From Frankia sp. R82 (GTDB lineage: Bacteria; Actinomycetota; Actinomycetes; Frankiales; Frankiaceae), in assembly GCF_023716925.1 (NCBI RefSeq), contig NZ_JAMQQG010000010.1:1-46331 (forward strand): a stretch of DNA of 46,331 nucleotides, read 5' to 3'. Within the stretch, counting starts at the first letter, position 1. Each line of letters begins with the position of its first letter. Of this stretch, positions 1 to 46,331 are shown piece by piece. The translations under genes and the position numbers were made by a program. The notes beneath the pieces were generated by a model. It searched no databases, was not told the origin of the DNA, and was given only the letters and a program-made list of their open reading frames with translations.

Positions 1-77
1 GGCAGCAGCGGCTCCACCAACTCCCACAACTCATCCGGGACCAGCCGCCCGGCGAGGCTGCTCTCCAACACATCCAT
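1..77 (-). mobile_element. IS5-family transposase, N-terminal start only (cut by window edge)
   Basis: Reading leftward from the ATG at 77, the 25 visible residues contain LVPDELWELVEPLLP. This is the characteristic opening of actinobacterial IS5-family transposases, just before the usual Pro-rich stretch. The rest of the element lies outside the window, so its family assignment rests on this motif alone. No stop codon separates it from the upstream permease frame. The IS end must lie somewhere upstream of 77, perhaps near 100-125, but I cannot fix the inverted repeat without the other end. Confidence 0.6.
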
Positions 78-1784
78 CACGCAAGACACGCTCTCAGTGC
101 AGTTTTCCAGCTCTTGGTATTCCCTCGATCGAACAATCATCACATGGGAGAATACGCTGGACCAGAGCAGTACGACGCAATCCATGACATAGCGATTCAG
201 GTTCTTGCCGTGGTCGTGAACCCACGCCAGGAACAGCAGCCCGGCAAGATAGCAGGCCAGCCAGAGCGCGACCGAGACCGCTTTCCGGTCCCGGTCTCTC
301 AGGCGGCCGTCCTGCCGCCTGAACTCACGAAAAATCCTGCGGGGCTCCGGATATCCGAACAGTGCCACGCCGACGCAGAGAAGGCCGATGGACAGGGCCA
401 AGATCCCGCTGCCGGCTTCAAAGAGCATGAATGCTGTCGCGACGATGACCGCCCGTGCCGACAGAGCCCACAGGCGACGTCCTGTGGTTTGTGGAGAGCG
501 CGGGTCCCTGCCTATTCTGTACTGTGTGGCGAGCACCACCGCAGGAAAGGCGTACAGCAGCAGTCCCAGTACCCCGCTCACATTGGACAGCACGGACCAG
601 TGCCCCCCGAACAGCAGGATCAGGACAACCCCGAGGACGACGTTGGTGATCAGGACATACAGATAGACAGGGTCGGAGAAGATGTCGCGATGTTTGGCGA
701 GAAAGGGGTGTGTCAGATCCTCCTTCGCGAGGGCGGCGATCTCCACGGGAAGCACGTAGGCGTAGACGAGCCCCACGCCCAGAGGGGCAACCACGGCTGT
801 GACCTCCAGCATGCTATGAAGGGTCTTTTGCAGGAATCCGTCCGTGGTCGACTGGGCTATCTGCTCGTAGGTCAGAGAAGATGTCGCGTAGTTCGAGTTG
901 TAGGCCAGCTGCAACAGAACGTAGATGGCGATGGCGATGACGACAGCGCCGAGGACGCTCAGCCAGATTCGGGCTTTCGCTTTGATGGAACCGTCGTCCC
1001 TGACGGCTTCGGCATAGTCCAACGGGCCCTGGAAACCGAGGTAGGAGTATATGACGCTCCCACTGACCAGTGTGGGCCAGAGACCCTTTCCGTGCTGGTT
1101 TGAGAGAGAGTGCAGAAATTTGGTCCAGAAGTTGTCCTGGCTCGGGTAGTCGCAATTGGAGGACTCGTCGCCAGTAATGCCTGAATGTCGACTGTACCAG
1201 AGAAGGGTTACGGCGATGAAGATGACGGCAAGCACCTTGGCGGCCGTTATCACTGCGGTGAGCCCGACGAACGGACGTTTCGGTATCACGGCCACCATGA
1301 TCGTAATTGCTACCATGAGGGCGATGGCGACACCATACCCAGACCAGTACCTCAACACCTGATCTTTACCGTTGACGCAGCCGATGGAAGAATCCCAAAG
1401 CGCCAGGGTCGCCGCGGTCGCCTCGCTGGCCAGGTTGATCAGATAATAGATCCAGAGCGTGACGGCGACGACCACTGCTACCATCGGCCCGCAGTAGCTC
1501 AGTGGGTGGAGAATGAGCCCGCCGGTCTTCGGTTCGTCGGCGCCAAGTTTCGCCATCACGGCGGCGAACGCCAGCATGGCGACGCCGCCCACGATCCAGG
1601 AGTCGATAGCCGTGCTGTTGCTGCCCGCCTCCACGCGAGCGTGCGCGGGCGCAAGGAGCCATCCGGAGCCGATCACGCCGCCGGCAGCCAAACCGAACAG
1701 CAAAAAGAGCCCCAGCCAGCGGTTCGAGTCTGGCCGGGGCCGGTCCGGCCGTTCCTTGACAGGACGGAAGTTCCCGAAAATCAT
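78..1784 (-). CDS. APC-superfamily amino acid permease, C-terminus running into an IS5 transposase
   Basis: This membrane transporter of the amino acid-polyamine-organocation family begins at ATG 1784 (MIFGNFRPVKERPD). An N-terminal helix carries the GGVIGSGWLL motif typical of TM1 in the family. About 12 hydrophobic segments follow, and the last is LLWSSVFSHVMIV near 130-180. The opening resembles aspartate:proton symporters of the YveA type, but the substrate is only a guess. I checked every codon from 1784 to 1 and found no stop, so the frame continues straight into the IS5 transposase ATG at 77. The natural C-terminus therefore seems to have been replaced by a few IS-derived residues (about 120 downward). 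Most helices are intact, so function may persist. Confidence 0.75.
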
Positions 1785-2164
1785 CGTGCTTCCCCCGTAG
1801 CAGCGACAGTTGCAGGCAGATCGTACGGTCTTTCGAAGCGGACACTGTGAGGTTCTGTCCGGCCCGTCCCGATAGGGGGAGCATGACCCACCGGCACTGC
1901 CCACGGGTGTGACCGGGCCGGCTTCCTTGGCAAAACAGCGACTGGAGTATCGGGGCGTGCGGTAAGACGCCGGTAGCGCGAGCGCGGCGGCACCTCTCAT
2001 GACCTGCGCTCGGCTGGTGGGGGTCCCGCAGGGGTGGCTGGTGCCGAGGCGGCCGGGACGTCGGAGTTCGGGGCCACGGGGCTGGTAGGTGGCGAGGATG
2101 CGGTACCAGCGCGGTGCCGAACGATGTCGGCCACAGGGCCGACAGTGGCGGTGCTGGTACCGGT
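1785..2164. other. Intergenic stretch, no gene recognised
   Basis: The stretch lies upstream of the permease and before the oxidoreductase remnant. Open frames exist on both strands, but none gives a recognisable protein. It presumably holds the permease promoter, and I see no clear -35/-10 pair. Confidence 0.4.
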
Positions 2165-2478
2165 CTCATACCGTTGGCCGAGCCCGCGGCAGCGAGGGAA
2201 CTCGGCCGGGCATCGACGGCCTTCTACACGACCGTCCCGGCTACCTTCGCAACGTCGGACGGATGGGCTTTGGCGAGGCCGCCATCACCGATCGCAATGA
2301 TGCGTTCGTCGATGGCGTCACGGTGTGGGGCAGCCTGGAGTCCATCGTGGCGCGGGTCGCCGAGTATCACGCGGCAGGCGCCGACCAGGTGGTGCTCGGC
2401 CTGCACCTGCCCGCAGGCGCCGCCCCTGGACGGGAGGCCGCCTGGCAGGCACGCCTCACGCAGGCACTGCTGCCCTGA
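2165..2478 (+). pseudogene. C-terminal remnant of an F420-dependent LLM-class oxidoreductase, frameshifted
   Basis: Two frames together spell the tail of a luciferase-like F420-dependent oxidoreductase (TIGR03620-like). Frame 2 (2165-2239) gives LIPLAEPAAARELGRAS and FYTTVP. From about 2239 the sequence continues in frame 1 as GYLRNVGRMGF, then VWGSLESIVARVAEYHAAGA and DQVVLGLHLP, ending at the TGA before 2479. The family normally has an aspartate/arginine helix followed by YLxLxNYxxNLxRLGF at this point, so the join reads naturally only across a +1 shift near 2238. The N-terminal two-thirds, including the F420-binding barrel, is missing, so this is a dead fragment. The family assignment comes from memory of the C-terminal pattern. 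Confidence 0.65.
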
Positions 2479-2784
2479 ACGCAGGGGCGCTGCTGCCCTG
2501 AGCGCAAGGGACGGAGTGGGGGAGAGGCGCTGCACCCGGCGCAGGTCTCGCTGAATGCCAGGAGAAAGCCCTACTACTGCCACGTCGCGAGAGTGCGGTC
2601 AGGGCGGCGGTGGACCGCAGCTGCGGGATCAGGATTGCTGACGTGGTCGAGAGCTCACCCTCGGCCGTCTCGGCAAACGAGACCAGATGCCGGGCGGTGC
2701 ACCCTGCGACGCACTCGTCGTCGAGGTCTGGCACAGTGAAAATGCGGGCGTCCAAGCGTCCCGGCGCCCAGGTCTCGGGAGGTC
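2479..2784. other. Intergenic stretch with a short direct repeat
   Basis: No gene is recognised here. A near-perfect direct repeat of gctgctgccctgarcgca occurs around 2464-2508, right at the end of the oxidoreductase remnant. The remainder leads into the haemoglobin gene. Confidence 0.4.
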
Positions 2785-3237
2785 ATGGTGGGTTCCTCGC
2801 TCTACTCCGAGGTCGGCGGTCTTGACGGCCTGCGGCAGTTGTCCGCGGCGTTCTACGAGCGCGTGCTCGCGGACGAACTGCTCGCCCCCGTGTTCGCGCA
2901 TTTCACCCCGACCCACCTTGATCATGTGGCCGTCTGGCTGGCAGAGGTGTTCGGTGGCCCAGCCGACTTCTCGGCGCATCTCGGCGGGCATCAGGCGCTC
3001 CTGCGCAGCCACCTCGGGCTCGGCATCCGCGACGAGCACCGGCAACGCTGGCTGGACCTGATGGCGGACGCGATCGGCGAGGTGCTCCCTGGCCAGCCGG
3101 AACTGGCCGCGACACTCATGGACTATTTCGACTGGGGCACCGCAATCGCTCAACAGGTCTCGCAGGACCCCGCCGAAACCGATCTGGGCGACCCCGGACC
3201 CACCCCACGCTGGGGACACCAGGGACTCGTGCACTGA
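2785..3237 (+). CDS. Group II truncated haemoglobin (trHbO-like)
   Basis: This is a small haem protein of 150 residues that binds O2 or NO-type ligands in the cytoplasm. Landmarks fit the 2-on-2 group II globin fold: FYERV with the B10 tyrosine near residue 24, LAPVFAHF in the CD region, FGGPADFSAHLGGH, LLRSHL with the likely proximal F8 histidine near residue 72, and QRWLDLM with the G8 tryptophan typical of group II. The start at 2785 follows a GGGAGG run by only a few bases, so the GTG at 2788 is possible. The C-terminal 25 residues are Pro/Gly-rich and probably disordered. It sits alone, intact, between two gene remnants. Confidence 0.88.
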   Translation: MVGSSLYSEVGGLDGLRQLSAAFYERVLADELLAPVFAHFTPTHLDHVAVWLAEVFGGPADFSAHLGGHQALLRSHLGLGIRDEHRQRWLDLMADAIGEVLPGQPELAATLMDYFDWGTAIAQQVSQDPAETDLGDPGPTPRWGHQGLVH

Positions 3238-3402
3238 CCCCGTCGCCGTCGCGGTGAGGAGCTCGCCGAGTTCCCGCGTGCGCTCCACGTCGAGCTTCCA
3301 CGCTGGTCAAGCTTCCGCGCTGATGCGGAGTGCGGAACATCCGTCTGATCGAAAGGCCCTGCGGTCAGCGGGCCGGGGCACGCGGCAACGCCCGGGTCTG
3401 CT

Positions 3403-3627
3403 CCAGATGGCGGAGAGCTGGCCTACACCGCGTTCTCCGGCACCCACCAGGACGCGATCAGCAACGGGCTGGCCTACCACGAGTCGCGGGCGCACACGCT
3501 GGGGGTGCCGGCCGGCTTCTTTCGGGTGGCGCAGGTCACGGCGGACGAGAGCGCATCCCGTACGTGGACCGCATACCTGACACCGGGAACGCGTCCCGCT
3601 CATGTCCGATCTGATAGCGGGCGGTGA
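3403..3627 (+). pseudogene. 2-isopropylmalate synthase (leuA) fragment
   Basis: Reading frame 1 from 3403 gives [19 protein letters not shown] then [15 protein letters not shown], ending at TGA 3625-3627. This matches the conserved LeuA segment in which a Gly-Gly-(D/E)-L precedes (Y/F)TAFSGSHQDAI near the end of the catalytic barrel. Nothing upstream gives the earlier barrel strands. After about residue 45 the match fades, with a possible shift to frame 3 ([13 protein letters not shown]) that would fit the following LeuA segment. With no start codon and no regulatory domain, this is a relic of a duplicated or replaced leuA copy rather than the leucine-pathway gene. Confidence 0.6.
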
Positions 3628-3674
3628 TTGCCGGGCCGACAACCAAGATCGGCCCTTTTTGGGTCTCCGGATGA

Positions 3675-3821
3675 GGGACGACCGTCCTGCCCTCTTCGGT
3701 CGGCTACGCGCTGTCCTTGTTCGACGTGGCGAGCTGCCAGCAGGTATACATCCTCATCGCCAGTGGCGGTCCGCCCCACTACTTCCGCGGCGAGGTCACG
3801 ATCACCGTGATCTTCGTATAG
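3675..3821 (+). pseudogene. Possible C-terminal remnant of an unknown (secreted?) protein
   Basis: The open frame between TGA 3672-3674 and TAG 3819-3821 encodes LFDVASCQQVYILIASGG and HYFRGEVTITVIFV. This alternating hydrophobic beta-like pattern looks like real protein rather than noise. No ATG, GTG or TTG start precedes it in frame, so it is probably another degraded tail. Family unknown. Confidence 0.25.
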
Positions 3822-4497
3822 CTCAATAATCAACGCGAAGCCATCTGGGCCGGCAGTAGAATGAGCTTGTTCCAATCCTCCTTCCCTGGATGGACAGATG
3901 AACGCTGTGGCTTATGTGATTTCCTGGGTACGGGACCGCTGGGCGGCGCGGGCTGAGCGCCGGGACGGGCGTGACCGCGGCCGGTGGCTGGCTCGCTCAT
4001 CCTGGTCCGATAGTCCCGCCAGACCAGGCAGGCGCTCACCCCGTCGGCCAGAGTCCTGACCGCATGGCCCTCTGATCCTGGGCGGGGTTCTCGGGTCTGT
4101 AGGAGTCATCCCTGGACTCCTGCAGACCACTTTGCCTCGGTCGGGCATTGCTTCGTGTCGCACCCCGACTTCTGTCCGCCCGGTGGGGGTGCTACGCGCG
4201 GGCGCCAGCGGCCCGCCTGCCTCCGGCCTGGCCACTATCGGGACGCACGTAGGGCGCCTGCTCGTCAAGATCGAGGCACGGGGCCCTGCGCGGCTGGTGA
4301 TCGCCGTTTATGGGAACGGGCTGTTCAGGGCCGGCGGGCTTCCCGCTGGCCGTGCGCGAGTGGGACCTGCGGCGCGATTCTGGCAAGGCATCAGGCTGAA
4401 CATCGGGCTTCGTCCGTTGCTACCTGCTCGCCGAAGACAGCTACTTGGCCGAAGGGCGTTGCGGAACCCGGCCGTCGGCCGGAGGCGGGTGGGCCGG
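3822..4497. other. Degraded or intergenic zone with no recognisable gene
   Basis: Open frames on both strands are Arg/Pro-rich and match nothing I know. Given the remnants on its left side, this is best read as decayed DNA. No terminator hairpin or tRNA was seen. Confidence 0.35.
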
Positions 4498-4788
4498 TCA
4501 GCCGTTCTGCTGGTGCCAGTGGTGGACGAGGAGCAGGTTGACGATCGTCGGCACGGCGAGTGCGAGGGAGAGCTTCTGCCGGTCGGACACCCCGAGGGCG
4601 ACCACGCCGACGGCGAACCATGCGGCCTGGAACGCGGGGAGTGTGCCACCGTGCCGGGGCACGGTGGCACACGGAGCGCCGAACAGCGACCAGAGAACGG
4701 CCATGACGACAACGCAGCCGAGCGCCGAGCCCGTCTTCAGCCATCGACCAGCGCTCACGGTCTGGTAGCCCCACAGGCCCACCGCCAC
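4498..4788 (-). CDS. DUF2568 (YrdB-like) small membrane protein, start damaged or unclear
   Basis: The protein has about 96 residues and three to four hydrophobic segments: an aromatic first helix, then VVVMAVLWSLFGAP, AAWFAVGVVALGV and LSLALAVPTIVNLLLVHHW. The LWxLFxAP motif is the hallmark of DUF2568/YrdB proteins of unknown function. GTG 4788 is the first usable start in frame. The frame remains open upstream with the typical family opening (AAAFLLELAVYVAVGLWG), but no start codon occurs before the TGA at 4897. The missing N-terminal residues (LKLPNASI) appear in another frame, so a small indel near 4830 may have broken the start. It lies just downstream of the sigma-factor gene on the same strand. 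Confidence 0.6.
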   Translation of the reverse strand: MAVGLWGYQTVSAGRWLKTGSALGCVVVMAVLWSLFGAPCATVPRHGGTLPAFQAAWFAVGVVALGVSDRQKLSLALAVPTIVNLLLVHHWHQQNG

Positions 4789-4896
4789 GTAGACGGCGAG
4801 CTCTAGCAGGAATGCCGCCGCAAGATCGATGCGTTCGGCAGCTTGAGTACGGGACTCTCCCTCGTTTCTCTGCGTCCTGATTCGATGGGTCGGTGC

Positions 4897-5922
4897 TCAG
4901 TCGAGGGTTCGAGGCAGGCCGAGATACGGGGCGGTGGCCGTCTCGAATCGGGTGATCTCGCAGACCAGGTTACCGGCGAGTGCGACCACGATGATGCCTG
5001 CGAGGTGCAGGCCGCCAGTGACGGGATCGCGGAGGTACTCGCCCCACGCATGCTGGCCGTTCGCGCGTACGGGCACCATCCGGTCGATTTGCTGGACACG
5101 GCTGTGGATCACGGTGAAGAACCGGCGGATCGCCTCGTGACCGCGGTACTCGAACGGCAGGGGCGGCATCCGGACCCAGGCGTCGTCGGTCATCAGCGCT
5201 ACCAGCGCGTCCACGTCGAGTTCGGTGAAGGCGGCGACGAAACGGTTGAGGAGCGCGCGTTCCACTGGGCTGCCCGGATCCGGCGGTGGCGGACCCGGTG
5301 AGCGGGCCGCGTTCATCGTGGCGCGGGCGCGACGAAGTGCGCTGGTGACCGCGTCCTCGGTGAGTCCGAGCAGGCCAGCGGTCTCGCTCGCGCGGTAGCC
5401 GAGCACGTCGCGCAGGAGCAGGACGGCCCGTTGGTTCGGCGGCAGCAGTTGGACGGCGGTGACGAACGCGAGCGAGATCGCCTCGCGGGATTCGTACCGG
5501 GCCTCGGGCCCCGGGGCCTGGTCGGGCAGCCCTTTCAGGAGGGTGTCCGGATACGGCTGCAGCCACGTGACCTCACCCAGACGGCTCGGCTCCGGTGGCG
5601 GGGCGGCCAGCGTCGATGCCGTCGTCGGCCGGCGCGTGGACGAACGCAGCTGGTTGAGGCATCGGTTGGTGGCGATCCGGTAGAGCCAGGTCCGCACGGA
5701 CGCCCGTCCTTCGAAGCCGGACAGCCCGAGCCACGCCGACAGCAGTGTCTCCTGCACTGCGTCCTGCGCGTCCTGGAACGAGCCGAGCATCCGGTAGCAG
5801 TGCATCCCCAGCTCGGCGCGGTAGGGCTCGACGAGATCGGCGAACGCGTCGTGGTAGCCGCCGCGGGCCCGCTGGAGCAGTTCCGCCGGCTCCGCGTCCT
5901 TCGACATCGACTCCTTCGGCAT
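4897..5922 (-). CDS. sigG: ECF sigma factor with SnoaL-like C-terminal domain (SigG/TIGR02960-like)
   Basis: This extracytoplasmic-function sigma-70 factor has 341 residues and directs RNA polymerase to a small regulon. Region 2 (about residues 15-85) shows the HCYRMLGSFQDAQDAVQETL segment and the WLYRIATNRCLN end of region 2. Region 4 (about 150-205) has LPPNQRAVLLLRDVLG and a helix-turn-helix (SETAGLLGLTEDAV). After a Pro-rich linker (about 207-220), residues 220-341 form a SnoaL-like fold (LMTDDAWVRMPPLPFEYRG), as in the SigG/SigJ groups, where the extra domain acts in place of a classic anti-sigma factor. ATG 5922 is preceded by GGAGGGG at good spacing. The open frame extends far upstream, but that part is non-coding. 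It is divergent from a dehydrogenase gene that it may control. Confidence 0.88.
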   Translation of the reverse strand: MPKESMSKDAEPAELLQRARGGYHDAFADLVEPYRAELGMHCYRMLGSFQDAQDAVQETLLSAWLGLSGFEGRASVRTWLYRIATNRCLNQLRSSTRRPTTASTLAAPPPEPSRLGEVTWLQPYPDTLLKGLPDQAPGPEARYESREAISLAFVTAVQLLPPNQRAVLLLRDVLGYRASETAGLLGLTEDAVTSALRRARATMNAARSPGPPPPDPGSPVERALLNRFVAAFTELDVDALVALMTDDAWVRMPPLPFEYRGHEAIRRFFTVIHSRVQQIDRMVPVRANGQHAWGEYLRDPVTGGLHLAGIIVVALAGNLVCEITRFETATAPYLGLPRTLD

Positions 5923-6040
5923 CGGGTCCCCTCCATGTCGGTCGTCTCTCCACCTACTGACACCGGGCACGGGCGGAACTGGTCGCTGCCAGCCCGCCCA
6001 GTTTTCGGCGAGCGTCGGGTCTGTCCAAGCGAACGCATCC

Positions 6041-6076
6041 ATACCGGCCGCGACCCCCATACCGGCCGCGACCCCC
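6041..6076. repeat. 18-bp perfect tandem duplication in the sigma/SDR intergenic region
   Basis: The unit ataccggccgcgaccccc occurs twice in a row (6041-6058 and 6059-6076). It lies in the 216-bp region between the divergent sigma factor and SDR genes. Confidence 0.9.
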
Positions 6077-6135
6077 ATGGCGCCCGCCGCCCCAGGACGC
6101 CCGCAAGGGCTGCTCCACACAGAGGAGGACGAATC

Positions 6136-6177
6136 GTGATGAACGACTCCAGTGACGTGATGAACGACTCCAGTGAC
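6136..6177 (+). repeat. 21-bp perfect tandem duplication covering the SDR start codon
   Basis: The 21-base unit starting gtgatgaacgactcc is repeated exactly at 6136-6156 and 6157-6177. It duplicates the start codon and the first six residues, so the protein begins MNDSSDVMNDSSDL and has two candidate ATGs (6139 and 6160). Confidence 0.92.
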
Positions 6178-6933
6178 CTGTCCGCCCGGACCACACTCGT
6201 GGTCGGGGCAAGCCGAGGTCTGGGACGCGGCATCGCCGAGGCCTTCGCCGGAGCCGGTGCCCCCGTCGTCGCGGTCGCCCGAACCAGTGCGGCGCTCGCC
6301 GAACTGGCTGCCACCAACACGCGCATCCAGACGATGGTCGCCGACGCGACCGACGCAGCCGCCCCGGGGAACCTCTTTGACCGCTACGAGCCGGCGATCG
6401 TCGTTCTGGTGGCCGGCGCCACGCCGCCGATGCGTCCGCTGCACCACCAGACCTGGGAGACGTTCTCGGTGAACTGGCACACCGACGTGCGGATCGCGTT
6501 CCACTGGCTCCGGGAGTCGCTGCTCCGGCCGCTCCGCCCCGGCTCCAGGGTGATCGTGATCAGCAGCGGCGCCGCGCTGGCTGGTTCCCCGCTCAGCGGC
6601 GGATACGCCGGTGCCAAAGCGACCCAGCGCCGGATCACCGGTTACGCGCGCGACGAAGCGGACCGCGCCGGGCTCGGCATCACCTTCACCGCCGTGCTTC
6701 CCCGGCTCACGCCCCGAACCGACCTCGGTCGGCCTGCGGTCCACGCTTACGCAGAGCGCGCCGGCCAGGCCGAGGACGACTACGTCCTTGGGCTGGGCGC
6801 GCCCCTGACGCCTGAGATCGCCGGGGCGGCGTTGGTCGACCTGGCCCGAGCCGACGCGGTCACCGTCGCGCCCGACTATCTGCTCACCGCCGAGGGTCTG
6901 CGAGAACTGCCTCGGACCGATGCGCCCGGCTGA
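6139..6933 (+). CDS. Short-chain dehydrogenase/reductase (SDR)
   Basis: This NAD(P)-dependent oxidoreductase of the classical SDR type has 264 residues. The Rossmann nucleotide-binding motif is VVGASRGLGRGIAEAF (about residues 22-37), a VGASxGxGxG variant of TGxxxGxG. The catalytic serine lies in VIVISSGAAL, and the YxxxK pair is in GGYAGAKATQ. The substrate is unknown. Ribosome-binding sequence AGAGGAGGA at 6121-6129 fits ATG 6139; the duplicated ATG at 6160 is further away and less likely. Divergent arrangement with an ECF sigma factor gene suggests sigma-dependent control, which is common for SigG-type loci but is inference here. Confidence 0.85.
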   Translation: MNDSSDVMNDSSDLSARTTLVVGASRGLGRGIAEAFAGAGAPVVAVARTSAALAELAATNTRIQTMVADATDAAAPGNLFDRYEPAIVVLVAGATPPMRPLHHQTWETFSVNWHTDVRIAFHWLRESLLRPLRPGSRVIVISSGAALAGSPLSGGYAGAKATQRRITGYARDEADRAGLGITFTAVLPRLTPRTDLGRPAVHAYAERAGQAEDDYVLGLGAPLTPEIAGAALVDLARADAVTVAPDYLLTAEGLRELPRTDAPG

Positions 6934-7220
6934 GGCCCGGACCGCGGCCACCTTCGGCTGCCAGCGGCGTGACACCAATGCCCGCGGATGACGGTCTTCT
7001 GGCTGGACTGAGCTGGCAGGTCAGGTGGGCTGGCGCGCGCCCGAGGGGGCTGCGGGCGCCGGTGGGAGCCGAGTGACCAGGGCCCGGGCCGGCCCTGCGC
7101 CGGTGTGAAGTCGTTTGCGGAGTGTGTCGGCGGAGATGGGCGGAACGACGGAGACGGTAATACGGGAAGGCGACGATGCGAGCTCTGATCACTGCAAGCT
7201 CTGATCACTCTTCGTCGTCG
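6934..7220. other. Intergenic stretch with short repeats
   Basis: No gene is seen. It contains a 13-bp direct repeat agctctgatcact (7181-7193 and 7197-7209). It also holds one copy of a dispersed repeat (7075-7120) whose partner is at 13324-13368. Confidence 0.5.
7075..7120. repeat. Dispersed imperfect repeat, copy A
   Basis: About 46 bp starting gaccagggcccgggc and ending gtttgcgg. It matches 13324-13368 at roughly 85-90 percent by eye with a single 1-bp gap. Neither copy lies in a recognised gene. Confidence 0.6.
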
Positions 7221-9188
7221 CTATACCTCGATATGTGAGCCCATGATGACGGTACGGTCACGTGGAAGGCCGAAATGTTCGGCGGCGTCGGCGGTGATGT
7301 AGGAGGTCGCGATGAACAGGCGTTTGCGCCACCCTGCCATGGTCGGCGCCGTCCCGCTCCGAAGCTCGATCTTGGACAGGAAGTAGGACGCCCGGTCCAG
7401 GTTCAGCTGCCGTCCTTCGACGATGGCCGGGTTGATCGTTCTGAGGGCGTCGAGCACGTTGGGTGTCTCCATGTAGCCGAACCGTGTGGTGATGTGGCTG
7501 ATGCCGTCGTCGGTGTAGCCCAGCTCGTCCAGAGTGATCCGGTCGTTCGCCGGCACGCGAGGCACCGGCACGGTCTGCACCGACACGATCAGGACCAGGT
7601 CGTGGCGCACGTGGTTGTGCTCGACGTTGGCCCGCAGCGCCAGCGGCGCGGTCCGCTTGCCGCGGTTGAGGAACACGGCAGTGCCCGGCACCCGGACCGT
7701 GGACGGCGCGTTCACGCGAAGCTGCTCGACGAAATCGTGCAACGACCCCTCGCTCTGTTCCCGCCGCGCGGTGACGATCTGTCGCCCCCGCTGCCAGGTG
7801 ATCATGATGGTGAATGCCGTCAGCGCGATGAGCAGTGGAAGCCACGCGCCGTGGACGAGTTTGGTCAGGTTGGCCGCGAGGAACAGAAGATCGACCACCA
7901 GCAGCATGCTCACGCCCAGGCCGAGCAGCCACCGCGGTGTGTGCCATCTCCGCCGGGCGATGTAGAAGAACAACAGGGTGGTGATGGTGATCGTCCCCGT
8001 CACTGCCATGCCGAACGCGAACGCCAGGGCCGCCGAGCTGCGGAACGCGAAGACGAGCGTGAGCACCGAGACCATCAGCAGCCAGTTGATCCACGGGACG
8101 TAGATCTGCCCGATCATGGACTCGGAGGTGTGGGCGACCCGCAGCCGAGGCAGGTAGCCGAGCTCTGCGGCCTGCGACGCGACCGAGTACGCCCCGGTGA
8201 TCACCGCCTGGGAGGCGATCACGGTCGCGGCGGTGGCCAGCAGGACGAGCGGCAGCCGTGCCCAGCCGGGGGCGAGCAGGAAGAACGGACCGCTGATGGT
8301 GTCCGGGGCGTCGAGGATCAGTGCACCCTGGCCGAGGTAGCTGAGCACGCACGCTGGGAACACCAGGAGCAGCCAGGCACGGCTGATCGCCGGCCGGCCG
8401 AAGTGTCCCATGTCGGCGTACAGCGCCTCAGCACCGGTGACGGCGAGCACGACCGCCGCCAGGGCGAAGAACGCGGTGCCGAAATGATGCACCAGGAAAC
8501 TCGCGGCGTAGGTCGGCGACAACGCCTCAAGGATGGCCGGGTGCCCGACGACGCCGGTCACTCCGAGCGCGCCGATGGTCACGAACCACACGATCATCAC
8601 GGGTCCGAACACCCCGCCGACCGTGGCGGTGCCGAACCGCTGCGCGAGAAACAGCAGCACGATGATTACCGCGGTGGCCGGCACGACCAACTCCTCCAGT
8701 GACGGTTCCACGATCTTGATGCCTTCGACCGCGGACAGTACGGAGATCGCCGGAGTGATCATGCTGTCGCCGAAGAACAGTGCCGCCCCGAAGATGCCCA
8801 GCCCTGCCAGCACCGCGGCGGTCCGGCCACCGTGCCCTGTTCCCCACCGGCGCAGCAGGGTGATCAGCGCCATGATGCCGCCCTCGCCCTCGTTGTCGGC
8901 GCGCATGGCCAGCAGCACGTAGGTGACCGTGACGATGATCGTGACGGACCAGAACACCAGGGAGACCACGCCGAACACGTTGGCCGTGCTGACCGGGACG
9001 GGATGCGGGTCGCTCGGGTTGAACACCGTCTGCAGGGTGTAGATCGGGCTGGTCCCGATGTCCCCGAACACCACGCCGAGCGCGCCGACGACCAGTGCCA
9101 GCCGCGCCGCGTCGCGCCCTGCCGGGTGATGGGCCCCCGGCGACGGCGTTGGCCCTGGCTCCGGCATCGTCAGCTGCTGCTCCGTCAC
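7221..9188 (-). CDS. kup: Kup-family potassium uptake protein
   Basis: This K+/H+ symporter in the cytoplasmic membrane has 655 residues, within the usual range. The family signature GVVFGDIGTSPIYTLQ lies in TM1 (near residue 30), followed by about 12 membrane segments. The C-terminal cytosolic part keeps TRFGYMETPNV and SYFLSKIEL, both conserved in Kup tails, and ends HIEV. GTG 9188 is preceded by AGGAAGGA, which is much better than the more upstream starts in the same open frame. It lies downstream of the metal ATPase gene on the same strand with a 144-bp gap, so co-transcription is possible but not shown. Confidence 0.92.
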   Translation of the reverse strand: MTEQQLTMPEPGPTPSPGAHHPAGRDAARLALVVGALGVVFGDIGTSPIYTLQTVFNPSDPHPVPVSTANVFGVVSLVFWSVTIIVTVTYVLLAMRADNEGEGGIMALITLLRRWGTGHGGRTAAVLAGLGIFGAALFFGDSMITPAISVLSAVEGIKIVEPSLEELVVPATAVIIVLLFLAQRFGTATVGGVFGPVMIVWFVTIGALGVTGVVGHPAILEALSPTYAASFLVHHFGTAFFALAAVVLAVTGAEALYADMGHFGRPAISRAWLLLVFPACVLSYLGQGALILDAPDTISGPFFLLAPGWARLPLVLLATAATVIASQAVITGAYSVASQAAELGYLPRLRVAHTSESMIGQIYVPWINWLLMVSVLTLVFAFRSSAALAFAFGMAVTGTITITTLLFFYIARRRWHTPRWLLGLGVSMLLVVDLLFLAANLTKLVHGAWLPLLIALTAFTIMITWQRGRQIVTARREQSEGSLHDFVEQLRVNAPSTVRVPGTAVFLNRGKRTAPLALRANVEHNHVRHDLVLIVSVQTVPVPRVPANDRITLDELGYTDDGISHITTRFGYMETPNVLDALRTINPAIVEGRQLNLDRASYFLSKIELRSGTAPTMAGWRKRLFIATSYITADAAEHFGLPRDRTVIMGSHIEV

Positions 9189-9332
9189 GCCCGTCCTTCC
9201 TGGGTGCTGGCCGCGGCGCGGTTGGAGGCCGGGTACCGCGCCCAGACGGTACCGCCTGTCAGCGCGCGACTCCCGGACCGAGGACGTCACACCGGCAGGG
9301 CGCTGCAGGTCGGAGCGTGCGCCCATCACTGA

Positions 9333-11318
9333 TCATCTATGTTGGTCGTGGTCCTTGCCGGTGGGCTCGGTGCGGCTGGCGCGGTGCCAGGCCTGGGGTC
9401 GCAGGAGGCGTAGGCCGTTGAGGCCGACGATGATGGTGGAGCCTTCGTGTCCGGCGACGCCGAGTGGGAGTGGGAGGGTGGCGAACAGGTCCCAGGCGGC
9501 GAGGGCGGCGATGAAGGTCGCGGCGATCGCGAGGTTGGCGAGGACGAGGCGGCGGGCGCGGCGGGCAAGGGCGATCAGGGCGGGCACGGTAGCGAGTTCG
9601 TCGCGTGTGATCACGGCATCGGCGGTGTCGAGTGCGAGGTCGGAGCCTGCACGGCCCATCGCGATGCCCACGTGGGCCGCGGCCAGGGCGGGCGCGTCGT
9701 TGACTCCGTCCCCGACGACGACCAGCCGGCTGCCGGTGGCTTCCAGGCCGTGCACGGCGTCGACCTTGTCTTCGGGCAGGAGACCGGCACGGACGTCACT
9801 GATGCCGAGATCGGTGGCGAGCCGGGTGGCGACGCGAGGGTTGTCGCCGGTGAGCAGGACGGGTTGGTTGCCGATCAGCGCGGTGAGTCGTGCGATCGTG
9901 TCCGCGGCGTCGGGGCGGGTTTGGTCGGTCAGGGACAGGACGGCGGCGGGGGTTCCGTCGATGCGGACGACCACGGTGGTGTAGCCGGCGTCTTGCGTGG
10001 CGGTGGCGAGGCTCGCCGCGAGGTCGTGCTGGCTGTCGGCGGACAGGATCTGGGCAGGGCTGCCGATGTCGACGAGCTTCCCGTTCACCCGGGCGGTGAC
10101 TCCCCTTCCCGGCCGGGAGGTGAAGCCCTCGACGGCGTGCGGGGTGAGGCCCCGGTCGCGGGCGGCGGTGACGATCGCGCGGGCGAGTGGGTGCTCGGAC
10201 GGGTTTTCGGCGGCGGCAGCGTAGGCCAGCATGTCGTTTTCCGAGGTGGTCCCGAGGACGTGGACGTGGGCGAGTCGGGGACTGCCGTCGGTCAGGGTGC
10301 CCGTCTTGTCGAAGGCGACGTGGGTCGCGGTAGCGAGATGTTCGAGCACGACGGTGGATTTGACGAGGACGCCGTGCCGGCCGGCGGTGGCGATCGCGGA
10401 CAGCAGCGGGGGCATCGTCGCGAGGACCACGGCGCAGGGCGAGGCGACAATCATGAAGGTCATCGCGCGGAGCAGGGTGGGACGCAGATCGGCGCCGAGT
10501 AGCAGGGGAACGACGAACAGGGCTAGGGTCGCGGTGACCATGCCGAGGGAGTACCGCTGTTCGACCTTTTCGATCAGCAGCTGGGTGCGGGCTTTGGTCG
10601 CGCTGGCCTGCTGGACCATGGTGACGATGCGGGCGATCAGCGTGTCGCCGGCGGGGCGGGTGATACGCACCTGTAGCGCCCCGGTGCCGTTGACGGTGCC
10701 AGCGAACACGCGGTCCCCGGTCCGCTTGTCGACCGGGAGTGGCTCACCGGTGATGCTGGCCTGATCGACCTCGCTGGCGCCCTCGACCACGTCGCCGTCG
10801 CCGCCGATCCGCTCGCCGGGCCGGACCATGATCACATCGCCGGCTCGCAACACGGCGGCAGGGACGACTTCCTCGCCAACGCTGGTGATCCGGGTGGCGC
10901 GTTCGGGCGCGAGGTCGAGCAGGCCGCGGATCGAGTCCTCGGTGCGTCTGGTCGCGAGCGCCTCCAACGCCCCCGAGGTAGAGAAGATCACGATCAGGAG
11001 GGCGCCGTCGAGGACCTGACCGATGGCTGCTGCCCCGATCGCCGCGGCGACCATCAGCAGGTCGACGTCCACAGTCCGGTTCCGCAACGCCCGTAGCCCG
11101 GCGAGGCCGGATTCGGTGCCACCGGCGATGTAGCAGCCCAGGTACAGCGACCACCCCAGCTGCGCCGGACCGCCAGCCAGGTGGGCGACGAGACCCAGGG
11201 CGAACAGTGCGGTCGCGGCGGTCGCCGTACGCACCTCCGACAGCGACCACATCCCGGTTCGCCGCGTGGGCGCCGGAACGGGCTGCACGGGAGCGGTGGT
11301 GTCCACAGGAACGGTCAC
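9333..11318 (-). CDS. P1B-4-type metal-exporting ATPase (Co2+/Fe2+/Ni2+ class, CtpJ/CtpD-like)
   Basis: This ATP-driven transition-metal exporter has 661 residues. The key evidence for subgroup P1B-4 is SPC (about residues 293-295) in place of CPC, HEGST (624-628) in the last membrane region, and the lack of an N-terminal metal-binding domain. Standard P-type features are present: TGE at 190-192, phosphorylation motif DKTGT at 337-341, SEHPLA with the nucleotide-site HP near 376, and [11 protein letters not shown]1B-4 pumps such as CtpD, CtpJ and CoaT export Co2+, Fe2+ and sometimes Ni2+. The His-containing C-terminal tail (KDHDQHR) is of unknown importance. GTG 11318 is chosen because hydrophobic and family-like sequence begins there. 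It is divergent from an ArsR-type repressor, exactly as ctpJ-nmtR are paired in Mycobacterium. Confidence 0.9.
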
Positions 11319-11331
11319 GCTGGAAGCGTAT

Positions 11332-11343
11332 ATGCGTATGCAT
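11332..11343. promoter_or_regulatory. Candidate metal-repressor operator between ctpJ-like and nmtR-like genes
   Basis: The sequence atgcgtatgcat (ATGC-N4-GCAT) lies in the 66-bp gap between the divergent starts. It is the only AT-rich dyad in the gap, and ArsR/SmtB repressors usually bind such imperfect palindromes. Binding is inferred from position only. Confidence 0.4.
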
Positions 11344-11384
11344 GAAGGTACGCAGCTGGATGGGTGGTGGGTTACCCTGAGATC

Positions 11385-11741
11385 ATGCACACGTCGCTGC
11401 CGGAGTTCGACATGCCGACCGAGGAGCAGGTGCATCTGGCCGCGGAGACGTTTCGGATGCTGGCCGACCCGACCCGGATCAGGGTGCTGTGGGCGCTGTT
11501 GCAGGGCGAGTCGTCGGTCGCGTGCCTCGCCGAGCTCGCCGGGGCCGCACCGACCGCGGTCAGCCAGCATCTGGCGAAGCTCCGGCTGGCCGGTCTGGTC
11601 AAGGGCCGCCGCGAGGGCACCTTCGTCTATTACTCCGCCGCCGACGAGCACGTCCGTCGCCTGCTGGGGCAGGCCCTGTTCCATGCCGACCACATCGACC
11701 GCGACCTCCCCAACGAACCCGCTGCCGCCGTCCCCTCGTAG
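11385..11741 (+). CDS. ArsR/SmtB-family metal-sensing repressor, NmtR-like
   Basis: This small winged-helix repressor has 118 residues from ATG 11385; GTG 11364 is also possible. The HTH core is visible: [14 protein letters not shown], then [28 protein letters not shown], then [11 protein letters not shown]. Near the C-terminus, [17 protein letters not shown] supplies an Asp-x-His plus His-x-x-His set. This is the alpha-5 metal site of NmtR and relatives that sense Ni2+/Co2+ or Zn2+. The alpha-3 cysteine site (ELCVCD) of arsenic and cadmium sensors is absent. Divergence from a P1B-4 exporter supports metal-induced derepression of that pump. The exact metal is not decided by sequence. Confidence 0.85.
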
Positions 11742-11928
11742 CACGTGGGTGCGAACGGCTCGCGGTATCGGCCGCTATGGCTCCGGAAGATCTCGGGTGG
11801 CGAGAGAGGCGAGGTAAAGGGCCCGGTCGTGGGTGGTGTGCCGAGTCCAGGTGACGGCTATGGTGCGTCGCCCGGGTGAACAGCCGGCGGGCGCCCACCT
11901 GGCCGCGGCGAATGCCGGCAGGACAACG

Positions 11929-12342
11929 GATCCGCGGCTGGCGGTCGCGCGGCATGCCATCGTCGGCGGCACCCCGGCCTGTCGCAGGTTCGTCAACGAC
12001 GATGTCCTCGCCGGCCCCGGTGACTTCGACGACTGGGTCCTGCGGACGGTCCTCAACCCGGGCAGCCCGCAGTTCCGGGAGGCCCGCTACCTGCTCGACG
12101 AGGAGGCCGGCGTCCGCGATGCGGCGATGTACCACTCGGTGCTCGCCGCTGTCGCCGGTGGTTCCAACACTCGCGGCGGCATCTCAGGACCCGCGCTCGG
12201 CTGGTGGCTGGTGGCTGGTGGCTGGTGGCGTGGTGGTCAGGACGTCGACGAGGTCGTTGACGAGTTCGGGATCAAGGGGCTGGTGGGCGCCGAGGATTAC
12301 CGGAAGCCGGATCCGTGCGTCGGCTTTATCGCGTGGCGGTGA
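11929..12342 (+). pseudogene. C-terminal remnant of a DUF234-type archaeal-like AAA ATPase
   Basis: The frame reads DPRLAVARHAIVGGTPACRR, then FREARYLLDEEAGVRDAAMY and HSVLAAVAGGSNTRGGIS. This is the winged-helix/DUF234 region that follows the NTPase domain in these actinobacterial and archaeal ATPases. The Walker A and B half is absent upstream. Downstream the frame crosses a ctggtgg-type simple repeat (about 12200-12235) and then resumes weakly (DEVVDEFGIKGLVGAEDYRK). Truncation plus low-complexity expansion indicates a dead gene. An AAA-less functional product is very unlikely. Confidence 0.6.
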
Positions 12343-12964
12343 GGGCGGCTTGTCGCCGGAGGATGCCGGGAACCAGTTCGCCGGCGGCGCGTGCGGTTTC
12401 CAGGGCTGCCGACCACCAGGCGAGGTCGTCGAGCATGACGTCGGCGGAGGCGTTCGTGATCGGGTCGACCGGCTGCCCCTGCGCGTCGAACGCGTTGGTC
12501 ACCATGGAGATGGTGACGTTGTTGCGGATAGGCACGGCTTCGGTCTCGATGAAGACCTGCGCCAGGTGCTCGATCGCGCGGATGCCGCCGCCGGGTCCGC
12601 CGGCGTAGCCGACGCAGGCGACCGGCTTGTTCCGGAAGCCGAACGAGGCGAACACACTGTCGATCGCGTTCTTCAGACCCCCCGGAATACTGTGGTTGTA
12701 CTCGGGTGTGACGACGAGGTAGGCGTCAGCCTCCTTGATCTTGGTGTTCCACGCCTTCACGACCGGGTCGGAGTAGGTGGGGTCGTTGCGGTCGCCGATG
12801 GTGCCGAAGTGCTCGGCGAAAATGGGCAGCGGCCAGTCCCGCAGGTCGACGATCTCGGCATCGAACGCCTTGTGTTCCGTTGTCTTCCTGACAAGCCAGG
12901 GGATGATGAGGTCCGCGGCGCGGGTGGGGCGCGTGCTCCCGATGATGACAAGCAGTTTCGACAC
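12326..12964 (-). CDS. NADPH-dependent FMN reductase / NAD(P)H quinone oxidoreductase family
   Basis: This flavodoxin-like oxidoreductase has 212 residues and transfers electrons from NAD(P)H through FMN. The N-terminal IIGSTRPTRAA segment is the phosphate-binding loop for FMN. The mid-protein motif TPEYNHSIPGGLKNAIDSV is diagnostic of the FMN_red family, as is the CVGYAGGPGGGIRAIEHL segment. GTG 12964 follows AAGGAG at good spacing, so this start is firm even though the frame is open further upstream. Substrates of relatives include quinones, azo dyes and chromate; none can be assigned here. Its C-terminal end overlaps the tail of the DUF234 remnant on the other strand. Confidence 0.9.
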   Translation of the reverse strand: MSKLLVIIGSTRPTRAADLIIPWLVRKTTEHKAFDAEIVDLRDWPLPIFAEHFGTIGDRNDPTYSDPVVKAWNTKIKEADAYLVVTPEYNHSIPGGLKNAIDSVFASFGFRNKPVACVGYAGGPGGGIRAIEHLAQVFIETEAVPIRNNVTISMVTNAFDAQGQPVDPITNASADVMLDDLAWWSAALETARAAGELVPGILRRQAALTATR

Positions 12965-13578
12965 AGATGCTCCTTCGCGTGGTCCTGCGTCAGGGGAACG
13001 ATCTCGAGCGGTGCGGCGCCCGGAGGCGAGGACCGTGTGTCGAATCCTGCCAGCGGCCCCCCCACCCACCCACGACATCCACGGACCGGGCGGTCGCGGG
13101 TCCCGTGTCCCGTGTGACACCGCCGCCCCTCAACCATGCCACGCATCACAGGAACCATTCCCCGGCGAGTGCTTTCTCAAGGAACGGAACCTGTACGCGG
13201 TCGGACAGTCCCTACCGCGCCGCCTGCGCGACCGAGCCGGAGCGGCGGACGTCCAGTTCGCGCTGACCGTCACGGCTGGTGCTGATGATCAAGGGTGTTG
13301 TGCTTTTCGGCGGGCGGCTGTGCGACCAGGGCCCGGGCTGACCCGCACCGGCATGAAGCCGTTTGCGGGACGAATCCCTGCACCCGCTGACGAGAACCCT
13401 TCATGTGGTGGTGCGGTTCATGACGGGGGTGTGCGGGTCTGTCGGCTGAGCTTCGTCGCCCCGCATGGGCAGTAGGTCCGGTGTGCTGCCTGGCGGGTTT
13501 GCGCGGCGTACCGGCATCGGAGAACCTGTCGTCCGCGTACGGCTGGCTGGCGGCCGTCGGCCTACCCGGGTTTCCCGA
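12965..13578. other. Intergenic stretch, no recognised gene; contains dispersed repeat copy B
   Basis: About 600 bp without a convincing gene. 13324-13368 matches 7075-7120. Several short open frames occur but show no domain. A decayed mobile element is possible and not shown. Confidence 0.4.
13324..13368. repeat. Dispersed imperfect repeat, copy B
   Basis: Direct-orientation partner of 7075-7120. Shared landmarks are gaccagggcccgggc and gaag(t/c)cgtttgcgg. Confidence 0.6.
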
Positions 13579-14556
13579 TCACAGGCCGCCTCTGAGGCCG
13601 TCGAGGAGAACGGACGCGGAGTGGGCCGCGGCGCTCACGTTCGCCGCGACGTGGACGAGCAGAGCCAGCGTCAGTACCGCCGTCAGGACACCGAAGACGC
13701 GCGTCACCCGGGTTGCCCTCCGGTCGACCGAGACCCTTTTCCACAACAACACGCTGACGGTGAACAGAACGACCGCCAGGACCGCGGCGATCACGGCCAT
13801 CACCACGTGGTAGCGAGCGAAGTCGGCCGTCATCACGTGCAGGGCCGGCACGGTCTGTGCTCCCGAGGGGGAGTCGGCCAGCTGTCGTGTGGCCTGGCCC
13901 AGCGCGTCGGCCAGCGCCGGGTCGGTCCCGCCCTCCGACAGCATGGGCAGCAGCGAGGACAGCGGCGCCGCCGCGCCCTGGATGTTCGCCATCACCGCGG
14001 CCAGCGCGAGCAGGGCGAGCAGCGGCGTGAAAACGCCGGCCGACGCGAGCCCGGCCCGCCTCGCCGCGCCACCGGCGGTCAGGAAGTTCTTCCAGAGCGC
14101 GATGGTCAGCATGAGGAGGACCGCCAGCAGAAGCACGGAGATCAGGCCCTTGACCAGGTGGAACCGGTACCAGTAGTCGACGACCCGCGCGAGGTGCGGG
14201 GAAAGCTGTCGGCTGTCGGAATGCCAGTACTCGACGAACCCGCTGTGCACGTCGGCGATGAGCTGGTGGTGGTTGACGAGGTCGCCGTCGGAGCGACCGG
14301 CGGCCAGCCGACCCGGGGCGAGGACGAAGGCGCCGACGAGAGCGGCGGCGCACAGAGCGAGTGCCAGGAGTCCGCGGCCTGAAACGCCCGCCGGGCCGGC
14401 GGAACTGCGCTGCGGGTCGAACCGGCTCGCTGCGCGGCGGTGGCGGCGGGACGGCGTGCGGCCCGGCTGCTCATGGGCGTTCAGGGTCCGGTCGGCGCCG
14501 CCCGCGGACCGTTGCGGACTCGTGCGCGGACCCGTGGCGGGTGAGGGCGTGAGCAT
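13579..14556 (-). CDS. Four-helix membrane protein of unknown function
   Basis: A protein of 325 residues. An Arg-rich N-terminal region (about 1-60) precedes a first helix (LLALALCAAALVGAFVLAP). A likely extracytoplasmic loop follows with the aromatic run HSGFVEYWHSDSRQLSPHLARVVDYWY in two parts. Three more helices follow: ISVLLLAVLLMLTIAL, VFTPLLALLALAAVMANIQG and VMAVIAAVLAVVLFTVSVLLW, then a final LTAVLTLALLVHVAANV. Similar uncharacterised proteins occur in Streptomyces. The ATG at 14556 has a weak ribosome site and downstream starts are possible. It lies 172 bp downstream of the response-regulator gene on the same strand, so it may belong to that operon or be its target. Confidence 0.7.
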   Translation of the reverse strand: MLTPSPATGPRTSPQRSAGGADRTLNAHEQPGRTPSRRHRRAASRFDPQRSSAGPAGVSGRGLLALALCAAALVGAFVLAPGRLAAGRSDGDLVNHHQLIADVHSGFVEYWHSDSRQLSPHLARVVDYWYRFHLVKGLISVLLLAVLLMLTIALWKNFLTAGGAARRAGLASAGVFTPLLALLALAAVMANIQGAAAPLSSLLPMLSEGGTDPALADALGQATRQLADSPSGAQTVPALHVMTADFARYHVVMAVIAAVLAVVLFTVSVLLWKRVSVDRRATRVTRVFGVLTAVLTLALLVHVAANVSAAAHSASVLLDGLRGGL

Positions 14557-14728
14557 GGTCTACACGGTGTCGCGGGCACATCGCCTGGTCACCGGAGTGG
14601 ACCGGACAAAGAAGGTGTGGCAGGCCCTACCCGGTCAGCCGGACCCGTCGTGCGGGAAGGGCCGCGCCACCGGTCACCGTCCGGCACACCGCTCGCCGTC
14701 CGGCACACAGCCCGGCTGGTGCTCGCCG

Positions 14729-15433
14729 TCAGGCGCGGAGATAGGCGAGGACGGCGAGCACGCGACGGTGCTGGGCGTCGTCGGGTGGCAGGCCGAGCTT
14801 GGTGAAGATGTTGCCGATGTGCTTTTCGACCGCGCTGGCGGACAGCACCAGTTGCCGGGCGATGGCCGTGTTCGAGTGGCCCTCGGCCATCAGCGCCAGC
14901 AGCTCCCGCTCCCGCGGAGTCAGCGACGCCAACGCCCGGCCACCGCGCCTGCCGTCCAGCAGGCGCACGATGACCTGCGGGTCGAGCACCGTCGCGCCGC
15001 CGGCGACCCGCTCCAGTGCGTCCAGGAACTCCCCGATCCGGCCGACCCGGTCCTTGAGCAGATAGCCGATCCCGCCCGAGCCGTCCGCGAGCAGGTCAGC
15101 CGCGTAGGAGGTCTCGACGTACTGGCTGAGCACCAGCACCGGCGAGCCGGGCAGGCGCGAGCGGACCTCGATCGCCGCTCGCAGACCCTCGTCCGTATGC
15201 GTCGGCGGCATCCGGACGTCGACGACCGAGACGTCCGGTCGGTGTCGCAGCACCGCGTCGACCAGGGCCTGGGCGTCACCGACCGCGGCCACGACCTGAT
15301 GGCCCTCCTCGGCGAGCAGCCGGATCAGGCCCTCCCGCAACAGCACGGCGTCGTCGGCCACGACGATCCTCAGCCCGCCCTCGGGTACGGGTCCGGGTGG
15401 TCCGGGCGTCTCATCGGCGGCCGTCAGGGACAC
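14729..15433 (-). CDS. NarL/LuxR-family response regulator
   Basis: A two-component response regulator of 234 residues. The receiver domain (about 21-140) has the acidic pair D27-D28, the phospho-acceptor D72 in VSVVDVRMPP, and K127 in GYLLKDRV. The C-terminal LuxR-type HTH (about 168-230) has LTPRERELLALMAEGHSN, TAIARQLVLSASAVEKHI and NIFTKLGL. GTG 15433 lies inside the kinase gene, giving a 10-bp overlap that implies translational coupling with the upstream kinase. Target genes are unknown; the adjacent membrane protein gene is a candidate. Confidence 0.9.
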   Translation of the reverse strand: MSLTAADETPGPPGPVPEGGLRIVVADDAVLLREGLIRLLAEEGHQVVAAVGDAQALVDAVLRHRPDVSVVDVRMPPTHTDEGLRAAIEVRSRLPGSPVLVLSQYVETSYAADLLADGSGGIGYLLKDRVGRIGEFLDALERVAGGATVLDPQVIVRLLDGRRGGRALASLTPRERELLALMAEGHSNTAIARQLVLSASAVEKHIGNIFTKLGLPPDDAQHRRVLAVLAYLRA

Positions 15434-16779
15434 GGTAGTTCCGCGGTGATCGTCGTCGGGCCGCCGGGCGGACTGGTCAGTTGGAGCTGGCCGCCGATGG
15501 CATGCACCCGGTCCCGCAGCCCGCGCAGCCCGTGGCCCTTGTCGAACGCGGCGCCGCCGACCCCGTCGTCGCTCACCCGGATCCGCAGCAGCGCGGCCTC
15601 GTGGCGCAGGCCGATCACGCACCGGCCGGCCCGGCTGTGCTTGGCCACGTTGGTCAGGGCCTCGGAGACGACGAAGTACGCGGCCGTCTCGACGGACGCC
15701 TCCGGCCGGTGGCTCAGGAGACCCGCATCGAGCTGGGCGGGAACCGTCGAGCGCATGGCCAGCTCGTCGAGCGCTGCCCGCAGGCCGCGATCGACCAGGA
15801 TCGGTGGGGCGATGCCCCGGGACAGGGCTCGTAGCTCCTCCAACGCCTCCTCGGCCTGGATCAGGGCGTCGGCGAGTGCCTCCCGCGTGGTCTCGGGCCT
15901 GCGGTCGAGATGGCGCTGCGCGCGGCCGAGCTCCATCGCCAGCCGGACCAGGCGCTGCTGCGGCCCGTCATGGATGTCGCGCTCGAGCCGGCGCAGCGCC
16001 ACCGCCTCGGCGGTCAGGGCGGCGACGGTCTGAGCCCGGGCTGCGTCGCGCTCCTGCTCCAACCCGCGGATTCTGCGCTGCCGCGGGGAGGCGTCCGACA
16101 GCAGCGTCCGTCCGAGACCCGCCTGCATGGCGACGCACGCCCTGGTCAGCAGTGGCAGCATCAGTATCAGCACCAGCCCGATCACGGTGCCGAAGATCAT
16201 CCGTATGGTCGGTGAGGTCAGGCCCAGGCTCACGTCGACGTGGTACGGACCGCTGCCCGTACTCAGCGTCATCGGCGGTGGTGTCCCGGCCGCCGTGCCC
16301 CAGTTACGTACCGCGGTCGTCGCGGTGCCGAAGCCGACGAACCACCACAGCGCCGTGATCACGGCGGTGACCAGGGTGATGGGCGGCATGATCACCGCGT
16401 GCGCCAGGCTGGACCACAACCGGGGGTTCGACGCGCCGGAGCCGCTGCCCGGCCCCGGCTGTGGCGCCTGCCGTCCTGACCGGGCCAGTCGCTCCGGGCC
16501 GGGTACCGACGCGCGGACCCGGTCGATCCGCCACCACTCCAGATCGGCGGACCAGTACACCGGCGCCACGACACCGGCCGCGACCGGTGCCCTTCCGGCG
16601 ACCCGGCCCAGCATCCCCACGCACAGACCGCCGAGCACGACCAGCAGGCCCGCGACCGCGCTGACCGGACCCGTCAGCAGGTACAGCGATTCCGCCAGCG
16701 TGCGACGCCCCACCCGGACAACGGGACCGGCGCCTGGAAAGGGCCGGTTCCAGGCCACGGTGGACGACGAGCCGGCCAT
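15424..16779 (-). CDS. HisKA_3-type sensor histidine kinase
   Basis: A membrane histidine kinase of 451 residues, partner of the downstream LuxR-type regulator. Hydrophobic segments near 33-60, 125-150 and 195-217 flank an extracytoplasmic loop (about 150-190). The dimerisation and phosphorylation motif LERDIHDGPQQRL places the phospho-histidine at about residue 270. The HATPase end shows VVSEALTNVAKHS (N-box) and DDGVGG and GHGLRGLRDRV (G boxes). The N-terminal half resembles the membrane sensor region of Streptomyces-type kinases. Start ATG 16779 has GGAGG unusually close to it, so the true start could differ slightly. The signal sensed is unknown. Confidence 0.9.
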   Translation of the reverse strand: MAGSSSTVAWNRPFPGAGPVVRVGRRTLAESLYLLTGPVSAVAGLLVVLGGLCVGMLGRVAGRAPVAAGVVAPVYWSADLEWWRIDRVRASVPGPERLARSGRQAPQPGPGSGSGASNPRLWSSLAHAVIMPPITLVTAVITALWWFVGFGTATTAVRNWGTAAGTPPPMTLSTGSGPYHVDVSLGLTSPTIRMIFGTVIGLVLILMLPLLTRACVAMQAGLGRTLLSDASPRQRRIRGLEQERDAARAQTVAALTAEAVALRRLERDIHDGPQQRLVRLAMELGRAQRHLDRRPETTREALADALIQAEEALEELRALSRGIAPPILVDRGLRAALDELAMRSTVPAQLDAGLLSHRPEASVETAAYFVVSEALTNVAKHSRAGRCVIGLRHEAALLRIRVSDDGVGGAAFDKGHGLRGLRDRVHAIGGQLQLTSPPGGPTTITAELPCP

Positions 16780-17149
16780 ACCTCCAGCCTAACGGCGGCC
16801 TTTCGCCATGAGGTGTGCTCGCGCAGGGCCGGCGCTGTCCGGTCCGGGACGTGCCCGCTGGAGGGCTCGCCCGGTCAGGCGGTCCGGGGACGGGCGGACC
16901 TCTGTCTGCCCGCCCGCTGACCATCACCGCACGCCCCCCGCCGCGCCGGTTGCGGCGCACCCCGGCGATCCGATGACCTCGTGGACAGTCCTCCTCGGCG
17001 AGGACCGACCTCGGCAAAGGTGCCGAGGTCGGAGGCGGTCGTCGACGAGTTCGACATTTTTTACGGACCAGGCGCCACGAGACCGAGGCGGATGACCGCA
17101 GGTTCGGCGTTGTTGAGCTTCTCCGGCCTCGTGCGGTATTTTTCCAGAT
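16780..17149. other. Intergenic region between divergent kinase and DUF4062 genes
   Basis: It holds a strong hairpin at 17005-17032 and a T-rich stretch near 17056. No gene is recognised. Confidence 0.5.
17005..17032. promoter_or_regulatory. Perfect 12-bp hairpin upstream of the DUF4062 gene
   Basis: Arms 17005-17016 (ccgacctcggca) and 17021-17032 pair perfectly around the loop aagg. It lies 118 bp upstream of the GTG at 17150. There is no T-tract directly after it on either strand, and no gene ends toward it. A regulatory hairpin or operator is more likely than a terminator. Confidence 0.5.
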
Positions 17150-19780
17150 GTGCGGGGGAACAGCGAGTACCAACCCGGACTCCGGGTGTTCGTCAGCCAC
17201 ACGTCGGAACTGAACAGCTATCCGGCGGAGCGGACATATGTGCGGGCGGCGACCGACGCCGTACGCCGCGCGGATCATCATGCCGTATTCATGGATGACT
17301 TTCCGGCCGTCAGTGCCCGGCCGGCACTGTACTGCCAGGAACAGGTCCGCAGCTGCCAGGTGTATCTCGCGATTATCGGATTCCGGTACGGATCGCTGGT
17401 CCAGGAAGATCCAACCGGTGCGGAGGTTCCGCCGTGGCCCGACCCCCCGGACCCGGACCCGGACCCGCGACCAGTGTCGCCTGGCCCGCCGCTGCCGCTG
17501 CCGCTGCCGCTGCCGCCGCAGGCCGAGCCGGCCAGAAAACCAGCGCCGGCCAGGAAACCGGCAGTGCCGCCGATTTCCGCCCGGGTGTCGTATACGGAGC
17601 TTGAGTATCTCACCGCGGTCGAGCTCGACCTGCCCCGCCTGGTGTTCCTGCTCGACGAGGACACGCCGATTCCCCGTCGTCTCACCGACGTCGACCTCAC
17701 GGACGTCGACGCCTTCAGGCGTCGGTTGTCCTCCACCGATCTCGTCGTCCGCACCTTTCGTTCCGCTGACGACCTGGAGGCGCAGATCACCCGAGCGCTG
17801 GCGGGGCTCGCCTGGTTCGGAAAGGGCGAGCCGGCACCGCTGCCCGACCTGCTCGGTGATGACCCGTTGCCGCCCGGCCCGGCCACGTCGGCCAGGGCCG
17901 ACATCGCGGAGCGGGGGCGGGACACGGCCGGCGCGAGCAGTGCAGTCGGCGCGAGCAGTGCAGTCGGCGCGAGTGCTGCTGCCGGCGTGGACGGTACTGC
18001 CGGCATAAACGACGCGATTGACGCGGGGAGTGTGGTCGGTGCCGGTCCGCCGGATGGATCAGGGCACGGGCGGCGCACCAGGTGGCGGCGTCGGCGCAGT
18101 GTTCTCGCCGCCGTGATCGCCGCCGCGCTTGTTGCCGGCACGGCCGGCGCGGTGCTCGGCGCGGGGATCTGGCGCCCCGCAACCGCGCAGACCTGCCGGG
18201 CCCCGACTCCACTGACTCGGCTGGTCGAGGCGGAGACCTGGGCGGGCCAGCAGGACGGGCAGTGCACCGGCTTCAGCGACGGCGCGTACACGTTCGGCAC
18301 CGCCTCGCCCGAGCTCGTTGCCCTGCTGCAGACGATCGGCCGACAGAACGCAGCCGCCGCCGGCCACAGCGGTCTGTACACGGTGGTGGTCGCGGCTCCG
18401 CTGACCGCGATGTCGGCGCCGTCCGGCAGCGCCGAGGACTCGCCGACGACCTCCGGCCAGGGCGGCCTGAACGAGCTTCGCGGCGCGCAGCTTGCTCAGG
18501 CTGCGGTCAACGCCGCCGCGGATGCGCCCGGTGCCCGGTCCAGCATCCACATTCGGCTCCTGGTCGCCAACGTTGGCTGGCACTCGAACGGGGCGGAGAC
18601 CCTCGCCCGGCACATCGACACGGCCGCCCGCGCCGACCCGGGCCTCGCTGGCGTGCTCGGCCTGTTCCAGAGCACGGACTCGGCCCGTCGGGCGGTGGCT
18701 CTGCTCAGCGGGACAACCAAGGTGCCCATCGTGTCGTCGACCGCCTCCGACGACGTGTTCACCCAGCCGGTCGGGAAACCGGGGCAGCAGCACCGGCCAT
18801 ACGACTGGTACTTCCGGGTGGGGCCGACCAACCGGCGGGAGGCAGCCGTCATCGCCGGGGCGATTCCGAAGATCATGGCCGAGCAGAACCGCGGTGGTGA
18901 CCCGGTCCGGCCGCTGGTGGTCGGTGGCGGCGGCATTGGCCGCGACGCTCAGGGAAACGCCGACTACTACAGCGACAACCTTGCCCGGGACGTCGTCAGC
19001 GAGCTGCGTCGGCTGCCGCACGTGACCGCTCCCATCGTCGTCTCCGTTCCGGACCCGGCGCAGGCCGCCTCCGCTGCTCCCGGCGACGGTGGCCCGACCG
19101 TGGTGGGCGTGCTCGGCCACGCCCTCAGCGCCCAGTGCGCTGGACGGCCGGCGCCGAACCTGCTCGTCTACACCGGCCGGACGACCAACGTGAACCAGCT
19201 GTTGGTGGCGTTGGCCGGGTCCGCCTGCGGACGGTCGGACCCACGGATGCCGATCATTGCTGGTGACGACGCAATGGAGCTGGAGACCGACCCGGGGGAG
19301 ATCGCTTCCGGCGTCCTGGGCGGCCACGCGCTGTATTTCGCCGATTTCGGGCTCGCCCAGCCGGGCGACCTGCCGGCGTCCTACCTGGAGCAGGCTCGGG
19401 AGGACCGGACGGTGCCCGACGCGTGGGCGGCGCAGCTGCGCGGCACGCCGCAGCGGCTGATCTCCGGGCACACGATCGTTGCGTTCGACGCGATGTCGGT
19501 GCTGGCTCGGGCGATCAGCAGCGCCGGGCTGAACACGTCGCAGTCCAGCCACCAGCTGCGGTCGGACATCCAGGTTCGGCTCAGCACCATCTGCGGTGAC
19601 CGCGCCCTTGCCGGCGCGAACGGCTGGATCAGCTTCGACCGGTACGGCGACTCGCCGAACGCACCTGTCGTGCTGCGCCTGTTCCATCCTGCCGAGGGGA
19701 CGGTGACCACCGTCGACACCGGTGTGCCCGCCATGCTGCGCCGACCCACCTCCGACACCCCCAACTGCACCGTCCTGTGA
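17150..19780 (+). CDS. DUF4062 - transmembrane - periplasmic-binding-protein-like receptor
   Basis: A protein of 876 residues with an uncommon architecture. Residues 11-225 form a DUF4062 domain: LRVFVSHTSEL opening, VYLAIIGFRYGSLV, then VSYTELEYLTA and LPRLVFLLDED. This domain is related to TIR-like folds and often seen with STAND NTPases. It is split by a Pro-rich insertion (about 92-145). A Ser/Ala/Gly linker with six-residue repeats (258-300) and an Arg-rich stop-transfer run (308-316) precede one helix (317-341). Residues about 345-870 resemble type-1 periplasmic binding proteins of the branched-chain amino acid/receptor type (GVLGLFQSTDSARRAV, VPIVSSTASDDVF, IIAGDDAMEL). This predicts an inside DUF4062 effector coupled to an outside ligand sensor. 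GTG 17150 has no ribosome site and may be leaderless (TATTTT at 17137). Confidence 0.75.
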   Translation: MRGNSEYQPGLRVFVSHTSELNSYPAERTYVRAATDAVRRADHHAVFMDDFPAVSARPALYCQEQVRSCQVYLAIIGFRYGSLVQEDPTGAEVPPWPDPPDPDPDPRPVSPGPPLPLPLPLPPQAEPARKPAPARKPAVPPISARVSYTELEYLTAVELDLPRLVFLLDEDTPIPRRLTDVDLTDVDAFRRRLSSTDLVVRTFRSADDLEAQITRALAGLAWFGKGEPAPLPDLLGDDPLPPGPATSARADIAERGRDTAGASSAVGASSAVGASAAAGVDGTAGINDAIDAGSVVGAGPPDGSGHGRRTRWRRRRSVLAAVIAAALVAGTAGAVLGAGIWRPATAQTCRAPTPLTRLVEAETWAGQQDGQCTGFSDGAYTFGTASPELVALLQTIGRQNAAAAGHSGLYTVVVAAPLTAMSAPSGSAEDSPTTSGQGGLNELRGAQLAQAAVNAAADAPGARSSIHIRLLVANVGWHSNGAETLARHIDTAARADPGLAGVLGLFQSTDSARRAVALLSGTTKVPIVSSTASDDVFTQPVGKPGQQHRPYDWYFRVGPTNRREAAVIAGAIPKIMAEQNRGGDPVRPLVVGGGGIGRDAQGNADYYSDNLARDVVSELRRLPHVTAPIVVSVPDPAQAASAAPGDGGPTVVGVLGHALSAQCAGRPAPNLLVYTGRTTNVNQLLVALAGSACGRSDPRMPIIAGDDAMELETDPGEIASGVLGGHALYFADFGLAQPGDLPASYLEQAREDRTVPDAWAAQLRGTPQRLISGHTIVAFDAMSVLARAISSAGLNTSQSSHQLRSDIQVRLSTICGDRALAGANGWISFDRYGDSPNAPVVLRLFHPAEGTVTTVDTGVPAMLRRPTSDTPNCTVL
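17931..17984 (+). repeat. 18-bp tandem triplication in the DUF4062 gene linker
   Basis: The unit gcgcgagcagtgcagtcg occurs exactly twice (17931-17948, 17949-17966). A third diverged copy (17967-17984) follows. Together they encode the repeated GASSAV linker. Confidence 0.85.
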
Positions 19781-19876
19781 CCGACCTCCCGTCTGCCGGC
19801 ACAGGCCACGACTCACGCCCACCGGCCGCACCCAGGCCGGTGGGAATCCCTGCCCCGCCGTTTTCTGCGGTCTCTG

Positions 19877-20145
19877 TTACTCGGGATCCTCGGCGTTGAC
19901 GATTCTTGTCGCCCCGGCGTCGCTCAGGTCGTAGTGCAGGAAGTCATGATAGAACTTCGTCGTTTCCTGGACGATGTTCAGATCGGTGCAAAGATCCGGT
20001 TTCAGGGTCCTGGTCGCCCACTGGATCGGCAGGTATCCCTCGACGCCACACCTGTCCAGAGGAAGACGCCGGTCGGGTTGGCGGCCACGTCGAACCCGGT
20101 CGTCGCAGGCCGGGAAATCAGCAGTGAGAAAATCTGGATGTCAAG
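19877..20145 (-). pseudogene. C-terminal remnant of a FecB-like ABC substrate-binding protein, frameshifted
   Basis: Reading leftward, one frame gives LDIQIFSLLISRPATTGFDV and AANPTGVFLWTGVAS. Another then gives GYLPIQWATRTLKPDL, DLNIVQETTKFYHDFLHYDL and SDAGATRI, ending at TAA 19877-19879. The closing pattern (HPDL-x-DID-x-VxETxxFYxxFxxYxLSDxxAxRI) is typical of iron/siderophore-type (TroA/FecB superfamily) binding proteins. The two pieces join only across a frameshift near 20055. No N-terminal lobe, lipobox or transporter gene is nearby. It is therefore a relic of a lost uptake system. Confidence 0.55.
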
Positions 20146-20374
20146 AGAAGTGCGCGCGGCCTCCCCGTAGCAGATGCGGGGTTGCTGTCTGGTTCCGGCG
20201 GCCGCCCTCCTTCGCGATGGCTGCTTTTTGTGATGGCGGAGAAGCTGCCTGTCGCTGCTCTCGTATGTGGTTGACTTCCGTTTGTGGCAACCTGGATGCA
20301 GGTGTGTGACGTCCAGGGCGAAAGGTACATATTGAACTGTGGTCCGCAGTGCTCTGCGGTCAGGACCACTGAAG

Positions 20375-20414
20375 CGGCCGGTGCCAGAGGAAAGAGTTTC
20401 TCTGGCACCGGCCG
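20375..20414 (-). terminator. Strong hairpin terminator after merR
   Basis: A perfect 15-bp stem (20375-20389 with 20400-20414) and a 10-base loop lie 19 bp beyond the merR stop. There is no U-tract, as is usual for actinobacterial terminators. It ends the drrA-drrB-merR transcript. Confidence 0.75.
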
Positions 20415-20432
20415 TCCGGCAGGGCGACCTTG

Positions 20433-21224
20433 TCAGGCTCGGCCGACAGCAGCCGCCCGCTGGGGCGTGGGGATGCGTTCGAGTTTGGTCCATCCGCGCC
20501 AGCCGCGTTCCTCCAGAAGTTCCAGGAGTCGAGGGGCGATCCGCATCGAGGTCAGGAAGACGGCGTCGAGCAGCTGCGCGAGCTCGTCGGGCATCGCGTC
20601 CTGGTAGCCCTCAGACCCCTCGGCGTCAGCCTCGATGAGGGCGACGAGCTGGTCGCTCAGGGCCGCGACGCGTGGGTCGTCCGGCTCCCAGTCCGGAGCG
20701 TGGACCAGATCGCGGTAGAACTGGAGGGTCGCCGGGTCATCGAGTTGCTGCTGCTTGGCCCTCATGTAGAAGGGCATGTGCTCCGGGAGCTGGGCGGCGA
20801 CCAGAATCCAGGCGTCCCGCTCGCCTTCGACCATCCGGTCCGGTAGTCCGAGCGCGCGCATCCGGTCGAGGTAGGCCACCACCTCCGGTGGCAGGGCCAG
20901 GCTGTCCCCGGCTGCCAGCTGTGCGATCCGCTCACGGTGCCGCTGAAGCTGCCTGATCTCCGCCCGCAGGCGCCGGTCGATGTCGGCCACGGCCGCGCTG
21001 AACTCCTGCTCGCCCGCGGCCAACAGCTCGCGCACGCGCGCGAGTGGCACACCGGCCTCGGCGAGTGTGCGGATCCGGACGAGCTCGACGACGGCATGGG
21101 CGTCGTAGCGCCGGTAACCGGAATGGTCGCGCTCCGGTTCGGGCAGGAGGCCCTTGGCGTGGTAGTGCCGCACCGCGCGCACGGTGACGCCAGCGTACGA
21201 CGCCAGCTGGCTGATCGTGAGCAC
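20433..21224 (-). CDS. MerR-family transcriptional regulator
   Basis: A regulator of 263 residues. The N-terminal MerR winged helix (about 1-70) reads LTISQLASYAGVTVRAVRHY, then HAKGLLPEPERDHSGYRRYD, and AVVELVRIRTLAEAGVPLA. A coiled-coil dimerisation helix follows (about 75-105). The C-terminal part (about 105-255) is a helical effector-binding region without the metal-binding cysteines of MerR/CueR, which suggests an organic ligand (multidrug type). GTG 21224 follows GGAG at acceptable spacing. It is the last gene of a three-gene operon with a DrrAB-like exporter (12-bp gap) and probably activates the operon promoter at about 22985-23022. Confidence 0.88.
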   Translation of the reverse strand: MLTISQLASYAGVTVRAVRHYHAKGLLPEPERDHSGYRRYDAHAVVELVRIRTLAEAGVPLARVRELLAAGEQEFSAAVADIDRRLRAEIRQLQRHRERIAQLAAGDSLALPPEVVAYLDRMRALGLPDRMVEGERDAWILVAAQLPEHMPFYMRAKQQQLDDPATLQFYRDLVHAPDWEPDDPRVAALSDQLVALIEADAEGSEGYQDAMPDELAQLLDAVFLTSMRIAPRLLELLEERGWRGWTKLERIPTPQRAAAVGRA

Positions 21225-21236
21225 CGTGCCAGTCTC

Positions 21237-22031
21237 CTATTTCGCGGGCACGCGCAGGAACAGCCGGCGCGACCAGAGGTAGCCGAGCAGCGCGATCAGG
21301 GCGGCCCAGCCGATGGCGAACCACAGGTCGGAGTCCGTCCGCGTGCCCGTCACGAGTGCACGAAGAGTATTGATCATCGGGGTGAACGGCTGGTACTCGG
21401 CGAACTGGCGCAGCCCGGCCGGCATCGCGTCGGTCGGCACGAAGCTGCTGCTGACGAACGGCAGGATCATCAGGAACAGCGGCGTGTTGCTGGCCGTCTC
21501 GACGCTGTCCGCCGCCAGGCCCATGCCGACGGTCAGCCAGGTGAGCGCGAACGCGATCAGCATCAGCAGCCCGATTGCGCCGAGCCAGCCGAGCGGACCG
21601 GCGTCGCTGCGGAACCCGAGTCCGAACGCGACCGCCGCCACGATCACCACGGCGAATCCGGTCCTGATGACGGCGCCCAGCACGTGGCCGGTGAGCACCG
21701 ACAGTCGGGCGATGTTCATCGTGCGAAACCGGGCGATGATCCCGGTGGTCATGTCGGTCGCGGTCGAGATCGCGGTGCCGAGCGCGACACTGGCCACGGT
21801 CAGAAACAGGATGCCCGGCGTGATGAACACAAGGTAGTCCCCGCGGTCTCCGCCGCCGGCCTGGCCCGGCAGGCCGGCACCGAGAGTCCCGCCGAACACG
21901 TACACGAACAGCAGCAGGAACAGGATCGGCTGCGCGACCAGCATGATCGAGAGCGAGGGATAGCGGCGGACGTGCAGGAGGTTGCGCTTCAGCATGGTCG
22001 CCGAGTCACGGGCGATGTAGGTGGTGCTCAC
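21237..22031 (-). CDS. ABC-2-type permease, DrrB-like drug exporter subunit
   Basis: Membrane subunit (264 residues) of an ABC exporter of the daunorubicin/doxorubicin type. The N-terminal region RNLLHVRRYPSLSIMLVAQP and FLLLFVYVFGG is the family signature. Six hydrophobic segments are seen, and the PTDAMPAGLRQFAEYQPFTP motif with the following TLRALVTG is typical of DrrB C-termini. GTG 22031 overlaps the TGA of the ATPase gene by 4 bp (GTGA), indicating translational coupling. The exported substrate is unknown. Confidence 0.92.
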   Translation of the reverse strand: MSTTYIARDSATMLKRNLLHVRRYPSLSIMLVAQPILFLLLFVYVFGGTLGAGLPGQAGGGDRGDYLVFITPGILFLTVASVALGTAISTATDMTTGIIARFRTMNIARLSVLTGHVLGAVIRTGFAVVIVAAVAFGLGFRSDAGPLGWLGAIGLLMLIAFALTWLTVGMGLAADSVETASNTPLFLMILPFVSSSFVPTDAMPAGLRQFAEYQPFTPMINTLRALVTGTRTDSDLWFAIGWAALIALLGYLWSRRLFLRVPAK

Positions 22032-22984
22032 GCCGGGACGTCCTCGGCTGCGGGCGCCTCGGCCGCGCGGCCGGTGAGCGCGAGGAAGACGTCGTCAAGG
22101 TCGGCGGCCCCGACCGTCAGGCCGGCCACGCCGTCGTCGTCGAGGTCGTGGAGCACGCGGCGCAGCCCGGCGATGCTGCCGTCGCTGGGCATCTGCAGGG
22201 TGAGCGTCTCGACGTCGGTGGAGGCCTGCGGGTGCGCCGCGGCCGCGGCGAACAACCCCGCAGCATCGGTGAACTGCACCGACACGTGCCCGCCAGGCAC
22301 CCGCCGCTTCAGTTCGGCGGCCGTGCCCTCGGCGACCAGGCGCCCCCGGTCGAGGACTCCGATCCGGTCGGCCAGCTGGTCGGCCTCCTCGAGGTACTGC
22401 GTGGTGAGCAGCACCGTCACGCCGTCGGCGATCTGCTCGCGCACGATCCCCCACAGTTGTCGACGGCTGCGCGGGTCGAGACCGGCCGTCGGCTCGTCCA
22501 GGAAGATCAGCCGGGGTCGGGTGATGAGCGTCATCGCCAGGTCGAGGCGCCGTTTCATGCCGCCCGAGTAGGTCTGTGCCCGCCGGTCGGCCGCGTCCAC
22601 GAGGTCGAAGCGTGCCAGCAGCACGGTCACGGCGGTGGTCGCGGTAACCCGGTCCAGGTGTGCCAGGTCGGCCATCAGCCGCAGGTTCTCGCGGCCGGTG
22701 AGCAGTTCGTCGATCGCCGAGAACTGCCCGGTGACACCGATCGCGGCGCGCACTCCGGCAGGCTCGCGTCGCACGTCGAAGCCGGCGACGCGGACCTCGC
22801 CGTCACCCGGGGCCAGCAGGGTGGAGAGGATGTTGACGATGGTCGTCTTGCCGGCGCCGTTGGGTCCCAAAAGCGCATAGACGGTGCCTGCCGGAACGGT
22901 CAGGTCGACGCCGGCCAGCACGGTGTGGTCGCCATAGGACTTGGTGAGGCCCGACACCTCGATCGCGGGTCTGGTAGCGGTCAT
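22028..22984 (-). CDS. ABC transporter ATP-binding subunit, DrrA-like
   Basis: Cytoplasmic ATPase (318 residues) of a drug-export ABC transporter. Walker A is GPNGAGKT (40-47), the signature is YSGGMKRRLDLAM, and Walker B is LIFLDEPTAGLD. The Q-loop region reads GVTGQFSAIDELLTG, the DrrA version. The C-terminal DUF4162-like extension (about 230-318) is present. ATG 22984 sits at the predicted transcription start, so the message may be leaderless. The frame stays open upstream to beyond 23700 only because it is antisense-register to the WD40 repeats. First gene of drrA-drrB-merR. Confidence 0.93.
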   Translation of the reverse strand: MTATRPAIEVSGLTKSYGDHTVLAGVDLTVPAGTVYALLGPNGAGKTTIVNILSTLLAPGDGEVRVAGFDVRREPAGVRAAIGVTGQFSAIDELLTGRENLRLMADLAHLDRVTATTAVTVLLARFDLVDAADRRAQTYSGGMKRRLDLAMTLITRPRLIFLDEPTAGLDPRSRRQLWGIVREQIADGVTVLLTTQYLEEADQLADRIGVLDRGRLVAEGTAAELKRRVPGGHVSVQFTDAAGLFAAAAAHPQASTDVETLTLQMPSDGSIAGLRRVLHDLDDDGVAGLTVGAADLDDVFLALTGRAAEAPAAEDVPA

Positions 22985-23022
22985 GCCGCCATGCTGGAAC
23001 CCTGACCCAGGGTCAAGGTCAA
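22985..23022 (-). promoter_or_regulatory. MerR-type promoter/operator of the drrAB-merR operon, probably leaderless
   Basis: A 21-bp dyad at 22999-23019 has 10-bp arms with one mismatch around a single base; its core tgacccagggtca (23003-23015) is perfect. On the minus strand, TTGACC (23022-23017) serves as -35 and CAGCAT (22996-22991) as -10. The spacer is 20 bp, the stretched spacing typical of MerR-activated promoters. Transcription would then begin at or next to the ATG at 22984. Confidence 0.65.
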
Positions 23023-23175
23023 GCCCCGGTTGCTCCCGCTCGGCCGAGGGCGGCGGCGCGGTGGAACTCGGCGTCGGGCCGTTTCGACAGCCCGCTCGAA
23101 GACTTTTCCCGACGACGGTACGGAGCTGATCACCTCTGCCATGCGGAGGTCTTCCCAGTCCCGGGATCGCCTCGC

Positions 23176-25083
23176 TCAGCGGATCCGCCACAGTCGCACG
23201 GTGTGGTCCTGGCTGCCGGAGGCGAGGGTGTGTCCGTCGGGGGAGAAGGCCACCGACAGCACCGGGTCGGTGTGGCCGGTGAGGGGTTGGCCGAGGGGGG
23301 TGGGGTGGGTGCGGTCGGCCACGTTCCACAGTCGCACCGTGTGGTCCTGGCTGCCGGAGGCGAGGGTGTGTCCGTCGGGGGAGAAGGCCACCGACAGCAC
23401 CAGGTCGGTGTGGCCGGTGAGGGGTTGGCCGAGGGGGGTGGGGTGGAGGCGGTCGGCCACGTTCCACAGGCGCACCGTGTGGTCGGCACCGGCGGAGGCG
23501 AGGGTCCGTCCGTCGGGGGAGAACGCCACCGACAACACCCAGTTGGTGTGTCCGGTCAGAGGCCGGCCCAGTGGAACGAGGCGGGTGGGATGGGTGCGAT
23601 CGGTCATGTCCCACAGCCGCACCGTGTGATCGGCGCCCCCGGAAACGGCCGTCCGTCCGTCCGAGGTGAACGCCGCCGACAAGATCAAGGCGGTGGGACC
23701 GGCCAGCGGCTGACCGAGCGAGGTGGGGTAGACGCGGTCGGTCACATCCCACCGCCGCACTGTGTTGTCGGCGTCGGCGTCGATGAGGGTGTGCCCATCC
23801 CGCGAGAACGCCACCTGGGTGATCCAGTTGGTGGAGCCGGTCAGGGGCTGGCCGAGCGGGACGGGACGGGACGGGACAGCGACGGCAGTGGCCGACCCCG
23901 ACCGCATGGCTGCCGCGATGGCCAGCGTGACCGCCACGAGGGCGGCGACGGTCACGGCAGCGAGTGGGGCGGCGATCCAGGGGCGGCGAAGCCGGCGGCG
24001 CCAGGGCAGGGCATGGGCCGCTGGCATCCCCGCGACCTGGGCGGCACCGGCGCTGGCCATCACGGTTGGCCGCCCGCTCGCAACGGGGTGCGGGGCCGGC
24101 CGAGGGATGGCCGGGACACCGTCAACGTTCCCGGCGTCGGCCGGATGAGGCCCGGGGCCGGCCGCTGCGGCTGCGGGCGCCATCGAGATGCGACGGGCTG
24201 GATGGTCGGCGGCGGCGCGGATGTCGTCGTCAAGCCGCAGCCCGATCCCCGTCCGGGCGGTCCAACCCTGGCCGTAGACCAGGGCGGCGGCGCTGGCCAG
24301 GTCGAGGGCGAAGGCGTGGGCGGACGGCGGCCGGTCGACGGGGTCCTTGGCGAGCGCCTGCAGGACCACCGTCGCGAGGACGGTGGGTATCCCGGCGAGC
24401 GGGGCGGGCGGCGTGGTGAGGTGCTGCTCCCACAGCGCGTGCATCGACGGAGCCGCGGCGAACGGCGGCCGGCCGGTCAGCAGCTGGTAGAGGACGCACC
24501 CGAGGGCGTACAGGTCGGTGGCCGGGCCCAGCCGACCTGCCTGAATCTGTTCCGGGGCCATGTAGGCGGCGGTGCCGACCACCTGGCTGGCGGTGGCTCC
24601 GGATCCGTCGACGATTTTCGCGATCCCGAAATCATTGACTTTCAGCAGGCCTGCTGCGTCGAACAGAATGTTGTCGGGTTTGATGTCGCGGTGCAGCACC
24701 CCACGGGCATGCGCGCAGGACAACGCCGCGCTCACCGCCAGACCCACCGCGCACGCCTCCTGCGGCGACATCCCCTTCCGGTGCCGGGCCGTCAGCGTTC
24801 CGCCGTCCAGGAGCTCCATGACGATCAGCTGCAGGTCGCCGGTCTCGACAAGGTCATAGACCCGAACCACATGCGGATGGTCCAGGCTGGCCAGCAGCCG
24901 TGCCTCGACAGTGAACTCGGCCGCCGCCCCGTCATGGCCGGCAGCGAGAATCTTGATCGCCACCGGACGGTCAAGTCCGCGGTGCCGGCCGGCGAGCACC
25001 AACCCGAACGTGCCCGAACCGAGTTCACCACCCAGCTCGTAACCAGGCAGCGCCGCAGCCACTCGCCCCTCGTTGACAATCAT
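23176..25083 (-). CDS. Membrane Ser/Thr protein kinase with C-terminal WD40 repeats
   Basis: A Hanks-type kinase of 635 residues. Glycine loop GELGSGTFG (19-27), catalytic Lys in VAIKIL (about 44), HRDIKPDN (131-138), DFG (151-153) and APE (176-178) are all present, so the kinase should be active. A Pro/Ala-rich juxtamembrane region leads to one helix (about 370-392). The outside part holds five WD40 repeats of about 46 residues (409-635). The last three are nearly identical (LSVAFSPDG, DHTVRLWNVADR). Five blades are fewer than the usual seven, so the propeller may dimerise or the copy number may have shrunk. ATG 25083 has a weak ribosome site; GTG at codon 8 is an alternative. Confidence 0.92.
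   Translation of the reverse strand: MIVNEGRVAAALPGYELGGELGSGTFGLVLAGRHRGLDRPVAIKILAAGHDGAAAEFTVEARLLASLDHPHVVRVYDLVETGDLQLIVMELLDGGTLTARHRKGMSPQEACAVGLAVSAALSCAHARGVLHRDIKPDNILFDAAGLLKVNDFGIAKIVDGSGATASQVVGTAAYMAPEQIQAGRLGPATDLYALGCVLYQLLTGRPPFAAAPSMHALWEQHLTTPPAPLAGIPTVLATVVLQALAKDPVDRPPSAHAFALDLASAAALVYGQGWTARTGIGLRLDDDIRAAADHPARRISMAPAAAAAGPGPHPADAGNVDGVPAIPRPAPHPVASGRPTVMASAGAAQVAGMPAAHALPWRRRLRRPWIAAPLAAVTVAALVAVTLAIAAAMRSGSATAVAVPSRPVPLGQPLTGSTNWITQVAFSRDGHTLIDADADNTVRRWDVTDRVYPTSLGQPLAGPTALILSAAFTSDGRTAVSGGADHTVRLWDMTDRTHPTRLVPLGRPLTGHTNWVLSVAFSPDGRTLASAGADHTVRLWNVADRLHPTPLGQPLTGHTDLVLSVAFSPDGHTLASGSQDHTVRLWNVADRTHPTPLGQPLTGHTDPVLSVAFSPDGHTLASGSQDHTVRLWRIR
23199..23612 (-). repeat. 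138-bp tandem repeats encoding WD40 units
   Basis: Copies at about 23199-23336 and 23337-23474 are almost identical at DNA level. A third at 23475-23612 is close, apart from a 6-bp difference at its edge. The unit of 46 codons equals one WD40 blade. Low synonymous divergence points to recent amplification or gene conversion. Confidence 0.8.
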
Positions 25084-25395
25084 GACAAAGCGCCTGCGCG
25101 ACCAAGGGTGGTGACTGCCGCAAAACCGTCCGGTGCGCTCGACACGATGCGTTATTCTAATGCCGTCCTGTCTGCCGGTCCTCGGTGGAGCGCGAGGCGG
25201 AGCGGCACTCGGGCCTGTATCGCATGGCGAAGCGGGAACCCGTTCGTCCGGCTTCGCCAGCCTCGCCCGCTGGCTCCTGGCCGGCGGCGAGATGTTCTTC
25301 CCTGACCGCGATGCGCGGAGCCCTCACGCGAGGATGAGCGGCGGCAGGTCGGCGTTCGTTCATGGGCTGCCGATTGTCTACGGGCTGCCGATTGT
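25084..25395. other. Intergenic region with an 18-bp tandem repeat at its right edge
   Basis: No gene is recognised between the kinase start and the stop of the DUF11-type gene. Its right end contains copies of the 25364-25417 repeat. Confidence 0.5.
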
Positions 25396-25417
25396 CTACG
25401 GGCTGCCGATCGTCCAG
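25364..25417. repeat. 18-bp tandem triplication spanning a stop codon
   Basis: Unit gggctgccgattgtctac at 25364-25381 and 25382-25399, plus a diverged copy at 25400-25417. On the minus strand each unit encodes T-I-G-S-P, and the two exact copies add a TAG stop, so the stop codon of the DUF11-type gene lies inside the repeat. Confidence 0.9.
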
Positions 25418-26784
25418 AGCTGGAATGTGATCGGGGGGACCTGGATCGGTCCCACCGTGACGGGTGGCAGGTGCACGGTGGGGAGGCAGATCGGTGGGAA
25501 CGGCCTGGTCAGGTCCAGCGCGGGATGGTAGACAGCCGTGGCGGTCGTCGGTGCGCTGGCGATCCGCGGGCCGAACTCGATCGTGGCGGTCGCCGCCGCG
25601 GTGTCGGTGATCGCGCCGGCGGCGACGTCCGTGCAGGTCGTGACGTAGGTGGCCGTGCAGGTCATGCGTGCGGACGGGGCCAGGTGCGTGTCCGGGCAGC
25701 GCACCGGGCTGATACCGGGCTGGGGATCGAGCACCGCGATGTTCGTGAGCGAGTTGAAGGTGCCGGTGTTGGTGACCAGGTACTGGTAGGTCAGGGTGTC
25801 CCCGGCCCCGCGGAACGTCGCCGGGGCGACGGACTTCACCACCGTCAGCCCGGAGGTGCCGAACTTCGTCACGAAGACGGACTGGACCGCCGAGCGGAGG
25901 ATCTCCCCGCCGGGGGCGATGCCGGTGACGTCGGCGTCGTTGGTGATCGCACCACGGGCGACGTCCTGCTCGGTCGTCACGTAGTGGGCGGCGCAGGTGA
26001 TCCGGGCACCCGGGGCGAGGGTGCTGGTGGGGCAGAGAACCGGTGACAGGCCGGGATGGAGGTCACGCACGGTCACGTCGGTGAGGGTGACATCGGTGGT
26101 GTTGACGATCTCGTAGCTGTAGTCGATGCGCTGGCCCGCCGCGGTGAACCGCTGTTGCGGGGAGCTCTTCGTCAGGAGGATGTCCTCCTCGAACGGCGAC
26201 CGCGTTGCGGTGGCCGACACCCATTCCGAGGAGACCGCCGGGCCCGACGGGGGCTGGCCGGTCGCCTGCCCCGTGCCGACCACCCTGTTGACGAGGAAGT
26301 CGCGGCCTGAGGCGGTGTAGGGGGCCGTGCAGGCCATCGTCGCGCCCGGGTCGAGCGTGCTCTGTGGGCAGGTCGTGAACAGGCCGTACCACAACGTGAA
26401 GCTGCTGACCCGAACGTTGGTGAGCGGCACCGTTCCCGTGTTGGTGACCGCGAACGTGAAGGTCAGCGCTGTGCGGTTGGTGGTGAAGACGGTGGGGGAG
26501 ACGCTCGCGGTGAGCGTGATCGACGCGGCCTCCGCTGCCTCCATAGCCCTCACTGTTCCCGGAACCTGACCTGTTCCCGGCACCTGAGCTGCCCCCGAAA
26601 CCCCGGTGAACGTCGGAGTGGATGCCACTGTGGGTGCCGCGGTTGCGGTCGTGCCGGCCACGACGAGTGCACCGAGGGCGAAGGACAGGGCGAGCAGAGC
26701 TCGGCCGGCCGTCCGGCGGGCCGCACGGCGCCGGGCGGCACGTTGCCGGCTGACCGCAACGGGTGAGAACAGAGCGGACACCAT
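25396..26784 (-). CDS. Secreted protein with DUF11-type (CARDB-like) repeats
   Basis: An exported protein of 462 residues. The signal peptide has an Arg-rich n-region and core LLALSFALGALVVAG, with probable cleavage near TATAAP (about 47). Three beta-sandwich repeats follow (about 85-185, 190-300, 310-415). Each has the DUF11 pattern of a VTNTGT-type strand and paired cysteines (SPVLCPTSTLAPGARITCAA; SPVRCPDTHLAPSARMTC). The C-terminal tail (PPVTVGPIQVPPITF) is Pro-rich with no sorting signal, so the protein is probably released or loosely wall-associated. ATG 26784 follows GAGGAG at good spacing. Function is unknown; such repeats are structural or adhesive in other bacteria. Confidence 0.8.
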   Translation of the reverse strand: MVSALFSPVAVSRQRAARRRAARRTAGRALLALSFALGALVVAGTTATAAPTVASTPTFTGVSGAAQVPGTGQVPGTVRAMEAAEAASITLTASVSPTVFTTNRTALTFTFAVTNTGTVPLTNVRVSSFTLWYGLFTTCPQSTLDPGATMACTAPYTASGRDFLVNRVVGTGQATGQPPSGPAVSSEWVSATATRSPFEEDILLTKSSPQQRFTAAGQRIDYSYEIVNTTDVTLTDVTVRDLHPGLSPVLCPTSTLAPGARITCAAHYVTTEQDVARGAITNDADVTGIAPGGEILRSAVQSVFVTKFGTSGLTVVKSVAPATFRGAGDTLTYQYLVTNTGTFNSLTNIAVLDPQPGISPVRCPDTHLAPSARMTCTATYVTTCTDVAAGAITDTAAATATIEFGPRIASAPTTATAVYHPALDLTRPFPPICLPTVHLPPVTVGPIQVPPITFQLWTIGSP

Positions 26785-27079
26785 GCACTCCTCGAGCCGG
26801 TTTCGGGCTCGGCTCCAGTCCCGCGGGTCAGCGCACGGACGGCGGATCGGGCGCCGGCGGCGGGCCGTCATCCGCGTGGACGGGCACGACCGTCCACGCG
26901 GATGTAGGTCAGGCCGAGCGGGTCCCGATCGTTACATAGAGTTATCACCTGCGGGCTGAGGTGCGGGCTGCGTGTCATCCCGCCAGTCTCGGAGCGTGAC
27001 CCCTGTGTCCGCAGAGGCCTGCCGACAGGTGCGCAGGAAGCACGGGGCCGGTCCGCCCAGGTCCAGGAAGCCCTGACGG
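26785..27079. other. Intergenic region carrying a strong hairpin
   Basis: No gene is recognised. The hairpin at 26869-26904 is listed separately. Confidence 0.6.
26869..26904 (-). terminator. Hairpin terminator after the ABC permease gene
   Basis: A perfect 15-bp stem (26869-26883 with 26890-26904) and a 6-base loop sit about 175 bp beyond the permease stop (27080) and 85 bp before the DUF11-type gene. No U-tract. It likely ends the transporter transcript. Confidence 0.6.
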
Positions 27080-27934
27080 TCACGAGCGCCGGCGGGGGGT
27101 GTGCCAGGCGCCGATGGCGAGGCGGGCGGCCAGCCCGAACAACCAGAACAGCGCCAGGCCGAACAGGGCGGACACCATGATGGCGGCGAACAGCGGTGCG
27201 GACTGGAGCCGCTGGGTGTAGTCGTCGATGAGGCTGCCGAGGCCCTGCTGGCCCTGGCGGAAAAAGAAGTCACCGACGATCGCGCCGATGACCGACAGCC
27301 CGGCGGAGATCCGCAGCCCCGTGAACACCGCGGGCAGGGCGCTGGGGAACTCGAGGTGGACGAGCCTTGCCCACCGGCCGGCCTGGCGCAGCGTGAACAG
27401 ATCGTGTTGCCCGGGATCGGTCGACTGAAGCCCGAACAGGGTGTTGGTGATGATGGGAAACAGCGCGACCAGAACGCACACGACGGTTCGGGACCAGAAT
27501 CCGTACCCCAGCCAGAATCCGATCAGTGGCACGATCGCGAGGATCGGAATCGTCTGGAGCGCCACGGCCCAGGGATAGAACGACCGCTCGATCCAGCCTG
27601 CCTGGCTCATCAGCACGGCAAAGACCATCCCGAGGGCGGCGGCGATGACGAGCCCCACGAGCGCGACCTTCGCTGTCGTGCCCAGCGCCCGCAGGGTCTG
27701 TCCGAACGTGGTCCAGTCGCCGAACCCGTCGGTGACAACCTCATGCGGCGGCGGTAGCAGGAAGCGGCGGCGGGGAGCCAGCGCGAGATAGGTCACGGCA
27801 TACCAGACACCGACGACGGCGGCCAGCACGCCCAGCGGCGGGCCGGCCCGGCGGGCCGTGCTGCGCAGGCGCCCGAGGCGGCGGGGGCTCGTGGCAGTCG
27901 GCGCCGCCAGTGGCGCCCGGGCGGTCGCGGTCAC
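27080..27934 (-). CDS. NitT/TauT-type ABC transporter permease
   Basis: Membrane subunit (284 residues) of a nitrate/sulfonate/taurine-class importer. It has an N-terminal Ala/Arg-rich tail, then about six helices. The inner-membrane EAA loop region is VHLEFPSALPAVFTGLRISAGLS, given here as the family landmark in two halves (VHLEFPSALP / AVFTGLRISA). The SVIGAIVGDFF and GLGSLI segments are typical of SsuC/TauC relatives. GTG 27934 overlaps the ATPase stop by 4 bp, so translation is coupled. The substrate cannot be told; the family includes thiamine-precursor, riboflavin-like and sulfonate importers. Confidence 0.9.
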   Translation of the reverse strand: MTATARAPLAAPTATSPRRLGRLRSTARRAGPPLGVLAAVVGVWYAVTYLALAPRRRFLLPPPHEVVTDGFGDWTTFGQTLRALGTTAKVALVGLVIAAALGMVFAVLMSQAGWIERSFYPWAVALQTIPILAIVPLIGFWLGYGFWSRTVVCVLVALFPIITNTLFGLQSTDPGQHDLFTLRQAGRWARLVHLEFPSALPAVFTGLRISAGLSVIGAIVGDFFFRQGQQGLGSLIDDYTQRLQSAPLFAAIMVSALFGLALFWLFGLAARLAIGAWHTPRRRS

Positions 27935-28680
27935 GTGAACGACTCCGCCAGCGCTGCCGAGACGGTCCGGGCCAGGTCACCGAAGGCGGCGTCGAATCGC
28001 AGGTCGGCGGGCCGCGGGTAGGAGAACGGGACGTCGACCTGGGCGACCACCCGCCCCGGTCGGGCTGACAGGACGACGACTCTGGTGCCGAGCCAGACCG
28101 CCTCCACAACGGAATGGGTGACGAACAGGCCGGCGAACCGTTCACGGCCGTGCAGGTGCTGCACCTGCTCGCCGAGTCGTTGCCGAGTGATCTCGTCGAG
28201 CGCGCCGAACGGCTCGTCGAACAGGAACAGGGAGGGCGCTACCGTGAGCGCTCGGGCGAGCGAGACCCGCATCCGCATGCCGCCGGACAGCGCTGCGGGC
28301 CGGTGGCGCTCGAACCCCTCGAGCCCGGTGCGGGAGATGGCCGCGGCCACAAGTTCGCGCCGCCGTTTCTTCGGCACGCGGTCGAGCTGGGCGAACAGGC
28401 CGACATTCGCCTCGACGGTGCGCCACGGCAGGAGCGTGGGATCTTGAAAAACGTACCCGGACGCGTCGGATCCGGCGCGGACCGTCCCGCTGGAGGGCTT
28501 GGTCAGCCCCGAGGCGATCCGCAGTAGTGTGGACTTTCCGGAGCCCGAAGGGCCGACCACGGTAACGAACTCACCGTCGGCAACCGAAAGCGACACTCCA
28601 CGTAATGCTTCGGTGCCATCGGGGAAGGTTTTTCCCACGTCGTCGAACGCCAATGCGATCCCTGGCGCAGCGGGCACCAT
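27931..28680 (-). CDS. NitT/TauT-type ABC transporter ATP-binding protein
   Basis: ATPase subunit of 249 residues. Walker A is GPSGSGKST, the Q-loop is GYVFQDPTLLPWRTV, the signature is LSGGMRMRVSLARAL, Walker B is LFLFDEPFGALDE, and the switch His is in FVTHSVVEAVWL. The LLPWRTVxxNV wording is characteristic of SsuB/TauB. ATG 28680 follows AGAAGGGAG at good spacing. It is followed directly by the permease gene. The matching binding-protein gene appears to be 30703-31878, separated by a regulator and a methyltransferase. Confidence 0.92.
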   Translation of the reverse strand: MVPAAPGIALAFDDVGKTFPDGTEALRGVSLSVADGEFVTVVGPSGSGKSTLLRIASGLTKPSSGTVRAGSDASGYVFQDPTLLPWRTVEANVGLFAQLDRVPKKRRRELVAAAISRTGLEGFERHRPAALSGGMRMRVSLARALTVAPSLFLFDEPFGALDEITRQRLGEQVQHLHGRERFAGLFVTHSVVEAVWLGTRVVVLSARPGRVVAQVDVPFSYPRPADLRFDAAFGDLARTVSAALAESFT

Positions 28681-28858
28681 CGCTCCCTTCTGACCACTGG
28701 GCTGTGGGTCGCAGGTGATATGCCGACATCCCTGCCCGAGCGGATCGTAGCGTCCGGTGCGGGTGTTACCGGGCACACCCCGATTGTCCCGGCGCTGTGG
28801 ATGAACCCGGCAACCGGGTATCCATCCTCATCCGGTAAGCTGAGGGGAAAATGGCCGC

Positions 28859-29755
28859 ATGAGGGTGCCGGACGAGGGCGAGGGAATGACGCTGCAACGG
28901 GCGGGCGGGCCTGTCGTGCGCCGCGTTGTACTGGGCACGCAGCTGCGGCGGCTCCGGGAAGCGAAGGGTATTAGCCGGGTGGATGCCGGCTACAGCATTC
29001 GGGCATCCGAGTCGAAGATCAGTCGGTTGGAGCTGGGTCGGGTCAGTTTCAAGGAACGCGATGTGGCCGACCTGCTGACGCTGTATGGCGTCATCGGCGA
29101 GTCCGAGCGCTTACCGTTGCTCGAACTCGCCCGTGAGGCGAACGAGCCCGGTTGGTGGCAGGGTTTCACCGACGTGATGCCGGGGTGGTTTCAGCCGTAT
29201 CTGGGCCTGGAAGAAGCCGCGATCCTGATCCGAACCTATGAGCTTCAGTTCATCCCCGGCCTCCTCCAGACCATGGACTACGCCCGCGCTGTCGTGGCCG
29301 GAGGTCGCCGGCTGGACGGCGCCGACGTCATCGAACGTCGGGTCCAGGCGCGGATGAGTCGGCAGGCGATTTTCGAGCGGCCGGATCCGGCTCGGGTCTG
29401 GGCGATCATTGACGAGGCGGCTCTGCGGCGCCGGGTCGCCGGGCCGGCGGTCATGCTGGAACAGTTCGAGCACCTGCTGGTGCTGAATGCGAACCCGAAC
29501 ATCACCATCCAGGTGATCCCGCTCAGCGCCGGCCCCCACCCGGCCGAGGGCGGCTCGTTCAGTATTCTGCGGTTCGGCGAGCCGGATGTCGCCGATGTCG
29601 TCTATCTGGAGCACCTCACGGGCGCCATCTACCTTGACAAGCCGGATGATGTCACCCGTTACACGCTTGCCATGGACAACCTGGCGCTCAAGAGCGCAGC
29701 GCCTGACGACACGGCGAAGGTCATCGAAAGAATCGCCTCGTATCACGCTATGTGA
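28859..29755 (+). CDS. XRE-family regulator with DUF5753 domain
   Basis: A helix-turn-helix protein of 298 residues from ATG 28859; ATG 28886, with its own GAGGG, is an alternative. The XRE HTH (about 25-80) reads LGTQLRRLREAKGISR and SIRASESKISRLELGRVSF. Residues about 100-290 form DUF5753: YLGLEEAAILIRTYE, FIPGLLQTMDYARAV, ERRVQARMSRQAIF and ITIQVIPLSAGPHPA. These are abundant in Streptomyces and Frankia, usually next to a small DUF397 gene, which is missing here. A three-codon ORF (ATG 28851, TGA 28860) with GAGGGG overlaps the start by 4 bp and may couple translation. Confidence 0.9.
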   Translation: MRVPDEGEGMTLQRAGGPVVRRVVLGTQLRRLREAKGISRVDAGYSIRASESKISRLELGRVSFKERDVADLLTLYGVIGESERLPLLELAREANEPGWWQGFTDVMPGWFQPYLGLEEAAILIRTYELQFIPGLLQTMDYARAVVAGGRRLDGADVIERRVQARMSRQAIFERPDPARVWAIIDEAALRRRVAGPAVMLEQFEHLLVLNANPNITIQVIPLSAGPHPAEGGSFSILRFGEPDVADVVYLEHLTGAIYLDKPDDVTRYTLAMDNLALKSAAPDDTAKVIERIASYHAM

Positions 29756-29786
29756 CGCCGGCTTCCGGCCGGGAGCCGGGGTGGGG

Positions 29787-30584
29787 TCAGAGCTTCCGGC
29801 CGACGCCACACAGGTCGTCGATCGCCCGGGGCGGTTCGGCCGAAGGTGCCGGCCGCCACAACGGTGTCGAGACCAGGCCCGGCTCGACGAGTGCGAAACC
29901 GTCGAGGAAACGGGCCACCTGCTCGGGGGTGCGCATGTGGTACGGGAACTTCTCGTGCTCGTGGAGATCGTGGATGCTGTCGGCGCGCTCCTCGCCCATG
30001 ACGGCGTAGGTGCCATCCTTGAACACAAGGTAGCTGCCGGCAGGAAGGGAGTCGCGCAGTTCCTGCACGATGGCGTAGGCCTCGTCGAGGTCGGCCACGT
30101 TCCCCATGATCCCCATCATGATCAGTCCGATCGGCCGGGTGAAGTCCAGGGTCTCGCGGGCCGCCTGGAGGATCTTCTTCGGCTCGCGGACATCGGCGTC
30201 GACGTAGTTGGTGACCCCCTCGGGTGTGCCCACCAGCAGGGCCCGCGCATGCACCAGGACCAGCGGATCATGGTCGACGTAGACGATCCGCGAGTCGGGG
30301 GCGATCCGCTGCGCCACCTCATGGGTGTTGTCGGCCGTCGGCAGGCCGGTACCGATGTCGAGGAACTGCCGGATACCCACCTCGCCGGCCAGATAGGTGA
30401 CCGCACGGCCGAGAAAGGCCCGGGCCTGGCGGGCGATCTGCACAATCTCGGGAAGCAACTCGTAGAGCCGGTCGCCGAACTCGCGGTCCACCGGGTAGTG
30501 GTCCTTCCCGCCCAGCCAGTAGTTCCACACCCGCGCCGAGTGCGGGACGGTGATGTCGACAGCAGGTGCCGAAGCGTCGCTCAT
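29787..30584 (-). CDS. SAM-dependent methyltransferase, Methyltransf_19 (DUF574) family
   Basis: A protein of 265 residues, the usual size. The opening HSARVWNYWLGGKDHYPVDRE is the family hallmark (given here as two linked motifs, ARVWNYWLGGKD and HYPVDRE). The SAM site is FLDIGTGLPTADN followed by the acidic strand VYVDHDPLVL. Later landmarks are GLIMMGIMGNV and LRDSLPAGSYLV. Many paralogues occur in Frankia and Streptomyces; the methyl acceptor is unknown. ATG 30584 follows GAAGGGA at a slightly long spacing. It is convergent with the XRE gene, ending 31 bp from it. Confidence 0.92.
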   Translation of the reverse strand: MSDASAPAVDITVPHSARVWNYWLGGKDHYPVDREFGDRLYELLPEIVQIARQARAFLGRAVTYLAGEVGIRQFLDIGTGLPTADNTHEVAQRIAPDSRIVYVDHDPLVLVHARALLVGTPEGVTNYVDADVREPKKILQAARETLDFTRPIGLIMMGIMGNVADLDEAYAIVQELRDSLPAGSYLVFKDGTYAVMGEERADSIHDLHEHEKFPYHMRTPEQVARFLDGFALVEPGLVSTPLWRPAPSAEPPRAIDDLCGVGRKL

Positions 30585-30636
30585 GGGTAACGTTCCCTTC
30601 GCAGCCTGGCCACACGGCCCGATGCTCATCAGAAGA

Positions 30637-30666
30637 ACCGTCCGGGGCAGCGCCGCCCCGGACGGT
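30637..30666 (-). terminator. Hairpin terminator after the substrate-binding-protein gene
   Basis: A perfect 12-bp stem (30637-30648 with 30655-30666) and a 6-base loop lie 37 bp beyond the stop at 30703. A TTCTTCT tail follows on the minus strand. It separates the binding-protein gene from the methyltransferase gene. Confidence 0.7.
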
Positions 30667-30702
30667 CTTTTCCTTCCTCTTTCTTTCTCGCCGTTCTGTC
30701 CC

Positions 30703-31878
30703 TTACTTCAGGGTCACCGTCTTGTCGAGGAACTCGTTGGTCACCAGGTCCGAAGCGGCCAGACCCGGCTTCGGCGTACTGCCCTTCTCGGTGAAGACCG
30801 GGACCAGCCGGCCGATCAGTTTTCCGACCCGGGCCGAGTCGAAGCTGCCCAGTACTCCATCACTGCCGTCGGCGATCAGGCCGAGCTTCTTCTGTGTGGC
30901 GTTACCGTATGAGAGCAGTCCGGACGAGAGAGTGAAACCGCCGGTGTGCAGCGTACCGACGACTTTCAGTAGGAGCTGGTTCACCGGCGCCGGATCGGCG
31001 ACGTAGTCCCGTTGCGCCCGCTGCAACAACGGCACCAGCTTGGCCAGGCAGGCGCGCTGGCTCGACACCTTGTCCGGTCGGACGGCCAGCGCGGAGATGT
31101 ACGCGGGGTACTCGTCCTGCAGAAGCAGCTGCTTCACCGGCCTGCCCCACGCCTTGACATCGTGCTCGAGCAGGTAGGGCTCGTTGGTGACGAAAGCCTG
31201 TTGAACGATCTTGCCGTCGGCGGCGACGAACCGGTCCGGCGACCCCTGATAGGAGGTGTCGACCTGGGACTTCGCCAGCAAACCCTCCCGGACGAAGACG
31301 TCAGGAAAGGACGTCCCGCTGGCGCTGGCCAGCACCGGCGCGCCCGACTGGCGGATCTCGGCGACGGTTTTGAAGTTCCACTCCGGATTGCCCCAGATCA
31401 ACGCCAGCGGTGACTTCTCGTACGGCGCGAAGACGGCGACCGATGCCTGCTTCCCGGAGGCCTGCACGGCCTCGTCCGTGCCCACATAGCCGGCCAGGAT
31501 GCTGTCGTCCTGAGCCAGCAGCGAGGTCACCGGCTGGAAACCGGTCGCCGGCCCGCCGGCGCGCACCTGGAGCCGCACTCCGGTGGCACCCAGCGGCCCT
31601 TCGACCCGGTTCTTGCCCACGTCGATCGTCGGGTTCGGGCCCAGCAGCTGGTACAGGTAGGCGTCGGGAAGGCCGGGCCACCAGTTCGACTGAATGACGA
31701 CCGTGGACGGGCAGATCCCCTTCAGTGGCGTCGCGTAACGCGACGCCGAGGCGGATCCCGTGGCCGCTGGGCTCACCTCATCTGACCCACTCGACGAGCC
31801 GGAACACGCGGTCAGGCCGAACGCCAGCACCGCGGCACATCCCACCACCCAACGGTGGCGAAACATTGAAACTCGCAC
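30703..31878 (-). CDS. ABC transporter substrate-binding lipoprotein (NMT1/NitT-TauT-like)
   Basis: A lipoprotein of 391 residues from GTG 31878; ATG 31866 is also possible. The signal peptide ends in the lipobox LTAC, followed by a Ser/Gly-rich tether. Family-like segments are VVIQSNWWPGLPDAYLYQLLG, cited as VVIQSNWWPG and AYLYQLLG, then ILAGYVGTDEAV, a central KTVAEIRQSGAPVLASASG hinge, and VTNEPYLLEHDVKAWG. It probably captures the solute for the transporter at 27080-28680, which lacks its own binding protein. The ligand is not identified. A terminator follows the stop. Confidence 0.85.
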   Translation of the reverse strand: MRVSMFRHRWVVGCAAVLAFGLTACSGSSSGSDEVSPAATGSASASRYATPLKGICPSTVVIQSNWWPGLPDAYLYQLLGPNPTIDVGKNRVEGPLGATGVRLQVRAGGPATGFQPVTSLLAQDDSILAGYVGTDEAVQASGKQASVAVFAPYEKSPLALIWGNPEWNFKTVAEIRQSGAPVLASASGTSFPDVFVREGLLAKSQVDTSYQGSPDRFVAADGKIVQQAFVTNEPYLLEHDVKAWGRPVKQLLLQDEYPAYISALAVRPDKVSSQRACLAKLVPLLQRAQRDYVADPAPVNQLLLKVVGTLHTGGFTLSSGLLSYGNATQKKLGLIADGSDGVLGSFDSARVGKLIGRLVPVFTEKGSTPKPGLAASDLVTNEFLDKTVTLK

Positions 31879-32105
31879 CAGCCCAGCTCTCCTCAACACT
31901 GTGATATACGCGAACACCCGCGGTGAGAACACCGAGCTCGCGATGCTCCGGACACGGCGGGCCGCCTCCGCCGCCGTCAGGATTCCACACCGCAAGGGGC
32001 AGGACGGTGCGAGGTGACAATTTCCCGAAGAAACCACCTGGCAGGGACGTCGCGCCGCAGCCACCCCACGTGACCTGGAATCGATAAAAGACCTGGTCAG
32101 GCGGC
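31879..32105. other. Intergenic region upstream of the binding-protein gene
   Basis: No gene is seen. It should hold the promoter of the substrate-binding protein gene, since the GrpE-like gene on its right ends (32106) facing it. Confidence 0.4.
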
Positions 32106-32546
32106 CTATTCGCGGGCGGGTGGGGCGGGCGCGCGGTAGACGACCACTTGCTGGGGTCGGACGATCTGGCCGCGCCACAGGTAGCCGGGTCGAACGGTCT
32201 CGGCGATGTGGCCCTGCTGTCCGGCATCCGGCGCCGGCCGGGACGCGACCGCCTCGTGCCGGGCCGAATCGAACGGTCCCTCGTCGGCGATCCAGACCAG
32301 CTCGCAGTGGATGATGATGGTGCCCACCCGCTGGGTGATCCAGCGGGCGAACGCGGCCGCGGCCGCGGGGTCGGCGATCGCCTCGTCGGCGGTCAGGTCG
32401 ACCAGCCTGTCGGCCACGGCGATCAGGTCGTGGACGACGGCCGGCGGCTCGGCCCGGGTCGTCGCCAGGGCTATCTCCAACCGGTCGACCCGGCCCCGTA
32501 GTTCCCGCAGCTCGCGCCAGGGCGCCAGCGCCCGGCGGATACACAC
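32106..32546 (-). CDS. GrpE-domain protein (orphan nucleotide exchange factor-like)
   Basis: A protein of 146 residues. The N-terminal half is a likely coiled coil (LRELRGRVDRLEIALATTR). The C-terminal half matches the GrpE beta domain: EGPFDSARHEAVASRPAP, then IAETVRPGYLWRGQIVRPQQ and VVVYR. It is shorter than housekeeping GrpE and has no dnaK or dnaJ beside it, so it is probably a paralogue serving a specialised Hsp70. GTG 32546 has GAGG at a longish spacing. Its partner cannot be told from this window. Confidence 0.75.
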   Translation of the reverse strand: MCIRRALAPWRELRELRGRVDRLEIALATTRAEPPAVVHDLIAVADRLVDLTADEAIADPAAAAAFARWITQRVGTIIIHCELVWIADEGPFDSARHEAVASRPAPDAGQQGHIAETVRPGYLWRGQIVRPQQVVVYRAPAPPARE

Positions 32547-32863
32547 GCGATCACCACCTCGTCGGCGGAACCCGATCAGACGGTCGGCTCCCGCCGGTAC
32601 TCGTCGGTGACCTGTGGCAGCTCGTCCAGTGGAACTGCGCCCGTGCCGTTGATGTCAGGTGGCCCGACCTCCCCCCGAACGGCCGGGCCAGGCAGAACCG
32701 TAACCGGGCGGCGGTGTCCGAAACCGCGGTTCATCGGCATGATGAGTACCGGTTGTCCCGTCCTGTCCCGCCGGGACGGCCGAAACGGAAAGAACTGCCG
32801 ATCCGGCAAGGAACAGACGGATAAAGCGCTGAAAAAGTCGCGGATCACCGAGAAACGGAAGTT
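32547..32863. other. Intergenic region between divergent GrpE-like and HTH-TM genes
   Basis: No gene is recognised. The right part (about 32770-32860) is AT-richer than its surroundings and probably holds the promoter of the HTH-TM gene. Confidence 0.4.
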
Positions 32864-33988
32864 ATGTCGCACACGGGGGAAACTGTGCCGGAGGACCCGA
32901 ACGGGATCTCCAGCTACCAGGACCTGCACGAAGCGATCACCGGCCTGTGGGGACGGTCCAACGACCGGTCGGTCGAGTCACGGACCGGCCTGTCCAAGAC
33001 AACCATCAACGACCTGCGCAACCGGCGCCGTCGGCTCACCGAACACTCGGTGACCCGGATCGTCGAGGCCTTCGACCCGGCCCGCCGCACCGACTGGCTG
33101 GCTGCCTGGTACCGGCTGCAGCGCACAGCCGGGTTGGGAACGGAACCCGACGCCGGCCCGGCCGAAGCGGGAACGGGAGCTGGACCTGAACGTGGGACCG
33201 ACCGGGACGCGGACGAGCCGCCGGCAGCTGCCGTCGGCGCTCCGCCAGCCACTGCTCCGCCAGCCACTGCTCTGCCAGCCACCGGCCCGTCGGCCAGCAA
33301 TCCGGCCGAGCCCGTCCCGGCACGGCCCGGCGAGGGGCGGCCGGTACGACCGGTCCAGGTACTGGTTGTCGCGGCGGTCGGCCTTCTCGGGGTGGGCCTG
33401 GGAGCTGGTATCGGTCTGGGCGCACTGCTGTTCGGTGGCAGCACCGCCTCGACCGCCATGCCGGCCCCGCGCACCGCAGCTGGTCCATCCGGCTGCTACC
33501 ACCTGCCGCTCACGACGACGGCGACCATTGTCGACCAGCGGGGCGCCGGCCAGTACGGGGTCCGGGTCTCCCAGGCCTCCTACACCTACCACGCCGCCTG
33601 GAACCCGTCGTTGGAGGTCGGCGGCAAACTGTCGGCGCCGGTACCGGCCGGCAAGGAACTCGTCGGCGCCGGTTGGGCCGATCCCGGCACGACCGACTCG
33701 ACCCCCCGCCACAACCCGGGCAACGGCCGTTACTACCCCGGGGACGTGCTCACGGTCTCCGAGCAGCTCTGCTTCCGCGGACCGCGCGGCCTCGTGGGTT
33801 ACCCGGGCTATCCCGGCATCACCACCCGCATCTACCTCATGCTGGTCGACAAGGGCGGGGCGACGGTGTTGGCCCGAGACGCCGAACGGCTCGACGGGTT
33901 CACCGACCGCGACCTGGCTGTCCGCGGGGCGGACATCATCGGCTACTTCGACGTCCCGTCGGCGACGATGACGCCCCCGGCCAGCTGA
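32864..33988 (+). CDS. Membrane-anchored HTH protein with extracytoplasmic domain
   Basis: A protein of 374 residues. The N-terminal XRE-like HTH (about 15-72) reads ESRTGLSKTTINDLRNRRRRL and ITRIVEAFDP-like helix TRIVEAFDPARR. A Pro/Ala-rich linker (about 95-162) includes PPATAPPATALPATG, encoded by a 15-bp tandem repeat. One helix follows (about 164-190, VLVVAAVGLLGVGLGAG), then an outside domain of about 180 residues with two cysteines (SGCYHLPL; EQLCFRG). The layout suggests a ToxR-like or RodZ-like one-component membrane regulator. I do not recognise the outer domain. ATG 32864 is preceded by GGAAG. Confidence 0.75.
   Translation: MSHTGETVPEDPNGISSYQDLHEAITGLWGRSNDRSVESRTGLSKTTINDLRNRRRRLTEHSVTRIVEAFDPARRTDWLAAWYRLQRTAGLGTEPDAGPAEAGTGAGPERGTDRDADEPPAAAVGAPPATAPPATALPATGPSASNPAEPVPARPGEGRPVRPVQVLVVAAVGLLGVGLGAGIGLGALLFGGSTASTAMPAPRTAAGPSGCYHLPLTTTATIVDQRGAGQYGVRVSQASYTYHAAWNPSLEVGGKLSAPVPAGKELVGAGWADPGTTDSTPRHNPGNGRYYPGDVLTVSEQLCFRGPRGLVGYPGYPGITTRIYLMLVDKGGATVLARDAERLDGFTDRDLAVRGADIIGYFDVPSATMTPPAS
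33245..33289 (+). repeat. 15-bp tandem triplication in the HTH-TM gene
   Basis: Unit ccagccactgctccg is repeated three times with a few changes. It encodes the PPATA-type linker. Confidence 0.75.
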
Positions 33989-34018
33989 TCGGCTGGCCCG
34001 GGTCGAGCCAGCACGTGG

Positions 34019-34774
34019 TCACGTGGTGGCCGTGGCCAGGGCCCGGTACTCGAACCTGGTCAGCACCGCGTCGGCGCCGGGCGCCTCGACGCCGACGGCG
34101 CGCCCGGTGAAACCTCCGGCGACCTCTGTCGAGAGGTACCGGCCGTCCACGGCGGCGAGCGCACGGAACTCGCCGTCCTCGAGGTGACCCAGGTGGAGCT
34201 GGTCGGGGCCCTCGGGAAAGGTGCGCGTCTCGGGGTACGCGACCGCACGGATGGCCAGTGCCTGATCGGTTCCGATGCCGGTGACCGTGGCCAGAGTCTG
34301 GTCGAGCGGGCCGACGACCACTCGCGCCGAGAGCACGTCGCCGCGCCGTTCGAGCGCGGCCCAGTGCGCGTCGTCAAACCGGACGATGAGGCAGACGTCG
34401 CCGGCCGAGACGGTGGCGGTGGTCTGCCAGTGCGGGTCCTGGGTTCGTACCGCGAGCAGGCCACGCGCCTCGCGGGCCGTGGGTTCCCGGCCGGCCGACA
34501 GCACGATGCCACCGTCCTGGCCGCCCCCGCCACTGCCGCCCCCGCTGCCCTCGTCGTCGTGGGTGCGGGTGCGGGGACGGATGAACGTCCGTGGATCGGG
34601 CCCCGGCGAGATCCACCGAGGATGCAGCGTCGGGGACGTATATTCCTCGACAAAGGAGGTGTGTGCCGGGGGAACCGGAAAACGGTCTGGCACGACGACG
34701 GGCCAGTCCTCGATCCAGTTGATGCCGGCTGGGAACTCGTCTGGCTGAGGGCCGATCTTGCCACGCTCCGACAT
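34019..34774 (-). pseudogene. GH43 (beta-xylosidase-like) C-terminal domain remnant
   Basis: About 250 codons remain open. They contain INWIEDWPVVVPDRFPVP, the family link between the five-bladed catalytic propeller and the C-terminal concanavalin-like domain. That domain follows with RTQDPHWQTTATVSAGDVCL, IVRFDDAHWAALERRGDVLS and VVVGPLDQTLATV. The whole catalytic propeller is missing: to the right of about 34725 the sequence reads instead as a kinase fragment on the opposite strand. A Gly/Ser-rich expansion (SGGGSGGGG) interrupts the domain. It may be translated from ATG 34774, but it would lack hydrolase activity. Confidence 0.6.
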
Positions 34775-34903
34775 CGACTCGCCCTGCGTGGCCGGGAAGG
34801 CGGCGCAAACAGCGTCACCGTCTCCGACGAGCTGCTGGAACGCTTTTTCACCGACTTCCAGGAACCCGTGGGCGAAGGTGAACGCATCATTGTGCAGAAA
34901 TAG
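34721..34903 (+). pseudogene. C-terminal fragment of a P-loop kinase-like (AAA_33) protein
   Basis: The frame gives ELVWLRADLATLRHRLALRG, then VTVSDELLERFFTDFQEP and VGEGERIIVQK before TAG. This is the LID and final helix pattern of small P-loop kinases of the AAA_33/gluconokinase-like type. The P-loop half is absent. It meets the GH43 remnant head-on at about 34723-34739. Both are cut at the same point, as expected for a deletion or recombination junction. Confidence 0.5.
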
Positions 34904-34952
34904 GTCGAGAGGGAGAGGGTGCCCTGCGTGGGGTTGACACAAGGTAACTGTC

Positions 34953-35834
34953 ATGATTCGTGAAACGCGGATCGCGGACCCTGATGCCGGTCCCTACGAT
35001 CTGACCTCCGGCCCCGACGGGGCGCTGTGGCTCACGATGGTCCATGCCGGGCGAATCGCCCGGCTGACCAGCGACGGTCAGCTCGACTCGTACCAGCTCG
35101 CCCCGGCCTCCTGCGGGCCGTCGATCATCGTTGAGGGCCCGGACGGTGCGTTGTGGTTCACCCGCAACCGCGACCATCGGATCGGAAGGATCACTCTGGA
35201 CGGCGAGACCGGCTCGAGGCCCGTTCCCACTCCGGAGAGCGGGCCCTTCGGCCTCGCCCTCGGCCCGGACGGCGCGCTGTGGTTCACCGAGATGAACAGC
35301 GACCAGATCGGACGCATCGCCGCGGACGGCACCATCACCGAGTTCTCGCTGCCGGTCGCCCACGCCTTTCCGGCGGCGATCACCGCCGGAGCCGACGAGG
35401 CCCTCTGGTTCGCCCTCAACCAGGCGAACGCGATCGGACGTATCACCCTCGACGGGCAGACCACGGTTTACCCGCTGCCCACTCCCAGCGCCGCCCCGGT
35501 CGGGATCTGCCAGGGCACCGATGGCGATCTCTGGTTCGCCGAGATCGCCGCCGGTCAGATAGGTCGGATCAGCCCGGACGGACTGATCGAGGAGTTCCCG
35601 CTCCCTGATCGGGACGCCCGACCGCATGCGATCATTGCCGACCCGACCGCTGGTGGTTGCTGGTTCACCGAATGGGCCGTGGGTCGGATTGGGTACATCA
35701 CCGCGGCCGGCCGGATCGACGAATACGACCTGCCGACGCCCTCCAGTGAACCGCACGGCCTCACCATCGCCCCCGATGGCTCGCTCCACGTCGCCCTCGA
35801 GACCGGTGGGATCGCGCGACTGGAGCGGCGATAA
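34953..35834 (+). CDS. vgb: Virginiamycin B lyase (Vgb-like)
   Basis: A protein of 293 residues, close to the usual 290-300. Vgb lyases linearise type B streptogramins by C-O bond cleavage with Mg2+, without hydrolysis. The sequence is a seven-bladed propeller with repeating GPDGALWFTxxxxxxIGRI units (DGALWLTMVHAGRI, DGALWFTRNRDHRI, DGALWFTEMNSDQI, DGDLWFAEIAAGQI, GCWFTEWAVGRI). The active-site part is probably the C-terminal SSEPHGLTIAPDGSL with the later ALETG, where a conserved histidine and glutamate are expected. ATG 34953 follows AAGGT. Many environmental homologues are never tested, so resistance is inference. Confidence 0.85.
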   Translation: MIRETRIADPDAGPYDLTSGPDGALWLTMVHAGRIARLTSDGQLDSYQLAPASCGPSIIVEGPDGALWFTRNRDHRIGRITLDGETGSRPVPTPESGPFGLALGPDGALWFTEMNSDQIGRIAADGTITEFSLPVAHAFPAAITAGADEALWFALNQANAIGRITLDGQTTVYPLPTPSAAPVGICQGTDGDLWFAEIAAGQIGRISPDGLIEEFPLPDRDARPHAIIADPTAGGCWFTEWAVGRIGYITAAGRIDEYDLPTPSSEPHGLTIAPDGSLHVALETGGIARLERR

Positions 35835-35925
35835 GGGACAGTCAACTCAAAGTCGACCTCGATCCGCCGTCTCAGGTGGCAGTTTGACTGCGTCCCATGA
35901 AGGAAGCCCGCCGAATGCTATGAGC

Positions 35926-36453
35926 TCACCGGTCCTCGGGTACCAGCATTCTCACTGCGGCTCCCGCGAAGGGCCCCAGTGGGACGAAAAAGAAAGGGGG
36001 CGCATCCATTGCGACGGCCAATGTCAGTGCGCTCAGCAGGATGAAGCTGAGTGTCATTGCTGCGTGCCACCGCCATGGCCGGATATCAGCTGGCCGGATT
36101 TCGGCCGGCTGGACGTCGGTCGGAAAGGTCGGGTCTCTGTGGGATGCATCGTCATCGATGCGCGTTGGATCCGGCTCCACGATGGGTGATTGCGGCGGGC
36201 TTTCCGAGGCTCTCCTGCCGAGATGGATCGGCTGGCCGCTCCTTTCTTCCAGATATGGCCGGGTCGAAAACAGGGTGACGGTCGCACTCGCGGCTACGGC
36301 GAGCCCGAACGCAACAAGGAGCCAGCTCCCGCCCAGGTCGATAAAATGCTCGATCGGAAGTGTCATTGCTATTAGCAAGGCCACTGAAAGAATGTCTCGA
36401 ACCCACCGGAACCAAGACTTTTGGCCGACTTTTCCGAGGCGCTTTCGGCGCAT
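35926..36453 (-). CDS. Small membrane protein of unknown function
   Basis: A protein of 175 residues. A basic N-terminus (MRRKRLGKVGQKSWF) precedes two helices (ILSVALLIAMTLPIEHFI and WLLVAFGLAVAASATVTLF). A hydrophilic loop (about 70-125) follows, then two more helices (MTLSFILLSALTLAVAM and FFFVPLGPFAGAAVRML). Four-helix hairpins of this kind are not diagnostic. Base composition is somewhat less GC-rich than its neighbours, a weak hint of foreign origin. The gene ends convergently with vgb, 92 bp away. No function is assigned. Confidence 0.6.
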   Translation of the reverse strand: MRRKRLGKVGQKSWFRWVRDILSVALLIAMTLPIEHFIDLGGSWLLVAFGLAVAASATVTLFSTRPYLEERSGQPIHLGRRASESPPQSPIVEPDPTRIDDDASHRDPTFPTDVQPAEIRPADIRPWRWHAAMTLSFILLSALTLAVAMDAPPFFFVPLGPFAGAAVRMLVPEDR

Positions 36454-36549
36454 CTCTGTCTGCCGGTCTGTGCTGGTCGCGGTGAATTACTCCGTCCGCC
36501 TCTGGAGAGATTTCAAGTGCTGCGCTTTCCACGCTCTGCGCGGGGTCGC

Positions 36550-36700
36550 GTGCTCGGGCATCGGTCGCTTCCAGGCCGATGAACTCCACGGACTGGTGAC
36601 CGTCGAACGTCTCCGTGTGCCGGCCGGCCTCGGGAAGCCGAGGCGCTGGTACAGGCGAACGGCGCGTTCGTTGGAGGCGGTGACGTAGGGCGGATCGTAA
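36550..36700 (-). pseudogene. GNAT acetyltransferase C-terminal remnant, frameshifted
   Basis: One frame reads YVTASNERAVRLYQRLGF (36687-36634), the classic final motif of GNAT acetyltransferases. A second frame continues with RHTETFDGHQSVEFIGLEAT (about 36620-36560), the expected last strand. They join only across a frameshift near 36630. No acetyl-CoA loop is found upstream. It lies between the LysR gene and the membrane protein gene. Confidence 0.6.
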
Positions 36701-36786
36701 CGCCACGCGTCCCGTTCGCCGAAACCCGGCGTCATCCGCCGCTTCGACCGCACTGCTCCCGTCCGTTCCGAACGCCTGACCACCCA

Positions 36787-37668
36787 TCAGCGTGTTTCTC
36801 CCAGCTGCTGGCGCAGCACGGTCTGGAAGGCGGTGAGGTTCGGGTTCGTGCCGTTGCGGTCAAGCCAGGTCAGGGTCAGCGTCGTGTGCAGATCGGCGGC
36901 GTCGACCGCCACCATGGCCACCTCGCCTCGCGCGGCCGGGGGGCGCGCCGCGATCCGAGGCAGCAGCGCGCAGCCCATCCCCGCTGCCACACAGGCGCTG
37001 AGAGTGGCGATGCTAGACACCTCAGCGACGGGCTCCCGGGCAGCCGTCGCGGCGAAGGCGTCGTCGAACATCTCCCGAAAGCCGCAGCCCCGGCCGGTGG
37101 CCAGGAAGGGCTCCCGGCCGAGTTCCGCCAGGTGCGCTCGATCGCGCCGGGCCAGTGGATGGGCCGTGGGCACGATGACCACCAACGGTTCCTGGGCCAG
37201 TTTTTCCGAGCGCAGGGCCGGGTCGGGCGGCGGATCGCCGAAGGTGAGGCAGAGATCGAGATCGCCCCGGCGCACCGCCTGGTACAGCTCGCCGCGGTTG
37301 TGCTGCGCCACGCGCACCCGTACCTGCGGGTACAGCGCGCGGTGCTGCGCCAGCACCGCCGGCAGCAGGTGCGCGCTCACCGTTTCCAGGGCGCCGACCG
37401 CGAGCTCTGTGCTGGGCTGTGAGATCGCGAGGCGGGCTTCCTCGACGAGAACGAAGATCCTGCTCACGTACTCCGAGAGCGCCACCCCCGACGCGGTCAG
37501 CCGGATCTGGCGCTGTGAGCGGTCGAGCAGGGGGACGCCGAGGTCGCGCTCGAGTGCCTGAATCTGATCGCTGACGCTGGACTGCGCGTAGTGCAGCTCT
37601 CTCGCCGCCTGCGTGATGTTGAGGGTACGGGCCACCGTCTCGAACGTACGAAGATGTTTCAGCTCCAC
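36787..37668 (-). CDS. LysR-family transcriptional regulator
   Basis: A regulator of 293 residues. The N-terminal winged HTH (about 1-60) reads LKHLRTFETVARTLNITQAA, RELHYAQSSVSDQIQALE and DLGVPLLDRS. The C-terminal substrate-binding lobes (about 88-290) show LRRGDLDLCLTF-like RRGDLDLCLTFGDPP and IVPTAHPLARRD. GTG 37668 follows AGAGGG. It is divergent from the MFS exporter at 37830 with a 161-bp shared promoter region. That arrangement is typical of a LysR regulator controlling its neighbour. The inducer is unknown. Confidence 0.92.
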   Translation of the reverse strand: MELKHLRTFETVARTLNITQAARELHYAQSSVSDQIQALERDLGVPLLDRSQRQIRLTASGVALSEYVSRIFVLVEEARLAISQPSTELAVGALETVSAHLLPAVLAQHRALYPQVRVRVAQHNRGELYQAVRRGDLDLCLTFGDPPPDPALRSEKLAQEPLVVIVPTAHPLARRDRAHLAELGREPFLATGRGCGFREMFDDAFAATAAREPVAEVSSIATLSACVAAGMGCALLPRIAARPPAARGEVAMVAVDAADLHTTLTLTWLDRNGTNPNLTAFQTVLRQQLGETR

Positions 37669-37708
37669 AGCCCGGGCCCTCTCCCTGGATCCATCGGCTC
37701 ATCCGATG

Positions 37709-37723
37709 ATACTCAACGGATAT
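37709..37723. promoter_or_regulatory. Candidate LysR box between the LysR and MFS genes
   Basis: atactcaacggatat contains the T-N11-A LysR consensus with partial ATA...TAT dyad symmetry. It is 41 bp upstream of the LysR start and 107 bp upstream of the MFS start. Confidence 0.4.
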
Positions 37724-37829
37724 TCCCGGTGCGACCGGCCGTAATTCTCGTTCCTGGGCACATGTAATGGCCCTGTCGCCGCCCGGCGAAGCCGGTGCGG
37801 CAGCCGATTCCGGAACAGGGAGAAAACGC

Positions 37830-39314
37830 ATGACGCCGGTGGAACCGTCGCCTGTCGTGGCACCACCGACTGTCGTGGCACCACCGACTGTCGTGGCACT
37901 GCCGTCGGCACCGGCACCGCCGACCAGCAGGCCGCCGCGCGCCCTGCTGGTCGGGCTTTCGCTCGGCTATTTCATGGTCCTGCTGGACCTGACCATTGTT
38001 TCGGTGGCGCTCCCGGCGATCTCCCGAAGTATGCAGGTCGGCCTGAGCGGTCTGCAGTGGGTCAGCAACGGCTACACGGTGACGTTTGCCGCCGTGCTGC
38101 TCACCGCGGGATGGCTGTCGGACCGTTTCGGTGCCAGGCGGGTCTTTCTCTGTGGACTGATCGCTTTTGGTGTGCTTTCCGGTGTCTCGGCCGCCGCGAC
38201 CAGCCTTCCCATGCTGGTGGCGCTGAGACTTGCGCTCGGTGTGGCTGGAGCACTCCTGCTGCCAGCTTCCCTCGCGGTGATAGCCCATGCCTACGCCGAG
38301 CCGGCCGAGCGGGCCCGCGCGATAGGAACCTGGGCGGCGATCACCGGCGCCGCGTTGGCCGCCGGGCCGGTGGTAGGCGGCATACTGACCGAGACGGTCG
38401 GTTGGCGCGCGATCTTCCTGGTCAACGTGCCGCTGGCCCTGACAAGCCTGGTTCTTTCGGCCCGGTACGCCCCGGAGACCGCGCGCAGGCAGCGCGGCGG
38501 GTTGGATTTGCCCGGGCAGATCAGCGGTGTTCTCGCGCTGGCCGCTGTGGTCTACGCGCTGGTCGAGGGTCCGGTCAGGGGCTGGGCAGCCGCAGAGGTA
38601 CTGGGCGCCTTCGCGGTCACGGTGGCCTCGGCCGCGGCCTTCGTCGGTGCCGAGACGCGCGCCGGTGACGCGGCACTGCTTCCGCCGCGCATGTTCCGTA
38701 GCCGCGGCTTCTCGGCTGCGCTGGTGGCCGGTCTGCTGGCCAACTTCGGTCTGTCGGGGCTCCTGTTCGTACTGTCGCTGTTCCTCCAGGAGGCCCGCGG
38801 ATACTCGGCGTTCGGCGCCGGACTGGCCTTCCTGCCACTGACCGTCCCCACCGCCGTCAATCCGATTCTCACCGGTCGCCTCGTCGGTCGGATCGGTCCC
38901 CGCCGCCCCGCCACGCTCGGCTTCGTCCTCATGAGCGCCGGCGCACTGATCCAGGCACCGTTCACGGGCAACTCCGGCGTCGCGCTGGCCGCGACCGTGG
39001 TGGGTCTGCTGGTGTTCGGGTTCGGTATCTCCTTCGCCCTGCCTGCTCTGGTCGCCGGGGTGGCCGGCAGCGTCCCGGTGGAGTTCGCCGGCATCGGTGC
39101 AGGTGCACTCAACTGCGCTCGTCAGGTGGGTGCTGCCCTGGGCGTCGCCGTCCTCGGCGTGGTCCTCGGTCTGGCGTCGTCCAGCGCTGCCGGCACCCGA
39201 TACGCGCTGGTTGTCGGCGGGGTGGTGCTGTCGGCCGGCGCGATCGTCACCGCCACCTCGCTGCGCGGCCTCACCCCGGATGAGAACCCTGGACGTGCGG
39301 CCGCGAGACGTTGA
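37830..39314 (+). CDS. MFS exporter, DHA2 (EmrB/QacA) family
   Basis: A proton-driven multidrug-type exporter of 494 residues with about 14 helices. TM1 carries FMVLLDLTIVSVALPAI, the DHA2 version of motif D1. LSDRFGARRV is motif A, and the motif C region in TM5 reads AAITGAALAAGPVVGG. An N-terminal tail of about 35 residues has VVAPPTVVAPPTVVA, encoded by an 18-bp tandem repeat (37853-37906). ATG 37830 follows AGGGAGAAAA and is preferred to ATG 37767. Regulation by the divergent LysR gene is likely. The substrate is unknown. Confidence 0.92.
   Translation: MTPVEPSPVVAPPTVVAPPTVVALPSAPAPPTSRPPRALLVGLSLGYFMVLLDLTIVSVALPAISRSMQVGLSGLQWVSNGYTVTFAAVLLTAGWLSDRFGARRVFLCGLIAFGVLSGVSAAATSLPMLVALRLALGVAGALLLPASLAVIAHAYAEPAERARAIGTWAAITGAALAAGPVVGGILTETVGWRAIFLVNVPLALTSLVLSARYAPETARRQRGGLDLPGQISGVLALAAVVYALVEGPVRGWAAAEVLGAFAVTVASAAAFVGAETRAGDAALLPPRMFRSRGFSAALVAGLLANFGLSGLLFVLSLFLQEARGYSAFGAGLAFLPLTVPTAVNPILTGRLVGRIGPRRPATLGFVLMSAGALIQAPFTGNSGVALAATVVGLLVFGFGISFALPALVAGVAGSVPVEFAGIGAGALNCARQVGAALGVAVLGVVLGLASSSAAGTRYALVVGGVVLSAGAIVTATSLRGLTPDENPGRAAARR
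37853..37906 (+). repeat. 18-bp tandem triplication in the MFS N-terminal tail
   Basis: Unit tgtcgtggcaccaccgac at 37853-37870 and 37871-37888, with a diverged third copy to 37906. In-frame and confined to the cytoplasmic tail. Confidence 0.85.
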
Positions 39315-39353
39315 CCTGACAGTCCCTGCCCAGTGCCAACCGGATGGGATGGG

Positions 39354-40364
39354 TCAGTGGTCGATCAGGTCGATCAGGTCGTCGGCGATGCGGTGCACGA
39401 CGGCGAGGGCCTCCAGCTCGGCGACCCACCGCGCGGGCAGGGCCTGACTGCCGTAGGCGGCCCCGAGCAGGTTTCCCGCGATGGCACCGGTGCTGTCGCT
39501 GTCGCCGCCGTGGTTGACCGCCGCGAGCAGGCCGGCGACGACATCACCCCGGCAGGCCAGCGCGCAGTACACCGCGATGGCCAGCGCCTCCTCGGCGATC
39601 CAGCCGGCGCCGACCGCGGCAACATCCTCGGCCCTGGGGCCGCCGGTCGCCGCCTCGGCGAGCCTGACCGCCCGCGCGAGTGCGTCGTGGGTCTCCCGCG
39701 CACCGATCCCGGACCCCTCGGCATCCAGGGTCCGCCCGACCGCCGCCTGGAGGGAAACGCCGGCCACAAGGTCGGCGACCAGGCCAGCGAACAGACCCGT
39801 CGATCGGATCCCGGTGGGGTGGCCATGGGTCTGTACCGTGCATTCCTCGGCGAGCTCGCGGGCCCGGTCGTGGGCATGGACGAGACCAAACGGGGCGCTG
39901 CGCATCACCGTCCCGCAGCCCTTGCTGTTCGGGTTCCTGGGCTGTGCGAACGTGCCCATGTCTGGGGATTCCAGGCCCGAAAGGCAGGCGTTTCCGGGAG
40001 CCCTGCGGGCATAGAGAACCCGCTCGGCGGCCAGGCCCGTCGCATCTGCGGGCGGATGTCGCCTGGACTGCGTGTCGAGCCAGCGCAGATGCGCCCGGTA
40101 GACCTCGACCGCCACATCGCTGCTGCCGCTGCGGGCCGCTCCGATCAGGCCCTCGGCGGTGAACAGGGTCATCTGCGTGTCGTCGGTGCAGGCTGCGAGC
40201 ACTCCGCCATAGCTTGCGGTCAGGCCGGTGACGCCGGCCGGGCCGTGCTTCGCACGGATCGCGTCCAGCGTGCCGAGGAACTCGATGCCCGCGCCGAGCG
40301 CGTCACCAAGGTGGCCACCAAGCAGGCAGCCTCGAACACGGTCAGCAGGCGTGAGGGTGGTCAA
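39354..40364 (-). CDS. ADP-ribosylglycohydrolase family protein
   Basis: An enzyme of 336 residues of the DraG/ARH type that removes ADP-ribose from proteins or nucleic acids using two Mg2+ ions. Metal-site motifs are present at both ends: GGHLGDALGAGIEF near the start, ACTDDTQMTLFTAEGL at about residue 60, and NHGGDSDSTGAIAGNLLGA near the C-terminus. The middle also keeps NSKGCGTVMRSAPFGL and THGHPTGI. All expected catalytic acids look intact. TTG 40364 is chosen because GGGGA precedes it and the conserved sequence begins right after it. It is convergent with the MFS gene. No nitrogenase or toxin target is adjacent. Confidence 0.88.
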   Translation of the reverse strand: MTTLTPADRVRGCLLGGHLGDALGAGIEFLGTLDAIRAKHGPAGVTGLTASYGGVLAACTDDTQMTLFTAEGLIGAARSGSSDVAVEVYRAHLRWLDTQSRRHPPADATGLAAERVLYARRAPGNACLSGLESPDMGTFAQPRNPNSKGCGTVMRSAPFGLVHAHDRARELAEECTVQTHGHPTGIRSTGLFAGLVADLVAGVSLQAAVGRTLDAEGSGIGARETHDALARAVRLAEAATGGPRAEDVAAVGAGWIAEEALAIAVYCALACRGDVVAGLLAAVNHGGDSDSTGAIAGNLLGAAYGSQALPARWVAELEALAVVHRIADDLIDLIDH

Positions 40365-40876
40365 GATTCCCCGTTCCGAACCACAGGACTGATCGTGGGA
40401 CGCGTGTCGGCGACCGAAGGACCTTACGAACAGCAGGAACCCGCCCGTTCCGGCCCCTCGCCGGTCGGAATGATGTCTGCGCATGGAAGACCAGAGCGCC
40501 TGCGTGGGGAAGAGTAGCGAGCCTGCGGTGGCCAGGGTAGCTGCGCGGTCGTTCGCTACGCCGGCCGGTACGCCAGATCGGCGCAGCGACGACATCGCCG
40601 TCGTCCCGCTGGCCCTGCTCGGCCCCTGACCGTCACGGGCAGTCGTGGATCGGCGGGCTTCGATGCCGAGCGGCGTTGGCCGGGGGCCGTGGGCCTGATC
40701 CGCGGCCATTCGATAATGTCCGGGGACGGCATCTGGCTGCAAACCGGACCGCGACCGGAGCGGTTAACGTCGGAGGATCCGTGTGGTCGGCCGTGGTGCG
40801 CGAGACCCGGGTTGTAGTGCACATCGTGGTGTGATGCGAAAAACCCTGGCCCTGTTTGATTAGAGGAGTGGGCGGC
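40365..40876. other. Intergenic region, no gene recognised
   Basis: About 500 bp between the divergent glycohydrolase and the frameshifted membrane gene. It should hold both promoters; I see no clear elements or repeats. Confidence 0.4.
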
Positions 40877-41613
40877 GTGCCGCAGAACAACGAGGTCCGG
40901 TCGGATGACGAGCCTGATCCGTTCTACGGGCTCGTACTTGACGAGGACTTTGTTCGGGGGGCGACGGCATTCGAGCCGCCGGCCAGAACCAGGGCCGCGA
41001 TCGCTCGTTTCGGCTCCGCAAACGCCACTGCACCTCCTTCATCACCTCCTATCTTGGGTACTCCCTCGATCCCGTCGGCCGGTTTGCTCCCAGCACCATC
41101 CATCCGCTGCACACCCGTTGGGATGCGGGTGACCGTCACGTCGTCTGCGGTCTCAGTGTCCGTTCGTCCCTCCACAGCGTGCTGATGCCGGAGTTCACCG
41201 GGCAGGTGCACGGCGCCGATCAGGCGCTGGTCTTCCCCGCCGGTACCTGCTTCCGCCGCGACGAACAGGGACTGCAGCAGGAGGTGAACTGCGACCGGCC
41301 GCACACCGACCAGAGCGTGGGCCCGGCGGCCCTGGCCGGCCTGCCCGGTAGTGAGCTGCCGTCCCCGTCGGAGTTCGACCGGATGGCCGCCGCGGCCTGT
41401 GCGCCACTGCACGCCCCGTACCTGCGTCAGTCCCGCTTCGGTGGTGCGACGGTGACTGCCGGCTGGCATCTGCTCAATGCGGAAAGCTGGCGGGCCGGCA
41501 CCCGTTCCATCACCTGCCTCGTCCGCTTCACCGATGCGGCGGACCAGCCGAAAGAGGTGACCGGCCGGTTCACCCCAGGCGCTGTCACCGAGCCGGGCAC
41601 CGTCGCGACCTGA
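40877..41613 (+). pseudogene. Frameshifted actinobacterial membrane protein gene lacking its TM segment
   Basis: GTG 40877, after GAGGAG, opens a frame with DDEPDPFYGLVLDEDFVRGA and ARTRAAIARF. This is the standard N-terminus of a conserved Streptomyces/Frankia family of anchored proteins. The matching C-terminal part appears in another frame from about 41041: YLGYSLDPVGRFAPSTIHPL, HTRWDAGDRHVVCGLSV, through CFRRDEQGLQQEV to the TGA at 41611-41613. The transmembrane helix that should join them is missing, so a deletion plus frameshift occurred around 41010-41040. A truncated soluble C-terminal part could start at ATG 41182, but the native protein cannot be made. Confidence 0.65.
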
Positions 41614-41983
41614 TCATCGCGACCTGGTGTCCGTCCATGGTGGGCCGCATCCCACCATGCCGCCCCCGCACCCCGCGTACCCCGCACCGGGCCATCGCCG
41701 CCCGAACCTCACCGCACGCAGTCAGATCCGCCGGCCGATCGGCGCCGATGGGTCCTTCTACCGGGGTGAAACGAATATTTCTTGGTCTCGAGCCCGGTAG
41801 AAGGGCCACAAAGATTGACACGCCGAACGCGACACGCCCAACATCGGTTACTCACGGCGACATTGGGTCGGGTTGTCTCGTCCAGAGGCTGGTAACGGTC
41901 CGATTCGACACCGCCGCCCGAGCCCAGGGCTCGGGCGGCGGTGGCTCGGCGGACGAGGGGCCGGGTTTGGTGGGAACTACCGG
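41614..41983. other. Convergent intergenic region with a long hairpin
   Basis: No gene is recognised. The hairpin at 41909-41943 is listed separately. Confidence 0.5.
41909..41943. terminator. 17-bp palindromic terminator between convergent genes
   Basis: Arms 41909-41925 and 41927-41943 are perfectly complementary around one base; in RNA the central bases form the loop. It lies 41 bp beyond the stop of the flavoprotein-TPR gene (41984) and could serve both directions. Confidence 0.75.
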
Positions 41984-44662
41984 TTACTCGGCCGGAGACG
42001 GGTGCCCGGCCGGATGGTCGGCGCGCAGGTGGGTGTGCAGGTGGGCGTCGCGAGGGGAGCAGCGGCGGTGGAGGCGGTTCTGTAGCAGGGACTGGGCTGT
42101 GCCGGGCCGTCCGGCCTGGATGGCGCAGTAGATCGTGGTGTCCTCGACGATCTCGCGCTGAGCGGCGCTGCCGCCCAGGCGCTCGACGCCGGACAGCGCG
42201 GTCAGCGCATCGGTCGCCCGGTCGGGATCGCCGAGCACCAGGTGGATCAGGGCATCGGCCAGCGGTGCGACGGTGTCGGTGAACACGGTGTTGCTGCGGG
42301 CGGCCGCGGACCGGCGCAGTTGCGCGAGTCGCTGGCAGTCGCCGGTGGCGGCCAGGGCGATGGCCGCGTGCAGCCCGACGAAGGGCGTCGGCGGGTTCAC
42401 GAGCAGATCGCCGGGGACGGTCGCCAGCACCGGCCCGAGTTCCACCGACGTCCAGGTGCCGGCCGTGAAACCGCGCCACAACAGCGACGCCGAGTCGATC
42501 AGCGCTCGGACGCCGGCCACGGACGGCGGCGCGAGCTGGGCGCGGTACCGCGCCCGGACCGCATTGTCATCGCCGAGGGCGAGCTCGTGCATCGCCGCAT
42601 GCCAGGAGAAGTGCGCCCGATGCGACGAGTCCGACCCGCAGGTCGAGATCCAGGCATCCAGCCAGGCGAGCCCCGCCTCGTGGTCGCCGGTCTCGAAGTG
42701 GACGTGGGTCTTGGCGTGGACGGCATGCCCGGCGGTCGGTTCGACAGCCAGCGACAGGGCGGCGAGCTCGGCGGCCTCGTCCCAGCGTTCCTGCTCCTGG
42801 CGGGTGAAGGCGAGCAGACCGCGGTACCACCAGTCGTCGCGGTAGACGGGGGCGAGCCCCTCCACCAGTGCCCAGGCCTCCGCCGGGAGTTCCGTCGCGC
42901 CGCTGAACGCGATGGTCGGCACGGCGATGCTGACAGCCAGGGCGTCTTCGGGATAGGCCTGGATGTAGCTGAGCAGCGCCGCCGCCGAACCGGCGCTGCC
43001 CGGCTCGTGGATGCGGGCGGCGACGACGTCGATGAAGCGCTGTTCCCGCTCGTCGGCCCGTCCGGCATGGCGTTGCGCTTCGCGCAGGGCAGTGGTGACG
43101 TCGACGTCGGCGCCCCATTCGGCGCCGAGCAGCGCGAGCACCGCCTGCCCGAGGGCGAACTGCGGGTCGGCCGCGACGGCCTCGGCCACCAGGGTCTCGG
43201 CGCCGGAACGCACCCGCAGGATCCGGCCGAGGCCGGCGACATAACGCCCGGCCGCGGCCGGGCTCGCGGTCAGTGGCAGACCGTAGGGGTCGTGCACCCG
43301 TTGGCCGGTTCGCGGCGTCGGCAGGGCGGCCACGAGGGCGCGGGCGAGCGTGGCCGCCTGGCTGCGGATCTCGGGCATCGCCGTGCTTTCCCACAGCTCG
43401 CCGCGTCGCAACGGGCCGATGGCCCAGATCGCCGGGCGGGGCCCGTCGGCGGCGACCAGCTGACCGGAGGCGTCGGTGGCGAATCCCAGATCCAGGGCGT
43501 CCGGGGTGGCCAGGCCCGCGGCGAGCAGGTTCATGACCAGGGGATCGTGGCTGGTGCGCACGCCGGAGCCCGCGCCGGTGCAGTTGAGCACGGCCGCGGC
43601 GACGATGCGGGAGCCGTCGCTGAGCGAGACCTCGACGCCGGCCTCGGTGTCGCGCGCGTCGACGACCTGCGCGGTGTGCACGACCAGCGATCCCTCGGTG
43701 CGGCGCTGCTCCAGCCAGGCGTGGATGGCCGGGTCGACGCGGTGGCGCACCTGGTCCCAGCGGCGCACCGTCGTCGCGAGGAACCTCGACCGGTCGGCCG
43801 TGTCCAGCCGGGACCACAACTCGGTGGTCACCGGACGCAGTGCGTCCACGGCGCGGCGCCAGTCGCCGTCGGCCGCGCGGATGTGCGCGAAGACCAGCCG
43901 GCGGGCCTGGCCGAGGGTGATCGGCCCGGCCGGCAGCTGCGGGGGAGCGAGCGGCGGCGCCGGGTCGGTGGCGTGGGGCAACGGCAGCAACCCGTGCCGC
44001 GAGGTCACGTGCAGGCGCACCCCCGCGCGGCTCCAGCGCTGGGCCAGGTCGGCCATGGTCAGACCCGCGCCGACGAGCAGCACGTCGCTGCCGGCCGGGA
44101 CGTGCGCCCGGGTGTCCTCCCGCCACGGTTCACTGATGAAGCGCGGCGAGCGGGCCAGCGCCGACGGCGCCCACGACGTCGTCGCGGCGCCATGGCCGAG
44201 GGCGAGGACGACGCCGTCAACCGGATGGCTGGTCCCGTCGTCGAGGGTCAGCCGCAGCCGGCGGCCATGCCGGCGGACGTCGGTGGCACGGGCGTACACC
44301 CGCTTGCAGCGCACCCCGTTCGCGGCGCGCAGCGTCTCCTCCAACGTGTGACGAAGATAATCGGCATAGAACTGCCGGGGAGCGAAACCGCCGGCCGGAA
44401 AGTCGACGGCGACGTGCCGACGGAGCCAGCGCAGGAAGTGCAGCGGATCATCGTCGAAGGCGCTCATCTTCGCGGCCGGAACATTGAGCCGGTGCCGCGG
44501 ATCTCGGGTCGAATACGCCAGACCCTCACCGACATCGCCCGGTTCGACGAGCAATATCGTGAATCCTCGGCCGGTAACCGCCGCGGACCTTGCCAGTTGG
44601 GCGGTGGCGAGGCAACCGCTCGCCCCACCACCCACCACCGCGACGACCACCGGCGCACTCAT
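41984..44662 (-). CDS. FAD/NAD(P)-binding flavoprotein fused to a TTC38-like TPR module
   Basis: A fusion of 892 residues from ATG 44662. Residues 1-450 are an FAD-NAD(P)-binding oxidoreductase of the PF13454 type: VVGGGASGCLAT (9-20), the LNVPAAKMSAFDDDP loop (59-73), a second dinucleotide site VLLVGAGLTMADLA (194-207), and VLNCTGAGSG (358-367). Residues 458 to about 850 begin GLPLTASPAAAGRYVAGLGR and contain helical repeats as in TTC38-type proteins (DDWWYRGLLAFTRQEQERWD; HAVHAKTHVHFETGDHEAGL; HFSWHAAMHELALGD). No stop or frameshift lies between them. The tail after about 860 is His/Arg-rich (LHTHLRADHPAGH). The start is set by a coupled leader ORF; in-frame starts at 44722 and 44797 lack ribosome sites. 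Confidence 0.75.
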   Translation of the reverse strand: MSAPVVVAVVGGGASGCLATAQLARSAAVTGRGFTILLVEPGDVGEGLAYSTRDPRHRLNVPAAKMSAFDDDPLHFLRWLRRHVAVDFPAGGFAPRQFYADYLRHTLEETLRAANGVRCKRVYARATDVRRHGRRLRLTLDDGTSHPVDGVVLALGHGAATTSWAPSALARSPRFISEPWREDTRAHVPAGSDVLLVGAGLTMADLAQRWSRAGVRLHVTSRHGLLPLPHATDPAPPLAPPQLPAGPITLGQARRLVFAHIRAADGDWRRAVDALRPVTTELWSRLDTADRSRFLATTVRRWDQVRHRVDPAIHAWLEQRRTEGSLVVHTAQVVDARDTEAGVEVSLSDGSRIVAAAVLNCTGAGSGVRTSHDPLVMNLLAAGLATPDALDLGFATDASGQLVAADGPRPAIWAIGPLRRGELWESTAMPEIRSQAATLARALVAALPTPRTGQRVHDPYGLPLTASPAAAGRYVAGLGRILRVRSGAETLVAEAVAADPQFALGQAVLALLGAEWGADVDVTTALREAQRHAGRADEREQRFIDVVAARIHEPGSAGSAAALLSYIQAYPEDALAVSIAVPTIAFSGATELPAEAWALVEGLAPVYRDDWWYRGLLAFTRQEQERWDEAAELAALSLAVEPTAGHAVHAKTHVHFETGDHEAGLAWLDAWISTCGSDSSHRAHFSWHAAMHELALGDDNAVRARYRAQLAPPSVAGVRALIDSASLLWRGFTAGTWTSVELGPVLATVPGDLLVNPPTPFVGLHAAIALAATGDCQRLAQLRRSAAARSNTVFTDTVAPLADALIHLVLGDPDRATDALTALSGVERLGGSAAQREIVEDTTIYCAIQAGRPGTAQSLLQNRLHRRCSPRDAHLHTHLRADHPAGHPSPAE

Positions 44663-44700
44663 CGGGACCGTCGACAGCGTGTGTGCGGACACCTGGGCAT
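44659..44700 (-). CDS. Possible 13-residue leader peptide coupled to the flavoprotein gene
   Basis: GAAGGAGAT (44713-44705) is the best ribosome-binding site in the area. It positions ATG 44700, which opens MPRCPHTRCRRSR and ends with TGA 44661-44659. That stop overlaps the flavoprotein ATG (44662) as ATGA. The leader is rich in Arg (5) and has two Cys. Such overlaps suggest translational coupling or an attenuator peptide. Nothing besides the sequence layout supports its expression. Confidence 0.4.
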   Translation of the reverse strand: MPRCPHTRCRRSR

Positions 44701-44867
44701 AATGATCTCCTTCCCCGTCCATACCTATCGACCTCAGATTAGGCGCAGATGGGACGGGTGGCGACCCGAAATGACGGAATACGGCCACCCCGGGCACGGT
44801 GGGTCCGCGGGGCTCGGTACTCGAATCTCGTCGGCGGCTGTCGTGCCAACGCGGCGTCCACCGCGGG

Positions 44868-45395
44868 TCAGGTGGTCTGCTCGTGCTCGGCGGCGAGGAC
44901 GGCGCCGGCCTCGGTGCCCTGACTGGGCAGTCGGCGGGTGTCCCCGGCCAGCAGGTCCCGGATCTCGGCGAGTAGCCGGGTCTCGTCGCTGACGGCGGGT
45001 TCGGCCTCGGGCTGCGGGTGCCCGCGCCGGCGCAGTTCGTTGGCCTTGGCGATCGGCAGGACGACGATGAAGTAGACGGTCGCCGCGATGATCAGAAACG
45101 TCACCAGAGCGTTCAGGAACAGGCCATAGCGGAAGACGCTGTGGTTCACGGTGAACTGCAGGCCGGCGAAGTCCGGCTTACCGCCGATCGCGGCGATCAG
45201 CGGGGTGAGCACGTTGTCGACCAGAGCCTTCACCACGGCGGTGAAAGCGGTGCCGATGACGACCGCCACCGCCAGATCGACGATGTTCCCCCGCATCAGG
45301 AACTGTTTGAATCCGCTCAGGCCGGGCCGGATGAGTCGGGTGGTCGGCTCCACGACCCCCCGGCCGTGGTCGACGAATCTCCTGAGGCCGAACAT
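44868..45395 (-). CDS. mscL: Large-conductance mechanosensitive channel MscL
   Basis: A homopentameric tension-gated channel of 175 residues that releases solutes during osmotic downshock. The N-terminal amphipathic helix is followed by TM1 with [20 protein letters not shown] and [20 protein letters not shown], the diagnostic MscL sequence. TM2 is [20 protein letters not shown]. The protein is longer than E. coli MscL (136) at both ends: about 30 extra N-terminal residues and a Glu-rich tail (EIRDLLAG...). ATG 45395 follows GAGGGAG and is preferred over the shorter start at MRGN. It is divergent from the ung gene (182 bp). Confidence 0.93.
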
Positions 45396-45577
45396 GGGTG
45401 CTCCCTCGCCTTGCCCCTGCGACGGGGACATCGGGTCGGGGCGGTGGCCCCGAGAGGTGCCGCGGCCGGCACCGAGTCCCGTTATCTCCGGCCGAAGCGG
45501 GATGTAACCCGGCTGCCGCGCGCTGCCGCGGTCGGTGGCGCCAGGGCCAGGGCCGGGGAGAAGTAGGCTGTGCGGCC

Positions 45578-46255
45578 ATGGCGGCGCAACCACTGCGGGA
45601 CCTTGTCGAGCCAGGCTGGGCGCAGGCCCTGGAACCGGTGGCCGCCCGGATCACGGCCATGGGTGAGTTCCTGCGGGCGGAGATCGCGGCCGGCCGCAGC
45701 TACCTGCCGGCCGGGCCGCACGTGCTGCGGGCCTTCCAGCAGCCGTTCGACGAGGTGCGGGTACTGATCGTCGGGCAGGATCCGTACCCGACCCCGGGGA
45801 TGGCCATCGGTTACAGCTTCGCGGTGGCGCCTGAGGTGCGTCGGCTGCCGGGCAGTCTGCAGAACATCTTCCAGGAGCTGTGCGCGGACGTCGGTGTGCC
45901 GAAACCGTCCAACGGCGATCTGACCAGGTGGACGAGCCAGGGTGTGCTGCTGCTGAACAGGGCGTTGACGACGGCGCCGCGCCAGCCCGGGTCGCACCGG
46001 GGCAAGGGCTGGGAGCAGGTCACCGAGCAGGCGATCCGGGCGCTGGCCGGGCGGGGCAAGCCGCTGGTTGCGATCCTGTGGGGCGCCGACGCGCGCAGCC
46101 TGCGGCCCTTCCTGGACGGCGCCGCGGTCATCGAGTCCGCGCATCCGTCCCCGCGGTCGGCCGACCGCGGCTTCTTCGGGTCCCGACCGTTCAGCCGAGC
46201 CAACGACCTACTGCTGCGCCAGGGTGCCCAACCCGTCGACTGGAGCCTCTCCTAG
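45578..46255 (+). CDS. ung: Uracil-DNA glycosylase, family 1
   Basis: A base-excision repair enzyme of 225 residues that removes uracil from DNA. The water-activating loop GQDPYP is at 66-71 with the catalytic Asp68. The uracil-binding LLLNRALT is at 124-131 (Asn127), and the minor-groove leucine loop appears as HPSPRSA at 189-195 with catalytic His189. Length is typical and all key residues are intact. The ATG at 45578 fits the family N-terminus; the open frame upstream overlaps the mscL promoter region and is not coding. It ends four bases before a run of G that closes the window. Confidence 0.96.

Positions 46256-46331
<76 letters not shown>

Follow-up and report, generated by a model that had tools for sequence, protein, structure and literature searches.

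The window analysed here, a stretch of 46,331 nucleotides from Frankia sp. R82, encodes on its minus strand a protein of 892 residues with a predicted monooxygenase half and a TPR-like half. A 13-codon leader open reading frame (ORF) precedes the gene and runs into its start codon. The features considered below are as follows.

41984..44662, minus strand: main ORF, 892 amino acids, monooxygenase-TPR fusion (PF13454 and genome matches)
43313..44662, minus strand: N-terminal half, residues 1-450, predicted FAD/NADP class B monooxygenase fold (PF13454; superposition on FzmM 8cp5)
41987..43279, minus strand: C-terminal half, residues 462-892, predicted TPR-like alpha solenoid with conserved His/Glu/Trp positions (TPR profile match and helical models)
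44659..44700, minus strand: leader ORF, 13 codons plus TGA, MPRCPHTRCRRSR, kept in 15/15 orthologues
44659..44662, minus strand: ATGA overlap of leader stop and main start, 15/15 orthologues
44707..44712, minus strand: AAGGAG, Shine-Dalgarno site of the leader, kept as GGAGAT or GGGGAT in 15/15 orthologues
44736..44741, minus strand: TAATCT, -10-like promoter hexamer, TANNCT in 15/15 orthologues
44690..44692, minus strand: rival in-frame GTG, 30 nt 5' of the main ATG, 14/15 orthologues, at an abnormal Shine-Dalgarno distance
44720..44722, minus strand: rival in-frame ATG, 60 nt 5' of the main ATG, 5/15 orthologues, not conserved

The N-terminal half matched PF13454 at residues 8-157 (Pfam, E = 2.7e-41). 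Its structure model (pLDDT 89.4) had the layout of class B N-hydroxylating monooxygenases, with FAD and NADP dinucleotide-binding domains and a helical substrate domain between them; helices 250-323, read by eye, come after the second dinucleotide part. The best match among solved structures was FzmM (8cp5; Z 30.2, rmsd 2.8, 439 residues, 22% identity, model range 4-448), and PvdA (Z 27.9) and SidA (Z of about 24-25) were also matched. Related reductases and two-dinucleotide flavoproteins such as YpdA (Z 26.0) were not far behind FzmM. A sequence search from the N-half did not recover FzmM. The N-half is thus predicted to have the fold of the class B N-hydroxylating monooxygenases. Enzymes of this class carry an Asn (or Asp/Glu) beside flavin C4a; Asn60 of the main protein is nearly invariant in our alignment A6 and is a candidate counterpart of FzmM Asn62. 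Conserved Arg and His residues also occur near 269-308 and may correspond to the Arg cluster that binds L-aspartate in the FzmM/CreE aspartate N-hydroxylases (PMC10404684). The N-half superposes on FzmM over almost its whole length. Unlike FzmM, which is described with three domains and no TPR domain (PMC10404684), the Frankia protein carries a C-terminal TPR-like half.

A TPR consensus from the PDB matched profile positions 618-680 (whole-sequence E = 1.8e-5), and Pfam TPR families gave no match in the main protein at E up to 1. The C-half model was all-helical (pLDDT 88.2), and most of its Foldseek matches were to TPR proteins or comparable solenoids (best E 7e-6), but with a TM by query length of only about 0.2-0.5. 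On this modelling, the C-half is a TPR-like solenoid built from tandem helical hairpins of the TPR type; its His/Trp motifs may fit a TTC38-like label. These profile matches and the helical model bear out the first-pass annotation, which had described a PF13454 flavoprotein fused in frame to a TPR module. The pairing had also been called unusual, a description that does not hold: among 393 genomes in the class, 34 gave near full-length matches by row count (two of them, G020 and G384, read through one stop), and the fusion was found also in Nocardioides and Kribbella. PADLOC returned nothing.

The main ATG begins at position 44662 and shares four bases (ATGA) with the leader's TGA. We compared 15 Frankiaceae orthologues with the 5' end present, all of which kept the leader ATG, its Shine-Dalgarno site, the 13-codon length without indel and the ATGA overlap. 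The leader at 44700-44659 and its stop overlap, first proposed from this genome's sequence, were therefore confirmed, neither having been lost in any of these homologues. Scripted scoring found the Shine-Dalgarno sequence as GGAGAT (GGGGAT in L013) at a spacing of 7-9 from the leader ATG in 15/15; indels of one or two bases occurred between the site and the ATG, and none within the leader. A TANNCT hexamer lay 34-38 nt 5' of the leader ATG in all 15 orthologues, a position that probably puts the mRNA 5' end roughly 27-30 nt ahead of the leader. Shine-Dalgarno duplex energies, computed for 5 of the 15 orthologues, were -8.1 to -11.3 at the leader versus -3.3 at the main ATG, which has no strong site. 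The strong ribosome site thus belongs to the leader, as had been claimed.

Within the leader, Cys4, Cys9, Arg10, Arg11 and Arg13 were invariant (15/15). Both Cys codons were always the rare TGT and never TGC (30/30), and CGA10 and CGG11 were likewise unchanged (15/15 each). Codon 8 varied (Tyr in nine orthologues, Ser in three, and Arg, His and Cys in one each). Of the two Cys and five Arg codons counted earlier, both Cys codons are general, whereas the Arg at codon 8, the fifth, occurs in the R82 genome alone. Chance by base composition would give at least two Cys in 12 codons with P = 0.037 and at least five Arg with P = 0.025. By parsimony in 14 orthologues, the leader had 0.63 changes per site, compared with 2.53 in the promoter stretch, 1.71 in the Shine-Dalgarno/spacer stretch and 1.35 at main CDS third positions. 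None of the 24 inferred leader changes fell in codons 4, 9, 10, 11 or 13; 22 fell in codons 2-8 and none of these in codon 4 (rough P of about 0.03 by our own arithmetic), which makes a mild case for Cys4 alone.

Short overlapping ORFs are not rare by sequence alone. Of 176 Frankiaceae genes preceded by a clear gap, 19 had a short Shine-Dalgarno-led ORF overlapping a candidate start, of which 7 were the present leader and 12 belonged to other genes. The evidence for the leader is therefore its conservation, not its presence. Part of that conservation reflects a younger gene, probably transferred, since synonymous divergence in 12 shared genomes was lower for the main gene than for whiB (0.212 versus 0.372). 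Comparison strongly indicates that the leader is conserved as a translated, overlapping unit.

A second coupled short ORF was seen in Frankiaceae before a WhiB gene (PF02467). Its start, frame and ATGA were kept in 19/19, yet its peptide drifts; it sits near cysteine dioxygenase and is partly Cys-bearing. It serves as an internal yardstick in favour of the present leader: divergence relative to synonymous sites in 12 shared genomes was 0.81 for this ORF versus 0.45 for the leader. A non-exhaustive scan of 8 Frankia stretches at cysD and cysteine-dioxygenase loci yielded 11 poly-Cys candidates, none of which was accepted as a leader immediately preceding either gene. Among them, L225 and L226 were the coupled ORF before the WhiB gene, and MRPVTTRPTRVRG[WS]RCCC lay out of frame within a small called gene. 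No comparable leader was accepted among 36 distant loci. This set includes at least two pairs that represent one gene each, L071, whose match is confined to the N-half, and L033, which has no candidate start. The scripted scan flagged four of them. L030 and L035, from sister Streptomyces, have 49-codon ORFs ending in TGATG; L028 (6 codons from TTG) and L071 (ending 11 nt before the candidate start) were regarded as noise. As far as seen, conservation of the leader is confined to Frankiaceae.

We consider it likely that the upstream leader ORF is translated and acts as a gate for the main gene through termination-reinitiation. Ribosomes would load at the leader's Shine-Dalgarno site, translate its 13 codons, terminate at the TGA within ATGA and then reinitiate at the AUG that overlaps it and opens the oxygenase-TPR gene, whose start lacks a strong Shine-Dalgarno site and appears to lie in a region costly to unfold. 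The computed opening energy averaged 18.2 kcal/mol (14.1-25.9) at the main start and 13.7 kcal/mol (10.5-18.5) at the leader start in 15 orthologues; 28 control Frankiaceae starts gave 13.6 +/- 3.8 kcal/mol, with 3 of the 28 as high as the main-start mean. Because the main gene has no ribosome site of its own, cells probably must translate the leader first to make the enzyme.

We infer that this coupling is obligatory from the anatomy and from the case of uPPE2. As set out in PMC11260477, PPE2 of Mycobacterium tuberculosis has no Shine-Dalgarno site and relies on uPPE2, a short ORF just ahead of it whose end overlaps its start as AUGA; expression of uPPE2-PPE2 through termination-reinitiation was demonstrated. 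The Frankia pair shares with it an out-of-frame short ORF with its own Shine-Dalgarno site, the AUGA overlap and a downstream ORF without such a site. By contrast, uPPE2 sits behind a B12 riboswitch (PMC11260477), whereas the Frankia region (41000-46331) gave no Rfam match at the gathering score, and the Frankia leader has 13 codons with invariant rare Cys/Arg codons. The arrangement also resembles the overlapping gene pairs with termination-reinitiation treated in PMC6728339, in its ATGA overlap and expected coupling. Unlike in those pairs, the upstream partner is a 13-codon ORF rather than an ordinary protein gene, and no strong intragenic Shine-Dalgarno site precedes the main ATG. The literature searches made found no published account of the Frankiaceae leader.

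Within the coupling model, the invariant rare codons (TGT 4 and 9, CGA 10) would probably pace arrival at the stop, or be required for it. A shortage of Cys-tRNA or Arg-tRNA might then halt the ribosome before the stop, so that no enzyme would be made, a step we propose tentatively and hold less likely than not. There is a real, if minority, chance that the leader region is instead kept at the nucleotide level only, as the main initiation region or a DNA- or RNA-binding site, with codons and peptide irrelevant. The invariance of TGT, CGA10 and CGG11 reaches third bases, which means that the nucleotides themselves are partly constrained, and the 13 third positions of the leader had 6 changes, compared with 1.35 per third position in the CDS. 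Changes outside the invariant codons, in codon lists read by eye, were mostly amino-acid changing, and the leader therefore lacks the usual mark of selection on a peptide; codons 9-13 may be invariant merely because they protect the main start region. A binding site, however, needs no leader Shine-Dalgarno site, fixed ORF length or fixed stop overlap, and codons 2-8 vary, yet the start, Cys4 and Cys9 are constant. Since nucleotide-level conservation is compatible with coupling, it competes solely with the codon-sensing step.

That the leader is an untranslated, accidental frame, with the main protein beginning at GTG 44692 or ATG 44722, is very unlikely. The GTG is in frame at -30 in 14/15, and main-frame codons over the leader resemble ordinary GC-rich codons by eye. 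Nevertheless, L013 has CTG where the others have GTG, the Shine-Dalgarno site lies 7-9 from the leader ATG and about 15 or more from the GTG, and main-frame changes across the leader, also read by eye, were nearly all non-synonymous. The ATG at -60 is in frame in just 5/15 (one other orthologue has TTG there, and another has an ATG at 63 nt), and indels break the frames. L008, L014 and L016 carry an in-frame stop 69-81 nt 5' of the main ATG, so that in these three translation cannot begin as far upstream as 44797. The position at which the first-pass annotation ended the gene's interval, 44722, is thus an upstream in-frame ATG and not the likely start, and comparison of the two starts that would speak against the leader, 44722 and 44797, found neither conserved.

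The first-pass annotation had further suggested that the leader could sense charged-tRNA supply and couple it to synthesis of the redox enzyme. Whereas the leader and its overlap proved real and conserved, this part of the interpretation found no direct support. The leader Cys codons stand alone at 4 and 9, with no run (a TGC-TGT pair at 8-9 occurred in L013 only, among 15 orthologues). At up to two mismatches, the 18-base leader end had matches in 32 of 34 Frankiaceae genomes; 12 were exact, all at the present leader, and no second exact copy, as a regulon of DNA-identical leaders would require, was found in the 34 genomes. A hairpin around the main start, in two variants, was predicted in the 15 orthologues folded, and we compared its stability with 300 synonymous recodings per side in 9 orthologues. 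The fraction of recodings at least as stable as the native sequence was 0.40-0.91 on the main side and 0.80-1.00 on the leader side; only in L011 did native stability slightly exceed the main-side recoding mean. Stability profiles along the gene, made for 4 orthologues, showed the 65-nt hairpin window to be ordinary, and a palindrome test returned none. Because the hairpin is weaker than most leader recodings and its window is ordinary, structure-based gating is not shown as selected, and we rejected the hairpin as a selected switch over the main start. Leader CGCAC could also pair with main GUGCG, but inspection by eye showed this pairing to be broken in L011-L014, and we dropped it. Charged-tRNA sensing by the leader is, on these sequences, a speculative possibility.

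We give little credence to a classical attenuator, in which stalling at Cys/Arg codons under tRNA shortage would free the main start and raise synthesis. Canestrari (2020) reportedly deals with cysteine leader peptides of actinobacterial cys operons. PMC1262725 places Cys-run leaders ahead of the cys operons in Mycobacterium and further actinobacteria, and the Frankia leader is likewise a short actinobacterial leader with conserved Cys codons (15/15). Unlike those peptides, it has no Cys run near its stop, does not precede a cys operon (the next gene is the oxygenase fusion, not a Cys biosynthesis gene), is Shine-Dalgarno-led with a stop/start overlap and has a predicted response of opposite sign. 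Moreover, the main gene has no Shine-Dalgarno site that could be freed, a ribosome halted at codon 9 would extend to about the main AUG, the RNA structure is no better than recoded controls, the Rfam search was negative, and Frankiaceae copies have no sulfur neighbours in common among the 25 commonest of 107 families. It is highly improbable that the 13-residue peptide is itself active, for example by metal binding via Cys4/His6/Cys9 or by enzyme binding: both Cys are invariant and His6 is kept in 13/15, but L007 has Arg and L013 Asn in place of His6, variation elsewhere is free, and third-base invariance is left unaccounted for. We set aside as least credible an arrest peptide whose C-terminal Arg-x-Arg stalls the ribosome under a macrolide-like drug; (+)x(+) sequences are known ribosome arrest motifs and R11-x-R13 is present in 15/15, but a ribosome stalled so close to the leader's end would sit over the main AUG, there is no second ribosome site to be exposed, and no tie between the enzyme and drug resistance emerged in the analysis.

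To return to the coupled leader, the chemistry of the enzyme behind it is weakly hinted at by relatives. We considered the 25 commonest families in each neighbour table. Frankiaceae copies had no common neighbour family (the commonest accounted for 4 of 73 proteins, among the 25 commonest of 107 families), so any sulfur link rests on relatives. In 18 Nocardioides/Kribbella copies (73 neighbours), acetyltransferases (14), Asp/Glu racemases (10) and glutamate-cysteine ligase-like proteins (6) led; in 15 further fused loci (69 neighbours), ABC and hydrolase families led with 4 each. Among the distant N-half relatives L083-L118, most of which form a single syntenic clade that the tree places well away from the fused one, cysteine dioxygenase lay just upstream in 35 of 36, the 36th starting at a contig end. 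L167 has cysteine dioxygenase and a rhodanese-domain protein nearby, L161, a closer plasmid copy, lies in a cysC-cysD-sulfonate-transport (sulfate/sulfonate) cluster, and luciferase-type monooxygenases made up 5 of 64 neighbours of N-half loci. Cysteine dioxygenase itself occurs once, elsewhere in the genome, in 34/34 Frankiaceae, with or without the fusion. These neighbours give a weak hint of sulfur amino-acid chemistry. A feed-forward gate, in which the rare Cys/Arg codons would let a sulfur-amino-acid oxygenase form only when charged Cys-tRNA, and hence cysteine, is plentiful, is an unlikely though conceivable extension of the coupling model.

If sensing exists, the leader's anatomy leads one to expect less enzyme when Cys or Arg is short, whereas a classical attenuator would respond in the opposite direction. 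The feed-forward gate, if true, would be the mirror image of cysteine attenuators, with termination-reinitiation replacing the RNA-structure switch, and a Cys or Arg dependence, were it shown, would extend leader control by a mode gated by amino acids and positive in sign. Even without such dependence, the leader fixes the likely true start of the oxygenase-TPR fusions in Frankiaceae, whose ORF gene finders may wrongly extend to 44722 or 44797, and these nitrogen-fixing symbionts offer in it a coupled leader that is both conserved and clearly delimited.

The fusion gene and its short leader lie on the minus strand, with a homologue of mscL (PF01741 match) as the upstream gene.

44741-44736, minus strand: TAATCT hexamer upstream of the leader
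44712-44707, minus strand: AAGGAG (Shine-Dalgarno) upstream of the leader
44700-44659, minus strand: leader ORF MPRCPHTRCRRSR, 13 codons
44662, minus strand: main ATG, overlapping the leader TGA as ATGA
44662-41984, minus strand: main ORF, 892 codons

At its very end (window 46259-46331), the contig is an uninterrupted stretch of about 73 G, which most likely arose as a sequencing or assembly artefact.

Within the genus, a search recovered the fusion from 9 out of 13 Frankia genomes, and a family search returned some match to it in 20 out of 35 Frankiaceae genomes. Near full-length Frankiaceae copies numbered 14, including one with a stop near its end (genome G020). A fifteenth (locus L016, genome G019) has an intact 5' end and is broken downstream; G014 holds a fragment only, and G027, G028, G032 and G033 gave only weak matches to the C-terminal half. 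All 15 copies having the 5' end kept the ATG, the 13 codons, the TGA and the ATGA overlap, confirming the overlap between leader stop and main ATG that the first-pass annotation had described. By eye, the promoter stretch upstream of the leader (AACGTTCTGTC...) is tandemly duplicated at locus L009.

In all 15 orthologues, a TANNCT sequence precedes the leader ATG by 34-38 nt. Among rival upstream starts for the main gene, GTG 44692 is in frame in 14 out of 15 orthologues but stands too far from the Shine-Dalgarno site. Of the two starts that the first-pass annotation had named as able to overturn its reading, an in-frame ATG at the position of 44722 occurs in only 5 out of 15, and 44797 is excluded in three orthologues by an in-frame stop 69-81 nt upstream. 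In five orthologues, the Shine-Dalgarno duplex energy was -8.1 to -11.3 for the leader versus -3.3 for the main ATG, indicating that the strong ribosome site indeed serves the leader. Opening the surroundings of the main ATG cost 18.2 kcal/mol on average, compared with 13.7 at the leader; 28 control starts gave 13.6 +/- 3.8.

Across the 15 copies, leader codons 1, 4, 9, 10, 11 and 13 were invariant, and codons 2, 3, 5, 6, 7, 8 and 12 varied, mostly with amino-acid changes. The Cys codons (4 and 9) were TGT in 30 out of 30 cases, yet TGT supplies only 13.8% of the Cys codons in 158 called Frankiaceae genes (n = 378) and 7.2% in 14 orthologous coding sequences (n = 97). Codon 10 was CGA in all 15 copies (CGA accounts for 4.6% of Arg codons), and at codon 13 the ATGA overlap itself dictates the last base. 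By parsimony on a tree of 14 genes, we counted 0.63 changes per site in the leader, 1.71 in the Shine-Dalgarno/spacer, 2.53 in the promoter stretch and 4.23 above the promoter, versus 0.43, 0.29 and 1.35 at coding positions 1, 2 and 3. The leader's rate of change is thus close to that of coding sequence, and at third positions (six changes at 13 sites) it is below that of coding third positions. None of the 24 leader changes fell in codons 4, 9, 10, 11 or 13. For Cys4 alone, none of the 22 changes within codons 2-8 hit it (P roughly 0.03 by our own arithmetic), which lends mild support to constraint on that codon by itself.

As a control, 176 Frankiaceae genes whose upstream gap is clear were examined; in 19 of them a candidate start is overlapped by a short ORF with a Shine-Dalgarno site, and in 12 of these the ORF is not the fusion leader. 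One of the 12, before a WhiB gene near cysteine dioxygenase (Frankiaceae loci L224-L239, L242, L244 and L246), served as a yardstick.

3318-2953, minus strand, locus L224 (the window's own genome): WhiB gene (PF02467, one copy checked)

Among 23 Frankiaceae cysteine-dioxygenase stretches, four gave no WhiB match; the Shine-Dalgarno site, start, frame and ATGA were kept in all 19 copies found. This ORF spans 28-33 codons, with length differences only in threes, and its peptide drifts: one to three Cys stand near its end in 12 Frankia-genus copies, and Cys is absent in five copies of the genus holding Parafrankia. In 12 shared genomes, divergence relative to synonymous sites was 0.81 for the WhiB upstream ORF versus 0.45 for the fusion leader. 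A coupled ORF therefore need not keep its sequence, whereas the fusion leader does. Loci L225 and L226, from two Frankia genomes, carry a second short ORF, VRACDGVGATTRCP, which overlaps the same called gene's start.

No similar leader was found in 36 loci of other genera (some being the same gene twice), so the Frankia leader appears, as far as seen, to be a lineage-specific device. In sister Streptomyces (L159/L030 and L035), a 49-codon ORF of unrelated sequence ends in TGATG at the fused-gene start; the two peptides are dissimilar, and that of L035 has five Cys including a pair. In Nocardioides loci L053-L070, a conserved AT-richer element lies just upstream of the fused gene and, by eye, overlaps the likely promoter; its arms form an inverted repeat (TAGTCAA...TTGACTA in L058), and it looks like the operator of some regulator. 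In Streptomyces L029 and L034, a different inverted repeat, TTGTTCATCGACATAGTGAACAA, was seen by eye some 60-100 nt before the start as aligned. A palindrome script returned nothing at its threshold for either element.

The N-terminal half matches PF13454, as first annotated. When the fusion was modelled with AlphaFold (44 rows, pLDDT 89.4, pTM 0.59), the best solved match was FzmM, a Streptomyces aspartate N-hydroxylase (Foldseek E 8.4e-17; Z 30.2 over 439 residues), followed by PvdA (27.9) and then by flavin monooxygenases and by reductases, YpdA for example, at Z about 26. By predicted structure, this half is most likely not a generic oxidoreductase but has the fold of class B, N-hydroxylating type monooxygenases. 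The C-terminal half modelled alone (13 rows, pLDDT 88.2) is an all-helical solenoid whose best matches are TPR and similar proteins, so the proposed TPR module holds in outline, although those matches are distant. An invariant His/Glu/Trp set at fusion residues about 640-700 (C-half H185, H188, H192, E196, H200, H223, H227, H231 and E232) is atypical of a simple TPR scaffold; these residues might make up a metal or catalytic site. The pairing, first thought unusual, is widespread: among 393 genomes sampled from the class, 34 carry the fusion, and it also occurs in Nocardioides and Kribbella. Some genomes (e.g. G152 and G094) encode the halves apart.

Frankiaceae copies lie in differing neighbourhoods with no family in common among those listed, and their synonymous divergence is lower than that of whiB (0.212 versus 0.372 across the same 12 genomes), which together suggest that the gene moved within the family. 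Relatives of the N-terminal half lie directly 3' of cysteine dioxygenase in 35 out of 36 loci (L083-L118, mostly Rhodanobacteraceae; Pfam check of one), a possible unexplored two-gene cysteine pathway with a PF13454-type monooxygenase-like gene. Another relative (L167) shares an operon with a rhodanese-domain protein, and L161, nested in the fused clade of the tree, lies behind cysC-cysD and a sulfonate-type transporter; no sulfur theme appeared near other fused copies among the families listed. A sulfur amino-acid substrate, such as the aspartate look-alike cysteine sulfinate, is a tentative guess from these relatives, not evidence on the Frankia enzyme itself.

Among the matches listed in open-licence literature on Frankia/actinobacterial leaders and upstream ORFs, we found no paper on the Frankia fusion gene. 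Canestrari 2020 reportedly dealt with cysteine attenuators. A predicted hairpin encloses the main start; we do not propose that it acts as a switch, given its ordinary stability and that native leader codons make it weaker than typical recodings do. The leader-main pair shares its anatomy with uPPE2-PPE2 of M. tuberculosis, which was shown to act by termination-reinitiation (PMC11260477). In E. coli and Haloferax, most of the overlapping gene pairs put to the test proved coupled (PMC6728339). Known actinobacterial cysteine leaders (PMC1262725) have Cys-codon runs near the stop and precede cys operons or cbs; the Frankia leader, by contrast, lacks such a run and precedes neither. With the leader stop overlapping the main start and a second ribosome site lacking, a stalled ribosome would reduce the enzyme, not raise it. 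The simplest reading of the ATGA is that ribosomes would terminate at the leader TGA and reinitiate at the overlapping main ATG, making coupling probably obligatory, with the charged-tRNA sensing first proposed for the Cys/Arg codons a possible extra layer on top.
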